NCBI RefSeq assembly: GCF_024362485.1
Contig: NZ_CP101456.1
Location: forward strand, 2,728,001 to 2,792,000
DNA from: Natronobeatus ordinarius
Lineage (GTDB): Archaea; Halobacteriota; Halobacteria; Halobacteriales; Natrialbaceae
Direction of reading: 5' to 3'
DNA length: 64,000 nucleotides
The notes below the pieces were generated by a model, which worked only from the letters and a program-made list of their open reading frames with translations, had not been told where the DNA came from and did no database searches. Shown here one piece after another: positions 1-64,000 of this stretch. Both the position numbers and the translations under genes were made by a program. How positions within the stretch are numbered: the stretch's first letter is position 1; every line of letters starts with the position of its first letter.

Positions 1-1568
1 CTCCAGTTGGCCAGCCAGACGGTCGCGACGAGCAACGCGAGCACCGCGAGCAACTGGTTGGCGCCGCCGAACAGCGGCCAGATGCTCTCCCAGGTCCCGG
101 AGGCGACGAGGATGTAGCCACCGAGTGCAATGACGGCCGCGTTCATGTACCGGTTGGTCATCGTCTCCTGGAAGGTGGTCTCGGGCGTTCCGATCAGCTC
201 CTCGATCATGTACCGCCCGAGGCGGACCGCGGTGTCGGTACTGGTGAGCAAGAAGCTCAAGAACAGCAGGGCGATGAACGTCGATCCGACCGCGGCAGAG
301 ACGCCGAACACCGTCACGAGCGCCCCGCCGCCGGCCGGGAAGATCGCGATCGCGTTCGCGAGCCCGTCGGTGACGGTCGCCGCCGCGAGCGAAACCGCGA
401 TGATCGCCGTCACGGCCAGTAGCCCCTCGCCGAGCATTGCGCCGTAGCCGATCGTCCGGGCGTCGCTCTCCTTGTCGAGTTGTTTGGCCGTCGTCCCCGA
501 GGAGACCAGCGAGTGGAAGCCGCTGATCGTCCCACACGCGATCGTCAGGAACAGGAACGGAAGCAGCGGCCCGAGTTCCGGGCTCACGAACCCGGTGAAC
601 GCGGGAACCGCCGCAGTCAGCGACTCGATCGTGATCGGGTCTTCGAAGCCAGCGACCGGGACGTCGACGCTGGTGAAGCCGACGACCGTGCCGACGATCA
701 CGCCGAGCAGCATTCCGGCGATCCCGACGTAGAGGATCGTCGAAGTGAGGAAGTCACGGGGCTGCAACAGGAGCCAGACCGGCAGCGTCGCCGCGAAGAA
801 CGTGTAGATGATCGTCAGAACCGCCCAGGCAGCGAAGTTGACGCCAAACTGGTCGGCCAGCGGCAGCCACGACAACGCCGCCCCGTCGCCCAGCAGGACG
901 ATCGTGTTGTCGGGCAGCCCCTCCACCTCGGCGATCGCGATCGGGAACTCGATCCCGACGAAGATCCCCCCGAAGACGGCCGCGATGAACAGCGCCGCAC
1001 CCGGGAGGAACGGCCCATTGAACTGGTAAAGGTAGATTCCAAAGAGGATCGCGAGCACGATGTATACGATGCTCGCGGTCGCCGCCGGCGGGTACGCGTT
1101 CATCACACTTGCGATGAGGAACACGAACGCCGCGACCACCAGGATGGTCAGCAGGATGGCGAACCACAGCAGCATGTTCTTCCCGCGCTGGCCGACGTAC
1201 TCGCCGATGATGTATCCGATCGACTTCCCCTCGTGGCGGACGCTCGAGGAGAGCGCCATGAAATCGTGAACGGCGCCGAAGATCGGGTTCCCGATGGCGA
1301 CCCACAGCAGCGCCGGCAGCCAGCCGAACGCTGCGACCGCCGTTAGCGGTCCGGCGATCGGCGCACCCCCCGCAATGCTCGAGAAGTGGTGTCCGAGCAA
1401 CACCGGTTTCTTCGATGGCACGTACTCCTGTCCGTCTTCGTATTTGTGTGCGGGCGTCTCGCGCTCGTCGTCCAGTTCGACCAGCTGGTTGGCCAGGTAT
1501 TTCGAGTATCCAACATACCCGACCGTGAACGTTACGAGCACGAACACCACGAACCATATTACTTGCAT
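1..1568 (-). CDS. cstA: CstA family carbon starvation carrier (3' end outside window)
   Basis: The minus-strand frame is open from the ATG at 1568 to the left edge, giving 522 residues without a stop; the C terminus lies beyond base 1. The protein is a polytopic membrane protein. Residues 60-74 (HHFSSIAGGAPIAGP) are the hallmark CstA motif, followed by many hydrophobic segments. CstA relatives in bacteria carry pyruvate or peptides during carbon limitation; the substrate here is inferred only from family. A TATA-like stretch near 1590-1599 lies about 27 bases upstream of the ATG, fitting a leaderless transcript. The next gene upstream (ArsA-like) is on the same strand, 147 bases away, so this gene probably has its own promoter. 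Confidence 0.93.
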   Translation of the reverse strand, partial: MQVIWFVVFVLVTFTVGYVGYSKYLANQLVELDDERETPAHKYEDGQEYVPSKKPVLLGHHFSSIAGGAPIAGPLTAVAAFGWLPALLWVAIGNPIFGAVHDFMALSSSVRHEGKSIGYIIGEYVGQRGKNMLLWFAILLTILVVAAFVFLIASVMNAYPPAATASIVYIVLAILFGIYLYQFNGPFLPGAALFIAAVFGGIFVGIEFPIAIAEVEGLPDNTIVLLGDGAALSWLPLADQFGVNFAAWAVLTIIYTFFAATLPVWLLLQPRDFLTSTILYVGIAGMLLGVIVGTVVGFTSVDVPVAGFEDPITIESLTAAVPAFTGFVSPELGPLLPFLFLTIACGTISGFHSLVSSGTTAKQLDKESDARTIGYGAMLGEGLLAVTAIIAVSLAAATVTDGLANAIAIFPAGGGALVTVFGVSAAVGSTFIALLFLSFLLTSTDTAVRLGRYMIEELIGTPETTFQETMTNRYMNAAVIALGGYILVASGTWESIWPLFGGANQLLAVLALLVATVWLANW

Positions 1569-1715
1569 GCTCTCACAACACGCTAACCCATATCATAGAA
1601 AGCTCTTAAAACCTTCCACATTAATTCATGCTATTCAGCCCCCAACACATCAATTTTCGGCAGTGACCAATATTTAATGAGAGTGTCCTGATGTGTGAGA
1701 TTGTGTGGGTCACGT

Positions 1716-2720
1716 TCACGACTGGTCCGAGTCTCCAGTCGCCGACCGCCCCGTACCGGTGTCGTCGACGACGTCGGTACGAAGCTTCCCGGCGACGTCG
1801 CGGAGCAACTCCCCTTTCACATCGCGAACACGTGACTCGATTTCGGCGATAACGGGAACCTCGAGTGTGTCGTTCGCTTCCCGAATCCGCTCGCGTTCGC
1901 TCTCACAGCGGTCACGGAGGTACCGCGCTCCGCGCCCCTCCTCGTGGGGTTCGGGTGCTGGCGTCACCTTGTTCACGACCACGCCGCCGACGGTCAGGCC
2001 GTACTCCTCGAGCGAGCCGACCGCCCGCTCGGTCTCCCGAAGCGAGAGCGTATCGGGGTTCATCACGAGGGTGAACACCGCGTCGTTCCGGAGCGTCTCG
2101 CCGGCAAACGAGAACTTCTCCCGACGGTCCTCGAGCCGGGCGAGGATCGGGTCGCCTTCCCTGACCCGGCGGGGAGTCTGTCTGCCGATCGCCGCCTTCT
2201 CGTAGAGGTCGATGCTCTGTTCCCGTTTGGCGATCAGTCGCTCGATCCACCCCTCGAGTAGCTCCGGCAACGCGAGCAGCCGGAGGGTGCCGCCGGTCGG
2301 TGACGTGTCGAACACGACGCGGTCGTACTCGTCAGCGTCGCCCATGACGTCGATGAACCGGTCGAACAGCGCCGCCTCGTAGGCACCAGGCGTCCGGTGA
2401 GCCATCTCGAGCTGGATGTCGACCTCGTTGACCATCGTGGCCGACAGCTGCGCACCGAGCTCCCGCTTGAGCTGGAGGCGGTGTCGCTCGACCTCCGCTT
2501 CGGGGTCGAGCTCGAGCGCGTCGAGCCGGTCGTAGCCCTCGACGGCTCGGGGCGTATCGTCGAACTCCTGATCGAAGAGGTCACCCGTACTGTGTGCCGG
2601 ATCGGTCGAGACGAGTAGCGTCCGGTCCCCGTCGAGCGCACACCGGAGGCCGAACGCACTCGAGACGGTCGTCTTGCCGACGCCGCCCTTGCCGCCGAAG
2701 AAGACGAATTTGCGGGCCAT
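1716..2720 (-). CDS. arsA: ArsA/Get3-family ATPase
   Basis: A 334-residue P-loop ATPase. Residues 9-18 (GGKGGVGKTT) are the deviant Walker A of the ArsA/Get3 group. An STDPAHS segment follows, and a DTSPTGGTLRLL segment corresponds to switch II. I see no CxxC pair of the eukaryotic Get3 zinc site. Family members pump arsenite with ArsB or target tail-anchored membrane proteins; with no arsB or arsR nearby, targeting or another ATPase role is more likely. The ATG at 2720 is chosen because the Walker A motif begins eight residues later; the longer frame upstream is low-complexity shadow of the neighbour. It starts two bases after the stop of the 112-residue gene, so the two are one operon. Confidence 0.88.
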   Translation of the reverse strand: MARKFVFFGGKGGVGKTTVSSAFGLRCALDGDRTLLVSTDPAHSTGDLFDQEFDDTPRAVEGYDRLDALELDPEAEVERHRLQLKRELGAQLSATMVNEVDIQLEMAHRTPGAYEAALFDRFIDVMGDADEYDRVVFDTSPTGGTLRLLALPELLEGWIERLIAKREQSIDLYEKAAIGRQTPRRVREGDPILARLEDRREKFSFAGETLRNDAVFTLVMNPDTLSLRETERAVGSLEEYGLTVGGVVVNKVTPAPEPHEEGRGARYLRDRCESERERIREANDTLEVPVIAEIESRVRDVKGELLRDVAGKLRTDVVDDTGTGRSATGDSDQS

Positions 2721-2722
2721 CG

Positions 2723-3061
2723 TCAGATGTGGTGGTGCATTCGGCCTTTCGCCTCGAACACCGACTGGCGGTCCCACATTCGGCGTTCCCAGGCGGCGAA
2801 CTCCTGCTGGAGGTACGGGAGGAGTTCGGCGGTGTAGTACGAAACCGGGCTCGGGACGCCGAACGCGTCGGGGAAACAGGCGATCAGGAACGCGTCTTCG
2901 GTGTCCTCGGCTTCGATCTCGATCTTCTCGTAGGCCGGGTGAGAGATCATGCCGTGGTAGAGTCCCCTCGCCCACTCGTCGACCCACGTCCCGCCGAATC
3001 GCTCCCCGAACCACCGTTCGATCGCGTCCAGGTAGGCGGCGATCCGTTCGGCGACTGTCAT
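2723..3061 (-). CDS. Conserved hypothetical protein, operon partner of the ArsA-like ATPase
   Basis: A 112-residue soluble acidic protein, rich in aromatic residues (WVDEWARGLYHG, SYYTAELLPYLQQEFAAWERRMW) and ending in HHHI. It has no membrane segment, signal peptide or recognisable catalytic motif. The TGA at 2723-2725 is two bases before the ATG of the ArsA-like gene, so translation is probably coupled. A CTTTAG-like box about 25 bases upstream of the ATG at 3061 could be the operon promoter. I do not recognise the family; a chaperone or adaptor for the ATPase is a guess from position. Confidence 0.8.
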   Translation of the reverse strand: MTVAERIAAYLDAIERWFGERFGGTWVDEWARGLYHGMISHPAYEKIEIEAEDTEDAFLIACFPDAFGVPSPVSYYTAELLPYLQQEFAAWERRMWDRQSVFEAKGRMHHHI

Positions 3062-3125
3062 GGCCCGACGTAGCGTATATCCCGACTAAAGGGTGTCGAC
3101 ACGGGCATCGGTGGGTCCGACTTCC

Positions 3126-3213
3126 GAACCCGACCGTACCGATCGTACCGACCCCCGAACCCGACCGTACCGACCCCCGAACCCGACCGTACCGACCCCC
3201 GAACCCGACCGTA
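3126..3213. repeat. 22-bp direct tandem repeat upstream of the CobW-type gene
   Basis: Copies beginning at 3157, 3179 and 3201 share GAACCCGACCGTA and are 22 bases apart; the last is partial. A first copy at 3126 is separated by 31 bases because of an extra 9-base TCGTACCGA duplication. The array fills the space between divergent genes (2723-3061 minus and 3242 plus) and ends just before the second gene. Confidence 0.92.
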
Positions 3214-3241
3214 TATGAACCGCGCGTCCCTCCTCCCCTCC

Positions 3242-4528
3242 ATGCGAGAGCGAACGCCGGTGACGGTCGTTAGCGGCAACCTCGGTGCGGGAAAGACGAC
3301 GTTCGTGAACCACCTCCTCGAGAACGCCGACCGGCGGCTCGCCGTCCTGGTCAACGACATGGGCGACGTCAATATCGACGCGTCGCTGCTCGAGAACGCG
3401 TCGTCGCTCTCCCGGGAGGGGATCGCCGAGTTGAGCAACGGCTGCATCTGCTGTGAGCTCCAGGACGACCTGGCAACGGAGGTGCGGGCGCTCGCCCAGC
3501 GGTACGACTTCGACCACCTCGTCGTCGAATCCTCGGGCATCAGCGAGCCCGCGCCGGTGGCCCAGCTGTTCACCGTCGGCGACGCGTCGGCCCGCTACGA
3601 GGTCGACGCGCTGGTGACCGTCGTCGACGCCCGGGTGCTCGCCGAGACGTTCGCGGGCGAACACCCGGAACGCGAGACGCCGCCAGACGCCGAGGACCGG
3701 CCGCTTTCGGACCTGCTCGTCGAACAGCTCGAGGTGTCCAACGTCGTCCTGCTCAACAAGACCGACCTCGTCCCGGCGGCAGATCTCGAGCGACTCGAGG
3801 CGATGATCGCCGCCCTCCAGCCGGACGCCACGGTTCATCGGACGGCCTTCGCCGAGATCGACCCCGACGCCGTGATCGGCGTCGAGGCGTTCGATCCGGA
3901 CGAACTCGGCGACCTCGCCGGCTGGCAGCGAGCGCTCGCGGAGGCGCGCGCACACGAACTCGAGACCCACGAGCACGGCCATACGCACGAAGACGATCAC
4001 GACCACGCACACGACCAGAGCGACGGCCACGCACACGAGCACGGCGACCACAGCCACGACGGCTGTCACCTCCACCACGACCACCGGACGCCCGAGACCG
4101 TCTACGGCGTCGGCTCCGTGACCGTCCGCCGTCAGTGTCCCCTCGATCCCGATTGCTTCGCGTCGTTCCTGCGCGAGCTTCCCTCCTCGGTCATCCGACT
4201 GAAGGGGCCCTGCTGGATCGCGGGCGCCGACGACCTCGTGGTCCAGGTCAGCGGCGCCGGGCCGTCGATCTACGCGGAGGCCGAGGGTGAGTGGATCGCG
4301 ACGCTTCCGGCGGCTCAGCGCCGGCTCTACCGGGAGAGCAACCCAGACCTCCCGTGGGACGAGGAGTTCGGGGACCGCCGGACCGAACTCGTGTTCATCG
4401 GCACCGACCTCGACCGGGACGAACTCGAGTCGGATCTCGAGGCGTGTTTCGTCGATCCGGCGGCCGTCACCGACGCCTCGAACCGGTTCCCGGCGGCGCC
4501 GGGCGAGCGGACCGTCCTCCGAGAGTGA
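3242..4528 (+). CDS. CobW/COG0523-family G3E GTPase, metallochaperone-like
   Basis: A 428-residue G3E GTPase. The P loop is GNLGAGKT at 12-19, the CxCC metal site (CICC) is at 68-71, and NKTD is the base-specificity motif. A linker of roughly residues 235-285 is packed with His (HGHTHEDDHDHAHD and more), then comes the CobW C-terminal domain. COG0523 proteins insert or store zinc, cobalt or other metals; the His-rich linker is typical of zinc-handling members. The ATG at 3242 is chosen because the P loop starts close after it; an in-frame ATG at 3215 would add nine residues. It is monocistronic, with the 22-bp repeat array directly upstream. The metal is not determined by the sequence. Confidence 0.9.
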   Translation: MRERTPVTVVSGNLGAGKTTFVNHLLENADRRLAVLVNDMGDVNIDASLLENASSLSREGIAELSNGCICCELQDDLATEVRALAQRYDFDHLVVESSGISEPAPVAQLFTVGDASARYEVDALVTVVDARVLAETFAGEHPERETPPDAEDRPLSDLLVEQLEVSNVVLLNKTDLVPAADLERLEAMIAALQPDATVHRTAFAEIDPDAVIGVEAFDPDELGDLAGWQRALAEARAHELETHEHGHTHEDDHDHAHDQSDGHAHEHGDHSHDGCHLHHDHRTPETVYGVGSVTVRRQCPLDPDCFASFLRELPSSVIRLKGPCWIAGADDLVVQVSGAGPSIYAEAEGEWIATLPAAQRRLYRESNPDLPWDEEFGDRRTELVFIGTDLDRDELESDLEACFVDPAAVTDASNRFPAAPGERTVLRE

Positions 4529-4567
4529 TCGGCGATGGGGGACACCTGGTTGCGGGGCTCGAGCCGA

Positions 4568-4888
4568 TCAGACCAGAAACGGGATCGCGAGCAACACGAT
4601 CAGTGCGATACCGATGGCGACGGCGTACAGAAGGTACGAGAGCCGTTGGTCGACCCCGACCGACGGGCGGTCCGGGTCGACCGTCCAGACGAGCTGATGG
4701 TACGCGACCGCGACGACCACGGCCAGTAACGCGGTAAGTACCACCAGGGACACCAGAGGGGAGACACCGAGTACCCCGAGATACAACGGTCCCCAGGCGT
4801 GGGTGATCAAGAACGCCGTCAACGCGACAACGAGGAACGGCACGGGGTCGATCGGCGTTCCATCCCGGTTGCGGGGTCGAAACCGCAT
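4568..4888 (-). CDS. Small membrane protein, unknown function
   Basis: A 106-residue protein with a short basic N terminus (MRFRPRNRDG) and three predicted membrane segments, near residues 16-42, 45-70 and 84-106. The segment between the second and third is charged. The ATG at 4888 is chosen because the upstream extension lacks family-like sequence and the basic start suits a cytoplasmic N terminus. It ends 39 bases from the convergent CobW-type gene. I do not recognise a family. Confidence 0.65.
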   Translation of the reverse strand: MRFRPRNRDGTPIDPVPFLVVALTAFLITHAWGPLYLGVLGVSPLVSLVVLTALLAVVVAVAYHQLVWTVDPDRPSVGVDQRLSYLLYAVAIGIALIVLLAIPFLV

Positions 4889-4986
4889 GATCGACGTACA
4901 TCCCCTGTGAACCAAAGCCTTGCCACATGTTGTCAATGTTATGGGTTTCGAAGGGAGTAAGCCATCTCGGTGAGAGCCTACCGAAC

Positions 4987-5193
4987 ATGAGCAGCGATCT
5001 CAAAGCGGGGATGCGTTCTTCCAAGGGCGACCCGAAGGTGCTGTTCGTGCTCAACGTCGCCCTGTCGGCGACGTTCGCGTTCATCGTCCTGTACCTCTCG
5101 GACCTGGTGGGGATCACCGAACTCACCTGGAGCCGGTTCCTCGGCCTGACGGCGATCCTGGTGGTCCTCACGTTCATCGTCACGTGGGACTGA
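4987..5193 (+). CDS. Small two-helix membrane protein
   Basis: A 68-residue protein with a charged N terminus (MSSDLKAGMRSSKGDPK) and two membrane segments near residues 19-38 and 46-65. The ATG at 4987 is preferred over the upstream ATG at 4927, which would add 20 residues with no clear role; a GGTGAG stretch lies about 15 bases before it. Such short hydrophobic proteins are common and uncharacterised in haloarchaea. It ends 73 bases from the convergent S9 peptidase gene. Confidence 0.7.
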   Translation: MSSDLKAGMRSSKGDPKVLFVLNVALSATFAFIVLYLSDLVGITELTWSRFLGLTAILVVLTFIVTWD

Positions 5194-5266
5194 GCGACTC
5201 GAACTGGACCACACTCCCCTCCCAGTAGCCGGCTCGAGTCGGCACCACTCGAGTCGGACCGACCGA

Positions 5267-7342
5267 TTACTCGTCTTCGTCTTCGTCCTCGTCCTCGTCT
5301 TCGCCCGCCGAGAGCCCCTCGTTCGAATCGCGCTCGAGTGCGGGCGGGACGTCGCGGTACTCGGAGTAGCCGTCGAACCAGCGGACGATGCGCTCGAGTC
5401 GGTCGACGACGTGAGCCGGCTCCCCGGAGCGGGAGAGTTCGTGGCCCTCGCGCGGGTAGCGCACGAGGCGGGTGTCGACGCCGTACTTCTTGAGGCCGAG
5501 GTAGAACAGTTCGGCGGTGTTCGCCGGGGTGCGATAATCCTGATCGGAGTGGAGCACGAGCGTCGGGGTCGTAACGTCCGGGACGTGGGCGACGGGTGAG
5601 CGTTCCCAGAGGAACTCGGGTTCCTCCCACGGCAGGGTCCCGAAGTCCCCCTCGACCAGTTTGAACGCGTCGGTCGAGCCGTAGAAGCTCGTGAGATCGT
5701 AGACGCCGCGCTGGGAGACGGCGGCGCGGAAGCGATCGGTCTGGCCGACCGTCCAGGCGGTCATGAAGCCGCCGAAGCTCCCGCCGGTGACGTACTGTTC
5801 GTCCGCGTCGACGTACTCGCGTTCACAGACGCAGTCGACGCCGGCGAGCACGTCGGTCAGGGTCACGTCGCCCCAGTCGCGTTCGATCGCCGCGGCGTGG
5901 TCCTCGCCGTAGCCGGTCGATCCCCGCGGGTTGGACCAGAAGACGACGTAGTCGGAGGCGGCGAGCGTCTGGAACTCGTGCCACATCGTCCCGCTCGTGG
6001 TCCACTGGACGTGCGGGCCGCCGTGGATCTCGACGACGAGCGGATACTGCTCGTCGGGATCGAAGTCTGGCGGCGTCAGCACCCAGCCCTGGATCTCCTC
6101 GCCGTCGCTCTCGAACCACAGCGCCTCGGGCTGGGAGACCGCACGGTCGGTCAGGTACTCACGGTTGACCTGCGTCAGCCGCGTCGCCTCGTTCCCGCCA
6201 CGCGTCGAGACGAAGACGTCGCCGGGGTGGTCCCACTCGCTCTGGACGTAGGCGACGGCGTTCTCGCCGACCGAGAAGCCCTCGACGGTGACGCCGTCGC
6301 CGTACACCGGCTGTGGCTCCGCACTCGCGTCGCCCGGCACCGACCAGACCGCGACCGAGCCCGTGTCGGGGGTGGCGAAGTAGAGCACCTCCTCGTCGGG
6401 GCCCCACTCGAAGCCGACGGCCGCAGCGATCGTCCGGTCCAGGGGCTCCGTCGGCGTCGTCTCCTCGCCAGTCTCCCGGTCGTGGACGCGAAGCTCCGTC
6501 TGCCGGAGCGTGAACCGCTCTTCGGGCGTCCAGGTGTAGGCCACGCGACCGTCTTCGGTCGCCTCGAGTCCGGCCACCCAGCCGGTCGTCTCCGCGAACG
6601 CCTCGGCGTCGCCCGACTCGAGGTCGTGTGCGTAGAGCTCGTACCGGATCGAGTCGTCCGGGTGCACCTCGTCCTCGACGGCTTTCGCGGCGTAGTAGAC
6701 CGTTTCGTCGTCGCCCCACGCCGGCGCGACGGAGTCGTCGTCGCCGTCGGTGAGTCGCTCGAGTCCGTCCCCCCCCGCTGCGTCGCCCTCGAGGGCGGCT
6801 TCGACGTCGAGGACGTAGACGTGGCTGCGCCGGCCGTCGACGTACCGCTGGTGGGCGCGATAGATCAGCCGGTCGATCACCCGCGGGTCGGGTTCGTCGG
6901 GCTCGTAGTCGGGCGAGACGGCGAGGTCGCGTTCTTCTTCGCGATCCTCGGCGGTCGCCCGCTGAGTGAAGACGATGCGAGAGCCGTCGGGACTCCACTC
7001 GAGGCCGGAGACGCCGCCAGCGACCTGCGTGACCTGTCGGGCCTCGCCGCCGTCGGTCGGGAGGAGCCACAGCTGTGGCCGGTCGTCGTCCGCGCCGCGG
7101 GTGCTCACGAACGCGAGGTGTGAGCCGTCGGGGCTCCACCGCGGTTCGCTGTCGACGCCTTCGCTGACGGTGAACTGTTTCGGCTCGTCCCCACCGAAGG
7201 GGACGACGTACACCGTCGCCTCGTAGGATTCGTCGTCGTCGGGGACTTTCCGGACGAACGCGACGCGGTCGCCGTCGGGGGAGAGCTGTGGGTCTGCCAC
7301 CTGGACGATGTCGTGGTAGTCGGACGTGGCGATCGTCTGCAT
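5267..7342 (-). CDS. S9 family peptidase (prolyl oligopeptidase / acylaminoacyl-peptidase type)
   Basis: A 691-residue serine peptidase. The N-terminal half is a beta-propeller with repeated SPDG blades. The C-terminal alpha/beta hydrolase carries the nucleophile in GGSFGG (Ser about 522), the acid in SDQDYR (Asp about 602) and the base in REGHE (His about 634). Family members cleave short peptides or acylated N termini in the cytoplasm. There is no signal peptide. The protein ends in an alternating Asp-Glu run encoded by a GAC/GAG microsatellite at 5267-5300. The ATG at 7342 is preferred to the GTG at 7354. A short decayed copy of its propeller region lies at 8735-8798. Confidence 0.93.
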   Translation of the reverse strand: MQTIATSDYHDIVQVADPQLSPDGDRVAFVRKVPDDDESYEATVYVVPFGGDEPKQFTVSEGVDSEPRWSPDGSHLAFVSTRGADDDRPQLWLLPTDGGEARQVTQVAGGVSGLEWSPDGSRIVFTQRATAEDREEERDLAVSPDYEPDEPDPRVIDRLIYRAHQRYVDGRRSHVYVLDVEAALEGDAAGGDGLERLTDGDDDSVAPAWGDDETVYYAAKAVEDEVHPDDSIRYELYAHDLESGDAEAFAETTGWVAGLEATEDGRVAYTWTPEERFTLRQTELRVHDRETGEETTPTEPLDRTIAAAVGFEWGPDEEVLYFATPDTGSVAVWSVPGDASAEPQPVYGDGVTVEGFSVGENAVAYVQSEWDHPGDVFVSTRGGNEATRLTQVNREYLTDRAVSQPEALWFESDGEEIQGWVLTPPDFDPDEQYPLVVEIHGGPHVQWTTSGTMWHEFQTLAASDYVVFWSNPRGSTGYGEDHAAAIERDWGDVTLTDVLAGVDCVCEREYVDADEQYVTGGSFGGFMTAWTVGQTDRFRAAVSQRGVYDLTSFYGSTDAFKLVEGDFGTLPWEEPEFLWERSPVAHVPDVTTPTLVLHSDQDYRTPANTAELFYLGLKKYGVDTRLVRYPREGHELSRSGEPAHVVDRLERIVRWFDGYSEYRDVPPALERDSNEGLSAGEDEDEDEDEDE

Positions 7343-7505
7343 GACCGGCGTCACCCACGCTCGCGGGTTAGGTGTTTCGATTCGTAGGAGCCGGAATCGA
7401 ACCGTCGGCCGATACCGAAGACAGTCACCAGCGGCCGAAGTATACGATTGCGCGGTAAAATAGCGTGTAAGACAATCCTTCCACGGTGAAGTCGACGTCT
7501 AATTA

Positions 7506-7515
7506 AATGTTATTA
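7506..7515 (+). promoter_or_regulatory. TATA-like promoter of the first TAXI gene
   Basis: An AT-rich AATGTTATTA sits centred about 27 bases before the ATG at 7538, in otherwise GC-rich DNA, as in leaderless haloarchaeal transcripts. A matching element precedes the second TAXI gene. Confidence 0.6.
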
Positions 7516-7537
7516 CGACGAACCGGATGTCGAGGTT

Positions 7538-8617
7538 ATGGAACGAAACATCAAGCGCCGCAGGATTATCACGGCGGCCGGAGTTGTTGGCATCGCGACA
7601 ATTGCAGGGTGTGTCGGCGAAGAAGCGACCGACGACGACGGCGGCGGCGACGACGATGGTGACCAGGTCAACGGCGACGACGATGGCGAGGACAACGGTG
7701 ACGATACCGGCGACGACGACGAGATTACCGAAGACGAGTTCGAAGACGCCGAACCGGACGAGGACGGCGAGGTGATCGTCTGGCACGCCGGCGGTACCGG
7801 CGGGACGTACTTCCCGCTGTCGGGTGAGTTCAAGTCGATCGTCGAGGCGAACACACCACACGGCTTACAGGTCCAGTCGACCGGGGCGAGCGTCGCGAAC
7901 GTCGGCTCGCTCGAGCGCGAGGAGGCCGACTTCGCCCTGATCCAGAACGACATCGCGTACTTCGCGTACAACGGGACCGGCATCGAGGAGTTCGAGGACG
8001 CGGCGGTCGAGAACCTCCAGGGCGTCGCGACGCTGTACCCCGAGACGATCCACGTCATCACGCAGGCGGACTCTGGTATCGAGACCATCGAGGACCTCGA
8101 GGGCGCGACGATCAACACGGGCGACCTCGGCAGCGGCACGCAGGTCAACGCCCTCCAGATCCTCGAGTCGGCGGGGATCGACGACTTCGACGAGGAGAAC
8201 ACCGACTTCGCGACAGCGACCGACCAGATCCGCGACGGCGACATCGACGCCTCGTTCATCGTCGGCGGCGCGCCCGTCGGCGCGGTCGAGGAGCTCGCGA
8301 CGACCGAGGACATCGCCCTGGTCGAGGTCGCCGGCGACCTGCGAGAACAGATCAAAGCCGACGCCGAGTGGCTGGCCGACGACACCGTCGAAGGTGGCAC
8401 CTACGAGGGCGTCGACGACGACGTCGAGACGGTGTCGGTTCAGGCGATGATCGCGACCCACGAGGGCGTCGACGAGGGAATCGTCGAGGAGATCACCGAG
8501 GCGATCTTCGAGAACACCGGCGACCTCACGATCGAATCCGAGGCGATCTCGGCCGACACCGCCCAGGACGGGATGCCGATCGACCTGCATCCCGGTGCAG
8601 AGACGTACTTCGACTGA
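7538..8617 (+). CDS. TAXI family TRAP transporter substrate-binding lipoprotein (copy 1)
   Basis: A 359-residue exported binding protein. The N terminus has a twin-arginine-like KRRR, a hydrophobic stretch and a lipobox ending at Cys25 (IAGC), followed by a long Asp/Gly linker to about residue 66. The body (GGTGGTYFPLSGEF, STGASVANV, NTGDLGSGTQ) is the TAXI fold of TRAP substrate receptors. The ligand is unknown; relatives bind small carboxylates or amino acids. It lacks its own permease and is followed by a nearly identical copy (about 95 percent over the mature domain by eye). It may share the permease at 10538 or be a redundant receptor. Confidence 0.92.
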   Translation: MERNIKRRRIITAAGVVGIATIAGCVGEEATDDDGGGDDDGDQVNGDDDGEDNGDDTGDDDEITEDEFEDAEPDEDGEVIVWHAGGTGGTYFPLSGEFKSIVEANTPHGLQVQSTGASVANVGSLEREEADFALIQNDIAYFAYNGTGIEEFEDAAVENLQGVATLYPETIHVITQADSGIETIEDLEGATINTGDLGSGTQVNALQILESAGIDDFDEENTDFATATDQIRDGDIDASFIVGGAPVGAVEELATTEDIALVEVAGDLREQIKADAEWLADDTVEGGTYEGVDDDVETVSVQAMIATHEGVDEGIVEEITEAIFENTGDLTIESEAISADTAQDGMPIDLHPGAETYFD

Positions 8618-8734
8618 CGCAGCCGGCGTGTCCGGCAACAGGTCTGCCCCCGGTTCGAACTGAGCACGAGACGTTCAGCCCCGTGACTGGCAACTCCCAT
8701 CCGATATCGTTCACCACGCCCAGGCCCGCGAGAC

Positions 8735-8798
8735 CGGTGACGCCGCCAGCGACCTGCGTGAGCTGGTGGGTCTCGGCACCGTCGGTCGTACCCGATGG
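8735..8798 (-). pseudogene. Decayed fragment of an S9 peptidase gene
   Basis: About 52 bases from 8739 align without gaps to 7010-7061 inside the intact S9 gene, with a 23-base exact core (GACGCCGCCAGCGACCTGCG and three more bases). On the minus strand it reads TDGAETHQLTQVAGGVTGL against TDGGEARQVTQVAGGVSGL in the peptidase. It has no start or catalytic domain. It lies immediately upstream of TAXI copy 2, exactly as the intact peptidase lies upstream of copy 1, so it is probably the remnant of a duplicated peptidase-TAXI unit. Confidence 0.8.
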
Positions 8799-8857
8799 AC
8801 GACGGGCCGGGAATAGAATGCGAAAGGATCTCTTGCAGTGAACAGTACAGATGAGCA

Positions 8858-8864
8858 GATATTA
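8858..8864 (+). promoter_or_regulatory. TATA-like promoter of the second TAXI gene
   Basis: GATATTA lies about 29 bases before the ATG at 8890, matching the spacing and local sequence upstream of copy 1. This supports 8890 rather than the in-frame ATG at 8851 as the start. Confidence 0.55.
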
Positions 8865-8889
8865 CTACGTCGAACGCAGTAGTGGGTGC

Positions 8890-9921
8890 ATGGTGCAACA
8901 CATCAAGCGCCGCCGCTTCATCGCGGCGACAGGAGCTGCTGGACTGGCAACGATCGCGGGCTGTATCGGTGAAGACGCCGAGGACGATGACAGTGGCAAC
9001 GGCGACGAGAACGGCGACGACGACGAGCTCACCGAAGACGAGTTCGAAGACGCCGAACCGGACGAGGGCGGCGAAGTGATCGTCTGGCACGCCGGCGGCA
9101 CCGGCGGGACGTACTTCCCGCTGTCGGGTGAGTTCAAGTCGATCGTCGAGGCGAACTCACCCCACGGCCTGCAGGTCCAGTCGACCGGGGCGAGCGTCGC
9201 GAACGTCGGCTCGCTCGAGCGCGAGGAGGCCGACTTCGCCCTGATCCAGAACGACATCGCGTACTTCGCGTACAACGGAACCGGCATCGAGGAGTTCGAG
9301 GATGCGTCGGTCGAGAACCTCCGGGGCGTCGCGACGCTGTACCCGGAGACGATCCACATCATCACGCAGGCGGATTCGGGCATCGAGACGGTCGAGGACC
9401 TTGAGGGCGCGACGGTCAACACGGGCGACCTCGGCAGCGGCACGCAGGTCAACGCCCTCCAGATCCTCGAGTCGGCGGGGATCGAGGACTTCGACGAGGA
9501 GAACACCGACTTCGCGACGGCGACCGACCAGATCCGCGACGGTGACATCGACGCCTCGTTCATCGTCGGCGGCGCGCCCGTCGGCGCGGTCGAGGAGCTC
9601 GCGACGACGGAGGATATCTCCCTGGTCGAAGTCTCGGGCGACCTTCGAGAACAGATCAAAGCCGACGCCGAGTGGCTGGCCGACGACACCGTCGCGGGCG
9701 GTACCTACGAGGGCGTCGACGACGACGTCGAGACGGTGTCGGTCCAGGCGATGATCGCGACCCACGAGGGCGTCGACGAAGGGATCGTCGAGGAAGTGAC
9801 CGAGGCGATCTTCGAGAACACCGGCGACCTCACGATCGAGTCCGAGGCAATCTCGGCCGACTCCGCCCAGGACGGGATGCCGATCGACCTGCACCCGGGC
9901 GCAGCAGCGTACTTCGGCTGA
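8890..9921 (+). CDS. TAXI family TRAP transporter substrate-binding lipoprotein (copy 2)
   Basis: A 343-residue exported TAXI receptor. KRRRF opens the twin-arginine signal, the lipobox cysteine is Cys25 (TIAGC), and a shorter acidic linker than in copy 1 follows. The mature domain differs from copy 1 at only about 15 positions, mostly conservative. The ATG at 8890 aligns with the start of copy 1 and follows a TATA-like element; the ATG at 8851 would put 13 residues in front of the signal. Thirty bases after it begins the DUF1850 gene and then the permease, so this copy is the receptor encoded with the transporter. Confidence 0.93.
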   Translation: MVQHIKRRRFIAATGAAGLATIAGCIGEDAEDDDSGNGDENGDDDELTEDEFEDAEPDEGGEVIVWHAGGTGGTYFPLSGEFKSIVEANSPHGLQVQSTGASVANVGSLEREEADFALIQNDIAYFAYNGTGIEEFEDASVENLRGVATLYPETIHIITQADSGIETVEDLEGATVNTGDLGSGTQVNALQILESAGIEDFDEENTDFATATDQIRDGDIDASFIVGGAPVGAVEELATTEDISLVEVSGDLREQIKADAEWLADDTVAGGTYEGVDDDVETVSVQAMIATHEGVDEGIVEEVTEAIFENTGDLTIESEAISADSAQDGMPIDLHPGAAAYFG

Positions 9922-9950
9922 GTCGTTCACCCTATCGATAAGCTAGCACC

Positions 9951-10541
9951 GTGACCGACCACCACGACGGCACGCCGCCGAACACCACACGGCTCCGGCG
10001 ACGGACCATCGTCGCCGCGCTCGCTTCGCTCCCGCTCGGAGCCGGGGCGGTAGCCGTCGCCCGTTCGTCCGATCGGACCCTCGTCGTCGCCGACGCGGAC
10101 TCCGGGGACCGACTGCTCGAGCAGCCGGTCGACGACGGCGAAACCGTCGTGCTGGCGTACACCCACAGCGTCGAGAAGACCCCGGTTCGGGACGTCTACG
10201 AGGTCGACGACGACGCGCTCAGGATGGTGCGGATGGAATTTTCCTCGTTCGGTGCCGGGTTGCCGACAGACGACGTCGAACGGACCGACGAGGGCTTCGT
10301 CGTTCACCGTGACGACCGCTACGAGCAGCTGTCCGTCGCTCCCAGGACGATCGCGGGTCACGAACTCGTCGTCGGCGAGACCAGGTACGATCTGGTAGCG
10401 ATCGCCGACGATCGCGTCACGATTTCGATCGCATTCGATCGGTTCTTGAGTGCCGACCGTTTCGCACACGATATGAGCGTTCTCGACACGACAGACGGAC
10501 TCGCCAGCGACGTCGACAACGGGGTGAGTCGACGACCGTGA
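9951..10541 (+). CDS. DUF1850 domain protein, TRAP-TAXI associated
   Basis: A 196-residue protein with an N-terminal hydrophobic segment (about residues 20-40, after LRRRT) and a DUF1850 core: LAYTHSVEKTPVRDVYEV, MVRMEFSSFGAGLP. DUF1850 genes regularly sit between a TAXI receptor and a fused TRAP permease, as here; their biochemical role is unknown. It uses a GTG start at 9951, and its TGA overlaps the GTG of the permease gene (GTGA at 10538-10541), indicating translational coupling. The signal suggests it faces the outside of the membrane near the permease. Confidence 0.88.
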   Translation: MTDHHDGTPPNTTRLRRRTIVAALASLPLGAGAVAVARSSDRTLVVADADSGDRLLEQPVDDGETVVLAYTHSVEKTPVRDVYEVDDDALRMVRMEFSSFGAGLPTDDVERTDEGFVVHRDDRYEQLSVAPRTIAGHELVVGETRYDLVAIADDRVTISIAFDRFLSADRFAHDMSVLDTTDGLASDVDNGVSRRP

Positions 10542-13270
10542 GCGACGACGTGAACGAGCGAGGGAGACGAGTAACCGACCGGGCCGAACTCTCGGAGGAA
10601 GAACGCGACGAAATTATCTCCGAGGTCACCCGCCGTCGGTCGCTCCGCGGCGTGGCGCTGGTCGTGGTGGCGGTCGTGGGGATCACGTTCTCGGCGTTCC
10701 AGCTGTGGATCGCCGCGCGGGGGACGATATTCGAGGCGACGCTCCCGCTGTTCGGGGAGTTCCGGCTCTTCGCGCTGCAACAACTCCAGGTCAACACGGT
10801 CCACGTCACCTTCGCACTGGTCCTGGCGTTCCTGTTGTTCCCCACGAGCCGCGGGGACGGCTTCGTCGTCCGTCGGCTCGCCCGGGTCGAACCCGCCGTC
10901 CGCGCCCGCTTCGGGGACGATCACCCGCTGACGCGGGCGGTGGCCCGGCTCGCCGGATTGGTCCGCTGGGCGGCGCTCGATCCGCACATGAACCGGGTCG
11001 CGCCGGTCGACGTGGCGCTGATCGGCCTCGCGCTGCTCCCGATGCACTACACGGTGACGCAGTTCGAGGAGATCCAACACATCGCCTTTCGTCGGTTCGA
11101 CGACACCATCGGAGTCCACGAGATGTACCCGATCCTCACGCCGGTCGTCTCGGCGTTCGAGGCCGTCGGTGTCCCGCTGGGCGACGTCTCGTGGGCGTTC
11201 GTCCTCGGCGTCCTCGGCATCCTGCTCGTCCTCGAGGCGACCCGGCGTACCCTCGGGCTGCTGTTGATGACGCTGGTCGGCTCGTTCATCGTCTACGCGT
11301 ACTGGGGCTATCTCATCCCGCGCGATTCGGCGATCGGCGCGCTGGCAATCCAGCCCGACACCTGGGCGAACATCGTCTTCAACCTCTGGTACAACGTCGA
11401 AGCCGGCGTCTTCTCGACGCCCGTCAGCGTCAGCGTCCGCTTCATCTACATCTTCATCCTCTTCGGGGCGTTCCTCGAGATGAGCGGCGCGGGCAAGTGG
11501 TTCATCGACCTCGCGTACTCCGCGACCGGCACCCGGAAGGGTGGCCCGGCGAAAGCGAGCGTCGTCTCGAGCGGGTTCATGGGGATGCTCAGTGGTTCGT
11601 CGATCGCCAACACCGTCACGACGGGCGCGTTCACGATTCCGCTGATGAAGCGATCGGGCTACTCGCCCGAGTTCTCCGGCGCGGTCGAATCCTCCTCCTC
11701 GTCGGGAGGCCAGATGCTCCCGCCGGTGATGGGGGCGGCGGCGTTCCTGATCGTCGAGTTCACGGGCTGGCCCTACGCGGACGTGATCATCGCCGCGACG
11801 CTCCCCGCGATCGCATTCTTCTTCGGAATGTGGGTAATGGTGCACTTCGAGGCCGTCCGCGGCGGGATCGGCGGCCTCCCGCGCTCTGAACTTCCCGACG
11901 TTCGCTCGAAGCTCCGCACGGGCTGGTTCTACCTGATACCGATCGTCCTGCTGGTCTACTTCCTGGTGGTCGCACGCTTCTCGATCAACCGCGCCGGCTG
12001 GTTCACGATCGTCTCGGTCGTCGCCCTGATCGCGGTCGTCGCGGCCTACGACGAGCAGACGCGGCTCCCCTTGCTGGGGTCGATCGCGGCACTCTACCTC
12101 GCCCACCTCGGGGCGTTCGTGACTGTCGGCGGCGGTCTCCTCGACGCCATCGGAGTCCTGCTCGGGACGGGGACGCCCGGCGACGGGCTCACACTCGGCG
12201 AGGCGGCGACGGCGGCCGCCGCCGATCTCGGGACGATCGCCATCCTCGTGAGCGTCGCGTTTCTGCTCGCCCGACCCGGCGCCGAGGCGCCGCTGCTCGA
12301 GCTCGAGGACGATGTCGAGGACGCCGCACGCGAGAGTGCGCGGGCGATCGGTCGGCCGGGACTGGCGGACAACGTCGCCTACCGGCTCGGGACATTTGTC
12401 CTGAAGTCGATGGATTCGGGCGCGCGAACCGCGACGACCGTCGTGATCGCCGTCGCGGCGGCCGGCGTCGTGCCGGGCGTCATCAGCGTCACGGGACTGG
12501 GCCCGAACCTCGCCGCGCTGATCGACGCCGTCAGCGGCGGGTCGATGCTGACGCTCCTCGTGCTGACCGGCATCGCGTCGATCATCTTCGGGATGGGGAT
12601 GCCGACGACCGCGATGTACATCATCCTGGTCGCGATGCTCGGCGCCCCGATCGAGCAGACCGGCATCGCGATCCTCGCCGGCCACCTGTTCATCCTCTAC
12701 TTCGGCCTGATGGCGGACGTGACGCCGCCGGTTGCCGTGGCCGCGTTCGCCGGCGCCGGCGTGGCGAAAGCCGAGGAGATGAAAACCGCGATTATCGCCT
12801 TCCTGCTCTCGTTGAACAAGGTACTCGTTCCGTTCGCGTTCGTCTTCTCGCCCGGGATCATGTTCCTGCGCCGAGGTGACGAGGGCTGGCGGGTGATGGG
12901 GTGGGCCGACTTTGCCGACGTCGGCTTCGTCCTCACCGAGGTCGCGATCCCGGTCGTCGGGATGTTCCTCGGCGTCTACGCGCTCGGCGTGACGATCATC
13001 GGCTACCAGTTCTCGAGTGTCAGCCAGGTGCGACGCGCGCTCTACTCGATCGCCTCGATCCTGCTGATGGTGCCGGAGATCCCCCTGCTGCTGGCCGAGG
13101 CTGTGCTCGCCCTGCTCGGCATCCCCTCGGCGCTGTTGCTCTTCTCGATCACCTTCCCGCTCCGAGTCGTCGGGCTCGTCATGCTCGTCGTCCTCACTCA
13201 CGACAACCGTTCCAGATCGATCCGCGGGACTGGCGTCGAATCGACGGCGACGGCCCCGGGTGACGCCTGA
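10538..13270 (+). CDS. TRAP transporter fused permease subunit (4TM-12TM)
   Basis: A 910-residue polytopic membrane protein combining the small and large permease subunits of a TRAP transporter, as is usual in TAXI systems. The first part has about four membrane segments after a charged N terminus. The DctM-like part contains FGAFLEMSGAGKWFIDLA, SGSSIANTVTTGAFTIPLMK and GMGMPTTAMYIIL. Transport is probably driven by an ion gradient, since no ATPase is encoded. The GTG start at 10538 overlaps the DUF1850 stop. Together with copy 2 of the receptor and DUF1850 it forms a complete uptake operon; the substrate is not evident. Confidence 0.93.
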   Translation: MSDDVNERGRRVTDRAELSEEERDEIISEVTRRRSLRGVALVVVAVVGITFSAFQLWIAARGTIFEATLPLFGEFRLFALQQLQVNTVHVTFALVLAFLLFPTSRGDGFVVRRLARVEPAVRARFGDDHPLTRAVARLAGLVRWAALDPHMNRVAPVDVALIGLALLPMHYTVTQFEEIQHIAFRRFDDTIGVHEMYPILTPVVSAFEAVGVPLGDVSWAFVLGVLGILLVLEATRRTLGLLLMTLVGSFIVYAYWGYLIPRDSAIGALAIQPDTWANIVFNLWYNVEAGVFSTPVSVSVRFIYIFILFGAFLEMSGAGKWFIDLAYSATGTRKGGPAKASVVSSGFMGMLSGSSIANTVTTGAFTIPLMKRSGYSPEFSGAVESSSSSGGQMLPPVMGAAAFLIVEFTGWPYADVIIAATLPAIAFFFGMWVMVHFEAVRGGIGGLPRSELPDVRSKLRTGWFYLIPIVLLVYFLVVARFSINRAGWFTIVSVVALIAVVAAYDEQTRLPLLGSIAALYLAHLGAFVTVGGGLLDAIGVLLGTGTPGDGLTLGEAATAAAADLGTIAILVSVAFLLARPGAEAPLLELEDDVEDAARESARAIGRPGLADNVAYRLGTFVLKSMDSGARTATTVVIAVAAAGVVPGVISVTGLGPNLAALIDAVSGGSMLTLLVLTGIASIIFGMGMPTTAMYIILVAMLGAPIEQTGIAILAGHLFILYFGLMADVTPPVAVAAFAGAGVAKAEEMKTAIIAFLLSLNKVLVPFAFVFSPGIMFLRRGDEGWRVMGWADFADVGFVLTEVAIPVVGMFLGVYALGVTIIGYQFSSVSQVRRALYSIASILLMVPEIPLLLAEAVLALLGIPSALLLFSITFPLRVVGLVMLVVLTHDNRSRSIRGTGVESTATAPGDA

Positions 13271-13380
13271 GCTGTCCGGCTGCGATCAGACTCTCGGTAT
13301 CCGCGTCCGTCGACTCAACACGTCGAGCACGAGACTGGCGCTCGTGGTGCACTCGGTCAGTGCCTCGAGTGACGACGCAC

Positions 13381-13989
13381 TCACTCGAGGTCGACTCGCC
13401 CGCTCGTCGCGCTGCGGAGCCGGTCTCTGAACGCGGCCGCCTCCGCGATCGGCACCCGGACGTCGAAGTGCACGCGTTCGCCGTACTCGGCGTCGAACTG
13501 GTAGCCTTCGCTCTCGAGGATTCCCCGAACGGTTCCCGAATCGTCGTACGTGAGTTCGATCGAGATTCGCTCGTGGGGTCGCTCCTCGACCACGCCAGCC
13601 TCGTCGACGGCCTCCTTGACGGCCCGTGAGTACGCCCGGACCAGCCCCCCGACGCCGAGGTTCGTCCCGCCGTAGTAGCGCGTGACGACGACGGCGACGT
13701 TCTCGAGGTCGCGCTGGGCCAGGACGTTCAGCGCGGGCTTGCCCGCCGAGCCGGAGGGTTCGCCCTCGTCGCTCGAGTACTCCCGGAGGAAGTCGCCGTC
13801 GGCGTCGGCTCGAACGCGGTAGGCGGGGACGTTGTGGGTCGCGTCGGCGTACTCGCCCGTGACGGCGTCGACGAACGCCTCGGCCGCCTCGACGGACTCG
13901 ACGGGACGGACGTGGCCGATGAACTCCGAACCCTGGACGACGAAGCTCGCGGTCGCGGGTTCGCCGACGGTTCGGTACGTCCGGCTCAC
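13381..13989 (-). CDS. IMPACT/YigZ family protein (UPF0029)
   Basis: A 202-residue protein. The UPF0029 N-terminal domain holds SSDEGEPSGSAGKP and VTRYYGGTNLGVGGLVRAY; a DUF1949-like ferredoxin-fold C-terminal half follows. Family members are linked to translation control but lack a firm biochemical role. No in-frame ATG precedes the conserved part, so the GTG at 13989 (MSRTYRTVGEP) is the likely start. It diverges from the acetyltransferase gene at 14128 across 138 bases. Confidence 0.9.
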   Translation of the reverse strand: MSRTYRTVGEPATASFVVQGSEFIGHVRPVESVEAAEAFVDAVTGEYADATHNVPAYRVRADADGDFLREYSSDEGEPSGSAGKPALNVLAQRDLENVAVVVTRYYGGTNLGVGGLVRAYSRAVKEAVDEAGVVEERPHERISIELTYDDSGTVRGILESEGYQFDAEYGERVHFDVRVPIAEAAAFRDRLRSATSGRVDLE

Positions 13990-14127
13990 GACGACGCACC
14001 CCGGCCACGCCTGTCGACCATGCCCGGCGCTACTCCGGCCGCCGAAAAGAGCCCATCGGTCCCGTCGAGCCGCACTCACTCGAGCAGTACGGTTATCCGC
14101 TCGCGACGCGCTAGTGGTTTCAGTCCG

Positions 14128-14847
14128 ATGCGCCTCGACGTCCTCTTCCCGCTCACCCCCGTCCTCGATCGCGTCCGCCGCGTCTCCACCGTCGCGGTCG
14201 GCCTCGAGGAACCCACCTCGCCCGTCACGATCGTCCCGCTCGAGGAGGAGAACCTGCCCGCGGCGGCGCGCGTACTCGCCGCGGCGTTCGCGACCGAGGC
14301 GTTCACCGTGGCGACGTTCGACCGTTGTACCGGGCGGATCGAGGACGCACTCGAGCGGGTCGTCGAGATCCGACTGCACGCACACCTCGAGGCCAGCCAG
14401 CCCGTCTTCGTCGCGACGGTAAACGACCGGGTCGTCGGCGTCGCGGTCGTCGATCGGCCGGGGTTTACGACCTCTCGCCTGCGGATCCTGCGGCTGCTGG
14501 CCTCTCACCCGGTGACGGTTAGCCGGCTGTGTCGGCGACTCGACTGGCGCGGGAGCTACCACGTCGGGCAGACGGTGTCCCCGCCGGACGTGCTCCCGCC
14601 GGCGTCCTACACGCTCGAGGCGATCGGCGTCGACCCGGACGCCCAGGGTGAGGGCGTTGGCCGGGCGCTGCTCGAGGCCGTCCACGAGCTGGTCGAGTGT
14701 GACGTCGGGGCGTCCGGCTGTTACCTGGTCACCGCCGACGAGTCGAACCGGGTGCTGTACGAGCGATTCGGCTACGAGACGGTCGCCACGAAGCGAGCGA
14801 ACGACCTGAGAGCCTACCACCTGTTCCGACCGAACCGAAACGCATGA
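14128..14847 (+). CDS. GNAT family N-acetyltransferase
   Basis: A 239-residue protein. The acetyl-CoA-binding motif A is EAIGVDPDAQGEGVGRALLE, followed by the motif-B-like ESNRVLYERFGYETV near the C terminus. The N-terminal 70 residues are variable, with a hydrophobic-charged region that may shape the acceptor site. The acceptor is unknown. The ATG at 14128 is the first that gives a normal family length; longer in-frame extensions overlap the divergent IMPACT gene. Confidence 0.85.
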   Translation: MRLDVLFPLTPVLDRVRRVSTVAVGLEEPTSPVTIVPLEEENLPAAARVLAAAFATEAFTVATFDRCTGRIEDALERVVEIRLHAHLEASQPVFVATVNDRVVGVAVVDRPGFTTSRLRILRLLASHPVTVSRLCRRLDWRGSYHVGQTVSPPDVLPPASYTLEAIGVDPDAQGEGVGRALLEAVHELVECDVGASGCYLVTADESNRVLYERFGYETVATKRANDLRAYHLFRPNRNA

Positions 14848-14961
14848 GGAGCGCATTCGAGGAGCTGAGACGGAGCGCACCCGAACGAACCGCTGGCCCC
14901 CGGGGCGTCCGCTCTCGACTTGAGTCGATTCCCGGCCGGACGAGCGAGCCGCGAGTCCCCC

Positions 14962-15783
14962 CTACGAACCGTCCGATTCGACGAAGTCCCTGGTTCGGAC
15001 AGCCAGTTGACAGACGCCGGCGACCGTGAACCCGAGCACGAGGCAGGCGAGCAGCGAGTACAGCGCCGCCGTGAGGACCAACGCGCTGTCGTACCGGGTG
15101 GAGAGGACGACCAGCCCGGTCCACGTCCCGAGTGTCAGTAGCGTCGTCGCCACCGCACCCAACAGGAAGTACGGCGGCCCCTCGCCTGGGCGCCTCGAGG
15201 AGGCCCGTTCACACGCCGCCTCGAACGCCTCGTCGACGTCGGCCGGCGTCTCGAGCGCGATCGCCGGTGTGACGTAGCCGACGGTCGCCCGCCAGCTCGC
15301 CGTCTCGCACACCTCGTCCCCGATCCGGCGTCGGATCGCCCCGGCGACTCTACCGAAGAACTTCGCGGTGACGCCGGTCGCCAGCGCCCGGTAGACGGCC
15401 CACCGTGCCAGCAGCCATCGCCGCTCGAGGACGGCCGACGCCGTTTCCCTCGGCGAAGGTGGCTCGCCGCGGAGCGTCCGACCGATCGAGTGGGCGATCG
15501 CGGCCTCGAACGGCAGACGAACGGCGTAGCCCGCGATCAGTGCGAAGACGCCGTACGCGGCGAGGGCGGTTAGCCCGACGCCGTAGCTGAAGACCGACCC
15601 CAGGACCACGTCGACGCCGAACGCGACGCTCGCGAGGGAGAACAGGACCCGATACCCGTACAGGAGGACGACGAGCGTGACGGCGACGCTCACGGCGGCG
15701 CCGACCGTGTAGCGGACCACGCCGGGAGACGACCGGAGGAGCGCGATGGGGCCGGGGCGATACTGTGGATCGTCGAACGACAT
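14962..15783 (-). CDS. Polytopic membrane protein, unknown function
   Basis: A 273-residue protein with about five hydrophobic segments: residues 25-50, 57-80, 85-105 and two near the C terminus at about 205-255. A soluble amphipathic middle part (TLRGEPPSPRETASAVLERRW) interrupts them. The general layout recalls DUF6159-like integral membrane proteins, but I cannot assign it firmly. The ATG at 15783 is chosen over a TTG nine bases upstream. It is flanked by convergent gnat and divergent SRPBCC genes and appears monocistronic. Confidence 0.75.
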   Translation of the reverse strand: MSFDDPQYRPGPIALLRSSPGVVRYTVGAAVSVAVTLVVLLYGYRVLFSLASVAFGVDVVLGSVFSYGVGLTALAAYGVFALIAGYAVRLPFEAAIAHSIGRTLRGEPPSPRETASAVLERRWLLARWAVYRALATGVTAKFFGRVAGAIRRRIGDEVCETASWRATVGYVTPAIALETPADVDEAFEAACERASSRRPGEGPPYFLLGAVATTLLTLGTWTGLVVLSTRYDSALVLTAALYSLLACLVLGFTVAGVCQLAVRTRDFVESDGS

Positions 15784-16122
15784 GACACGCAACCTGCTCG
15801 TCCCGCCCGGCGAATAGTGGTTGCGTTCCTCGTCCGTCGCCCGTCACTGTCGGTCCGGGCGCACGCCGTCGGTGGCCATCGTGGAGGACCGTCGGCTGGA
15901 TGGAGGACGACGTCAGAGATCGCCAGGTGAACGGACGTCGCCGTAGGTCGCTACTGCAGTCCGATCTCGCGGGCGACGTCAGTGTCCGGAATCTCGATGC
16001 CGTCCGAGACGACTCGGCCCTCGTCGTTGACCGAAACCTCTCGCTCGAGCGACCGGACGGGGCGTTCGAAGCCGACCGGCTAGACGGAATACAGTTAGGC
16101 ACGGACTTCGTAGCCCCGCCCG
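15784..16122. other. Intergenic region holding a gene relic
   Basis: This gap separates the membrane protein gene from the SRPBCC gene. Bases 15963-16050 are a decayed piece of the ACT-domain gene (separate entry). A weak TATA-like ATACAGTTAG lies about 30 bases before the SRPBCC ATG. I see nothing else. Confidence 0.6.
15963..16050 (-). pseudogene. Decayed fragment of the ACT-domain regulator gene
   Basis: These 88 bases align without gaps, at about 80 percent by eye, to roughly 17007-17094 inside the intact ACT gene. On the minus strand they read EVSVNDEGRVVSDGIEIPD, matching GFSVNDDGRVVSGGIEIPN, and then run into a stop just past the shared block. There is no start and no ACT domain. Intact and broken copies lie in the same orientation on either side of the SRPBCC gene. 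Confidence 0.8.
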
Positions 16123-16650
16123 ATGAAACTGGTCGAACTCGAGTTCGTCCTCGACGCGCCGCGCGAGGAAGTCGAGGAGAAGCTCACCCCGACGGCGATC
16201 GTCGAGTACGTCGGCACGTACGACGTCGTCTCGGTCGAGGAGTCCGGTCCGGTCGACGTCCTCACCGTCGCCGCGCCGAACGACCTCGAGGGCGAACTCG
16301 CGTTCACCGAACTCGAGGGCGGCTACGCCTACGAACAGGGAGCCGTCGGACCGTTCGAATCGATGACGACGTGGGTCACGCTCGAGAACGTCGCCGACGG
16401 GACGGATCGAACGCGGATCTCGGTGCGCTCCGAGTACACCTTCGGCGGACCGCTCGCGTTCATCAAGGACCGCCTCGCCTCGAGCACGAGACGACAGGAG
16501 CTCGAGCGGCTCGTCTACGCGCTCGCACACGACCTCGACGCGAGTGACGCCGACAGGGATGACGACCGTGGTGCGGTCGGCTCCGACGACGGAACCGGCG
16601 GTGGCCGGGCCGACGCTGGGGACAACGCGAGCGACGCCGAACGGGCGTGA
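16123..16650 (+). CDS. SRPBCC (START/polyketide-cyclase-like) family protein
   Basis: A 175-residue protein starting MKLVELEFVLDAPREEVEEKLTP, the typical first strand and helix of an SRPBCC ligand-binding fold, with a C-terminal amphipathic helix (RQELERLVYALAHDL). The last 35 residues are an Asp/Gly-rich tail likely to be disordered. Members bind hydrophobic ligands or assist membranes; the ligand here is unknown. It is convergent with the ACT gene, four bases apart, and flanked upstream by the ACT relic. Confidence 0.82.
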   Translation: MKLVELEFVLDAPREEVEEKLTPTAIVEYVGTYDVVSVEESGPVDVLTVAAPNDLEGELAFTELEGGYAYEQGAVGPFESMTTWVTLENVADGTDRTRISVRSEYTFGGPLAFIKDRLASSTRRQELERLVYALAHDLDASDADRDDDRGAVGSDDGTGGGRADAGDNASDAERA

Positions 16651-16654
16651 GTCG

Positions 16655-17158
16655 TCACTGGAGTTCGATCTTGCGAACGAACTCGAGGTCCCGGAGCTGG
16701 GTGATCACCTCGCCGGGCAGGTCCTGGTCGGTCACGAGGTAGAGGCGGGGTTCGTCCGTGAACTCCGGGTCCTCGCTGATCGTCTGGCGGATCGAGACGC
16801 CGTTGTCGGCTAACGTCCCGGTCACGCCCGCGACGATCCCCTTCCGTTCGGCGTCGACGGGCGTGATCGTGAGCACCGTCAGCTCGAGCACCGGCGCGAG
16901 GTCCATCAGGCTCGGCACCTGGGAGATGTTCTGGAAGATACGCCTGAGTTCGGGGTCCTCGAGGATGACGTCCGTCGTCGAGTCGACGACCCGTCGGTCG
17001 ACGTCGATCTCGCGGGCGATCCCGGTGTTTGGGATCTCGATCCCGCCCGAAACGACCCGGCCGTCGTCGTTGACCGAAAAGCCTCGCTCGAGCAGGAGTC
17101 GGATGACGGCCTGCTGACTCGGCGACCCCTCGAACTTCTCCATGATCTCGTCGAACAT
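16655..17158 (-). CDS. ACT domain regulator of amino acid metabolism (COG2150-like)
   Basis: A 167-residue protein. The N-terminal 60 residues form a small helical, probably DNA- or partner-binding module (SPSQQAVIRLLLERGFSVNDDGRVV). The C-terminal half is an ACT domain with VTGTLADNGVSIRQTISED, typical of amino-acid-sensing proteins. The ATG at 17158 fits a TTATATA box 27-32 bases upstream. The intact gene follows hisB on the same strand but has its own promoter. A decayed partial copy lies at 15963-16050. Confidence 0.85.
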   Translation of the reverse strand: MFDEIMEKFEGSPSQQAVIRLLLERGFSVNDDGRVVSGGIEIPNTGIAREIDVDRRVVDSTTDVILEDPELRRIFQNISQVPSLMDLAPVLELTVLTITPVDAERKGIVAGVTGTLADNGVSIRQTISEDPEFTDEPRLYLVTDQDLPGEVITQLRDLEFVRKIELQ

Positions 17159-17183
17159 CGGTTGTCGGACATACGGTGACAGG

Positions 17184-17190
17184 TATATAA
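17184..17190 (-). promoter_or_regulatory. TATA box of the ACT regulator gene
   Basis: TTATATA on the minus strand, centred 29 bases upstream of the ATG at 17158. The spacing predicts transcription starting at or near the start codon. Confidence 0.7.
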
Positions 17191-17348
17191 TGCCCGGCGG
17201 TCGCGGACGAAGCCGGCGACAGTGGAGCAGGTGACTGAGAACGAGCGCCACCGGCTCTGATCTGTGCTGGAGTCGACGGGTGATCCGCGCCGGAGTCGAC
17301 GAGTCGCCGTACTGTAGTACTCGTTTCAACGGTTACTATGGGACTTGG

Positions 17349-17942
17349 CTACTCTGAAAGCGTCCCCTTCGTGCTCGGCGCTCCCTCGCGACGCTCGTCC
17401 ATTCGCGTCGCGTCGTCGAGCGCTCGCGTCAACGCTTTGAACAGCGCCTCGATCTCGTGGTGGGCGTTCTCGCCGGTCACCTCGAGGTGGAGCGTCAGCC
17501 CGGCGTTGAGCGCGAACGATTCGGCGAAGTGTCGGGCCATGTCGCTCGTGAACTCGCCGACGTGAGCCTGTGAGAACCGGCCGTCGAAGTAAAACCGGGG
17601 ACGACCACTGACGTCGACGACGACCGAGGCGACGGCCTCGTCGAGCGGCACCCGCCGATCCGCGTAGCGGACGATTCCCGAGCGATCGCCGAGCGCCTCG
17701 TCGAACGCCGAGCCGAGGACGATCGCTACGTCCTCGATCGTGTGGTGGTCGTCGATCTCGAGGTCGCCGTCACAGCGGACCTCGAGGTCGAACAGGCCGT
17801 GGCTGGCGAACGCCGTCAGCATGTGATCGAAAAAGCCAATTCCCGTTTCGACGTCGGCCTCGCCGGTTCCGTCGATCGAGAGGTCGAGGTCGATCGTCGT
17901 CTCCGCCGTCTCCCGCCTGACGGTCGCAGTTCGCTCGCTCAT
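17349..17942 (-). CDS. hisB: Imidazoleglycerol-phosphate dehydratase
   Basis: A 197-residue HisB-only enzyme (no phosphatase domain), which dehydrates imidazole glycerol phosphate in histidine synthesis. The two manganese-binding repeats are visible: DDHHTIEDV at 64-72 and [12 protein letters not shown] near 160-172. The C terminus ends in the conserved GTLSE. The ATG at 17942 (MSERTATV) is chosen over one nine codons upstream. No other his genes are in view, as is usual in haloarchaea, where the pathway is scattered. Confidence 0.96.
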
Positions 17943-18183
17943 GGCTGAACGAGGTTGGCGATGGTACAAGTCGATTCCGCTCGGTTGGGAGTCGCATCCG
18001 TTCGGCCTCGAGGGAGTAAATATCTCATTCTGTCGCCCAGGAATTATCGCGACTGGTCAAATCCTTCGAAACGCCTCGAGAAGTAGATGTGAAACGTCTA
18101 AACGATTCTGAGGCCGTTTCGAACCGTTGGAACGAACTGCCTAGGGGCGATGAAACGGGTCAAAATGACGGTAACATTCGGCC

Positions 18184-18229
18184 ACCTATATGCTGAGCGG
18201 AGTGAAAGTCAGGATCAATCAGGAGGTGA
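18184..18229 (+). promoter_or_regulatory. TATA element and strong Shine-Dalgarno of the small membrane gene
   Basis: CTATAT at 18185-18190 is followed about 30 bases later by AGGAGGTGAA at 18220-18229, nine bases before the ATG at 18239. The full Shine-Dalgarno is unusual here, where most first genes look leaderless, and fixes this start. Confidence 0.7.
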
Positions 18230-18238
18230 ACTGCCATC

Positions 18239-18511
18239 ATGCAAGACCACACCCCGCTCCAGAACGATTCGCTCTCCCCGTCCAGCCCCGAGACGGACCA
18301 CCAGTCCGGGGCACGACTCCGCCGATTCGCCCGCTCGCTCAAGGGCCCGGTGCAGTTCGTGTCCTTCTGGGCCGCCATCGCCCTCCCGTTCCTCCACGTT
18401 CCGCTGCTCGCAGGTGGGCTCAACGGCCTGAACGTTACGCTCGCGTTTCTCGGGCTGCTCGTCGCGAACCTCCTCGCCCTCTACGTCGGTCACGGCTACA
18501 ATCAGCCCTGA
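18239..18511 (+). CDS. Small membrane protein upstream of trkH
   Basis: A 90-residue protein with a polar, Ser/Pro-rich N terminus to about residue 32, then two membrane segments (about 37-58 and 62-82), ending GHGYNQP. A strong Shine-Dalgarno fixes the ATG. It lies 51 bases before the TrkH gene and could be an accessory subunit, but TrkH has its own TATA-like element. I do not recognise a family. Confidence 0.78.
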   Translation: MQDHTPLQNDSLSPSSPETDHQSGARLRRFARSLKGPVQFVSFWAAIALPFLHVPLLAGGLNGLNVTLAFLGLLVANLLALYVGHGYNQP

Positions 18512-18562
18512 CAACCGTTTCGAATCCATTATTTTCTCCGCCCGCTCACGTGGAGTCACCCG

Positions 18563-20065
18563 ATGACTGTTCGCGTCGACTGGCGCTCGAGTTGTAGTCT
18601 CACCGGCACGGTCCTTCGGTGGCTCGCCGTCCCCCTCGCGCTCCCACTCGTGCTGGCACTCCACGACGGTGACGACCCCGTCCCGTTCGTCGTCGCCATC
18701 GTCGTCACGATCGCAGTGGGGTTCGGCCTCGAGCGGCTGAGCCAGGACCGCGACATCGGCCAGCGTGAAGGGTTCCTGATGGTCGCGCTGACCTGGTTCG
18801 GGGTTGCGGCTGTCGGCGCCATCCCGTTCGTCCTGGGGAGCGCAGGCAGTCTCGCCCATCCCGTCAACGCCCTCTTCGAGAGTATGAGCGGCGTCACGAC
18901 GACGGGTGCGACCGTCATGGACGGAACTGGATTCGACGAAAATCCGCGTTCGATCCTGCTGTGGCGACAGCTCATCCAGTGGCTCGGCGGACTCGGCATC
19001 CTGATCGTCGCGCTCGCGTTGCTCTCGAACCTGCTCGTGGGTGGTGCGCAGCTGATGGAAACCGAGACACAGACGAAGAACGTCCGCAAACTGCGCCCAC
19101 ACATGGCCGACACCGCCCGGCTCATCTGGGGGCTGTACGTCGGACTGACGTTACTCGCCACGGCGACCTTCTACGCCCTCCACCTGCTGGGATTCGCGCC
19201 GAATATGGATCTGTTCAACGCGTTCTCACACGCGCTGACCAGCGTCGCCACCGCCGGCTTCTCGCCCGAACCCGACAGCGTCGGTGCGTTCTCTCCGCTC
19301 GTACAGTGGGCAGTCGTTCCCTTCATGCTCCTCGGGGCGACAAACTTCGTCCTGCTCTACTACGTCACGAACGGCGAGTACACCCGGCCGTTCCGGAACG
19401 AGGAGTTTCGCTTCTACCTCGGCGTCACCGCCACCTTCACCCTGGTCGTCGCCGCCGTCCTCCTCGTCGACGGCCACTACGACGGTCGACTCGAGCCGAC
19501 GGTTCGACACGCGGTGTTCAACGTCGCCTCGATCATGACGACGACGGGGTACGCCTCGACGGACTTCGGTCTCTGGACGCCCGCGGCGACACACATGCTC
19601 TTTCTGGCGATGTTCGTCGGCGGGATGGCGGGGAGTACGACCTGTTCGATCAAGTCGCTGCGCTGGCTGATCGTCCTCAAGGCGTTCAAGCGCAACCTCT
19701 TTACGGCGGTTCATCCCCGTGCAGTCAGACCGATCCGGCTCAGCGGCGAGGTCGTCGAGGAGGACACGATCCGCGACGTCTTCTCGTACGTCCTGCTCGC
19801 CATCGTCATCTTCTTCTTGCTCACGATCTACCTCGTCGCGGACGCCGTCCGCGCTGGCGACCCGGTGACGGAGTTCGAGGCGCTCGGTGCGGCCGCGTCG
19901 ATCTTTCTCAACATCGGCCCGGCCTTCGAGCGGGCGGGACCGTACGAGAACTACCTCGTCTTCTCGACCAGTTCTCGAGCCGTGATGATCGTGATGATGT
20001 GGGTCGGTCGAATCGAGATCATCCCCGTGCTCGTCCTGTTGACCCCGGCGTACTGGCGCTCGTGA
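18563..20065 (+). CDS. trkH: TrkH family potassium uptake protein
   Basis: A 500-residue membrane protein with the four-fold P-loop architecture of Trk/Ktr channels. Filter-like segments are visible: SMSGVTTTGATV, TSVATAGFSPEP, SIMTTTGYASTDF and SIFLNIGPAFE. WLGGLGILIVALALL and TTCSIKSLRW are family-typical. It would bring potassium into the cell, the main compatible cation of haloarchaea. No TrkA regulatory subunit is in the window. TATTTTC about 30 bases upstream is a plausible promoter. Confidence 0.94.
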   Translation: MTVRVDWRSSCSLTGTVLRWLAVPLALPLVLALHDGDDPVPFVVAIVVTIAVGFGLERLSQDRDIGQREGFLMVALTWFGVAAVGAIPFVLGSAGSLAHPVNALFESMSGVTTTGATVMDGTGFDENPRSILLWRQLIQWLGGLGILIVALALLSNLLVGGAQLMETETQTKNVRKLRPHMADTARLIWGLYVGLTLLATATFYALHLLGFAPNMDLFNAFSHALTSVATAGFSPEPDSVGAFSPLVQWAVVPFMLLGATNFVLLYYVTNGEYTRPFRNEEFRFYLGVTATFTLVVAAVLLVDGHYDGRLEPTVRHAVFNVASIMTTTGYASTDFGLWTPAATHMLFLAMFVGGMAGSTTCSIKSLRWLIVLKAFKRNLFTAVHPRAVRPIRLSGEVVEEDTIRDVFSYVLLAIVIFFLLTIYLVADAVRAGDPVTEFEALGAAASIFLNIGPAFERAGPYENYLVFSTSSRAVMIVMMWVGRIEIIPVLVLLTPAYWRS

Positions 20066-20159
20066 ACGCCGTTTCCGGCTCCAGACTCCTGCTCGCGTCC
20101 CGGCCAACTCCCCGAAAACGCCCGATGCGTTTTTGCCCGTCGTCCGACTCTTTCGGGGT

Positions 20160-20293
20160 GGGTGTGTAGTTCAGCCTGGAAGAACAGCTGAACCGTTGGG
20201 GGGTAGCCAGGGCGTGAGTCCGCGCGGCACGCCCACGTGGTCCGACGACCGCCGTCGCTCAGCAGGCCCGGGGTTCGAATCCTCGCTCACCCA
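20160..20293 (+). tRNA. Intron-containing tRNA-like gene, isotype unresolved
   Basis: The 5' part reads as a GGGTGTG acceptor strand, TA at positions 8-9, a D arm GTTC-AGCCTGGAA-GAAC, then anticodon stem GCTGA at 20187-20191. The 3' part gives TCAGC at 20259-20263, a five-base variable loop, T arm CGGGG-TTCGAAT-CCTCG, acceptor CTCACCC and discriminator A. One U-U mismatch remains in the acceptor. The 67 bases between the anticodon-stem halves imply a 60-base intron plus a seven-base loop; inside it GGGCGTG (20210-20216) pairs with CACGCCC (20229-20235). No intron placement I tried yields a U at position 33, so I cannot name the anticodon. No CCA is encoded; CTTTT follows. It could be a degenerate tRNA. 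Confidence 0.6.
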
Positions 20294-20368
20294 CTTTTCC
20301 GGCGTCGACTCACGCGGATTTCGGTCCCGATCGACCGGCGCGACGGCGCCTGTACTGCGGTTGCGCCA

Positions 20369-20388
20369 GGACTGACAGACAGCAGTCC
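20369..20388 (-). terminator. Possible 3' hairpin after the permease gene
   Basis: GGACTG and CAGTCC form six-base arms around an eight-base loop, just past the permease stop at 20392 on the minus strand. No strong T run follows, so termination is only a guess. Confidence 0.3.
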
Positions 20389-20391
20389 GTC

Positions 20392-21264
20392 TCAGGGTCG
20401 ACGGCGCACGAGTACCTGAACGAGCACGACGACCACCACCGTGATCACCAGCAACGCGAGCGCGATGGGGACGATTCCGTCGACGCCGTGGGCGACGAAC
20501 GAGACCCACAGTCGCGTCGGCATCGTCCGCGGATTGTACGCGACCATCATCGTCGCGCCGAACTCACCGATCGCCCGCACGAACGTCAATACGACTCCTG
20601 CCGCGACGGCGGTTCGCGCCAGCGGAAACGATACGTGCCAGAACGTCTCGAGCGGGCCGTAGCCCATCGTCCGGGCGGCCTCCTCGAGTCGGCTGTCGAC
20701 GGCGTCGAAGCCGGCGCGAGCGGTGACGACGAGGAAGGGTGCCGCGACGAACGTCTGGGCGAGGATCACGCCGACCAGACTGTCGGTTAGCGGCAGTCCG
20801 GCCGCGGTCGCGAGCGCGCCGACCGGCGTGTATCGGCCGACGAACGTCAGCAACACCGCCCCGCCGACGATCGGCGGGAGGACGAGCGGCAACAGGACGG
20901 CGATCTCGACGAGGCGTTTCCCCCGGAACGTCCCACGTGAGAGGACGTAGGCCAGGGGCACGCCGAAGACCGTCGCGATGGCCGTCGAGACGGGGGCCGT
21001 GAGCAGCGAGTTCCTGATCGCCTCCTGGGTCGCCGGCTCCGAAAGCGCCGAGCGGACGTCGATGGCGCCGACGCGGGCCGCGAAGAAGACGACGGGGACG
21101 ACGAAGTACAGCAGCAAGAGCCCGCCGAGGGCCGCCGGGACGACGAGTTCGCGACTTCCCGCGAGAAACCCCGAGCCGACCGCCGCCGAGCCGCTGGACT
21201 GGCTCACGGAACGGGCGTCAGCGTCCTGACCGGTGGTCTCCGGGGCTCGAGTAGGGTCGCTCAC
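20392..21264 (-). CDS. Molybdate/tungstate-type ABC transporter permease
   Basis: A 290-residue ModB/WtpB-like permease with about six membrane segments. The EAA loop is EEAARTMGYGPLETFWHVSFPLA, the cytoplasmic contact for the ATPase. The first 30 residues are a polar extension. The GTG start at 21264 overlaps the TGA of the binding-protein gene (GTGA), so the two are coupled. Whether it prefers tungstate or molybdate cannot be read from sequence. The ATP-binding subunit is not in this window, so it must be encoded elsewhere or be shared. Confidence 0.87.
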   Translation of the reverse strand: MSDPTRAPETTGQDADARSVSQSSGSAAVGSGFLAGSRELVVPAALGGLLLLYFVVPVVFFAARVGAIDVRSALSEPATQEAIRNSLLTAPVSTAIATVFGVPLAYVLSRGTFRGKRLVEIAVLLPLVLPPIVGGAVLLTFVGRYTPVGALATAAGLPLTDSLVGVILAQTFVAAPFLVVTARAGFDAVDSRLEEAARTMGYGPLETFWHVSFPLARTAVAAGVVLTFVRAIGEFGATMMVAYNPRTMPTRLWVSFVAHGVDGIVPIALALLVITVVVVVLVQVLVRRRP

Positions 21265-22214
21265 GGCAGGATCCCCGGCGGCACCGAGTCGTGCGACCGG
21301 GGGAACGGCTCATCCGCCCGGAGCCCGTTGTCGGCCAGCAGGGCCGGCCGCTCGAGCAAGAACGCGAGGAACGCCTCGCCCGCGTCGGGCTCGTCGGCGT
21401 CCGTCCGGACCGTCGCGTTGTAGACGACGGGCGTTCCGTGGGCCGTGTAGCCCTCGTCCGTCGTGTACGATGCGCGCGCGTACTCGTCGGCGTACTCGGG
21501 GTTCGAGAAGTTGTACGCGTCGGACAGCTCGAGAAACGCCACGCCGTGATCGACGGCCATGTTCCGGTAGGAAATCGCACAGGCGCGGTTGCCCGTCTCG
21601 ATTCCCGCCAGTAGCTGTGGCTCGTCGGGTTCGTGGTAGGCTCGCTCGAGCAGTCGCTCTCGAAACCCGTCGAGGCCGTAGCGGCGTTCGGCGAGTTCGA
21701 AGAGGTGGACGGCCCGGTAGCCGAGTGGGTCGAGGTCGGGATCGCTGATCGCGACCTCCCCCTCGTCGGCGTCGGCGACCACCTCGTACCACGGCTCGCC
21801 GTCCTCGAGTCGGCGTCCGAGCGCCGTCTCGGGTTCGTAAGCGATCCCGACCTCGTTGGCGGCGAACTCGACGTCCCACGCCGCGTGGTCGGGGTAGAGA
21901 CGCTCGCGAAGCAGCGTCGCGTCCGCGCTGACCACCACGTCGGGGTGGCTCGAGCCGCTCTCGACCATCCGCATCACGGCGTTCGCGCCGTAGTACTCGC
22001 CCTGGTAGTCGATCCCCGTCTCGGCCTCGAACGCCGGTCCGACGACCTCCTCTAAGACGACCGCGAGGCTCCCTGCTGAGAGGATCCGTACGCGCTCGTC
22101 CCCGCTCCCGAGACAGCCGGCGAGTCCGGCCAGCCCCGCGACTGCCGTGCCACCGGCGGCGAGGAACGCACGGCGTCCGCGCCGGCTACTGTTTCCGTGG
22201 CGAGCGCTTCCCAT
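21261..22214 (-). CDS. Molybdate/tungstate-type ABC substrate-binding lipoprotein
   Basis: A 317-residue exported protein. The signal has RRGRRAFLAAGG and a lipobox ending in Cys34 (GLAGC). The mature part is a WtpA/ModA-like fold: ILSAGSLAVVLEEVVGPAFE, DVVVSADATLLRERL, ISDPDLDPLGYRAVHLFEL, AISYRNMAVDHGV. WtpA relatives bind tungstate and molybdate tightly. The ATG at 22214 heads a two-gene operon with the permease. An AT-rich palindrome at 22244-22257 sits over the promoter. The aldehyde ferredoxin oxidoreductase at 60182 would consume tungsten, consistent with this role. Confidence 0.88.
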   Translation of the reverse strand: MGSARHGNSSRRGRRAFLAAGGTAVAGLAGLAGCLGSGDERVRILSAGSLAVVLEEVVGPAFEAETGIDYQGEYYGANAVMRMVESGSSHPDVVVSADATLLRERLYPDHAAWDVEFAANEVGIAYEPETALGRRLEDGEPWYEVVADADEGEVAISDPDLDPLGYRAVHLFELAERRYGLDGFRERLLERAYHEPDEPQLLAGIETGNRACAISYRNMAVDHGVAFLELSDAYNFSNPEYADEYARASYTTDEGYTAHGTPVVYNATVRTDADEPDAGEAFLAFLLERPALLADNGLRADEPFPRSHDSVPPGILP

Positions 22215-22243
22215 GTGTGCCTCTCGTCGGCCCTGGTATTTGT

Positions 22244-22257
22244 AACTAATTATAGTT
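22244..22257. promoter_or_regulatory. AT-rich inverted repeat over the wtp-type promoter
   Basis: AACTA-ATTA-TAGTT has five-base perfect arms around ATTA, 30-43 bases upstream of the ATG at 22214. It overlaps the only TATA-like stretch, so it could be a repressor site for metal control, or it could be just the promoter. Confidence 0.45.
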
Positions 22258-22338
22258 CCTTAGAAGAGTCTGTGGGCCCGATTTTGGTTAACATCGGCCG
22301 GCCGAACGCGCTCTTCGCACTGAATCGGCAGTTGGCGC

Positions 22339-22887
22339 TTACGGATCCGGTTTCGGGTCGCCGTCCCGACCGACCGGCTCGAGCGCCCAGACTGCCTCGA
22401 GCAGTTCCTCGAGGTCGTCGTCTCCGGTGGCGATCACCTCGCCGCCGATCGACGACCGCTCGCCGACGACGATCGTCGGCAGCGGCGCCTGCGTGAACCC
22501 TTCGACGAGGACGACGTTGTACCCCCGGCGACGGAAACGGGCGAGCGCTGCCTCGAGCGCGCGCAACTCGGGGTCCGTGCGCGCGTCGACGTCGAACAGC
22601 CAGCCCACGTCGGGATCGGACGGCGGCTCCCGTTTTCCCGCACTCGCGATCTCGAACGTCAGCTCGGGCGTGACGCCGACGACCGCGTCCGCGCCCGCTT
22701 CCCGGTGGCGATGGGTGTCCTTCCCGGGGGTGTCGACCTCGATCTCGTGGTGGATCGATTTGACCGTCCCGACCCGGCCGCGGTCGGCGAGTCGCGGTAC
22801 GAGCCGTTCGATCAGCGTCGTCTTGCCGGCGTCGCTCGGCCCGGCGACGCACACGATCCGAAGCCCCGCGTGCTCGTCTCTGGTCAT
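22339..22887 (-). CDS. mobB: Molybdopterin-guanine dinucleotide biosynthesis protein B
   Basis: A 182-residue P-loop GTP-binding protein. GPSDAGKTT at 16-24 is the Walker A, and IHHEIEVDTPGKDTHRHREAGA is the MobB motif that follows. MobB assists attachment of GMP to molybdopterin. The ATG at 22887 (MTRDEHAGL) is preferred to upstream in-frame starts that overlap msrB. It sits directly upstream of the wtp-type operon in the same direction, separated by 124 bases containing that operon's promoter, so the genes are related in function but probably transcribed separately. Confidence 0.9.
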   Translation of the reverse strand: MTRDEHAGLRIVCVAGPSDAGKTTLIERLVPRLADRGRVGTVKSIHHEIEVDTPGKDTHRHREAGADAVVGVTPELTFEIASAGKREPPSDPDVGWLFDVDARTDPELRALEAALARFRRRGYNVVLVEGFTQAPLPTIVVGERSSIGGEVIATGDDDLEELLEAVWALEPVGRDGDPKPDP

Positions 22888-22937
22888 GGGAGAAGCCACC
22901 CGCTCGAGTGACCTAACGCTCCCGTTCGAGTCGTCGG

Positions 22938-23339
22938 CTACTCGTCCTCGAACTCGAGGGCGACCGAGTTGATGCAGTAGCGAAGGCCGGTCGGCTCCGG
23001 GCCGTCCTCGAAGACGTGGCCGAGGTGGCCGCCGCAGTTCCCACACAGCACCTCGGTACGGACCATGCCGTGGCTCGTGTCGGTGCGCGTCTCGATGCGG
23101 TCGTCATCGGTGTCGTAGAAACTCGGCCAGCCACAGCCGGACTCGAACTTCGTCCCGGCGTCGAACAGCGTCGCTCCACAGCCCGCACAGGTGTAGGTGC
23201 CGTCGTCCTCGTGATCGACGTACTCGCCGCTGAACGGCGGCTCGGTGCCCGCCTCGCGAAGGATCCGATACTCCTCCTCGGAGAGTCGTTCTCGCCACTC
23301 CGCCTCGGTCGCTGGCAGTTCGTCTCCCTCCTGGCTCAT
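22938..23339 (-). CDS. msrB: Peptide-methionine (R)-S-oxide reductase
   Basis: A 133-residue MsrB, which reduces methionine-R-sulfoxide in proteins. The zinc-binding pairs are CAGC and [14 protein letters not shown] and the catalytic cysteine in [10 protein letters not shown] are present. The length is complete for a single-domain MsrB. It is 50 bases upstream of mobB on the same strand and might be cotranscribed. No msrA is in the window. Confidence 0.95.
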
Positions 23340-23517
23340 AGCGGTGTGTAGGGCCGAGAGGCGTAAGTGTCTGTCTCCGTACTCGGTACGCTACGGACGA
23401 ACACGCAGCGAGTGTGGGCCTACCGGATGCACCGGCTCACAACGACGGCTGTAACTGTGTGCCGGTGATCGCCCCACCGAGACAGCGATCACCGGTGAGA
23501 GACGACAACCGTCGGTA

Positions 23518-23688
23518 TCACGCGATGGACTGGCCCGTAATGACGTTCGTGCTGTCGCAGTTGGGACACTGCGTCATCCGGCCGAGCTTCGGAACCTCGA
23601 TCTGGATCCACTCCTCGTCGCCGTCGGGCGCTTCGAATCCACAGTTCAGACACCGTGACCGCTTTCGCGTGGTCGACTTGCTGGCCAT
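23518..23688 (-). CDS. Small zinc-ribbon protein
   Basis: A 56-residue basic-start protein with two Cys pairs, CLNC at 13-16 and CPNC at 41-44, forming a single zinc ribbon. The ATG at 23688 (MASKSTTRKRSR) is chosen; an ATG nine codons upstream is possible. Short zinc ribbons of this kind are abundant in haloarchaea and mostly uncharacterised; they may contact nucleic acids or partner proteins. Confidence 0.78.
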   Translation of the reverse strand: MASKSTTRKRSRCLNCGFEAPDGDEEWIQIEVPKLGRMTQCPNCDSTNVITGQSIA

Positions 23689-23774
23689 GCACTGCTCTAT
23701 GTCACCGATAACCATATTGGTTTCCACGGAGCCAGTCGTCGAGACGCCCGACCCATCCGCGTCGGCTCGCAAGA

Positions 23775-24326
23775 CTACAACGAGGACTCGAGCCAGCGAC
23801 GCTCGTCGTCGTCGGTCGATCCACGGTCTGACTCTCCAGAACGAGACCCGTCGTACGCGAGCACCGGCTCGACCGCATCGCCGCGATCGAGCGCTTCGAG
23901 CCGGTCGAGAACGTCGATCGGTCGGTCGCCGTCGTACGACGGGGCGACGTGGACGAGGTCGTCGCCGCGGTACTCGGCCAGCGCGAGCGTCGGCAGTCGA
24001 CACACGACGAACGAGTCGTCGGTGAACGTAGCGTCGACCCGCCTGGTTCGGAAGAACGGCTCGAGGTCGCGGCCAGTCCGCGCTGCCCACCGCTCGAACG
24101 CGGCGAGCGTTCGCTCGATCCGCTCGAGTTCCGGGACGCGTCTTCGGTGAGCCGTCCGCTCGAACGCTGCTCCCCAGACGCGAACCGACACCGAGACGAT
24201 CGAGTCGTGGCTCTCGAGCTCGTCGAGCCACTCGAGCGCGCGCTCGTGGTTCGGCCCTGCGGTCGTGGGTGCGAACGAGCGCATCCAGAGTTCGACGGTC
24301 CTGGGTTCGCGATTCTGGTCGGTCAC
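23775..24326 (-). CDS. Haloarchaeal HTH-annotated family protein (HTH_63-like)
   Basis: A 183-residue soluble protein: RTVELWMRSFAPTTAGPNHERALEWLDELESH, a central RVWG, then ERIERTLAAFERWAARTGRDLEPFFRTR and LPTLALAEYRGDDLVHVAP. This arrangement resembles a haloarchaeal family catalogued as helix-turn-helix proteins; I recall it rather than prove it, and DNA binding is not demonstrated. The GTG at 24326 is the start, as no ATG gives a sensible N terminus. It stands alone between the zinc ribbon and crtB. Confidence 0.7.
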   Translation of the reverse strand: MTDQNREPRTVELWMRSFAPTTAGPNHERALEWLDELESHDSIVSVSVRVWGAAFERTAHRRRVPELERIERTLAAFERWAARTGRDLEPFFRTRRVDATFTDDSFVVCRLPTLALAEYRGDDLVHVAPSYDGDRPIDVLDRLEALDRGDAVEPVLAYDGSRSGESDRGSTDDDERRWLESSL

Positions 24327-24454
24327 GTGTGGACGCTCTCCACCACGAACGGCATGAAAAGTGTTGGTGCCGATTGCGTTCGGGTGAGTCTCGTGGAGAC
24401 GGACCTGTACGGTTGCCCGAACGACCGACGCTGGTCGCTTCGGGGCGACAGCTC

Positions 24455-25411
24455 CTATCGCGTCGGGACGCGGTCTCCCGGCTCGAGACCCGTCCGTCCG
24501 GGTTCGGCGGTCGGGACGGCCGAGACCCGCTGGAACACCGCCTCGGGGTCGCGGTTCCAGTGCCAGTGCCAGCGGGTGCGCGCGACACACCACAGCTTCC
24601 GGGCCGTCGACAGCGACGGTTCCTCGGTGAGCACGTCGTACCCTTGGGCCCGGATCAGCCGGTGGTGTTCGGCGTAGAGGACGGCCGCGAGCAACACCGG
24701 AAGCTGGCAGTCCTCGGGGAGATACCGGATGCCGGCGACGCCCTCGCGGTAGAGGGCTTCGGTCCGCCTGAGCTCCTCGGCCATCGCCGTCGCGAACGAG
24801 TCGCTCATCTCGAGGCCCTCGACCTGTTCGGCCGGGACGGCGTGAGCGCGCAGCGTCTCCTGGGGGAGGTAGATCCGGTCGCGCTCGAGGACGTCCTCGC
24901 GGACGTCACGGAGGAAGTTCGTCAGCTGGAACGCCTCACCGAGTTTGATCGCGTGTGGCAGCGCCGTCTCGGGATCGTCGGGCTCCATGATCGCCGTCAT
25001 CATCACACCGACGGCGGCAGCCGAGCCACGCATGTAGCTCTCGAGTTCCGCGTAGGTTTCGTACCGGCTCGTATGGATGTCCGTCTTCATCGCATCGATG
25101 AACTTCTCGACTTCCTCGTCGGCGATGTCGTAGCGTTCGCGGAGTTCGCCGAAAGCGATCAGGACGGGGTCGTCGGGTTCGACCTCGCCGAGCGCCTGGG
25201 CACGGAGCGCCTCGAGCTGGGCGGCCTGCTCGTCCGGTGAGACGCCGGCGGCGTCGTCGACGACCTCGTCGGCGATCCGGAAGAAGGCGTACAGCACGTG
25301 GGTCGCGTGCCGGACGCGGCGGGGGAGAAACCGCGTCGCGAGGTAGAACGTCTTCCCGGTCCGCCGCTGGATCTCCTTGCCGGCGTCGATGTGTTCCTGT
25401 TGTAAACTCAT
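24455..25411 (-). CDS. crtB: Phytoene synthase (squalene/phytoene synthase family)
   Basis: A 318-residue prenyl-condensing enzyme that joins two geranylgeranyl diphosphates into phytoene, the first step to carotenoids such as bacterioruberin and to retinal. Both Asp-rich magnesium motifs are present: DEVVDD at 48-53 and DVREDVLERD at about 170. The C terminus RTRWHWHW is typical of haloarchaeal members. The ATG at 25411 starts MSLQQEHIDAGKEIQRRTGKT. A TATA box and a perfect palindrome precede it (separate entry). Bacteriorhodopsin, which needs retinal, is at 48920. Confidence 0.93.
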   Translation of the reverse strand: MSLQQEHIDAGKEIQRRTGKTFYLATRFLPRRVRHATHVLYAFFRIADEVVDDAAGVSPDEQAAQLEALRAQALGEVEPDDPVLIAFGELRERYDIADEEVEKFIDAMKTDIHTSRYETYAELESYMRGSAAAVGVMMTAIMEPDDPETALPHAIKLGEAFQLTNFLRDVREDVLERDRIYLPQETLRAHAVPAEQVEGLEMSDSFATAMAEELRRTEALYREGVAGIRYLPEDCQLPVLLAAVLYAEHHRLIRAQGYDVLTEEPSLSTARKLWCVARTRWHWHWNRDPEAVFQRVSAVPTAEPGRTGLEPGDRVPTR

Positions 25412-25440
25412 GTGTTCGGACCCGCCTGACGTCGGCGCGA

Positions 25441-25472
25441 TGTCTATGGTTAGACAGATAGATATAAAATAG
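25441..25472 (-). promoter_or_regulatory. crtB promoter: TATA box and perfect palindrome
   Basis: On the minus strand a TTTTATAT box (about 25465-25472) is followed, nine bases on, by TGTCTA-ACCA-TAGACA, a perfect six-base inverted repeat with a four-base spacer at 25441-25456. With usual spacing the transcript would begin inside or just past the palindrome, a position suited to a repressor operator. The binding protein is unknown. Confidence 0.65.
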
Positions 25473-25554
25473 CACGCCCTCACCAGTCTGGGTAGCGGAA
25501 AATTACGTCGGGTAACAACAGTCAAATCGGCGGCGTACCGAGCCGATCGGGTGG

Positions 25555-26829
25555 TCAGTCGGTTCCGTGCGCCCCGTCGGCCCGTTCGGCCTCGAGCGCA
25601 CCGTTTTCGAGTAATTCGTCGGCGAGCATCGGGAGGAACGCGCCGATATCGGTGACCATACCGATGGCCTGGGCGCTGCCACGGTCGAGCAGCTGGGTGA
25701 CGGTCGCGGGGTTGATGTCGACGCAGACGGTCTTCGTCGTCGACGGGAGACAGTTGCCGACGGCCACCGAGTGCAACAACGTCGAGAGCATGAGCACGAG
25801 GTCGGCCTCCTGGGCCTGCTCACGGATGGCGTCCTGGGCCTCGATGGCGTCCGTGATCGTATCGGGCAGCGGCCCGTCGTCGCGGATCGAGCCCGCGAGG
25901 ACGTACGGAACGTCGTTCTCGACACACTCGTACATCACGCCACCCCGGACGACGCCGTCCTCGACGGCGGCTTCGATACCGCCGGCGCGGACGATCTCGC
26001 TGATCGTGTAGATGTGGTGTTTGTGCCCCTTCCGCGGGTGCTCGAGCGTCTCCGTGTCGACGCCCAGCGAGGTGCCGTACAGGTCTCGTTCTAGGTCGTG
26101 AACTGCGAAGCCGTTGCCGGCGCTGATCGCGTCGACGTAGCCCTCGCGGACGAGTCTGGCGAGGGAGTTTCGCCCGCCGGCGTGAACGATCGCGGGGCCA
26201 CAGACCACGAGGACGGTCCCGTCGTTCTCACGGACGTCGTGCATCTCGTCGGCGATTTCTTTGATCAGCGACGCCGACGGGCGTTCGCTCGAGACGCCAC
26301 CCTGCATGAAGCCGAACGCCCCGCCGCCGTTTCGCGGGCGTTCGGGCGGCTCGACCCGGATGCCGGTGTCACCGGTGACGACCAGATCGCCCTCCGCGAC
26401 CGCATTGAGCACCTTCGTGTGCACGCGCGGGCGCTCACCCGAGCGATCGACGACGAGCGCACAGTCCATCTCGACGTCCTCGACGTCGAGCCACTCGCCG
26501 TCGACACGGACGACGGTCGGGTGATTCGTCGTCGAGTAGAAGCCGACGGGAACGACCTGGTCGTCCGGCGCGGGCTCGAGCGTGGCGTCGCGCGGATCGG
26601 TCACCGTCGCGCCGTTCTGGTTCAGCTCGTGAACGATCTCCCGGAGCGTCTCCTCGGTCTCGGCGCGCACTTGCATCCGGCAGTAGCTCTCGTCGTGTTT
26701 GTGGCGGCCGACTTCGAACTCCTCGACCTCGAACTCGCCTCCGAGGTCCATCACGATTCCGAAACACCGACCCATCGTCCCCGAGTCGATGATGTGGCCC
26801 TCGAGTTCGACCGTACGCGTCACAGTCAT
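25555..26829 (-). CDS. Archaeal ornithine cyclodeaminase (TIGR00300 / LOR-SDH family)
   Basis: A 424-residue protein. The N-terminal LOR/SDH-type domain (ELEGHIIDSGTMGRCFGIV) is followed by a Rossmann-like C-terminal domain (VVCGPAIVHAGGRNSL, VCVDINPATVTQL). Characterised archaeal relatives turn ornithine into proline and ammonia; related bacterial proteins are arginine dihydrolase modules, which this lacks. The ATG at 26829 (MTVTRTVELEGH) is chosen over upstream in-frame starts. It is convergent with nothing and 89 bases downstream of the carbonic-anhydrase-like gene on the same strand, possibly cotranscribed. Confidence 0.87.
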   Translation of the reverse strand: MTVTRTVELEGHIIDSGTMGRCFGIVMDLGGEFEVEEFEVGRHKHDESYCRMQVRAETEETLREIVHELNQNGATVTDPRDATLEPAPDDQVVPVGFYSTTNHPTVVRVDGEWLDVEDVEMDCALVVDRSGERPRVHTKVLNAVAEGDLVVTGDTGIRVEPPERPRNGGGAFGFMQGGVSSERPSASLIKEIADEMHDVRENDGTVLVVCGPAIVHAGGRNSLARLVREGYVDAISAGNGFAVHDLERDLYGTSLGVDTETLEHPRKGHKHHIYTISEIVRAGGIEAAVEDGVVRGGVMYECVENDVPYVLAGSIRDDGPLPDTITDAIEAQDAIREQAQEADLVLMLSTLLHSVAVGNCLPSTTKTVCVDINPATVTQLLDRGSAQAIGMVTDIGAFLPMLADELLENGALEAERADGAHGTD

Positions 26830-26919
26830 CGGTGGTCGTTCGTGGCCCACCATCACAACCCTTGTGACTCCGGCTGACACAGCCGGTCGAGATCGAACGC
26901 TGAAGCTGCGTTCCCGACG

Positions 26920-27438
26920 TCAGTCGAACAGTTCGCCGTGGCGCTCGGCCAGGTTCGTGTACTCACCAGAGGAGTACTCCTCGAGGATCTCCTCGGGGTC
27001 GACGGTCGTCTCCTCGAGGGGGACGGCTTCGGCGGGAACGCCCCTGACGAACGACTCCGGGGCTACCTGGAAGCCCTCGGGAAGGACCGTCCCCGCGGCG
27101 ACGATACATCGCTCGCCGACGGAGGCGCCGTCGTTGAGCGTCGCGTTGAACCCGATCAGCGTCCCGTCGCCGACGACCGCGTCGTTGAGGACGGCCCCGT
27201 GGCCGCACATCACGCGCTCGCCGAGCGTCGAGACGTGCAACGTCGCGTTGTCCCCGACGTGGGCCGATCGCCCGATCCGGACGGGGCCGACGTCGCCACG
27301 CAGGACGGAACCCGGCCAGACGCTCGCGTCGGCCTCGACCGTCACGTCGCCGACGAGCGTCGCCTCGCGGCTGACGTGTGCGTCCTCGTGGATCGTCGGT
27401 TCGGTTCCCTCGAACCCGTATCGCCGTCTGTCAACCAT
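26920..27438 (-). CDS. Gamma carbonic anhydrase-like left-handed beta-helix protein
   Basis: A 172-residue protein made of hexapeptide repeats (VSREATLVGDVTVEADASVWPGS and similar), ending in a helix. In gamma carbonic anhydrases three His hold zinc. Here His68 (NATLH) and His80 (CGHGA) are present, but the position five residues on, usually His in GHGAxxHG, is Asn85. So the third metal ligand seems missing and the activity is uncertain. The ATG at 27438 (MVDRRRYGFEG) is chosen for family length. It diverges from the liv operon. Confidence 0.85.
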   Translation of the reverse strand: MVDRRRYGFEGTEPTIHEDAHVSREATLVGDVTVEADASVWPGSVLRGDVGPVRIGRSAHVGDNATLHVSTLGERVMCGHGAVLNDAVVGDGTLIGFNATLNDGASVGERCIVAAGTVLPEGFQVAPESFVRGVPAEAVPLEETTVDPEEILEEYSSGEYTNLAERHGELFD

Positions 27439-27688
27439 GCTTCGCGATAACGCAAGCCACGGCAAAAGACCTTTCTCGAGCTCTCCGTGACCGCGAACGA
27501 GCCGCCTGCGCCCACTTAGTCCGCCGAATCTGGCCGACCACACCGTCCGTCCAACCAGCGCCGGCCCCCGCTTTTGCACCTCGGCTGGACCGTTCACGAC
27601 CGACGGTCATCTGTGTAGCACAGTATCCTGGCCTGCTCTAACACATAGCGTGAACTATTTTACGCTCAACTACGGATGCCTCACCAGG

Positions 27689-28795
27689 ATGGTACACGAA
27701 AACATACGCGGAACTCTATCGAATTTGACCTGGGGAGAGCGATTCGGGTTGCTCTTGGTGGCTGGGGCCGTGGTGATGGTCCTCGACCTCATCAGGCGGC
27801 TGATCGTCGGCGACCTCGCGTTCTCGACGTTCTCGACGTTCCTGTGGCGAGGCCTGGTCGACGGGCTGGTCATCGGCCTCGCTGCCGTCGGCCTGTCGAT
27901 GACCTACAGCATCCTTCGGTTCGCGAACTTCTCACACGGCGATCTCGTCACGACCGGCGCGTTCACCGGCTGGACCGCCGCGTGGCTCGTCGGCGGCATC
28001 GGTACGGCCGGACTGGGCTCGAAGCTCCTGTTGAACGCCGACCGCGCCACCTCGGCCCGGGAGCTCGGGCTGCACTTTTACGCCGAGCCGCTGGCGATCA
28101 TCGGCGGGCTGATCGTGGCGGCGGTGGGGACGATCGCCGTGGCGCTGGCGATCGACCGGCTCGTCTACCGGCGGATGCGAACCGCCGGCGGCATTCCGCT
28201 GTTGATCGCGAGCGTCGGGGTCGCGCTCGCGTTGCGCTACGTCATCGTCTTCTTCTACGGCGAGCGAACGCGGGGCGTGGTGCGGAGTTCGCCGACGCTC
28301 GAGCACTCGCTTCTGTTCTGGACCGACTCGATCGCCGTCCACCAGCTCGTCCTGGTGCTGTCGGCGGTCGGTCTCATGGTCGGACTCCACCTGCTCCTCC
28401 AGCGCACGAAACTCGGGAAGGCCATGCGCGCGATGGCCGACAACCGTGACCTGGCGCTGGTCACCGGCATTCCGACCGAGCGGGTCATCCTGGCGACCTG
28501 GGTGATCGGCGCCGGACTGACCGGCATGGCCGGCTACCTGATCGTCCTAGAGCAGGAGACGCTGAACTTCAACACCGGCTGGTTCCTCCTGCTCTTGATC
28601 TTCGCCGCGGTCATCCTCGGCGGCATCGGCTCGATCTACGGCGCGATCACCGGCGGGCTGATCATCGGGCTGGCGGACAATCTGATGCTCGTCTGGATCA
28701 GCGGCGACCTCACCCGCGTGGCGGCGTTCCTGTTGATGATCATGATTCTCATCTTCAAGCCGAACGGCTTGTTCGGAGGTGTCGAAACGGCATGA
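27689..28795 (+). CDS. livH: Branched-chain amino acid-type ABC permease LivH
   Basis: A 368-residue membrane permease with FANFSHGDLVTTGAF and the LivH core GIPTERVILATWVIGAGLTGMAGYLIVLE. It pairs with LivM to form the channel of a HAAT-family importer of amino acids or similar compounds. The ATG at 27689 lies about 30 bases after CTATTTTAC, a TATA-like element; an ATG at 27650 lies before that element and is unlikely. Its TGA overlaps the livM ATG (ATGA at 28792-28795). Confidence 0.92.
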   Translation: MVHENIRGTLSNLTWGERFGLLLVAGAVVMVLDLIRRLIVGDLAFSTFSTFLWRGLVDGLVIGLAAVGLSMTYSILRFANFSHGDLVTTGAFTGWTAAWLVGGIGTAGLGSKLLLNADRATSARELGLHFYAEPLAIIGGLIVAAVGTIAVALAIDRLVYRRMRTAGGIPLLIASVGVALALRYVIVFFYGERTRGVVRSSPTLEHSLLFWTDSIAVHQLVLVLSAVGLMVGLHLLLQRTKLGKAMRAMADNRDLALVTGIPTERVILATWVIGAGLTGMAGYLIVLEQETLNFNTGWFLLLLIFAAVILGGIGSIYGAITGGLIIGLADNLMLVWISGDLTRVAAFLLMIMILIFKPNGLFGGVETA

Positions 28796-30183
28796 GTGAC
28801 GATCCACCGGAGAACGACGGCGGAGGTTCGGGCGTCGACGGGACGCTCGGCGATCGGTTCGCAGCGCTCCCCCGCTGGCAGTCCGACCTGCTGCTCATCG
28901 TCGCAGCGTTGCTCGGCGTGTACGCCCTGATCGGCGGGCTCGGCCTCGTGACCGGCCTGAACTTCGGCGGCATTACGAGAACGCTTCGGACCGTCACGTT
29001 CTACGCCGCAGCGTACGCGCTGCTGGTCCTCGCACTCAACCTCCACTGGGGGTACACCGGGCTGTTCAACATCGGGGTCGCAGGCTTCATGGCCGTCGGC
29101 GCGTATACGATGGCGATCGCCACCGCGGACGTCGACCCGGGCGTCACCGGCACGCCGGGACTCGGGCTCCCCGTCCCGGTCGGCGTCGTCCTCGGGATGA
29201 TCGCGGCCGGACTGGTCGGCCTGATCGTCGTGTTGCCGGCCCTGCGGATCCGTGCCGACTACTTCGCGATCGTCACGCTCGCGTTCGCCGAGGTGATCCG
29301 GCTGCTGATCACCTCCGGAGCGCTCCGGGAGTTCACGGTCCTCGGCCGCGAGCTCGGCACTGGCGGCGGCGCCGGGATCAACTTCGCGCGACTCGACACC
29401 GTCGTTCCGAGCTGGATTCTCTACCGGGGCGGGGACATCGAGCAGGGAACGAACCTCTTTGGCTACCAGCTGCTCACGATCACGAACGCGCTCGGCCTCG
29501 AACGAACGATGGTCGAAAACTGGCTGTACACCCTGACGATGCTCCTGTTGGTCGTCCTGGTGTTCTGGCTCCTGGTACGGACCGGAAACTCGCCGTTCGG
29601 GCGACTGCTCAAGGCGATCCGGGAGGACGAACTCGCCGCGAAGTCGCTCGGAAAGGACACTGACGTGGTGAAGATCAAGGTGTTCGTCCTCGGCTGTGCG
29701 ATCATGGGGCTTGCGGGAATCTTCTGGCAGGGACGCAACGGCTACGTCGACCCCAACGCGTTCTTGCCGATCGTCACCTTCTACATCTTCATCGCGCTGA
29801 TCATCGGTGGCTCCGGCTCGAACACCGGCAGCGTCATCGGCGCGATCGTCTTCGTCGGCCTCCTCTTGGAGGGACCGCCGTACGTCCAGCGGATCGTCCG
29901 CCAGAACGTCGACCTGCCCAGAGCCGACACGGTGTACGACGGCGTCGTGAGTCTCGGCAGTCTCGATCCGCTCCCGTTACTTGGCTACATCGTCGGTGAA
30001 CTGCCGAACCTCCGGTTCATCCTGTTCGGGATCATCCTGATCGTCCTGATGATTTACCGGCCCGACGGACTGCTGGGCCACCGCAACGAGCCGGCGTCGC
30101 CGATCGACCTGCGCCGGGAACGCTCACCGAACGCCGGCGTCACGACACCCCGGCGCGCCGATGGAGGTGAGTCCGATGAGTGA
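28792..30183 (+). CDS. livM: Branched-chain amino acid-type ABC permease LivM
   Basis: A 463-residue permease with a polar N-terminal leader, about ten membrane segments, and LivM signatures LALNLHWGYTGLFNIGVAGFMAVGAY and LLKAIREDELAAKSLGKD. The C-terminal 30 residues are a hydrophilic extension. It overlaps livH by four bases and livG by eight, so translation of the operon is tightly coupled. Confidence 0.92.
   Translation: MSDDPPENDGGGSGVDGTLGDRFAALPRWQSDLLLIVAALLGVYALIGGLGLVTGLNFGGITRTLRTVTFYAAAYALLVLALNLHWGYTGLFNIGVAGFMAVGAYTMAIATADVDPGVTGTPGLGLPVPVGVVLGMIAAGLVGLIVVLPALRIRADYFAIVTLAFAEVIRLLITSGALREFTVLGRELGTGGGAGINFARLDTVVPSWILYRGGDIEQGTNLFGYQLLTITNALGLERTMVENWLYTLTMLLLVVLVFWLLVRTGNSPFGRLLKAIREDELAAKSLGKDTDVVKIKVFVLGCAIMGLAGIFWQGRNGYVDPNAFLPIVTFYIFIALIIGGSGSNTGSVIGAIVFVGLLLEGPPYVQRIVRQNVDLPRADTVYDGVVSLGSLDPLPLLGYIVGELPNLRFILFGIILIVLMIYRPDGLLGHRNEPASPIDLRRERSPNAGVTTPRRADGGESDE
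30163..30170 (+). promoter_or_regulatory. Shine-Dalgarno for livG
   Basis: GGAGGTGA ends six bases before the ATG at 30176. It lies inside livM and decides the start against the in-frame ATG at 30161. Confidence 0.8.
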
Positions 30184-30994
30184 CGCCGACTCGAGCGCCA
30201 TCAACCGGTCCGCCGACGCCGCTTCGGACGTCCCGCTTCGGATCGACGACCTGAAGAAGACGTTCGGTGGCGTCGTCGCCGTCGACGGCGCGAGCTTCGC
30301 CGTCGAACGCGAAACGATCACGGGACTGATCGGCCCGAACGGCGCCGGCAAGTCGACGACGTTCAACCTGATCACCGGGGTGCACACCCCGGACTCGGGA
30401 CGCGTCGTCTTCGAAGGCGAGGAGATCACGGGGCTGAAACCGAACAAGGTCGCCAACCGGGGCCTCGTTCGGACGTTCCAGATCGCCCGCGAGCTCAGCG
30501 AGATGACCGTCCTCGAGAACATGTTGCTGGCGTTCGAGGGCCAGCAGGGCGAATCGCTGTGGCGGTCGGTGGCTCCCGTCGCCCGCAAAGCCGTCATCGA
30601 AGAGGAGCGCGAACTCTTAGAGCGCGTCTGGCAGACCCTCGAGCTGTTCGAGATCGACCACCTCGCTCACGAGGAGGCCGGGACGCTCTCGGGTGGACAG
30701 CGGAAACTCCTCGAGATGGCCCGGGCGCTGTTGACCGAGCCGGAGATGCTGTTGCTCGACGAGCCGATGGCCGGCGTGAACCCGTCGCTCGAGAAGAAAC
30801 TGATCGATCGAATTCACGACCTGCGCGAGGAGGGCTACACCTTCCTGCTGGTCGAACACGACATGGACGTCATCATGGAACACTGCGAACACGTGATCGT
30901 CATGCACCAGGGGGCAGTGCTCTCGGAGGGCACGCCGGAAGAGATTCAGGCGGACGAACGCGTCATCGAGGCCTACCTCGGAGGTGAGATCTGA
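30176..30994 (+). CDS. livG: ABC transporter ATP-binding protein LivG
   Basis: A 272-residue ATPase. Walker A is GPNGAGKST, the signature LSGGQRKLLEMARALL, Walker B MLLLDEP, and the switch His lies in LLVEHDMD. It has the longer insert between Walker A and the signature that marks LivG. The ATG at 30176 follows an ideal Shine-Dalgarno. Its last stop base is the first base of livF. Confidence 0.94.
   Translation: MSDADSSAINRSADAASDVPLRIDDLKKTFGGVVAVDGASFAVERETITGLIGPNGAGKSTTFNLITGVHTPDSGRVVFEGEEITGLKPNKVANRGLVRTFQIARELSEMTVLENMLLAFEGQQGESLWRSVAPVARKAVIEEERELLERVWQTLELFEIDHLAHEEAGTLSGGQRKLLEMARALLTEPEMLLLDEPMAGVNPSLEKKLIDRIHDLREEGYTFLLVEHDMDVIMEHCEHVIVMHQGAVLSEGTPEEIQADERVIEAYLGGEI
30980..30987 (+). 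promoter_or_regulatory. Shine-Dalgarno for livF
   Basis: GGAGGTGA lies six bases before the ATG at 30994, within the end of livG, supporting coupled translation. Confidence 0.78.
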
Positions 30995-31692
30995 TGTTAG
31001 CCGTCGACGCTCTCGACGCCGGCTACGGCGACTTCCAGGTGCTGTACGACGTCGATCTGACCGTCGATGAGGGCGAGTACGTCACCATCGTCGGCCCGAA
31101 CGGCGCCGGCAAGTCGACCGTGATGAAGTCGGTCTTCGGGCTGACGACCTACATGGGCGGTCGCGTCGAGTTCCAGGGCGCAGAGATCAGCGGGCTCCGC
31201 CCCGAGGAGATCATCACCCACGGCATCGGCTACGTCCCCCAGAACGACAACGTCTTCGGCTCGCTGACCGTCCGCGAGAACCTCGAGATGGGCGCGTACA
31301 TTCTCGACGAGGTTCCCCAGGAGTCCCTCGAGGCGGTCTTCGACAAGTTCCCGATCCTCGAAGAGCGCCAGGACCAGAAAGCCGGTAGCATGAGCGGCGG
31401 CCAGCAACAGATGGTCGCGATGGGCCGGGCACTGATGCTCGAGCCCGACCTGCTGTTGCTCGACGAGCCCTCGGCGGGGCTGGCCCCGGACCTCGTCGAC
31501 GAGATGTTCGACCGCGTCGACGTGATCAACGAGAGTGGGACCGCGATCCTGATGGTCGAACAGAACGCCAAGGAGGCGCTCCGTCGCTGTGACCGTGGCT
31601 ACGTGCTGGTCCAGGGACGAAACCGCTACGAGGACGACGGACAGGCGCTACTCGCCGACGAGCAGGTCAGACGCGACTTCCTCGGCGGCTAA
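30994..31692 (+). CDS. livF: ABC transporter ATP-binding protein LivF
   Basis: A 232-residue ATPase with Walker A GPNGAGKST, signature MSGGQQQMVAMGRALM and Walker B LLLLDEPSAGLAP. It is the second ATPase of the HAAT importer and the last gene of the livHMGF operon. A CTTTTT stretch at 31721-31726 after the stop may help end transcription. The matching receptor gene is convergent, 273 bases away. Confidence 0.94.
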   Translation: MLAVDALDAGYGDFQVLYDVDLTVDEGEYVTIVGPNGAGKSTVMKSVFGLTTYMGGRVEFQGAEISGLRPEEIITHGIGYVPQNDNVFGSLTVRENLEMGAYILDEVPQESLEAVFDKFPILEERQDQKAGSMSGGQQQMVAMGRALMLEPDLLLLDEPSAGLAPDLVDEMFDRVDVINESGTAILMVEQNAKEALRRCDRGYVLVQGRNRYEDDGQALLADEQVRRDFLGG

Positions 31693-31965
31693 TCGCGGCA
31701 CGCTGAAACGCGTGGCTCTGCTTTTTGTGAGCGGGCTGTGACCGTCGAGACAGGCGAGCCGCCTCCGCCGCCGTAGCCACTCTGGATCGCTGTGCCAGTT
31801 CTGGACGCACTGTGAGCGATGTGAACCCCGTTTCAGACGGCTGGCGGTACCGAGGGCGCGCTCGGGGACGGTTCTCGAGTGCGCCGAAACTGACGACAGC
31901 AGTCCGTAGCGGAGTTATTGATCGGCGAAAAATACTGAAAGGGATCCGACCGCCGCGGGTTCGCG

Positions 31966-33258
31966 TTAGTCTCCGAACTCGAGGGTGTCGGTGACCGTGA
32001 TCTCGTAGTCACCGAAGTCGTGGATGTCGTAGGCGACGGAGGTCATGTCGCCGTTCTCGTCGAAGACGACGGGACTCGAGGCGCCCTGGTACTCGATCTC
32101 CTCGCCGTCTGCAGCGAGCTCGACGGCGTCAGCGAAGTTCGACGGGCCGACGACATCGCCGCCGGGGTCGGTGACCGCGCGAATGTGCGCACTGACGGTC
32201 TCCCCGTCGTTCTCGCCACCACGGAGGTTCGCCAGGATCTGGACGGCGCTGGCGTCGTAGGCCTGGGCGTTGAACACGCCCGGGCTGGTGCCGTACTCGT
32301 CCTCGTACAGCTCGGCGAAGGCGTCGGCTTCGGGACCGCCGGCGGCCGGCGACGTCCCGACCACGTTGTCCATCGGGTTGTCGACGTCGTCCGGGAGCCC
32401 GTCTTCGATGAGGCCGTCGGTGACCATGATCGGGAGCTCGTCGAAGCCCCCGTAGAAGTCACGGAAGATCTGGATGCCGCTGACCGGGAACGCGACGATC
32501 ATGAGCAGGTCCGGATCGTCAGCGAGCACCTGTTCGAGCTCCGAGGTGTACGACGCCTGTTCGGGCTCGAATGGAACCTCCTCGAGGATCTCGCCGCCGA
32601 GGTCCTCGAATCCAGCGCTGAACTCGGCAGCGAGTGCCTGTCCGTACGCGTCGTTGGTGTGGAGAGCCGCTGCCGTCTCGAACCCCTGGTCCTCGTAGGC
32701 GAGTTCGGCCATCACGGCGCCCTGGAGCGCGTCACTCGGTGCGGTCCGCAGCACGTAGTCGCCGTCGAGGTCGGTAATTCCCGGCGCGGTGCTCGCCGGC
32801 GAAATCATCGGGACCTGGTTGGGGATCGCCACGCTCTCTGCGACCGGGATCGTGACGTCGGACGCCGCCGCGCCGGTGAACGACGGGTAGCCGGCAGCGA
32901 CGAGGTCCTCCGCGCGGGAGATCCCTGCTTCGGACTCGGTCTGAGTGTCTTCACGCATGACGTCGACCGTCACCGAACTCCCCTCGTTCGCGAGCTGAAT
33001 CGCCGGCAGCTCGGCAGCGTCCGCGATCGGCGTCCCCAGTTCGCCCAGGTCGCCGGTCTCCGGCTGCAAGATACCGTGCATGACGTCTCGCTCGTCAGGG
33101 TCGGTCCCTGGTGCGTCAGGTGCGGTGTCGTCGTCGTCGTCGTCGCCGTCATCGTCGCCCGCTGCGACCGGATCGTCCTCGCCGAGGCAGCCGGCAAGCG
33201 ACATTCCGCCTGCGACACCCACACCAGCGAGTACTCTTCTCCTGCTGATTGGTACCAT
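31966..33258 (-). CDS. livJ: Branched-chain amino acid-type ABC substrate-binding lipoprotein
   Basis: A 430-residue exported receptor. Twin-arginine signal SRRRVLAGVGVAGG, lipobox ending at Cys24 (SLAGC), then an Asp-rich linker to about residue 55. The mature domain is a Leu/Ile/Val-binding-type periplasmic fold (MISPASTAPGITDLDGDYVLRT, HTNDAYGQALAAEF). The ligand could be an amino acid, amide or urea. It faces the livHMGF operon tail to tail and is transcribed from its own TATA box, so receptor and transporter can be regulated apart. Confidence 0.92.
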   Translation of the reverse strand: MVPISRRRVLAGVGVAGGMSLAGCLGEDDPVAAGDDDGDDDDDDTAPDAPGTDPDERDVMHGILQPETGDLGELGTPIADAAELPAIQLANEGSSVTVDVMREDTQTESEAGISRAEDLVAAGYPSFTGAAASDVTIPVAESVAIPNQVPMISPASTAPGITDLDGDYVLRTAPSDALQGAVMAELAYEDQGFETAAALHTNDAYGQALAAEFSAGFEDLGGEILEEVPFEPEQASYTSELEQVLADDPDLLMIVAFPVSGIQIFRDFYGGFDELPIMVTDGLIEDGLPDDVDNPMDNVVGTSPAAGGPEADAFAELYEDEYGTSPGVFNAQAYDASAVQILANLRGGENDGETVSAHIRAVTDPGGDVVGPSNFADAVELAADGEEIEYQGASSPVVFDENGDMTSVAYDIHDFGDYEITVTDTLEFGD

Positions 33259-33280
33259 GTCATGAAATCACGTTCGAGGT

Positions 33281-33291
33281 ACTATAAAAAT
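33281..33291 (-). promoter_or_regulatory. TATA box of the Liv-type receptor gene
   Basis: ATTTTTATAGT on the minus strand, centred about 28 bases upstream of the ATG at 33258; leaderless spacing. Confidence 0.7.
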
Positions 33292-33432
33292 ATTGGCTTT
33301 CGCACCACTCAAATTGTGCCACACTCTGTCACGATACGCGTCCGTCACGGCTAGGCCCGCCAGTTGGACGCACCTGGATTTGCTGTAAGAGGCCACGACG
33401 CCCGAGACGTCCAGACACCTCGAGCGAACCCC

Positions 33433-33495
33433 GGTCCTCAGAGGACCATTGGGTTACGTGCCGCCGATCGCCGACCCACCGCTGGCGATCGGCGG
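33433..33495. repeat. Two perfect hairpins in tandem
   Basis: GGTCCTC-A-GAGGACC at 33433-33447 has seven-base arms. CCGCCGATCGCC (33461-33472) and GGCGATCGGCGG (33484-33495) are twelve-base perfect arms around an 11-base loop. They lie just past the stop of the SDR gene (33518, minus) and could stabilise or end its transcript. No T run follows. Confidence 0.75.
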
Positions 33496-33517
33496 TAAAG
33501 AGTTACACCGTTCCCTA

Positions 33518-34231
33518 TCACGCCTCACCGTAGACCGGCACCGCGGCACCGCTCGTGACGCTCGTGGCGTCGCTACAGAGGACGGCCATCGTGGTGGCGA
33601 TCTCTCGCGGCTCGACCCACGAGTCGTGGTCGGCGTCGGGCATCATCTCGCGATTCATCGGCGTGTCGATCACGCTCGGCATCACGCAGTTCGCCCGCAC
33701 CACCCCCTCGTTCTCGGCCGCCAGCGTCTCGGTCAGGAGTCGGATTCCAGCCTTCGTGATCCGGTAGGGACCGTCGCCCTCGCCGCCCTCGAGCGACGAG
33801 CGCGCGCTCACGCTCACGATCGATCCCTCGCGCTCGCGCAGGTGAGGCAGGGCGTGTTTCGAGGCGAGAAACGCCGTCTTCAGGTTCACCTCGAGGAGAA
33901 ACTCGAACTCCTCGAGGTCGGTCTCGGCGACGTCGTCGCCGCCGCGCCAGCTGCCCGCGACGTTGAGCAGGTGATCGACCCCGCCGTGATCGTCGACGAG
34001 CCGGTCGAACAGCGCCTCGACGTCGTCCTCGTCGGTCAGGTCCGCCTCGTAGAAGTGTGCCTCGTCGGGCTCGAGCAACGCGTCGTCCTCGTCGGGGGCG
34101 ACCACGTCGACGGCACAGACGGTCGCACCCGCCTCGCGGAAGACTTCGACTGCGGCGCTGCCGAGTGCGCCGCTGGCGCCGGTGATCACCGCGACGGTTC
34201 CCTCGAAGTCGAACGTGGCCTTCGCTGACAT
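33518..34231 (-). CDS. SDR family NAD(P)-dependent oxidoreductase
   Basis: A 237-residue short-chain dehydrogenase. The dinucleotide site is TGASGALG near residue 17, LNVAGS stands for the usual NNAG, the Ser is in SVSARSS, and the catalytic YRITK pair follows. The C-terminal ATSVTSGAAVPVYGEA is typical. An Asp after the second strand (AVDVVAP) hints at NAD preference. The substrate is unknown. It diverges from the GGGP synthase gene and appears monocistronic. Confidence 0.9.
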   Translation of the reverse strand: MSAKATFDFEGTVAVITGASGALGSAAVEVFREAGATVCAVDVVAPDEDDALLEPDEAHFYEADLTDEDDVEALFDRLVDDHGGVDHLLNVAGSWRGGDDVAETDLEEFEFLLEVNLKTAFLASKHALPHLREREGSIVSVSARSSLEGGEGDGPYRITKAGIRLLTETLAAENEGVVRANCVMPSVIDTPMNREMMPDADHDSWVEPREIATTMAVLCSDATSVTSGAAVPVYGEA

Positions 34232-34409
34232 AGCTCACCCTTGGTCGTCCGGCGGAATCAATGCACGGGTCGAGTGTTGGATGCTGTGAACTCGAGCCTC
34301 CGGAGCCCGGCACCCGTCGCCCTCGGGACGCTCGAGCCCGAGCGTCCGCGCTGGCGGGTCGACGGGCCGTTTCGCAGGGTTTTTGATAGCGACCGGGAAA
34401 CGGGGCGGT

Positions 34410-35111
34410 ATGACTGGGCCCTGGGACGACTGGAACCACATCCTCAAACTCGATCCCGACAAGAAACTCCCCGATGGGGTCACCTACGACGACCTCTGTG
34501 CGACCGGCACCGACGCGATCGAAGTCGGCGGGACGACCGGCATGACCGAGGAGAACATGAGCGCCGTCATCGAAGCGTGTGCCGACCACGACGTGCCGCT
34601 CTATCAGGAACCCTCGAGCCCGGACGTCGTCGTCGACGACGACGCCCTCGACGGCTACCTCGTTCCGACGGTGTTCAACGCCGGCTCGCCGTTCTGGATC
34701 ACGGGCGCGCACAAGGAATGGATCCGGATCGAGGGCGAACTCGACTGGGAGCGGACGACGACCGAGGCCTACATCGTGTTAAACGGCGAAGCCGACGTCG
34801 CGACGTACACCCAGGCCGACTGTGACCTCTCGGCCGAGGACGTCGCCTCCTATGCGGTCGTCGCCGAACGGATGTTCGGCCAGGATATCGTGTACGTCGA
34901 GTACTCGGGCACCTTCGGCGATCCCGAACTCGTCTCGGCCGCGAGCGGCGCGCTCGAGGATGCGACGCTGTTTTACGGCGGTGGCATCCACGACTACGAC
35001 TCGGCGTACACGATGGCCAGCTGTTCTGACGTGATCGTCGTCGGGAACCTCGCCTACGACGAGGGCGTCGACGCGATCCGGGAGACGGTCGAGGCGGCCA
35101 ACGACGCCTGA
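34410..35111 (+). CDS. Geranylgeranylglyceryl phosphate synthase
   Basis: A 233-residue PcrB-like TIM barrel that attaches geranylgeranyl to glycerol-1-phosphate, the first committed step of archaeal membrane lipids. Diagnostic stretches: [39 protein letters not shown] and [11 protein letters not shown]. The ATG at 34410 lies about 27 bases after TTTTTGATA. It also draws on geranylgeranyl diphosphate, the substrate of the phytoene synthase at 24455. Confidence 0.95.
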
Positions 35112-35236
35112 TCGAGACAACCCGTTCGGGATCGCGCCTCGAGCGCCCGTTCCCGACACCAGTTGGAGGGGTCGATCGAACCGTTCTGAGGGGTGTCCGA
35201 TCAAACCGTTCGGAGTGTGTGAGTTATTCTTAGGGT

Positions 35237-35257
35237 GGTACGGCTGGTAGTCGTACC
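35237..35257 (+). promoter_or_regulatory. Inverted repeat just upstream of the Usp gene
   Basis: GGTACG and CGTACC form six-base arms with a nine-base spacer, ending two bases before the ATG at 35260 and about 10 bases after a TTATTCTTA box. It could be an operator at the transcription start or a leader hairpin. Confidence 0.4.
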
Positions 35258-35259
35258 CA

Positions 35260-36165
35260 ATGGCGGCCGCTCAACGGGACGGTTCCGATTCACGTTCGAA
35301 TCGGGAGTACACGCTCGTCGTCGCAGTCGCGGACCTCGAGAGCGTCGAGCAGTTGCTGCGGACGGCGATCGACCTCGCGAGGGCGAACGACGGATCGCTG
35401 CTGGTCGTGACCGTCGTCCACAAGACGGCGACCTCGCCATTTCGACTCTTTCACGACGAACGCATCAAAGCGGAGTTCGCCGGAGGACACCACGACGTGC
35501 TCGAGCGGGCGGTGCGGGTGGCAGAGAACGCGTCGGTACCGGTCGAGGACCGGCTGCTGATCGGGACCGACGTCGCGGGGGCGATCCTCACGGCCGTCGA
35601 GGACGTCGAGGCCGACGAGCTCTTTCTCGGCTGGCAGGAACGGCCCCGCCCCTCTGACATCGTCCTCGGAACGACGGTCGACCCGGTCATCAGACGGGCG
35701 CCCTGTGACGTCTTCGTCGAACGCGTCGGAACCACTGCGGACGGCGTGGACTCGGTCCTGCTCTCGACCGTCGGTGGCCCCCACGTCCGACCGGCGACGG
35801 AGCTCGTGGCGGCCGTCGCAGCCGCGAACGACGCGACGGCAACGGTGGTCTCGTACGTCGATCCTGATGGGGACGAGACCGAACGGATGGCAGCCCGCGA
35901 CCACGTCGAGTCGGCTTCGAAGCGGCTTCCGGACGTCCCCGTCGACGGCGCGGTCCGAGAGAGCGACGACGTCGCCGACTCGATCGTGACTGCAGCCGAC
36001 GACCACGACCTGGTCGTCCTCGGTGCGACGCGAGAGCGGCGGTTCCGACGCCAGGTCGTCGGCACGGTCGCTGAAACGGTCAGTCGGCGTGCCGCCCCAC
36101 CCGTCGTGATCGCGAAGCGCCACTCCGAGCGAAGCTTGCTCTCGAGTGTGTTCGACCGGTGGTGA
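35260..36165 (+). CDS. Tandem-domain universal stress protein
   Basis: A 301-residue cytoplasmic protein with two UspA-like domains, about residues 14-150 (EYTLVVAVADLESVEQLLRTAIDLA) and 160-295 (DSVLLSTVGGPHVRPATELVAAVA). The second carries DLVVLGATRERRFRRQVVGTVAE, close to the ATP-binding G-x2-G-x9-G pattern but not a perfect match. It is probably a stress-linked nucleotide-binding protein. It ends 14 bases from the convergent Sir2 gene. Confidence 0.86.
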   Translation: MAAAQRDGSDSRSNREYTLVVAVADLESVEQLLRTAIDLARANDGSLLVVTVVHKTATSPFRLFHDERIKAEFAGGHHDVLERAVRVAENASVPVEDRLLIGTDVAGAILTAVEDVEADELFLGWQERPRPSDIVLGTTVDPVIRRAPCDVFVERVGTTADGVDSVLLSTVGGPHVRPATELVAAVAAANDATATVVSYVDPDGDETERMAARDHVESASKRLPDVPVDGAVRESDDVADSIVTAADDHDLVVLGATRERRFRRQVVGTVAETVSRRAAPPVVIAKRHSERSLLSSVFDRW

Positions 36166-36179
36166 TCGCCCCGTTGCAC

Positions 36180-36974
36180 TCACTCGCGTGCCGTCACCGC
36201 GTCCCGGAGTCGAGGGAGGGCTTCCGTCACGTCGTCGCGAAACACCGCGGTCGCGTCCCCGTCACACGGCGTCGCCTCGAGGTTGACGATCGCGAGCGAG
36301 CCGCCCGTCCGGGCCGCCTGTCGGGGGAGCGAGGCGGCCGGCTCGACGACCAGCGAGGAACCGATCGCGAGGAAGACGTCGCTCTCGCGGGCCAGTTGCC
36401 GTGAGCGCTGGAGCGTCGCAGCCGAGAGCCGTTCACCGAAGAGCACCACGTCGGGTTTGTAGACGCCACCACACGCACACCGCGGCGGGAGCTCCCCCTC
36501 GCGCACACGCTCGAGGATCGGCTCGTTCGACTGTCGGCGACCACAGTCCACGCAGCGTACCCGGTGGGCGTTGCCGTGCAGCTCGAGCAGATCGGCGCTC
36601 GAGTCGTCCTTGTCGTCGACATCGCTGTCGGTAACCGTCTCGAACGCCTGCGCGTGCAGCCCGTCGGTGTTCTGCGTGGCGATGGCGTCGAGGTGGCCGT
36701 CACAGGCGAGTTCGGCGAGCGTCTCGTGGGCGGCGTTTGGCTCGTAGCCGTCGCCGAACATCGTCTCGTAGAGCTCGAGCCGGTCCGTCCAGAAGCCGGC
36801 CGGGTCGCGCTGGAACCGGCCGTAGGTGAACTGGCCCTCCTCGAAGCGGTCCCAGACGCCGTCGTCGCCGCGGAAGGTAGGCACCCCCGAGGGCGCGGAG
36901 ATGCCCGCGCCGGTCAGCGCGACGACCGTGTCGGCCTCCCTGATCTCCTCGGCGAGTCGCTCGAGGTCGTCCAT
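36180..36974 (-). CDS. Sir2 family NAD-dependent protein deacylase
   Basis: A 264-residue sirtuin. TGAGISAPSGVPTFRG binds NAD, TQNTDGLH and ELHGNAHRVRC carry the catalytic His, and the zinc site uses CVDC and CAC. GSSLVVEPAASLP is the later NAD contact. A charged insert (VTDSDVDDKDDSSAD) before the catalytic His is specific to halophilic members. A likely target in archaea is the chromatin protein Alba, but that is inference. ATTTTAT about 27 bases upstream supports the ATG at 36974. Confidence 0.93.
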   Translation of the reverse strand: MDDLERLAEEIREADTVVALTGAGISAPSGVPTFRGDDGVWDRFEEGQFTYGRFQRDPAGFWTDRLELYETMFGDGYEPNAAHETLAELACDGHLDAIATQNTDGLHAQAFETVTDSDVDDKDDSSADLLELHGNAHRVRCVDCGRRQSNEPILERVREGELPPRCACGGVYKPDVVLFGERLSAATLQRSRQLARESDVFLAIGSSLVVEPAASLPRQAARTGGSLAIVNLEATPCDGDATAVFRDDVTEALPRLRDAVTARE

Positions 36975-37070
36975 GCTCGCAGCTTGCGCTCGAGGCGATA
37001 AAATTCGACCGGTGAGGTGACTGGGCAGATTCGCTTTTGAGGACGGCCGCTCAAGCACGAGTCGAAACGG

Positions 37071-37307
37071 ATGGGAAAGAAAACGATCAGCGTCAGTGAG
37101 GAGACGTACCGTCGACTCGAGCGCGAGCGGCGAGCGGACGAGGACGTAAGCGACGTCATCGATCGGCTACTCCCCGGGGACGATGAAAATCCGCTCCGGG
37201 AGCTGGTTGGGCTCGTCGACGACGACGAACTCGGGGCGCTTCGACGACGAACGGTCGCGTTCAGGGACGACGTTGATGGGCGACTCGAGGCGACCGACGA
37301 CGAGTGA
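37071..37307 (+). CDS. VapB-like antitoxin family protein (UPF0330-like), no toxin partner
   Basis: A 78-residue acidic protein starting MGKKTISVSEETYRRLERERRADEDVSDVIDRLL, the ribbon-helix-helix-like N terminus of the UPF0330/VapB antitoxins. Usually a PIN-domain VapC follows; here the next gene is aspS, and no PIN-like frame is present. It is either an orphan antitoxin or a stand-alone DNA-binding protein. It diverges from the Sir2 gene across 96 bases. Confidence 0.72.
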   Translation: MGKKTISVSEETYRRLERERRADEDVSDVIDRLLPGDDENPLRELVGLVDDDELGALRRRTVAFRDDVDGRLEATDDE

Positions 37308-37380
37308 GGCCGATCCCGGTCGCTCGAGGGAGTGACACAGAACGATTGCGCTTAAGTCCCGGCTCCGACAATCGGGTGGT

Positions 37381-38685
37381 ATGCAGGATAGAACCTACAC
37401 GGCAGACGCCGAGCCAGGCGACGAGGTAACCGTCGCCGGCTGGGTCCACGAGGTCCGTGACCTCGGTGGCATCGCGTTCCTGATTCTCCGCGACACGACC
37501 GGGCAGATCCAGGTCAAGTTCGAGAAAGAAGAGATGGACGACGACCTCGTCGAGACGGGACTCGGCGCCTCCCGCGAGAGCGTCGTCAGCGTCACCGGCG
37601 CAGTCGAGGAGGAACCCCGCGCGCCGACGGGCGTCGAGGTCACGCCCGAGTCGGTCGAGGTCGTCGCACCCGCCGACCCCGAACTGCCGCTGGACCCCTC
37701 CGGGAAGGTCGACGCCGACATCTCGACGCGGCTCGACAACCGCACGCTCGACCTGCGTAAGCCGGAGGTACAGGCCATCTTCGAGATCCGTGCCGAGATC
37801 CTCCGGGCCGCCCGCGAGCAGTTCCGCGAGCTCGAGTGCACCGAGATCACGACCCCGAAGATCGTCGCCACGGGGACCGAGGGCGGCACCGAGCTGTTCC
37901 CCATCACCTACTTCGGCCGCGAGGCGTTCATGAACCAGAGCCCGCAGCTGTTCAAGCAGCTGATCGCCGGCTCCAACCTCGAACGAGTCTTCGAGATCGG
38001 CCCGATCTTCCGCGCCGAAGAGCACAACACGCCCCGCCACCTGAACGAGGCGACCTCGATCGACTTCGAGGGCACCTACTGCGACGCGACCGACGCGATG
38101 GACGTCGCCGAGGCGGTCGTCACGGCCGCCTACGAGGGCGTCGCCGAGAACTGCGCCGACCAGCTCGAGACGCTGGGCCTCGCGGACGACTTCGAGGTGC
38201 CCGAGGGCGACTTCCCCCGGCTCACCTACGAGGAGGCCATCGAGCGCATCAACGCCACGGGCAAGCTCGACGAACAGCTCGTCTGGGGCGACGACCTCCC
38301 GACCGAGGGCGAGAAGGCCCTCGGCGAGGACGTCGGCAGCCACTACTTCATCACCGACTGGCCGAGCGAGATCAAGCCATTCTACATCAAAGATCACGAC
38401 GACGACGAGCAGCTCTCGACCGGCTTCGACCTGATGCACCCGCGCATGGAACTGGTTTCGGGCGGGCAGCGTGAACACCGCTACGAGAAGCTCGAGGAAG
38501 GCTTCGAACAGCAGGGGCTCGACCCCGAGGAGTTCGAGTACTACACGAAGATGTTCAAGTACGGCATGCCGCCCCACGCCGGCTTCGGCCTCGGTGGCGA
38601 GCGGCTCGTGATGACGATCCTCGAGCTCGAGAACATCCGCGAGGCTGTTCTCTTCCCGAGAGATCGCCAGCGGTTGTCGCCGTAG
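37381..38685 (+). CDS. aspS: Aspartate-tRNA(Asp/Asn) ligase
   Basis: A 434-residue archaeal-type AspRS. The OB-fold anticodon-binding domain covers residues 1-110 ([23 protein letters not shown]). The class II catalytic domain has [32 protein letters not shown] (motif 2) and [14 protein letters not shown] (motif 3). Haloarchaea usually use a non-discriminating form with GatABC; discrimination is not decided here. CTTAAG about 30 bases upstream is the likely promoter. Confidence 0.96.
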
Positions 38686-38755
38686 GCGGGAACCCTGGGA
38701 GCCAGCGAGACGGAGGTGCGTTCCCCGTCGGTGCCGCGAGAGGCCGGAAGCAACC

Positions 38756-39541
38756 ATGATACGAAGACGCACTATTGGAGTCGGGCTGCTGATCGTCGTG
38801 CTCGCCGTCGCCGTTTTAGCCGGTGGCCTGTTCCTCCTCGGGGAGTACTTCTCCCAGGACAGCTACGCGAGCGAGTACGAGTACGACGTCCGCGTGACGA
38901 CGAACGGCACGCTGACGAACGCGACGATCCTGGTTCCGGCCCCCGCCCTCGAGGGAGAGTCGATCGTCGCCGTGGAGATCGACGACGGGGCACACGCCCT
39001 GCGGCCCGAGGAGGTCTCGAGCCGGATCGTCGAGACTGAACACGGCCCGATGCTCGAGGTGGCCGTCGAGGAGTTCGTCGTCGAACCCGAGTACTATCGG
39101 TTCGTCGAGGAGGGCGACGTAGGCTGGACGGAAGAGATCGACGCCGACGAGTACGATCCTGACGACCCCGAGATGTTCGTCCGCGACCACGAGTCCGTCG
39201 AACTCACCCTCTGGCTCGAGAGCGACGCCGAGGTCGACACGCGCGACCCGGTCGGGGCCGAGCCGTTGCTCGAGCCGCGATACGACGTGACCGAGACGAC
39301 GTGCGAGAGCGGGGCAGAACGGTGTTACGAGTACGCGAGCCTGGCCGGCCTCGAGTACGAGGCCGACCCGGCCACGGCGGTCTCGGCGTCGGTGACGTTC
39401 CGCGGCGAGAACAGCTGGTGGACCGGCGGCTGGAACGGGAACTGGTACGAGGATCGCGTGGCCGTCGAGGCCACGGGGCCGCAGTCGGAGTGGGTCACCG
39501 CGAGCGGAGAACTCGAGGCAGGTTGGGGGTCGTACCGGTAA
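38756..39541 (+). CDS. Membrane-anchored exported protein, unknown
   Basis: A 261-residue protein. Basic start (MIRRRTIG), one membrane segment at about 8-30, then an acidic extracytoplasmic domain rich in beta-strand-like sequence (NGTLTNATILVPAP, VSASVTFRGENSWWTGG). A Cys pair (CESGAERC) may form a disulfide. It follows aspS by 70 bases on the same strand. I do not recognise a family; the topology suggests a single-pass surface protein. Confidence 0.75.
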   Translation: MIRRRTIGVGLLIVVLAVAVLAGGLFLLGEYFSQDSYASEYEYDVRVTTNGTLTNATILVPAPALEGESIVAVEIDDGAHALRPEEVSSRIVETEHGPMLEVAVEEFVVEPEYYRFVEEGDVGWTEEIDADEYDPDDPEMFVRDHESVELTLWLESDAEVDTRDPVGAEPLLEPRYDVTETTCESGAERCYEYASLAGLEYEADPATAVSASVTFRGENSWWTGGWNGNWYEDRVAVEATGPQSEWVTASGELEAGWGSYR

Positions 39542-39876
39542 GCGGATTCGTTTTTGTCGGAGATGGTCGGCTGACGCCACTCGAGCCAGGAGGCAAATCT
39601 GCGAACTTCCTTTTCCCCAACGTGCAAGCATCCGTGAGAGAAGCGAACGGGTCACCGCCGTCTCGAGGTTTCAGCCCGCTCCGGCGGCTCTTTCGCATCA
39701 TTAGAACCGCAGAGCGGTTCTAATTCGCAGTCAGAACGTACCGAATTCTGATAGTATCAGCGGGTTTTGCCGGGGTTCGACCGAACGAGCGCAGCGGGTG
39801 AGGGAGGACCCCGGTAAAAGAGGTTGGCAGGCGAATCTTCAACGTTATATCGTCGGGGACGAAACGACGCCCAGTA
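39542..39876. other. Intergenic region with a cluster of inverted repeats
   Basis: No convincing gene. It holds an 11-base perfect inverted repeat (39700-39724), CTGATA-G-TATCAG (39748-39760), CCGGGGT/ACCCCGG arms (39770-39776, 39808-39814), and a GTTATAT box near 39844 that is the likely promoter of the pantoate kinase gene. Confidence 0.7.
39700..39724. repeat. 11-bp perfect inverted repeat
   Basis: ATTAGAACCGC-AGA-GCGGTTCTAAT: eleven-base arms around three bases. It would form a strong stem-loop in RNA of either strand, or a protein-binding dyad. It is downstream of the 38756 gene and could be its transcript end. Confidence 0.75.
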
Positions 39877-40704
39877 ATGGCTGACGAGGCGACGGCGTTC
39901 GTTCCCGGGCACATCACCGGTTTTTTCAGCGCGCATCCGGACGACGACCCGACGAAAGCCGGCTCCCGGGGGGCCGGACTCACGCTCACCGACGGGGTGA
40001 CCGTGACGGTTCGGCCGGCCGAACGAGGTGAACTCCGCCTCGAGGGCGAGCCGATCGACGTCGATCCCGTGACGACGGTGCTCGAGACGCTCGAGGTGGG
40101 TGCTCGAGTCGAGGCCGAGTCGGACCTCCCGCTGGGGGCGGGTTTCGGTGTCTCCGGCGCGATGGCGCTGGGGACGGCGCTCGCGGCGAACCGCGTCTTC
40201 GACCGGCGGCTCTCGACGAACGAACTGGTGACGATCGCCCACGGGGCGGAGGTCCAGGCGGGGACCGGACTGGGTGACGTCGTCGCCCAGGCCCACGGCG
40301 GCATCCCGATCCGGCTCGAGCCCGGCGCGCCGGCACACAACGAACTGGACTCGATTCCGGCGCGTGCTCGCGTCGAGTACGTCTCTTTCGGCGGACTCTC
40401 GACCGCCGACGTGCTCTCGGGCGACACCGACCAGCTCACGCGGGCGGGGAGGGAAGCGCTCTCGCGAATCGTCGCGGAGCCGACGCTCCCCTCGTTCGTC
40501 TACGCCTCGAGGCGCTTTGCCCGCGAAGCGGAGTTGTTGACGTCACGGACGCACGAGGCGATCGAGGACGTGGCCGCTGTCGGCGGCCAGGCGTCGATGG
40601 CGATGCTCGGCGACACGGTCTTCGCGCTCGGCACCGGTCTCACCGACGCAGGCTACGAGCCGTCGGTGTGTGCGACGCACCCGGCCGGCGCGACGCTGCA
40701 GTGA
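39877..40704 (+). CDS. Pantoate kinase (GHMP family)
   Basis: A 275-residue GHMP-fold kinase with the phosphate loop DLPLGAGFGVSGAMALGTA near residue 86 and a substrate region FVPGHITGFFSAH at the N terminus. Archaeal pantoate kinase phosphorylates pantoate on the way to coenzyme A, replacing bacterial PanK. The partner ligase gene follows after 58 bases, which supports the call. ATG at 39877 lies about 30 bases after GTTATAT. Confidence 0.92.
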   Translation: MADEATAFVPGHITGFFSAHPDDDPTKAGSRGAGLTLTDGVTVTVRPAERGELRLEGEPIDVDPVTTVLETLEVGARVEAESDLPLGAGFGVSGAMALGTALAANRVFDRRLSTNELVTIAHGAEVQAGTGLGDVVAQAHGGIPIRLEPGAPAHNELDSIPARARVEYVSFGGLSTADVLSGDTDQLTRAGREALSRIVAEPTLPSFVYASRRFAREAELLTSRTHEAIEDVAAVGGQASMAMLGDTVFALGTGLTDAGYEPSVCATHPAGATLQ

Positions 40705-40762
40705 GCGGCGTGGGCGGAGTCGATTCGGTCCGTTTTTTATCGCCGATCACCAGGGTTCGGCC

Positions 40763-41548
40763 GTGAGCGAGTACGACAGCGCCCCGCCGGAGGTCGACCA
40801 CGAAGAGGAAATTCCCGAGGATCACCCCCGCTACACCGACCTCGTGACCCGACACCGGATCGAGGAGGGCGTGAAGAAGGGCATCACCCATCTCCAGGGA
40901 ATGCACGCCGAGGGTCGCGGGAGCGCCTTCGATTATCTGCTGGGCGAGGAGACGATCCCGAGCGCCGACGAGGCCGAACGCGCCGCCGCCGCGACGTTCT
41001 TACTCGCCGACCACCCCGTCTGCTCGGTCAACGGCAACGTCGCCGCGCTCGTCCCCGAAGAGATCGTCGAACTCGCCGACGTCGTCGACGCCGACCTCGA
41101 GGTGAACCTGTTCAATCGGACGCCCGAGCGCATCGAGGCGATCGCCGACCACCTCTTCGCCCACGGTGCCGAACAGGTGAAAGGGATCGAAGCCGATGCC
41201 CGCCTCCCGAACCTCGAGCACGCCCGTGCCAGGGTCGACGAAGACGGCATCTACGCGGCCGACGTCGTCATGGTCCCGCTCGAGGACGGCGACCGGGCTG
41301 AGGCACTGGCGGCGATGGGGAAGACCGAGATCGTGATCGACCTCAACCCGCTCTCGCGCTCGCCGCGAGTCGCGGACGTCCCGATCGTCGACAATATCGT
41401 CCGTGCGGTACCGAACGTCACGGCCCACGCCCGCGACCTCGCCGACGCCGACGAAGCCGAACTCGAGGCGATCGTCGAGGCGTTCGACCCCGAGACGGCG
41501 CTCGAGGCGGCCGAAGCACGGATCCGACGCGGAGCCCTCGAGGAGTAA
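40763..41548 (+). CDS. 4-phosphopantoate-beta-alanine ligase (phosphopantothenate synthetase)
   Basis: A 261-residue COG1701-type enzyme that joins phosphopantoate with beta-alanine using ATP, the second archaeal CoA-specific step. Family stretches: HPRYTDLVTRHRIEEGVKKGI, CSVNGNVAAL, LFNRTPERIEAI and VIDLNPLSRSPR. The start is the GTG at 40763, about 27 bases after TTTTTTATC, so it may have its own promoter besides any read-through from the pantoate kinase gene. Confidence 0.93.
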   Translation: MSEYDSAPPEVDHEEEIPEDHPRYTDLVTRHRIEEGVKKGITHLQGMHAEGRGSAFDYLLGEETIPSADEAERAAAATFLLADHPVCSVNGNVAALVPEEIVELADVVDADLEVNLFNRTPERIEAIADHLFAHGAEQVKGIEADARLPNLEHARARVDEDGIYAADVVMVPLEDGDRAEALAAMGKTEIVIDLNPLSRSPRVADVPIVDNIVRAVPNVTAHARDLADADEAELEAIVEAFDPETALEAAEARIRRGALEE

Positions 41549-41696
41549 GACAGCACGGGGCAGCCGGCTCGAGACCGGGTGTCGGGAGTACTCGAGCGAC
41601 CGCCCGCTGGTCCGCACCGACTGTCTATAAACGCCGTTGTCAGCAAGCGACCTGCTCGAGGCAACGAAGAGAAATCAGAGGGATCTCCTCAGACAG

Positions 41697-42284
41697 TTAG
41701 AAACCGTCGTCGTTCTCCTCTTCCTCTTCGTCCTCTGGCTCATCCTCGACCTCCTCCTCCTCATCGACCTCTTCGTCATCGACCTCTTCGTCGTCGACCT
41801 CTTCGTCGTCTTCCTCTTCGTCGACAGCTTCGAGGGTGACGTCCAGTTCCATCAGGTTCAGTTCGGAGCTTCTGAAGGAAGCGGTCTCACCCATCGTTCC
41901 CGTATCACCGGGTTCGGCTTCGACTTCGTCGTTCTCGACCATGATGTAGCCCAGTCGGCCGCCAGGTCCACCGACCTCGATGCGGATCGGGTACACGTCC
42001 CAGTCGCCGTGATCATCAAACTCCTCTTCGTCTTCGTCGAGGTGTTCGAGTAGATCGTCTTTGGACCCCGTTTCGAGTTCAGCGAGAACGAGGAACTCTT
42101 CGCCTGGGTAGTAATCGCCACCGTGAATCACGACCTCGCCTTCTTCCTCTTCCTCCTGGGCCGCTACGGACCCGGTGGTGGCCGTCGCACCGGCTCCGAC
42201 TGCGAGCGCTGTCGCAGCGAGCGCTCCTTTCTTCATGAAGTTTCGTCGCGAGTCGCCCATCGGTTCGTGCATTTCGTTCGTCAT
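41697..42284 (-). CDS. Twin-arginine-exported acidic protein of unknown function
   Basis: A 195-residue protein. Twin-arginine signal DSRRNFMKKGALAATALAVGAG with a likely cleavage after SVAAQ; no lipobox. The mature core of about 90 residues (VVIHGGDYYPGEEFLVLAELE, YPIRIEVGGPGGRLGYIMVEN) is beta-rich. The last 45 residues are almost only Asp, Glu and Val, encoded by a 15-bp tandem unit (EEVDD) near 41755-41815. The acidic tail could bind calcium or simply keep it soluble in brine. Starts at 42272 or 42260 are also possible. Not recognised. Confidence 0.75.
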   Translation of the reverse strand: MTNEMHEPMGDSRRNFMKKGALAATALAVGAGATATTGSVAAQEEEEEGEVVIHGGDYYPGEEFLVLAELETGSKDDLLEHLDEDEEEFDDHGDWDVYPIRIEVGGPGGRLGYIMVENDEVEAEPGDTGTMGETASFRSSELNLMELDVTLEAVDEEEDDEEVDDEEVDDEEVDEEEEVEDEPEDEEEEENDDGF

Positions 42285-42805
42285 GTATTATCGTTGTGTG
42301 TTCGGTAGTTGTTCGTGTGTGCGTCGACGCTCGGTGCCCGAGTCGACGTCGTCGTCAGGGACCAACGTCATCGACGATTAGTGCGGTCACTGTGGTGGAC
42401 GGCAATCCATCCCCACTCGGTTCGTTTCACGATTTTTGTTCTTGTGAACATCCCCTCCGTGGGCCCGATAGAACGAACGGCAGTACTGGATGTAATCCCC
42501 CATAGACGATGGTGAACGTGGATATCGCACACAGGGCTTCGATACTGAACCCCGGGGATTCCTCAGAGCGCCCGCAGATGTTCCCCCTCGAACGTTCGAA
42601 TACGAACGGACAGCTACGAACGACTACCTATCATCGAGCACGAACAAGTGGCCACCGGCCCCCGTTCGGGTCGTTCTCGGTCGATAGTGCGGTTGAACGA
42701 AAGGACCATTCGGAAGAGATACGATGTTCGTCCGATAGATCTCGTCATCGATTCGACGACGATCACCGTTGACGCTGCTGTCGAACGGCGTTCACTATCT
42801 TCGGA
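42285..42805. other. 521-bp intergenic region, no gene seen
   Basis: Short open frames on the plus strand lack haloarchaeal composition and starts. I note a perfect TCGAACGTTCGA palindrome near 42588-42599 and CCCCGGGG near 42551. The region carries the upstream leader of the acidic exported protein and the 3' side of the HTH_10 gene. Nothing else is evident. Confidence 0.5.
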
Positions 42806-43495
42806 TCACTCGGCCCTGAGTTCGACCCCGTCAGCGAGTAACGTGTGTTCGATGAGACTCGCTGTCGCTCGGCGAAGTCGTTTCGAAAGCGCGCTATCGC
42901 TCACGTTTTCTTTCTCCGCCAGTTGGTCGAGCGGATGCGACCGCGGTACTTCGTAGTAGCCGTTCCGATAGGCCATGAGGAGCGTCTCTCGATGGTTGTC
43001 AGAGAGCGTGATTTCGTCGTCCACCGGTCGGACGTCGTCCCGCTGGAACCCCGAGTTGTGTAACTTCTGTAAGGTGACAGGGATGTCGTTGTCCGTAACG
43101 GCCATGTTGAACTCCGAGAGCGATTCGTGGGAGCTAAAGAGGAGGTGAAACTCCCACGCGTCCGCCGTGCCGGTCGCCTTGAGGAGCCGTCCCCCCGTCC
43201 TGAACAGCGGCTGAACGATTCCGTTGATGTCGTCGCTCCACTGTACCTCGAACAGCGTCTTTCCATCGGTCGTCGTGAGCCTGTCGACAGCCTCCGTATC
43301 GGCGGCCTCGAGCAATGAGGTTTCGACCGCGCCGGGATCGCCAGCTGAAACCCACACGAGCAGCATCTTTCGCTCGCGCTCGCTCTGAATTGGAACGACA
43401 GGTTCGAGTTCGACCACCGCGTCGGGAACGTCGTCGAACACCGTTCCGAACATGAACGCGTCCGACGGCACCGTGATCTCTACGATGACCGTCAT
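42806..43495 (-). CDS. HTH_10 (bacterio-opsin activator-type) transcriptional regulator
   Basis: A 229-residue protein. The N-terminal 150 residues resemble the Bat-linked regulatory region (VIVEITVPSDAFMFGTVF, FHLLFSSHESLSEF). The C-terminal HTH_10 reads LSDNHRETLLMAYRNGYYEVPR and LDQLAEKENVSDSALSKRLRR. It lacks the PAS and GAF domains of Bat itself. Target genes are unknown; bop lies 5.4 kb away. The ATG at 43495 is chosen for family length; in-frame upstream ATG codons look unlikely. Confidence 0.88.
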   Translation of the reverse strand: MTVIVEITVPSDAFMFGTVFDDVPDAVVELEPVVPIQSERERKMLLVWVSAGDPGAVETSLLEAADTEAVDRLTTTDGKTLFEVQWSDDINGIVQPLFRTGGRLLKATGTADAWEFHLLFSSHESLSEFNMAVTDNDIPVTLQKLHNSGFQRDDVRPVDDEITLSDNHRETLLMAYRNGYYEVPRSHPLDQLAEKENVSDSALSKRLRRATASLIEHTLLADGVELRAE

Positions 43496-44094
43496 TGTAT
43501 CACTGGACGTTGACTGCTCGCTTTCGTCCCGTTCGAAACCCGCAAGGTGGTGAAACCCGATCTCGACACCTCGTGTACGTTCGACTGCCGGTGCACCGGT
43601 CGGCTCCACCCCGCCCCGGTCTGGACGACGGGCCTCCATCGATCGCACCGGAATCGGGTACACATACCACATACTTGGATAGCATCAACCAATAGTCTAT
43701 CATTATTCAACTAATATTGAGAGATCAATTATAGGACTGATGAACGGATCGTACCTTCGGGGTGGCGTGACCTAGTAGCTCATCGTAACGGAGGACTGCG
43801 AATGCACGTCCAGTGAAAGTCACCGTTCATGGGGGACGAACTGAGAGTGATAGCCGGATCGCCGTACCATGTACCGGCACCACTGGACTACGCTCGAGTG
43901 GGCAGATCGAAGACATGATATCTAATCTGACACGCACCGCTGGAACCGGGGCCAACCGTGGAGGGCCGTGAGTAAGAGTGACAGCTCTACGACATATTCC
44001 AGTCGGTTTGCGCTGCCTAACGGACCAGCACACGTGATGGTCGCCCAGATCGCCAACATGGTTTACAACCTCGTTCGATGTGCCCAGTCACGAC
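43496..44094. other. 600-bp intergenic region, AT-rich in part
   Basis: Bases 43675-43740 are clearly AT-rich, with GATAG/CTATC arms and ATTGA-GAGA-TCAAT at 43716-43729. No convincing gene is seen. It could hold the upstream control region of the HTH_10 gene, or decayed DNA. Confidence 0.45.
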
Positions 44095-44961
44095 ATGAGT
44101 GGTACGAATTCGGGTTCGAAGCTCACCCGTCGAACCCTGTTGCGAGCGTCGGGTGGCTCACTCGCTCTGCCGTTCGTGGGAAGTTCACGCGCGACCACGG
44201 ACGAGCACGAACGCGAGCGGTGGCTGCCCAGGCGCTGTCCCGACGCGACGCTCGAGCCGAGTATGGTCCACTGTCCGGACGCGAGCATGGACGGCTGTGC
44301 GGACGACCGCCCGGAGACGGAACGACTCCAGGCGGCGGCCCGGGAGACGCTCGAGACGCAGTATCCGACCGTCGGGGCGCTGCTCGACCAGGGCTTTCTC
44401 CCCTACTTCGACGTGTTGCGCTCGCCGGAGGCCGAGGGCTACTCCCACTGGCTCAGCCCCGAGTTCATCGACGACGAGGGGACGCTCGATCCGGCGCGGC
44501 CCGAGTCCGTCCTCGTCGACAACGAGTGGTGGCAGCCGATCGGCGTGATGTTCGTCGCGACCGAGTTCGGCGAGCCCATGGACGTGCCGCCGTCGGTGTA
44601 CGGCACTGACGAACCGGACGCAGAGCGCTGTTCGCCGTGGCACGCCCACGTCGGGCTGCCGGGGCGGGTCGCGTGGTGGTACTACCGGCAGGTCTACGAG
44701 GGTGATTACCGTCGGGGCAACGTGTTGCTCCCGTGTGAGACGCCCTGCATGATGCACGTGTGGACGGTCGACCATCCCGACGGCGTCTACGCGCACGGTC
44801 CGCCACCACGCGAAGATCGCCGACGGGAGCCGGCAGCACCGGGGTTCGAGACCGACGCCGAACCGGGTACGGACCACCTCGAGTGGCGTCATCTGCCGGA
44901 AGACGTCGTCCCCGAGACGACGCCCGAAGAGTACGTGGACTGGTTCCGTTCGTCGGGGTGA
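44095..44961 (+). CDS. Twin-arginine-exported Cys/His-rich protein, unknown
   Basis: A 288-residue protein. Signal TRRTLLRASGGSLALPFVG. The mature part has exactly six cysteines (48, 60, 68, 179, 214, 218) and clustered histidines: CSPWHAH at 179-185, and CETPCMMH with later His at 214-234. The spacing suggests a metal or cofactor site, or disulfides, in a folded Tat substrate. I do not recognise the family. The ATG at 44095 is preferred to the GTG at 44080. It appears monocistronic. Confidence 0.75.
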   Translation: MSGTNSGSKLTRRTLLRASGGSLALPFVGSSRATTDEHERERWLPRRCPDATLEPSMVHCPDASMDGCADDRPETERLQAAARETLETQYPTVGALLDQGFLPYFDVLRSPEAEGYSHWLSPEFIDDEGTLDPARPESVLVDNEWWQPIGVMFVATEFGEPMDVPPSVYGTDEPDAERCSPWHAHVGLPGRVAWWYYRQVYEGDYRRGNVLLPCETPCMMHVWTVDHPDGVYAHGPPPREDRRREPAAPGFETDAEPGTDHLEWRHLPEDVVPETTPEEYVDWFRSSG

Positions 44962-45109
44962 CGCGGGCGATTCACAGCGGGTGGCCGAGCACGTCTGGAT
45001 GAAGCCAGACCAGTAGCGAGTACCGATTGTAGCCGTCGATGGACGACTCGAGCGGTCCGAAGCGGCGTTCTTCGTCATCCTTTAGCAGTTGCGATTCGAA
45101 ACAGGTCCC

Positions 45110-46903
45110 ATGAGTTCCGTACCCGACCGTTCCGAGGTCGACGAGGAGTACACGTGGGACCTCGAGAGCGTCTACGCAACCGATGAGGACTGGGAGGCCG
45201 CCTCCGAGGCCGTCGCCGAACGAGTCGAGGAGCTGTCGGCCTACGAGGGCCAGACAACCGCAGACGCCGAGACGCTGCTCGAGATCCTCGAGCTCCGCGA
45301 CGCGGTGATGCGGGAGGTTTCGACGGTCGCCGCCTACGCCCGGATGCGAAGCGACGAGGACACGACGAACCAGGAGTACCAGGCGATGTTCGCCCGCGCA
45401 CAGTCGCTCTACGCCGACGCCCAGTCTGCGGCGTCGTTCGTCGAACCCGAACTCCAGGAGCTGACCCGCGATGAGTTCGAGCAGCTGGTCGAGGCCGAAC
45501 CCGACCTCGAGACGTACGACCACTACGTCGACGACGTGTTGCGGATGAAACCGCACACCCGATCCGCGGAGGTCGAGGCGCTGCTCGCCGATCTGGGCGA
45601 GGTGACGGGCGCGACGGGAGAGGTGTACAACATGCTCTCGAACGCCGATATGGGGTTCCCGTCGGTCGAAGATCCCGAGGGAGAGCGCGTCGAGATCACC
45701 CAGAGCAACTTCGTCAACCTGCTCAAAGACCCCGACCGAGCGTTCAGACAGCGCGTCTACGAGGCCTACTTCGACGAGTGGGAGTCGGTCCGCAACACCG
45801 TGGCTACGACCTACAAGAACAGCGTCAAAGCCGACGTCAAACTGGCACGGGCGCGTGACTACGACACCGCCCGCCAGGCCGCCCTCGACGGCCCGAACGT
45901 CCCGGTCGAGGTGTACGACACCCTCGTCGAAACGGTGAACGACAACCTCGAGAAACTCCACCGCCACGCCGAACTCAAGCGCGAGGCGCTCGCGGTCGAC
46001 GAGCTGCAGATGTGGGACCTCTACATGCCCCTGACTGGTGGCGAGGGACCTGACGTCGAGTACGACGACGCCTGTGAGTACATCGTCGACGCGGTCGCCC
46101 CGCTCGGGGAGGCTTACCAGACCCGCGTCGCCGAGGGGCTCGACTCGCGCTGGGTCGACGTCTACGAGAACGCCGGCAAGCGATCGGGCGCGTACTCGAG
46201 CGGGACGTACGACACCCAGCCGTTCATCCTGATGAACTACCAGGACGACATCTCCTCGATGTACACGCTGGCACACGAGCTCGGCCACTCACTGCACTCG
46301 GAGTTCACCAAGGAGGAACAGCCGTTCGTCTACTCGGGCTACGAGATCTTCGTCGCCGAGGTCGCGAGCACGGTCAACGAGGCGCTGCTGACGAACCACC
46401 TCCTCGAGACCGTCGAGGACCCCGAGTTCAAAATGCACGTCCTCAACGAGTTCTTAGAGCGGGTTCGCTCGACGCTGTACCGACAGACGCTGTTCGCCGA
46501 GTTCGAACACCGCGCCCACGAACTCGAGGAGACGGGCGAGCCGCTGACGGCCGACCGGCTCGACGAGTGCTACCGCGACCTGAAAGACCGCTACTACGAA
46601 CCCGCCGTCGTCGACGACCGGATCGCCCGCGAGTGGATGCGCATTCCCCACTTCTACCGGGCCTTCTACGTCTACCAGTACGCCACCGGCATCTCCGCCG
46701 CGCTCGCCATCGTCGACCACGTGCTGGAAGACGGCGAGCCGGCCGCCGAGGACTACCTCGAGTTCCTCCGTCGGGGCTCCCGCGAGTACCCGCTGGACCT
46801 GCTCCGGATCACGGGCGTCGACATGAGCGCGTCGGGGCCGGTCGAACGGGCGCTCGCGACGTACGACGAGCGACTCGCGGAGTTCGAGGCGTTACTCGAG
46901 TAA
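45110..46903 (+). CDS. pepF: Oligoendopeptidase F (M3 family metallopeptidase)
   Basis: A 597-residue cytoplasmic zinc peptidase that cuts short peptides. The zinc motif LAHELGHSLHSEF holds HExxH, with the downstream Glu in EIFVAEVAST. Length and the C-terminal FYRAFYVYQYATGISAALA match PepF. The ATG at 45110 (MSSVPDRSEVDEEYTWDL) lies about 28 bases after CCTTTAG; a start at 45089 would precede the expected transcription start. Confidence 0.95.
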   Translation: MSSVPDRSEVDEEYTWDLESVYATDEDWEAASEAVAERVEELSAYEGQTTADAETLLEILELRDAVMREVSTVAAYARMRSDEDTTNQEYQAMFARAQSLYADAQSAASFVEPELQELTRDEFEQLVEAEPDLETYDHYVDDVLRMKPHTRSAEVEALLADLGEVTGATGEVYNMLSNADMGFPSVEDPEGERVEITQSNFVNLLKDPDRAFRQRVYEAYFDEWESVRNTVATTYKNSVKADVKLARARDYDTARQAALDGPNVPVEVYDTLVETVNDNLEKLHRHAELKREALAVDELQMWDLYMPLTGGEGPDVEYDDACEYIVDAVAPLGEAYQTRVAEGLDSRWVDVYENAGKRSGAYSSGTYDTQPFILMNYQDDISSMYTLAHELGHSLHSEFTKEEQPFVYSGYEIFVAEVASTVNEALLTNHLLETVEDPEFKMHVLNEFLERVRSTLYRQTLFAEFEHRAHELEETGEPLTADRLDECYRDLKDRYYEPAVVDDRIAREWMRIPHFYRAFYVYQYATGISAALAIVDHVLEDGEPAAEDYLEFLRRGSREYPLDLLRITGVDMSASGPVERALATYDERLAEFEALLE

Positions 46904-47047
46904 GCCACACACGCTTCGAACGGCTGGCGCCAGCCGACGGCTACTGACAGCCGGACGAACGATACAGATCGCTCTCGAGTGTGTTTTTGACCCTGAGTAA
47001 AACGATCAGAAGAAAGTGTTATCAACCACTGACTTCGAGCCACTGCT

Positions 47048-48046
47048 GTGCATCGACGACAGTATCTCGTAACGACAGGTATCGGGACAGTGAGCGCACT
47101 CGCCGGCTGTACGGCGACCGACGCCGACGACGCAGGCAGTGACGCCGACGACGGCGACGATACGGAGGACCACGCGGACGAGTCAGCCGACGAACAGCCC
47201 CCCGCGGAACTGGACCAGGAGACGCTGGAGCTGGGGGAGGCAGTGCTGTTTTACACCGAGGACGGCAGCCAGGAACTCGCCTTTCGGCCGATCGATCCGG
47301 CCGTTCGGCCGCTGCTCGTCACGGACCGGCCCGAGCAGGGGCTCCTCGCGACCGAGACGCCGTCGGAAGACGCCGACTACGTCACCGTCGCGCTCGAGGC
47401 CGAGAACGTCGGCGACTCGGCCGTCGACGTCCCCTCGACGATCGAACTCCACGCCGGCGGGAGCAGCCACAGCCACGTGCGGACGGCGCTCACCGACGAG
47501 TACGAGCCGTTCCGGGAACTCGAGCCCGGCGAGTCGACGGTCCAGTACGCCGTCTTCGAAGTACCGACGGCGGACACGGACGCGGAGGTGCGACTGACCG
47601 CCGAGTGGGGCGCCAGGGAGCCGGTGGCCGCCGAGTGGGCCGTGGATCTCGCCGAGGCGCGCCGGCTGGAGTTCGATCTCGAGGAGTTGCCGATGGGCGA
47701 GGTCGTGACGATCGGCACGGACGAGGTGCGGTTCGCCGTCGAAGTCCAGTCCGTTCGGGAGGAAGACGACGGGGACGAGACGTCCGTCTTCGTCGCGTTC
47801 CGGGCCGAGAACGTCGGCTCGACGACAGTGCTTGACCCGACGATCCGCGGCGTGACGCTGGTGGCAGCGGGCCAGACGTTCGATCCCGAAACCGACGGGG
47901 GCGACGACGCCTACGACGCCGACGAACTCGAGCCCGGCGACAGCGAGCGTGGAGAGTTTCACTTCCGCGTTCCGGCGTCGGCTGACCCCGAGACGTTCCG
48001 GCTGGCGCTGACACCCGAGCTGGACGCCTCCTGGACTCTCAGGTAG
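47048..48046 (+). CDS. Lipoprotein with two Ig-like (DUF4352-type) domains
   Basis: A 332-residue lipoprotein. Lipobox ending at Cys21 (SALAGC), an acidic linker to about residue 60, then two related beta-domains. Each has a strand pair of the form DYVTVALEAENVGDSAVDVP and SVFVAFRAENVGSTTVLDP, and an ELEPGES turn. This is the pattern of DUF4352-like cell-surface modules of unknown role. GTG start at 47048. Confidence 0.8.
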   Translation: MHRRQYLVTTGIGTVSALAGCTATDADDAGSDADDGDDTEDHADESADEQPPAELDQETLELGEAVLFYTEDGSQELAFRPIDPAVRPLLVTDRPEQGLLATETPSEDADYVTVALEAENVGDSAVDVPSTIELHAGGSSHSHVRTALTDEYEPFRELEPGESTVQYAVFEVPTADTDAEVRLTAEWGAREPVAAEWAVDLAEARRLEFDLEELPMGEVVTIGTDEVRFAVEVQSVREEDDGDETSVFVAFRAENVGSTTVLDPTIRGVTLVAAGQTFDPETDGGDDAYDADELEPGDSERGEFHFRVPASADPETFRLALTPELDASWTLR

Positions 48047-48110
48047 TCGCCCGAGAGCGGACTGGAGAGCCCTCAGCACGCGACCCTACGTGAGAACGAC
48101 GAGCACCCGG

Positions 48111-48719
48111 TCAGGGCGACTCGAGGGCGAGCGCCCGACCGGCCAGGTAGACCAGCCCGGCGCTGATCGCGGCCGCACCGCCGACGGCGATCACGGGGAC
48201 GGAAACGGCAGTCTGTTCGTACGGATTTTGCGGCGCAGCGGCGACGATCCCCTCCACGGTTTCGGTTCCCATGTGACCGAACAGGAAGAAGACCACAGTG
48301 AGGACGATAGCGAAGCCGCCGGTCACCAGCCCGAACATGGAGGCGACGTCCTCGACGTTCAGGAGGGTCCGGATTTGCGACTCCGAGTACGTGAATTCGC
48401 CGCGACGGCGGACGACGGCGACCGCGGCGAGAGTCGTTGCGGTCGCGAGTTGGATCACGCCGGCGTAAACGCCGAGCCAGAGCACGAGCGGGGACGACCA
48501 CAGCGGATCGTTGCCGGGGAAAGCCGCCTGAACCGACGCCGGATAGGTAGCCGTGATCGGAACGACGAGTGCGAGCGCCAACAGTAAACCGCTCTGCCAG
48601 CGAAGCTTCTCGGGGATCCGCCGCTTGATTAGTGCGTAGCGCTGTACTCGCAGTCGTTCGTAGGTTGAGTCGCCGAGCAAGGCGTCTGCGATCGGATCGT
48701 CCGGGTCAGTCGAGGGCAT
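48111..48719 (-). CDS. Four-helix membrane protein, unknown function
   Basis: A 202-residue protein. Polar N terminus (MPSTDPDDPIADALLGDSTYERLRVQRYALIKRRIPEKLRW), then four membrane segments near 46-66, 78-102, 125-150 and 165-190. The ATG at 48719 is chosen; longer in-frame starts run into the promoter region of the bop gene. It diverges from bop across 200 bases. No family recognised; a link to bacteriorhodopsin is only positional. Confidence 0.72.
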   Translation of the reverse strand: MPSTDPDDPIADALLGDSTYERLRVQRYALIKRRIPEKLRWQSGLLLALALVVPITATYPASVQAAFPGNDPLWSSPLVLWLGVYAGVIQLATATTLAAVAVVRRRGEFTYSESQIRTLLNVEDVASMFGLVTGGFAIVLTVVFFLFGHMGTETVEGIVAAAPQNPYEQTAVSVPVIAVGGAAAISAGLVYLAGRALALESP

Positions 48720-48858
48720 AGTCGAGTGGGGGACGGAGACCGGGTACAGCCAGCCTGCCGAGTCGGCACAGCCGGCTGTCGGTTCAGGCTTCCGGACACG
48801 GACCATCCCAATATACGCTACGGTTTTCAACTCGCTGTCAGAATGCCAGAGATACACG

Positions 48859-48898
48859 AACGGGTGTATTATTCCGTTAGGGCTTGTGGTGATATATT
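48859..48898 (+). promoter_or_regulatory. bop promoter: inverted repeat and TATA box
   Basis: AACGG (48859-48863) and CCGTT (48874-48878) form arms around ten AT-rich bases, 13 bases before a GATATATTA TATA box (48891-48899). The position matches the upstream activating element that Bat uses in Halobacterium bop promoters, though the sequence is not the same. The ATG at 48920 follows the box at leaderless spacing. Confidence 0.55.
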
Positions 48899-48919
48899 AG
48901 TCGCTTTCTACCTCCAGCT

Positions 48920-49660
48920 ATGTCCGAACTCGTAGGACCGGAGTCGCTTTGGCTGTGGATCGGCACGATCGGGATGACCCTCGGTACGCTGTATTTCGTC
49001 GGCCGCGGACGCGGCATCCGCGATCCGAAGATGCAGCAGTTCTACATCATCACGATCTTCATCACCACTATCGCGGCGACGATGTACTTCGCGATGGCGA
49101 CGGGATTCGGCGTCACCGAAGTCACGGTCGGCGACGAAGCGCTCACGATCTACTGGGCGCGCTACGCCGACTGGATCTTCACCACGCCGCTGTTGCTGCT
49201 CGACCTCGCGCTACTGGCCGGAGCCGACCGAAACACGATCGGGACCCTGATCGGCCTCGACGTGCTCATGATCGGAACTGGCACCATCGCGGCGTTCGCG
49301 GCGACCCCCGCCACCCGCATCGCGTGGTGGGGCATCAGCACCGGCTTCCTGCTCGCGTTGCTGTACGTCCTCGTCGGGACCCTCTCCGAGCGGGCGCAGA
49401 CCCAGTCCCCGGAGGTGCGGTCGCTGTTCGGCAGGCTCCGGAACCTGCTCATCGCGCTGTGGCTGCTGTACCCCGTGGTCTGGATCCTCGGGACCGAAGG
49501 TACCTTCGGCATCCTCCCGCTGTACTGGGAAACCGCGGCGTTCATGGCCCTCGACCTGACCGCGAAGGTCGGCTTCGGGCTGCTCCTGCTGCGCAGCCAC
49601 GCGGTGCTCGAGCGCGCCGTCACGCCGACGCCGACGTCGGAGCAGGCGTCACCGGCCTGA
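48920..49660 (+). CDS. bop: Bacteriorhodopsin, light-driven proton pump
   Basis: A 246-residue seven-helix retinal protein. All proton-pump residues are present (Halobacterium numbering in brackets): Arg81 (82), Asp84 (85), Thr88 (89), Asp95 (96), Glu193 (194), Glu204 (204), Asp212 (212) and the retinal Lys216 (216). [20 protein letters not shown] is nearly identical to the canonical helix C, so proton pumping rather than chloride or sensory function is expected. Leu at the spectral-tuning position suggests green absorption. No blh/brp or bat gene is adjacent. Confidence 0.97.
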
Positions 49661-49814
49661 GATCGAGTCACCTGAGGCGAGTAGTGCGCGAGTCGAGGGC
49701 GCGATAGCGGGCTCGACCGCGAACAGCGCGTCTGGCCGCGGTGACCGGTGCGACGAAATCACACCGCGACCCAAAGGCACATTTACCGTCCACGACTTAT
49801 CCGCGTACATCAGG

Positions 49815-51044
49815 ATGTCTCGAAGCCCGTCTCTCCCAGATAGACCCAGCCGCGAAATCGATCCGGATATGCCGGACGACGAGCGGCTCGAGGTGCTTCG
49901 CGCCCACTTACAGGACCTCGTCGACGTCAACGAGACGCTCTCGAACCAGCTCGATGACGCCGAACGGCGCCGACAGAAGCTCCGAGAGAAAGCCGACCGA
50001 ATCGAACGCGAGAACGAGACGCTGAAAAGCTCCTCATTGTACGTCGCGACCGTCGAGGACCGCTTCGACGGCGAGGCGATCATCAAACAGCACGGGAACA
50101 ACCAGGAGGTGGTGACCGAACTGCCACCCCGGCTGGAGGACGAACTCGAGGCCGGCGACCGCGTCGCCGTCAACGACTCCTTCGGCGTACAGCTGATCCT
50201 CAGCGCCGAGATGGACGCCCGTGCGCAGGCGATGGAGATCGACGAGAGTCCGGACGTCGGGTACGAAGATATCGGCGGCATCGACGAACAGATCCGCGAG
50301 GTCCGTGAGGCCGTCGAACAGCCGCTCGCCCAGCCCGAGCTGTTCGAGGAGGTCGGCATCGAGCCGCCGGCAGGCGTCCTGCTCTACGGGCCGCCGGGAA
50401 CGGGCAAGACGATGCTCGCGAAGGCCGTCGCCAACCAGACCGACGCCACCTTCATCAAGATGGCCGGCTCGGAGCTCGTCCGCAAGTTCATCGGCGAAGG
50501 CTCGCGGCTCGTCCGTGACCTCTTCGAACTGGCACGCGAACGCGAACCCGCCATCATCTTCATCGACGAGATCGACGCCATCGCCTCGAGGCGGACGGAG
50601 TCGAAGACCTCCGGCGACGCCGAGGTCCAGCGGACGATGATGCAACTGCTCAGCGAGATGGACGGCTTCGAGGAGCGCGGCGAAATCCGCATCATCGCGG
50701 CGACCAACCGTTTCGACATGCTCGATTCGGCAATCCTCAGACCCGGCCGGTTCGACCGGCTCATCGAGGTTCCCGAACCCGACCGCGAGGGCCGCGAGAA
50801 GATCTTCCAGATCCATACCCGGGGCATGAACGTCGACGACGACGTCGACTTCGACGCGCTAGCCGACGACACCGTCGGCTACAGCGGGGCGGAGATCGAG
50901 AGCCTCACCACCGAGGCGGGGATGTTCGCCATCCGCGACGACCGCGATCACGTCTGCCAGACGGACTTCGTCGACGCCCTCGAGAAGATCGAAAACGACG
51001 ACGGCAGCGACGTCATTGCTTCGGCCGGATACTTCTATCAGTAG
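49815..51044 (+). CDS. pan: Proteasome-activating nucleotidase
   Basis: A 409-residue AAA ATPase that unfolds substrates for the 20S proteasome. N-terminal coiled coil at about 22-75, OB domain 76-135, Walker A GPPGTGKT at 192-199, Walker B with FIDEID at 249-254, and NRFDMLDSAILRPGRFDR (second region of homology). It ends FYQ, the hydrophobic-Tyr-X motif that docks into the proteasome ring. It is monocistronic behind an ATTTAC box. Confidence 0.96.
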   Translation: MSRSPSLPDRPSREIDPDMPDDERLEVLRAHLQDLVDVNETLSNQLDDAERRRQKLREKADRIERENETLKSSSLYVATVEDRFDGEAIIKQHGNNQEVVTELPPRLEDELEAGDRVAVNDSFGVQLILSAEMDARAQAMEIDESPDVGYEDIGGIDEQIREVREAVEQPLAQPELFEEVGIEPPAGVLLYGPPGTGKTMLAKAVANQTDATFIKMAGSELVRKFIGEGSRLVRDLFELAREREPAIIFIDEIDAIASRRTESKTSGDAEVQRTMMQLLSEMDGFEERGEIRIIAATNRFDMLDSAILRPGRFDRLIEVPEPDREGREKIFQIHTRGMNVDDDVDFDALADDTVGYSGAEIESLTTEAGMFAIRDDRDHVCQTDFVDALEKIENDDGSDVIASAGYFYQ

Positions 51045-51271
51045 CCCGCTCGAGGCTGAGAACGCGGGTCGCCGTTCGTGTGGGATTCTGCGAGCACTCG
51101 ACCGGTCGTGACGATCAGTCACTCTCTCCTCTGCTCGAGGGAACGTACGCGACTCCTGTTCGTCTCCACCACTGTAGCCCGGACGCAGGACAGACCGTGG
51201 AAGCTATGGGTTTACCGTCACGTACGTCTACCCATGGATTCGCGTTTGGCAGGCCGGTGGAGGCGGTCGCC

Positions 51272-51730
51272 GTGATCGACGGCGTCGAGGAAACCCTCGA
51301 TGAGATCGGGTTCAATCCGGACACGAGCGTCCTCACCCGTCGACAGGCACAGGTGCTCGCACTTCGACAGCAGGGCGTCTCGCAGGCGGCGATCGCCGAA
51401 GCCCTCGGCACGTCGCGGGCGAACGTCTCCTCGATCGAGGGCAGCGCTCGCGACAATCTCGAGAAGGCGCGCGAGACGGTGGCGTTCGCGGAGGCGCTTC
51501 GTGCACCGGTTCGGATTCAGATCCCGGCGGAGACGGACCTCTACGACGTCCCACAGCAGGTGTACGACGCCTGTGACGAGGAAGGGGTGAAAGTCGATCA
51601 CACTGCCCCGGATCTGATGAAGATCATCAGCGACGCCGCCGGAGACGCCGTGAGCGGCCGGCAGGTCGACGAGGATCTCATCGTCGGCGTCACGAGCGAC
51701 GGCTCGGTTCGGGTTCGTCGGCCCGACTGA
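51272..51730 (+). CDS. Tfx family DNA-binding protein
   Basis: A 152-residue regulator. N-terminal HTH LTRRQAQVLALRQQGVSQAAIAEALGTSRANVSSIEGSARDNLEKARETV, then a domain for oligomerisation or ligand (IQIPAETDLYDVPQQVYDACDEEGVKV). Tfx was first described as a regulator near a molybdenum operon in methanogens; the target here is unknown. The GTG at 51272 gives family length, with GGTGGAGG just upstream. An ATG at 51206 is an alternative. Confidence 0.85.
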   Translation: MIDGVEETLDEIGFNPDTSVLTRRQAQVLALRQQGVSQAAIAEALGTSRANVSSIEGSARDNLEKARETVAFAEALRAPVRIQIPAETDLYDVPQQVYDACDEEGVKVDHTAPDLMKIISDAAGDAVSGRQVDEDLIVGVTSDGSVRVRRPD

Positions 51731-51892
51731 GAACGGCTGGCGCGCTGGAATCGACCGTCTCGACTGCCTGTCTTCACCGAACGGCACACAGTTACTGCGA
51801 GAACGCCACCACAGCTACTGGAAAAGGCCACGGCTGTAGTCGTGGGAGAGCCACGGACGAGGAACACGACCCCCACTGGGTCGGCGCGTTCG

Positions 51893-52321
51893 TCACCCTC
51901 GTTGCTCGAGAATGCGATCGACGATCAGCCGCGTCGAGAGGAGTTCGTCTTCGTAGCGGGGTTCCCGACCGCTGGCGGAGCGAATCTCACAGTCGAGGCC
52001 GCGACGCTCGAGTTCGGCCGCGATCGCCTCCCGGTCGTGGTGTTGGTCGTGCCCGAGGACGATCACGTCCGGCTCGAGTTCCTCGATCGGGACGAAGATG
52101 TCCGCTTCGTGGCCGAGGATCGCCTCGTCGACGACCTCGAGCGCGCCGACGACGTCGCGGCGCTGCCGGGCCGAACAGATCGGTGGCGCTTTGTGGTCGA
52201 CGTTTCGCTTTCGGGCGACGATGACGTACAACTCGTCACCCATCGCAGCCGCTTCCGACAGATAGTGGACGTGGCCCGGGTGGATGATGTCGAACGTTCC
52301 CTGTGCGACTACTCTGGTCAT
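51893..52321 (-). CDS. ribL: Archaeal FAD synthase (cytidylyltransferase-like)
   Basis: A 142-residue nucleotidyltransferase with the HxGH motif in [14 protein letters not shown] and the C-terminal STRLIVDRI. RibL transfers AMP from ATP to FMN to make FAD. The ATG at 52321 ([11 protein letters not shown]) is fixed by the N-terminal strand. It lies 25 bases after the JAMM gene and is probably cotranscribed with it. Confidence 0.92.
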
Positions 52322-52346
52322 GCGGAGTTCACCGTGCGTGCTCGAA

Positions 52347-52853
52347 TCATCGTCGGTCCCGTCGGAGTTCCTCGTCGATGTCTGCCTGTGTGAAGTCGAA
52401 GAAATCGTCCGTGTCGGGTAACTCGACGTCGATGACGGGAAGCGTCGTCGGATGACCCTCGGAGTCGAATGCCTGCCAGTCCGTCCGCCGGTACGGTGCG
52501 CCGATGATGATGTGCACCGACCCACGGGTGAACGTCTCCAAGTCCGCGCTGCTCGGGCGTAACACGCCGTTGGGATGTGAGTGGACGCTGCCGAGTGACT
52601 TCACGTCGTTCGGTACCTGACTCGTGCGCACCGTTGCACTCACGCTGTTGGACTCGGTTCCGGGAATCACGAGCACGTCGGTGATGACCAGCCCGTCCCG
52701 GTCGAGCCCCAGCCGTGACGCTTCCGTTCCGCGGAGCATCCCCATGTACTCGTTCGGGTGGGTCGCCTCCGCGGACTCGATGGTGAACTCGAGCGTCTCC
52801 TCGGCGATGCCGAGGATCTCGTTCGAGCGAAACAGCGCGTCGAGCAGCCCCAT
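52347..52853 (-). CDS. JAMM/MPN+ metalloprotease (desampylase-like)
   Basis: A 168-residue protein. The JAMM zinc motif is complete: [14 protein letters not shown] places His91, His93 and Asp104, with Glu35 (NEYMGMLRG) as catalytic base. Haloferax JAMM1 of this type removes the ubiquitin-like SAMP proteins from targets. It is the first gene of an operon with ribL. PAN, another component of archaeal protein turnover, is 1.3 kb away. Confidence 0.9.
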
Positions 52854-52994
52854 GTGGGTGAATCGGGCCTTGAGGTTGCTAAACGTTCCGAAAGCCGTCC
52901 CGATCGAGCGCGAACCGGTTCTGCACTCTCCGTTCGGCTATGACGGCTCCGAGTCAAACAGTCGTGACACGCTGTGTGAGTCGTCCCTGGCGAC

Positions 52995-53975
52995 TCAGTT
53001 CGCCCACTCCTCGAACGACCGGTAGATGCCCTTCGAGAGGTAGCGCTCGCTCGAGTCGGGAAACACCGTCACGACCGAGTCGTACGGGGCGTCGATCTCG
53101 CCCGAGTCGATCCGTCGGGCGACCCGCTTGGCGGCGACGCTCGCGGCGGCGGCGCTCGAGGCGACGAGGTGACCTTCTTCGCGGGCGAGGCGTTTGAGCT
53201 CTTCGTGCGTTGCCTCGTCCGAAACGGCGTACACGTCGTCGACGAGGTCGGCCTCGAACAGTTCGTTCGTGTCGGTGTCGTGGGTGCCGATTCCCTCGAT
53301 CTTGTACTCGTCTTCGTGTCGGTCTTTCTCGAGGAATTCGCCAAAGAGCGACCCGTCTGGCTCGACGGCGACGACGTACGTGTCCGGGTGTTGCTCGCGG
53401 GCGTAGCGGGCGATCCCCATGAGCGTGCCGGCGGTGCCACAGCCGGCGACCACCGCGCCGACCTCGCCGTCGAGGGCCTCGTAGAGCTCCGGTCCCGTCG
53501 TCTCGTAGTGGGCCTCGGTGTTGAGCGGGTTGGCGAACTGCTGGGGAACGACCGCGTCGTCGAGTTCCTCGGCGAGTTCGTGAGCACGGGCGATCGCTCC
53601 GCCCATCCCGTCGCTGGTCGGCGTGTTGATCACCTTCGCGCCGAGGGCTGCCATCAGCTGCTGTTTCTCGACACTGAACTTCTCGGGAACGACGAAGATC
53701 GCGTTCAGCCCGAGCTGTCCAGCGGCGATCGCCAGTCCGATCCCCGTGTTCCCCGCCGTCGGTTCGATCACCGTTCCCCCCGGAGCAAGGTCGCCGCGTT
53801 CGAGCATCCGCTCGAGCATGTACTTCCCGATCCGGTCTTTGACGCTCGCACCGGGGTTGAACGACTCGAGTTTGGCGTAGACGGGGATGCCCTCCGGGGC
53901 GTCGTGAACGCGGACGAGCGGCGTCCGGCCGACGGCCTCGAGTACCGAGTCCAACGGTCGCTCGTGGGTGGTCAT
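52995..53975 (-). CDS. Cysteine synthase family PLP enzyme
   Basis: A 326-residue fold-type II PLP enzyme. The PLP lysine is Lys46 in PGASVKDR; PTAGNTGIGLA and GCGTAGTLMG contact substrate and phosphate. The Ala of PTAGNTG (usually Ser) and the length fit the CysK/CysM/CBS group; O-acetylserine or O-phosphoserine may be the substrate. It ends FPDSSERYLSKGIYRSFEEW. Divergent from purA. Confidence 0.92.
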   Translation of the reverse strand: MTTHERPLDSVLEAVGRTPLVRVHDAPEGIPVYAKLESFNPGASVKDRIGKYMLERMLERGDLAPGGTVIEPTAGNTGIGLAIAAGQLGLNAIFVVPEKFSVEKQQLMAALGAKVINTPTSDGMGGAIARAHELAEELDDAVVPQQFANPLNTEAHYETTGPELYEALDGEVGAVVAGCGTAGTLMGIARYAREQHPDTYVVAVEPDGSLFGEFLEKDRHEDEYKIEGIGTHDTDTNELFEADLVDDVYAVSDEATHEELKRLAREEGHLVASSAAAASVAAKRVARRIDSGEIDAPYDSVVTVFPDSSERYLSKGIYRSFEEWAN

Positions 53976-54161
53976 CGTGTGGGCAAATGTTGCTCCGGCT
54001 GTTAGCTCTTGCCATCATGAGCCTTCGCGAAAATCGACCGGGAGTGCGCGTGAGCCTGGCGACGAGGCGGCTGCGTCGTGAACCTCGTTCGACCTGGCAC
54101 GAGTGGCGTGTGAATCGCGCTTCACAGAACGGTTATTGACGTCTCCGAGAGAGCATGTTGC

Positions 54162-55484
54162 GTGAACGTAACCATCGTCGGCTCCCAGCTCGGAGACGAG
54201 GGGAAAGGCGGTATCGTCGACTTGTTTGGCGAGGACGCAGACGTAGTCGTCCGATACCAGGGAGGTGACAACGCCGGCCACACCGTCGTGCACGGCGACG
54301 AGGAGTACAAACTCCGCCTCGTCCCGAGCGGCGTGGTTCGAGGAACGACCGGCGTCCTGGGCAACGGCTGCGTCGTGAACCTCGAGACGCTGTTCGAGGA
54401 GATCGACCGGCTGTGCGAACGCGGATTGCGCCCCGACGTTCGCGTCTCAGGTCGCGCCCACGTCGTGCTCCCGTACCACCGGGTGCTGGATCGTGCGGAA
54501 GAAGCCGCGAAGAACGACGAGGACTTGCGGGTCGGAACGACGGGCAACGGGATCGGCCCCGCCTACGAGGACAAGGCAGGTCGGCGTGGAATCCGCGTCG
54601 CGGAGTTGTCCCGGCCCGAACTCCTCCGGAGCCGTCTCGAGTACGTCGTCCCGAAGAAACGGCGGCTCGCCGAGGAGATCTACGGCGTCGATACGGGCGA
54701 CGCGTTCGACGTCGACGCGCTCTTCGAGACGCTTCGAGCCTTCGGCGACCGGCTCGCGGACGAGGGAATGGTCGTCAACGCAGGGTCGTTCCTCGCGGAG
54801 CGAGAACGCGAGAGCGACGCAATCCTGTTCGAGGGCGCCCAGGGCGCCCACATCGACGTCGACCACGGCAACTACCCGTTCGTCACCTCGTCGAACCCGA
54901 CCGCCGGCGGGGCAATCGTCGGGACTGGCGTGAGTCCGAGAATGGTGAGCGACGGCGAGATCGTCGGCGTGGTGAAGGCCTATCACTCCCGGGTCGGGAG
55001 CGGCCCGATGCCGACGGAGATGGTCGACGAGACCGCGTCCGAACTCCGGGAGAAGGTAGGCGGGTTTGGGACCGTCACGGGGCGGGCGCGCCGGATCGGC
55101 TGGCTCGACCTCCCGACGCTGCGGTACGCGGTCCGGGTCAACGGCGTCACCGGCATCGCGATCAATCACGTCGACGCGCTCGCCGGGCTCGACGAGCTCC
55201 GGATCTGCGAGGCCTACGAACTCGACGGGGAGCGCCTGATCGAACCTCCGTCGACGACGGCCGCGTGGGAACAGTGTGCGCCCGAGTACCAGACGTTCGA
55301 CCCGTGGGACGACCGGGACTGGACGAAGGTGGTGGTGGAGGGGTACGACGCGCTCCCCGAGAACGCCCGTGCGTACGTCGAATATGTGAGCGACGCCCTC
55401 GACACACCCCTCTACGCTGTCGGCGTCGGACCGGACCGGGACGAGACAGTCGTCCGCCGGAATCCCTTTGAGCCAGCAGGGTGA
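54162..55484 (+). CDS. purA: Adenylosuccinate synthase
   Basis: A 440-residue GTP-dependent ligase joining IMP and aspartate in AMP synthesis. GSQLGDEGKGG at 8-18 is the phosphate loop (the usual Lys after GKG is Gly), GDNAGHTVV holds the catalytic His, and TGNGIGPAYEDK and YPFVTSSNPTAG are diagnostic. GTG start at 54162 follows GGTTATT by about 30 bases. It is complete and ends 48 bases before the winged-helix gene on the same strand. Confidence 0.96.
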   Translation: MNVTIVGSQLGDEGKGGIVDLFGEDADVVVRYQGGDNAGHTVVHGDEEYKLRLVPSGVVRGTTGVLGNGCVVNLETLFEEIDRLCERGLRPDVRVSGRAHVVLPYHRVLDRAEEAAKNDEDLRVGTTGNGIGPAYEDKAGRRGIRVAELSRPELLRSRLEYVVPKKRRLAEEIYGVDTGDAFDVDALFETLRAFGDRLADEGMVVNAGSFLAERERESDAILFEGAQGAHIDVDHGNYPFVTSSNPTAGGAIVGTGVSPRMVSDGEIVGVVKAYHSRVGSGPMPTEMVDETASELREKVGGFGTVTGRARRIGWLDLPTLRYAVRVNGVTGIAINHVDALAGLDELRICEAYELDGERLIEPPSTTAAWEQCAPEYQTFDPWDDRDWTKVVVEGYDALPENARAYVEYVSDALDTPLYAVGVGPDRDETVVRRNPFEPAG

Positions 55485-55532
55485 TCGACGGATGTGTGTC
55501 GATCGCTCGGATCGATCGCCGACGCCTGACCG

Positions 55533-56426
55533 ATGACGGGAGACGAACTCGACCGGGGGACCGCGTTCTCCCTGCTGGCGGACGAGACCCGCGTGCGGAT
55601 CCTCCGCGAACTCGGAGCCGCGACCGCCTCACCGGAGACGGGTATCCCCCGACTCTCGTACGCCGAGTTGCAGTCGCGCGTCGGCGTCCGGGACTCCGGG
55701 CGGTTCAACTACCACCTGACGAAGCTGGTCGGGAACTACGTGGCCAAGGAGGCAGACGGCTACCGGCTCCGGTGGCCCGGAATGGCCCTCTATCGGACGC
55801 TCGTCGCCGGCCTGCTCACCGAGGCGACCCCCGCTATCGGTCGGTTCCCGGTGGGGACAGCGTGTCACCGCTGTGGCGAACCGATCGAGGCCCACCTCTA
55901 CGAGACGCTCTTTCGCGTCCGCTGTGACGCCTGCGACGCAACCTATACGGACGTCTACGTTCCGCCCCACGGGTTAGTCGGCCGGAACGAAGCGGCGCTG
56001 CTCCGGGCGGTCCACCGGCGCAGCCGGACCGTTCTCGATTCGATGGTCGCCGGCCAGTGCCCGTGGTGTGCGAGCGACGTGCGCCCCGAGATCCACGAGG
56101 GCGACGGGTCGCTGCCCTCACTCCACGACACCCGCGAGCTCGACGCCTACGTCGTCTACCACTGTACCGACTGCACCGGCTTCCAGTACGTGCCGATCGC
56201 CCAGGTGCTCCTCTACCACCCCACCGCCATCGCCTTCTACCATAGCCACGGGAGAGACCTCACCGCGATCCCGGCGTGGGAACTCGGGTGGGCCGTGACC
56301 GACGAGACGACGACGATCCTCGAGACCGACCCGTGGCGGTTCTCGGTCCGTGTGCCGCTCGATGACGCGGAACTCGCCGTCGAACTCGACGATGAACTCG
56401 AGGTTGTCGACGGGCGACGAGGATAA
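55533..56426 (+). CDS. ArsR-like winged-helix protein with Cys-rich C-terminal domain
   Basis: A 297-residue protein. N-terminal winged helix at about 8-80 (FSLLADETRVRILREL, LQSRVGVRDSGRFNYHLTKLV). The rest carries three Cys pairs, CHRCGE, CDACDA and CPWCAS, plus CTDCTG, so two zinc-ribbon-like modules. This combination is a haloarchaeal regulator family without a known ligand. It lies 48 bases after purA and may be cotranscribed. Confidence 0.85.
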   Translation: MTGDELDRGTAFSLLADETRVRILRELGAATASPETGIPRLSYAELQSRVGVRDSGRFNYHLTKLVGNYVAKEADGYRLRWPGMALYRTLVAGLLTEATPAIGRFPVGTACHRCGEPIEAHLYETLFRVRCDACDATYTDVYVPPHGLVGRNEAALLRAVHRRSRTVLDSMVAGQCPWCASDVRPEIHEGDGSLPSLHDTRELDAYVVYHCTDCTGFQYVPIAQVLLYHPTAIAFYHSHGRDLTAIPAWELGWAVTDETTTILETDPWRFSVRVPLDDAELAVELDDELEVVDGRRG

Positions 56427-56536
56427 GATCGAGCGATCGGTCGTCGCTCCCGTCTCCTGCTCTGCGCTCGAGGACGGCCCGTGGAATTACTCGCCGGTCG
56501 AAGCGGAGAACGTCGCTTCGACCCGGCCTGTGGCGA

Positions 56537-56872
56537 CTACTCCGCGTCGGCCGCCGCGGATTCCTCCGGCGTACCGTCGCCCTCCGTCGTCGTCTCGTCG
56601 CCGTCGTCCCCACTTTCGTCGTCCTCGGCTTCCTCGATCGCCGCCTCCGCGAGAATCTCCTCGGCGTCGAGCCCCTGTTCCTCGGCGATGGCGACCAGCA
56701 GCGCCCGCTGCTCTTCCACCCGGTGGTCGAGCGTCGTCACCGTCTCGTGAGTCTCGTCGACCTCCTCTTCGAGGCTGATGATCCGCCCCTGAAGCTCCTG
56801 GACCTGTTTGTACATCTGCTCTGCGCTGTCAGAGATCATCTGGAGTTTCTTCGCGGTTGAACCGAGTCCCAT
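56537..56872 (-). CDS. DUF5798-type coiled-coil protein
   Basis: A 111-residue protein: MGLGSTAKKLQMISDSAEQMYKQ, a heptad-like coiled coil to about residue 65 (LQGRIISLEEEVDETHETVTTLDHRVEEQ), then an acidic disordered tail. This small conserved haloarchaeal protein has no known function. It is convergent with the winged-helix gene. Confidence 0.82.
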   Translation of the reverse strand: MGLGSTAKKLQMISDSAEQMYKQVQELQGRIISLEEEVDETHETVTTLDHRVEEQRALLVAIAEEQGLDAEEILAEAAIEEAEDDESGDDGDETTTEGDGTPEESAAADAE

Positions 56873-56994
56873 ACACAGAAGGTGTGTGGTCCAGCTAATT
56901 GGACCTTTCCTCTCGCGGGCCAGCCGACCGCGAGCTCCCCCGACTCGCTGGCCGGCTCACCACACGAGAGACGCGCAGTCGATACCAGCCATCC

Positions 56995-58287
56995 TCATGC
57001 GAGCGCTGCCTCGAGGTCCCGACACCACGCCAGCAGCTGCTCATCGGCGCCGAAGCGTGCCGTACACTGCAGCCCGAGCGGGAGGCCGTCGTCGGTCGTC
57101 GACGCCGGTAGTGCCACCGTCGGGAGTCCAGCGTGGGTCCACGGGAGGTTCATGATCGGGTCGCCGGTCGAGTCGATCCCCTCGGGGGCCGGGCCGGGGG
57201 CGGCCGGACTGACGAGCACGTCGATCCCGTGGTCGGCCATCGCGTCGTGGACCCGCTCGCGCAGGGCCCGGCGTCCGGCGCGGGCGGCCACCAGCTCCTC
57301 GACCGTGACGGCCTGGCCCTCCTCGATCAGCTCGGCAGTTTCCGGTGCGTACCGGTCGCCGTAGGCCGGATACCACTCGCTGTGTGAGAGCGCGGTTTCG
57401 GCGGCGACCAACCGCTCGTGGCGGCGATTTACGGACTCGAGATCGGTGAACGGGTCGATCCGCCGAACCTCGAGTCCCGCCGCCGACAGTCGCTCGAGGT
57501 GGGCCTCGAACTGCGCCTGTCCCGTCGCCGACGCCTGCTCGAGGTACGGTCCCTCGAGGGCACCGACCGTGGGCTCCCCGGAGCCGTCCTCGGCGCGCCA
57601 GTCCGCACAGAGCACCCCCGCGGCGAGGCGGGCCCCGGCGAGGTCCTGGGTGAACCAGCCCACGTGGTCGACCGACGGCGCGACCGGGACGACCCCCGCC
57701 GTCGAGACGCGGCCGTAGCTCGGCTTCATACCGACGACCCCGCAGAAGGCCGCCGGGCGGATCACCGACCCGATCGTCTGAGAGCCAAGCGCCAGCGGAC
57801 AGAGGCCGGCGGCGACCGCCGCCGCCGACCCGCTGCTCGAGCCCCCGGGCGTCCGACCGTGGTCGTGTGGGTTGCGCGTCGGGCCGGGTGCGAAGTAGGC
57901 GAACTCGGTGGTAACCGTCTTTCCCAGGACGAGCGCGCCCGCCTCCTCGAGTGCCGAAACCGTGGCGGCCTGGGGACCCGTAATCGCCTCGGGCGGGACG
58001 TCGGCGCCCGCTTCCGTCGGGAAACCGTCGACGTGGAAGATGTCCTTGACGCCGACCGGAACCCCGAAAAGCGGCGGGCGACTGCCGGGCTCCGAATATC
58101 GCGTCTCGAGACTCGAGGCCGCGCGCTCGAGCCGGCCCCACCGCTGGGTTTCCGGGAGAAACGCCCGGACGGACGGTTCGTGGTCGTCGAAGCGGTCACG
58201 GACGTACTCGAGGTGCGCACTCGGTTCTGTGTCGTCGGCCCGCAGGGACCGGGCGAGGTCGGCGAGCGGGGCGTCGATGAGCGTCAT
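56995..58287 (-). CDS. Amidase signature family hydrolase
   Basis: A 430-residue amidase. The Ser-cisSer-Lys triad is visible: Lys in GVPVGVKDIFHVDG, the cis-Ser in PGGSSSGSAAAVAAG and the nucleophile in SQTIGSVIRPAAFCG, followed by VGMKPSYGRVS. It probably hydrolyses a small amide; it is not GatA, lacking the GatCAB context. It diverges from aroD across 106 bases. Confidence 0.9.
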   Translation of the reverse strand: MTLIDAPLADLARSLRADDTEPSAHLEYVRDRFDDHEPSVRAFLPETQRWGRLERAASSLETRYSEPGSRPPLFGVPVGVKDIFHVDGFPTEAGADVPPEAITGPQAATVSALEEAGALVLGKTVTTEFAYFAPGPTRNPHDHGRTPGGSSSGSAAAVAAGLCPLALGSQTIGSVIRPAAFCGVVGMKPSYGRVSTAGVVPVAPSVDHVGWFTQDLAGARLAAGVLCADWRAEDGSGEPTVGALEGPYLEQASATGQAQFEAHLERLSAAGLEVRRIDPFTDLESVNRRHERLVAAETALSHSEWYPAYGDRYAPETAELIEEGQAVTVEELVAARAGRRALRERVHDAMADHGIDVLVSPAAPGPAPEGIDSTGDPIMNLPWTHAGLPTVALPASTTDDGLPLGLQCTARFGADEQLLAWCRDLEAALA

Positions 58288-58393
58288 GGCTGATCACCTG
58301 TACCCGGAGGCGTATTATACCGTGGGTCGCGGTCAGGCGGGACCCGTCGGACCGGGAGGGAGACTTTTTGACCACCGACGCGAGTGCTCGAAC

Positions 58394-59062
58394 ATGAACT
58401 TCGACTCGTTCGTCCTCGCGGCGTCTACCGCAGTGCTCGCCGAAGAACCCGACGCCCGCGATCACGCCGACGCGATCGAGTTCCGCATGGACCTCGCCGA
58501 CGAACCACTGGCAACGCTCGAGGACTACGACGGCGAGCTTCCAATCCTGGCGACGAACCGTGCCGAGTGGGAAGGCGGCGAGGCCGGAGACGAGGGCCGA
58601 CTCGAGGCACTCGCCGAGGCGACCGAATTCGAGGCCGTGGAAGCGATCGACGTCGAACTCGAGTCGATCCTCGGTGGGGAGGCGGACGCGGTGCTCGAGA
58701 CGGCTCGCGACCGCGACGTGGCCGTGGTGGCGTCGGCCCACGACTTCGAGGGGACGCCGCCCAGACACGAATTGGTGCGAACGCTGACCGAGGCGAGCAA
58801 GTACGCCGACGTGGCGAAGCTCGCGGTGACGGCGGCGTCGAAGGCGGACGCGCTCGCGTTGCTCTCGGCGACCGAACAGCTGACATCCCACGGCGATACG
58901 GTGGCGACGATGGCCATGGGCGAAGTCGGCCGACACACCCGCGCAGTGGCCCCCGTCTACGGCTCGACGGTCGGCTACGCGCCCGTCGATCCCGCGAAGG
59001 CGACCGCGCCGGGGCAGTACGATCTCGAGACGCTCTCGCGGCTGGTGGCCGACCTCGAGTAG
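58394..59062 (+). CDS. aroD: 3-dehydroquinate dehydratase, type I
   Basis: A 222-residue type I enzyme of the shikimate pathway, forming an imine with its substrate. IEFRMDL is the substrate site, SAHDFEGTP holds the catalytic His, and DVAKLAVTA the Schiff-base Lys. TMAMGEVGRHTRAVAPVYGS is the C-terminal signature. ATG at 58394 lies about 28 bases after CTTTTTG. Longer in-frame starts overlap the amidase gene and are unlikely. Confidence 0.94.
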   Translation: MNFDSFVLAASTAVLAEEPDARDHADAIEFRMDLADEPLATLEDYDGELPILATNRAEWEGGEAGDEGRLEALAEATEFEAVEAIDVELESILGGEADAVLETARDRDVAVVASAHDFEGTPPRHELVRTLTEASKYADVAKLAVTAASKADALALLSATEQLTSHGDTVATMAMGEVGRHTRAVAPVYGSTVGYAPVDPAKATAPGQYDLETLSRLVADLE

Positions 59063-59230
59063 GTTCGCGACCGAACGTCGGCCGTCCGTCGCCGGACAGC
59101 GAGACACGCGCTCGGAGCGTACCGATCAGGGTTCGTCCGTTGACGATACGCGAGGTCCACCGCCGTATACACTCGACACATGTGAACGGAGCCGCTTTTC
59201 TCGATCGTTCACCCAGCGGAGACTGTATCG

Positions 59231-60067
59231 ATGACCGGACGTTCACGGTCGACAGTAGTGATAGCGGTGATCGGACTGCTCCTCACGACCGCGGTCGGCG
59301 TCGGAGCCGTCGCGTCCGGTCCGGCTGGTGCCCAGCCGAACGTCGAGGGACTGGCCAGCAGTGACGACGACGATGCGGTCGAACCGAATCTCGAGACGGG
59401 CGACTCGGGCGCCGGGACCGATCGGATCAACGAGGATCGGACGGTCGACGAGTACGCTGGCGACGACGGCGTCGTCGACACGGACGGCCTCCGGGACGCG
59501 ATCGACGACTGGCGAAGCGGAACGACAGACACCGACCTGCTCCGCGACGTCATCGACGCCTGGCGGACCAGCGACGAAACGGGTGACGGCGGCGCACTCG
59601 ACCGCACGCTCGTCGAGCAGTACGTCCACGAGGCGGTGAACGAGGAACGCGCCGCGCGCGGGCTCGAGGAACTCGAGTTCGACGAGGAACTCCAGACGAT
59701 CGCGCGGACGCACAGCGAGGACATGGCCGAGCGCGGCTACTTCGCTCACACCGATCCGGACGGAAATTCATTCGCCGACCGCTACGATGAACACGGTTAC
59801 GACTGCCGTGCGGACGCCGGCGGCGGCTACTACTACATCGGCGGCGAGAACATCGCGCACACGCACTTCGACAAGCCGGTCCGGACCGATTCGGGCGAGA
59901 TCGTCCGATACACGGACGAGCGCGAGCTGGCCGACGGCATCGTCGAGGGGTGGATGAACTCAGACGGCCACCGCGAGAATCTCCTCGCCGACCACTGGAC
60001 CAACGAGGGGATCGGAATCTCCGTGACCGACGACGACGAGGTGTACGCGACGCAGAACTTCTGTTGA
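59231..60067 (+). CDS. Secreted CAP/SCP-domain protein
   Basis: A 278-residue exported protein with a Sec-type signal (VVIAVIGLLLTTAVGVGAVASGPAGAQ, about 9-34). A low-complexity region follows with two related motifs, DGLRDAIDDWR and DLLRDVIDAWR (about 83-112), resembling dockerin-like halves. A C-terminal CAP domain starts at about residue 128 (VHEAVNEERAARGLEEL) with HSEDMAERGYFAHTD and GWMNSDGHRENLLA. CAP proteins are often surface or secreted; the role is unknown. A 14-bp repeat array follows the stop. Confidence 0.9.
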   Translation: MTGRSRSTVVIAVIGLLLTTAVGVGAVASGPAGAQPNVEGLASSDDDDAVEPNLETGDSGAGTDRINEDRTVDEYAGDDGVVDTDGLRDAIDDWRSGTTDTDLLRDVIDAWRTSDETGDGGALDRTLVEQYVHEAVNEERAARGLEELEFDEELQTIARTHSEDMAERGYFAHTDPDGNSFADRYDEHGYDCRADAGGGYYYIGGENIAHTHFDKPVRTDSGEIVRYTDERELADGIVEGWMNSDGHRENLLADHWTNEGIGISVTDDDEVYATQNFC

Positions 60068-60068
60068 C

Positions 60069-60166
60069 GGCTCGGGAGGACGGGCTCGGGAGGACGGGCT
60101 CGGAAGGATGGGCTCGGAAGGATGGGCTCGGAAGGATGGGCTCGAAAGGATGGGCTCGAAAGGAGT
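60069..60166. repeat. 14-bp tandem repeat, seven copies
   Basis: CTCG recurs exactly every 14 bases at 60071, 60085, 60099, 60113, 60127, 60141 and 60155, in a unit like GGGCTCGGAAGGAT. Early copies have GGGAGGAC, middle ones GGAAGGAT, late ones GAAAGGAT, so the array grades from one end to the other. It fills the gap between the convergent CAP and oxidoreductase genes. Confidence 0.95.
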
Positions 60167-60181
60167 GGTCTTACACCGGGG

Positions 60182-61849
60182 TCAGTCCGCCGACGGCGCG
60201 ACCGACTCGAGCGTGGCTTCGGGGACAGTTCCGTCGTCCGTGAGTCCACGGGCGTCGTAGTACTCCGCGACGGCGTCCTCGAGGTCCGGAATCTCGTACG
60301 GCAGGTCGTCTGCCTCCCGATCGAAGCCGCGCTGGTTGTTGAAGTGACGTTCTAAGAGCACCGTCCGTTCGCCCACGGCGAGCAGCTCCTCGAGTGAGGC
60401 GTCGAACAGCGTCTCGAGCCGGTCGTCGGTGACGTAGTCGCTGCCGAACGCACAGACGATGCCGGTGTCGCGGAAGGCGTTGCGCTCTTCCTGCTCGACG
60501 AGCGTCTCGGCTTTCCCCAGGGTGCCCTCCGGGTCGAGCTGGCCAGCGTACTCGAGGCTGAGCATGCTCGCGTACATGTGGTCCGCACCGCGATTGGCGA
60601 CGGCGTAGGACAGGCCCTGGCCGTGGAGAACGCGGCCGTCGTGAGCGGCGAACTCCATGCCCTTGACGGTGTAGTTGTCTACCCCGAGTTCCTCGTGACA
60701 GCGGTCGACGCCCTCGGCGAGCGTGTCGCCGATCTCCTCGCGGTAGGCGATCTGCTCGGTCACCTCCTGGGCGAGTTCCGCGTCCCCGAACGCGTCCTCG
60801 CTCGCGAGGTAGGCCGCGACCGTCACCCCGGCCGAGATGGTGTCCATACCGAGCTGGTCACAGAGTTCGTTGGCTTTCATCACGTCGACGACGTCGCCGA
60901 CGCCCTGGACCGATCCGAAGGCGTAGACGGTCTCGAACTCCGGCCCCTCGGTCTCGATGCCTTCCGCCTCGTCGCGGGTGGGGAGTTTACAGGCGTAGGC
61001 GCAGGCCGAACAGGCCCCTTTCTTGTACTTTTTCTCCTCGACGGCGTTCCCGCCGATCGCATCGGCGTGTTCGAACTCGTACTCCTCGAAGTAGCGCGTC
61101 GGGAGCGCGAAGTTGTCGTTGATGAACTCCGTGCCGCCGGTGGTCCCCTGCCGGCGCATCAGATCGTCCGACTCGGCGGCCTCGCGGTGAATGTCCATCT
61201 CCGGCGGGTTCGGGATCTCGACGGGCGGCTCGGCGTCCCCGGAGAAGGTAACGCACTTGACGTTCTTCGAGCCCAGCACGGCCCCGAGCCCGCCGCGACC
61301 GAACGCCCTCGAGTCGAACGTCATCACCGAGGCGAATCGGACGAGGTTCTCCCCCGCCGGGCCGATGGCGATGCAGTGTTCGGGGCCGAGGCCCCGAGTC
61401 TCGGCTACGTGCTCAGAAACGTCGGAGACGAGCGCGCCCTCGAGGTCGGGTACCTCCTCGAACTCGACATCGTCGTCAGTGACGTGGATCGCCAGGGGAA
61501 CGTCGCTCTCGCCGACGAGCTCGAGGACGGAGATGCCGGTCTCAACGAAGTTCCGCGAGAGGTAGCCGCCGGCGTTCGTCGAGACCAGCCCGTCGGTCAG
61601 CGGCGAGAGGCCGGTCATGTTCATCCGCCCGGTAAAGGACATCTGACTCTGCTGGAGCGGCCCCGTCGAGAGGTACGCTCGGTTTGCCGGACCGAACGGG
61701 TCGGCGTCGAACGGGATTCGATCGTGGGCGAGCGCCGTCGCGAGCGCTCGGCCGCCGACGGTCTCCTCGAGCAGGTCGTCGATCTCGGTCCTGGTCGCCG
61801 TTCGCTCACCGACGTCGACGGTGAGCAGTGGGCCCTTCGCGTGGAGCAT
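60182..61849 (-). CDS. Aldehyde ferredoxin oxidoreductase family protein (tungsten)
   Basis: A 555-residue enzyme binding tungstopterin and a 4Fe-4S cluster. The N domain has MSFTGRMNMTGLSPLTDGLVSTNAGGY (fragmented family motif), FGRGGLGAVLGSKNVK for pterin phosphate, and cluster ligands CSACAYAC plus a later Cys in GIVCAFGSDY. DQLGMDTISAGVT is also typical. It would oxidise aldehydes with ferredoxin. Tungstate uptake and MobB genes are at 20.4-22.9 kb. ATG at 61849. Confidence 0.93.
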   Translation of the reverse strand: MLHAKGPLLTVDVGERTATRTEIDDLLEETVGGRALATALAHDRIPFDADPFGPANRAYLSTGPLQQSQMSFTGRMNMTGLSPLTDGLVSTNAGGYLSRNFVETGISVLELVGESDVPLAIHVTDDDVEFEEVPDLEGALVSDVSEHVAETRGLGPEHCIAIGPAGENLVRFASVMTFDSRAFGRGGLGAVLGSKNVKCVTFSGDAEPPVEIPNPPEMDIHREAAESDDLMRRQGTTGGTEFINDNFALPTRYFEEYEFEHADAIGGNAVEEKKYKKGACSACAYACKLPTRDEAEGIETEGPEFETVYAFGSVQGVGDVVDVMKANELCDQLGMDTISAGVTVAAYLASEDAFGDAELAQEVTEQIAYREEIGDTLAEGVDRCHEELGVDNYTVKGMEFAAHDGRVLHGQGLSYAVANRGADHMYASMLSLEYAGQLDPEGTLGKAETLVEQEERNAFRDTGIVCAFGSDYVTDDRLETLFDASLEELLAVGERTVLLERHFNNQRGFDREADDLPYEIPDLEDAVAEYYDARGLTDDGTVPEATLESVAPSAD

Positions 61850-61946
61850 ACCCGGGAGTTACCCACGAACTGACTTAGCTCTGATCGACGGGCGACGTCG
61901 GCGGTCAATCGAACTGCCGAATTGAAAGGATACGAACGGGCTCAGA

Positions 61947-63950
61947 TCAGCGCGCGTCCTCGAGCGCCTCGAGCGCGTCGGGGTTCTCGAGACTCGAGAG
62001 GTCACCGAGGTCCTCGCCGGTGTAGGCGGCCTCGATGGCCCGGCGGATGATCTTGCCCGACTGGGTCTTCGGGAAGGCGTCGACGAAGAGGATCTCGCGC
62101 GGGCGGAACGGTTTGCCGTGTTCTTCGCCGATCTGTTCGCGCAGTTCCTCGCGGAGGTCGTCCGACGCGTCCTCGCCGTCCTCGAGGATGACGTAGGCGA
62201 CGACTGCGGTGCCGGTGGTATCGTCGGGGACGCCGACGGCGGCGGCCTGGTTGACCGCCTCGTGGTCGATCAGCACGCCTTCGATCTCGGCGGGGCCGAC
62301 CTTCCGGCCGGCGACGTTCAGCGCGTCGTCGGCGCGACCGTGAAGGAACCAGAAGCCGTCCTCGTCTTTCTGAGCCCAGTCGCCGTGGTCCCACATGTCC
62401 TCGAACGTCGACCAGTACTCCTCGAGGTAGCGTTCGTCGCCCGACCAGAGCGACTTGGTCATCGACGGACAGGAGTCCTTGGCGACGAGGAAGCCTCGCT
62501 CGTGGTCGTCTTTGACCGACTCACCGGCGTGGTCGACGACGTCGATGTCCATCCCGAGGCCGGGGCCGCCGAGCGTGCAGGGTTTGAGTGGCTGGGTCGG
62601 CATCGGCATCAGGAAGCAGCCACAGATCTCGGTCCCACCGGAGATGTTGACGATCGGAGCCTCGCCGCCGCCGACGTGCTCGTAGAACCACTCCCAGGAC
62701 TCGGGATCCCACGGTTCGCCCGTCGAGCCGAGGATCCGCAGTGAGGAGAGGTCGTGGCCCTCGACCCACTCGTCGCCGTGCTTTCGCAGGGCCCGGATAG
62801 CGGTGGGGGAGATGCCGAACTGCGTGATCGAGTGACGGTCGATCATTTCCCAGAACCGGTCGGGCTGGGGGTAGTCCGGCGCGCCCTCGTACATGAAGAT
62901 CGTTCCGCCGAAGGTGTGGTTCCCGATGAGCGTCCACGGCCCCATCATCCAGCCGATGTCTGACACCCAGAAGAAGCGGTCGGCGGGTTTGACGTCGAAG
63001 CCGAAGTGCAGTTCCTTGGCACACTGCAACTGGACGCCCGCGTGAGTGTGCACGATTCCCTTCGGCTTGCCCGTCGTCCCCGAGGAGTAGAGCAGCATCG
63101 ACTCCTGGTCCGACGGCAGAGATTTCGTCTCGTAGGCGTCGTCGGCGGACTCGACGGCGTCGTCCCACCACTCGTCGCGCTCGTCGTTCCAGGGCACCGC
63201 CAGATCCGAGTGCTCGTCGCTTGCGCCGAGGCGGTCGAAGACGATCGTGTGCTCGACGTGACCCGCCTCCTCGATCGCCTCGTCGGCGGCGTCTTTGAGG
63301 GTGATGGGGCTGGCCCGGCGGTAGAAACCGTCGCCGGTAAAGAGGACCGAACACTCGCTGTCCTCGATCCGGGTCGCCGTCGCCTCGACGCCGAAGCCGG
63401 AGAAGATGGGAACGGCGATCGCGCCGACTTTGAAACAGCCGTAGAGGATCGAGACGACCTCGGGCACCATCGGCATGTAGAGCCCGACGGTGTCGCCGGT
63501 CCCGACGCCGCGCTCTTCCAGCGCGTTGGCCACCTTGTTCGCCTGGCGGTGCAGTTCGTGGTAGGTAACCTCTCGAACCTCGCCGTCTTCGCCCTCCCAG
63601 ATGGTGGCGACCGTGTTCCGCGTCGGGGACTCGAGGGCGGCGTGGCGATCGAGAACGTTGTGCGCGATGTTGAGCTCGCCGCCGGGGTACCAGTCGGTGA
63701 ACTGCGGTCCCTCGCTGTCGTCGCGTACCTCGTCGTAGGCTTCGTAGAACTCGATCTCGAGGTAGTCGACTAGTTCGTCCCAGAACCAGTCGACGCCGCT
63801 CTCGCCGTCCCCCAGCTCCGTCGTCGTCCGTTCGATCAACTCGTCGTAGTCGTCGATGCCGTGTGCTTCCATGAACGCGTAGACGTTCGTCGATTCCACG
63901 AACTCGCGCGACGGTTCGTGCACTACCCGATCAATCAGATCGTGCTCCAT
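61947..63950 (-). CDS. AMP-forming acyl-CoA synthetase
   Basis: A 667-residue ANL-family ligase. The phosphate loop is YSSGTTGKPKGIVHTHAG, the hinge GRADDALNVAGRKVGPAEIE, and the adenylation Lys lies in SGKIIRRAIEA near the C terminus. Its length and N-terminal extension are like acetyl-/propionyl-CoA synthetases, but the exact acid is not decided. The ATG at 63950 (MEHDLIDRVV) is preferred to a GTG four codons upstream. It is upstream of the aldehyde oxidoreductase on the same strand (97 bases): acids made from aldehydes could be activated here. Confidence 0.92.
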   Translation of the reverse strand: MEHDLIDRVVHEPSREFVESTNVYAFMEAHGIDDYDELIERTTTELGDGESGVDWFWDELVDYLEIEFYEAYDEVRDDSEGPQFTDWYPGGELNIAHNVLDRHAALESPTRNTVATIWEGEDGEVREVTYHELHRQANKVANALEERGVGTGDTVGLYMPMVPEVVSILYGCFKVGAIAVPIFSGFGVEATATRIEDSECSVLFTGDGFYRRASPITLKDAADEAIEEAGHVEHTIVFDRLGASDEHSDLAVPWNDERDEWWDDAVESADDAYETKSLPSDQESMLLYSSGTTGKPKGIVHTHAGVQLQCAKELHFGFDVKPADRFFWVSDIGWMMGPWTLIGNHTFGGTIFMYEGAPDYPQPDRFWEMIDRHSITQFGISPTAIRALRKHGDEWVEGHDLSSLRILGSTGEPWDPESWEWFYEHVGGGEAPIVNISGGTEICGCFLMPMPTQPLKPCTLGGPGLGMDIDVVDHAGESVKDDHERGFLVAKDSCPSMTKSLWSGDERYLEEYWSTFEDMWDHGDWAQKDEDGFWFLHGRADDALNVAGRKVGPAEIEGVLIDHEAVNQAAAVGVPDDTTGTAVVAYVILEDGEDASDDLREELREQIGEEHGKPFRPREILFVDAFPKTQSGKIIRRAIEAAYTGEDLGDLSSLENPDALEALEDAR

Positions 63951-64000
63951 GGTATACCACACCGTTTAACAGCCCGTGAGAAGTAAGTTATTGATTCCAT

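Follow-up and report, generated by a model that had tools for sequence, protein, structure and literature searches.

The window, by which we mean the whole 64 kb stretch of DNA that was analysed, carries near one end a peptidase gene of the S9 family followed by a TAXI-TRAP transporter cluster in which the gene for the substrate-binding protein is present twice. The order is S9 (minus strand), a first TAXI gene (TAXI1), a relic of S9, a second TAXI gene (TAXI2), a DUF1850 gene and the gene for the TRAP membrane protein. An intact S9 gene on the minus strand just upstream of the first TAXI copy had been predicted, and it is indeed found there. The features are as follows.

5267-7354, minus strand: intact gene for an S9 peptidase of the prolyl oligopeptidase family, with PD40 propeller repeats (PF00326, E 6.6e-50, and PF07676); source of the relic
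7000-7059, minus strand: segment of the S9 gene that corresponds to the relic (52/60 identical to 8729-8788)
7438-7537, plus strand: region 5' of TAXI1, related to that of TAXI2 (start-codon-anchored alignment)
7538-8617, plus strand: TAXI1, TAXI-TRAP substrate-binding protein with lipoprotein signal and acidic linker (PF16868, NMT1_3, E 3e-65)
8729-8788, minus strand: S9 relic between TAXI1 and TAXI2, a fossil of the S9 5' part, 60 bases (local alignment)
8790-8889, plus strand: region 5' of TAXI2, related to that of TAXI1 (start-codon-anchored alignment)
8890-9921, plus strand: TAXI2 (PF16868, E 1e-66); start taken as the ATG at 8890, with a further in-frame ATG at 8851
9951-10541, plus strand: DUF1850 protein, a conserved neighbour between TAXI and the membrane component (PF08905, E 5e-22)
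10538-13270, plus strand: single large TRAP membrane protein with a DctM domain (PF06808, E 2e-75)

The TAXI copies match the PF16868 profile with 221 and 226 bits, against a cut-off of 27, and they match 1us4 with a phmmer E of 1e-49; PDB entries 1us4/1us5 are of TtGluBP, the glutamate-binding TAXI protein of Thermus thermophilus. Both genes are linked to the TRAP membrane component, and relatives keep that order; the haloarchaeal loci examined likewise have a DUF1850 gene in the interval from TAXI to TRAP. At the DNA level the two copies are 93.5% identical over the 947 bases that end at the stop codon, and 75% identical over 76 bases in the signal-peptide region; the binding domains share 95% protein identity.

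A fragment of the peptidase gene between the TAXI copies

The relic (8729-8788) is identical to S9 bases 7000-7059 at 52 of 60 positions, ungapped and on the same strand (blastn E 1.3e-15 in a search of the whole window), and it includes an exact core of 23 bases (7010-7032 = 8739-8761). Its position and strand are collinear with those of S9 upstream of TAXI1. The original prediction had described a 52-base ungapped match at 8739-8790; the match and its core stand, but the block extends 10 bases further at its start and stops 2 bases short of the proposed end. The translation of the relic stretch in the S9 frame is TTDGAETHQLTQVAGGVTGL against PTDGGEARQVTQVAGGVSGL. S9 similarity beyond the relic was found on neither flank, and a search of the genome with the S9 protein and the intergenic DNA gave no S9 fragment besides the relic. 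In an own-genome search the S9 gene has one full-length match and no other close copy.

A match of this kind could in principle reflect chance or a conserved motif, for example a PD40 repeat-coding stretch that arose independently, because the PD40 repeat occurs more than once in S9 and GC-rich codons make background matches more frequent. The Smith-Waterman score of the relic against S9 is, however, 80; the best of 500 first-order Markov shuffles scores 34, and the best of about 540 genuine 273-base segments of the window scores 39. A score about twice the best of all controls, together with the exact 23-base core and the collinear place, refutes chance similarity, to which we assign practically no probability; the expectation that the match would exceed chance is thus borne out.

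The S9 gene nearest to the relic is that of the same genome (52/60), followed by that of the relative G001 (50/60), and other relatives reach 40-47/60. When the eight differences between the relic and S9 are polarised with the G001 gene as outgroup, five fall on the relic side and three on the S9 side. Four of the five relic-side changes hit the first or second position of a codon, which is what loss of constraint would produce. The relic's 60 bases alone are not enough for a date.

The regions in front of the two TAXI genes are also related. When 7438-7537 and 8790-8889 are anchored at the start codon, only 4 of 5000 shuffles align as well, in agreement with the earlier remark that the promoter-proximal bases of the two genes are alike, and each of the two aligns less well with the regions that precede the genes of relatives. 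Because the alignment surpasses both shuffles and relatives, the copied DNA probably included some 80 bases in front of TAXI, which leaves about 23 bases unassigned between these and the relic.

Origin of the second TAXI gene

We compared the locus with 125 genomes of the family, in which the window genome is the sole representative of its genus. A TAXI orthologue is present in 73 of them, and in 42 of these 73 S9 lies divergently at most 2 kb upstream of TAXI; the relatives carry the same peptidase gene at this place and not an unrelated one, a point on which the original prediction could have failed. It had also called for single and double TAXI states to be looked for in relatives: a single TAXI is the rule (40 genomes have one that adjoins S9), and among the 73 genomes adjacent pairs occur only in the window genome and in G001. 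The nearest relatives in the TAXI tree, G118 and G138, were mapped directly: each has a single TAXI gene, and the order is S9-TAXI-DUF1850-TRAP. In 12 loci that have no S9 or have it away from TAXI, no S9 relic was found beside TAXI. Across 5267-13270 the nearest relatives differ by gene, S9 being nearest to G001 and TAXI, DUF1850 and TRAP to G118, and this mixture may reflect exchange between lineages.

In a tree of 84 rows the TAXI copies of the window are sisters with support 100/97, so the duplication happened in this lineage and is, on the evidence of the tree, lineage-specific. The two G001 copies are placed elsewhere in the same tree and are not sisters; judged from their sequences, they have a history separate from that of the window pair. 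A duplication common to both genomes was considered and rejected: the G001 copies group apart, and the G001 intergenic region has no detectable S9 relic. In G001 (L006 467-2565; G001:C1:71230-75292) two adjacent TAXI genes, 87% identical, stand before one TRAP gene and share an identical run of 110 bases, a length reached in 0 of 2000 permutations, which suggests gene conversion between them. The first of the two (L006 339-470) has neither a lipobox cysteine nor an acidic linker, and the same holds for the single TAXI of L009, L141 and L144; because these elements are missing, the first G001 TAXI may be released and not anchored.

It is quite improbable that TAXI2 was acquired from a different species, with part of the donor's S9 alongside. 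The TAXI-TRAP genes of the window are nearest to G118/G138 but its S9 is nearest to G001, and the S9 genes of several other genomes also outscore those of G118 and G138 against the window S9, so that the genes may have mixed histories. The two TAXI copies are nevertheless each other's closest relatives, and the relic is nearest to the S9 of its own genome and not to that of G118 (41/60).

Very probably, then, a piece of S9 and TAXI were duplicated head to tail, the S9 piece was then eroded and both TAXI genes were retained. In an ancestor of this species, a segment starting inside or beyond S9, with its far end at the TAXI stop codon or shortly past it, would have been copied, giving the order S9 - TAXI1 - S9 piece - TAXI2 - DUF1850 - TRAP. 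Point changes and deletions would then have worn the redundant S9 piece down to the roughly 60 bases that can still be recognised, and meanwhile both TAXI genes would have been retained under purifying selection. Head-to-tail order, a partial copy of the flanking gene and its later erosion are shared with tandem duplications in general that leave a truncated neighbour at the junction; there is no difference in principle, and the junction in the window is too eroded to read.

Where the copied segment began can be narrowed in part. It need only have started within S9, which would give a minimum of about 7000-8617, or 1.6 kb. The original prediction had a unit of S9 end and TAXI duplicated and the second S9 then eroded. 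The duplication holds, given the sister copies (100/97) and the relic; a complete second S9 copy is no more than possible, since the surviving 60 bases all belong to the S9 5' part, the one part that, on the alignment, is proven to have been copied. The 111 bases from the TAXI1 stop to the relic (8618-8728) match neither S9 nor the DNA downstream of TAXI2, and because they match nothing tested, the duplication junction is not seen. According to one version of the main explanation, to which we give an even chance, the start of the unit lay within S9 at around base 7000, and no more than the 5' part of the gene was ever duplicated; one internal deletion of about 375-400 bases would then be needed to produce the relic, and a second whole S9 would never have existed. 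This version is in keeping with the far side of the relic, which has no S9-like sequence (the alignment score of 8618-8728 against S9 equals the shuffle mean), but erosion of S9 would account for the 111 unmatched bases just as well.

As for age, the core of the two TAXI copies differs at 0.16 of synonymous and 0.024 of nonsynonymous sites (dS 0.18, dN 0.025). Since this synonymous divergence is about what separates two species of one genus elsewhere in the family, the duplication is not very recent; the distance between TAXI1 and TAXI2 is about two thirds of the distance to G118. Both genes look intact and conserved, and appear to be kept under purifying selection. In the signal peptides 0.53 of synonymous sites differ (9.5/17.8), well above the 0.16 of the core (Fisher p 0.0003). 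This contrast would fit TAXI copies older than they appear, homogenised through gene conversion from which the signal-peptide ends escaped, and conversion is evident between the adjacent copies of G001 with their long identical run. The signal peptides of single-copy orthologues, however, likewise diverge about twice as much as the cores at synonymous sites (mean 0.34 in pairs whose cores are about as divergent), and the longest identical stretch shared by TAXI1 and TAXI2 does not reach significance (p 0.08). For these two reasons gene conversion was kept only as a rival cause of the sharp drop in similarity; we consider it unlikely, and the signal-peptide contrast is at most suggestive of conversion in the TAXI core of the window pair.

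Two receptors and one permease

VcGluP of Vibrio cholerae is a TAXI-TRAP glutamate-binding protein (PMC11574862). The window copies belong to the same substrate-binding family as VcGluP and TtGluBP, and in an alignment read by eye the key Tyr (TYF), Gln (IQND) and Glu (LYPE) of these proteins are apparently kept in both copies, whereas the region of VcGluP Tyr200/Met201 differs (FIVGGAP). The window system departs from the two bacterial ones in that two adjacent binding proteins come ahead of a single permease, the anchor is of the archaeal lipoprotein type with an acidic linker, and the cluster includes a DUF1850 gene. In the literature on haloarchaeal TAXI-TRAP systems and on TRAP transporters with several binding proteins, we found nothing directly on this case.

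TAXI1 and TAXI2 are identical at the inferred key ligand positions (by eye), and the substitutions between their binding domains are mostly conservative. Because the copies are intact and conserved and agree at these positions, extra dosage or differential expression seems likelier than a new ligand. Most likely, as far as sequence can tell, two receptors for the same ligand would feed one TRAP permease and differ in the amount or timing of their expression.

The duplication is neat but ordinary gene evolution, and it leaves general understanding unchanged. It gives an oriented order of events, from S9 with a single TAXI, through copying, to loss of the redundant S9 piece, and it makes a small, well-supported haloarchaeal case of a binding-protein-dependent transporter acquiring two receptors. 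We propose tentatively, and with some doubt, that adjacent pairs of TAXI genes for one permease arose at least twice in the family (in the window genome and in G001), with recombination between the G001 copies; if both genes of a pair are expressed, such pairs could be a recurrent way of tuning uptake in haloarchaea.
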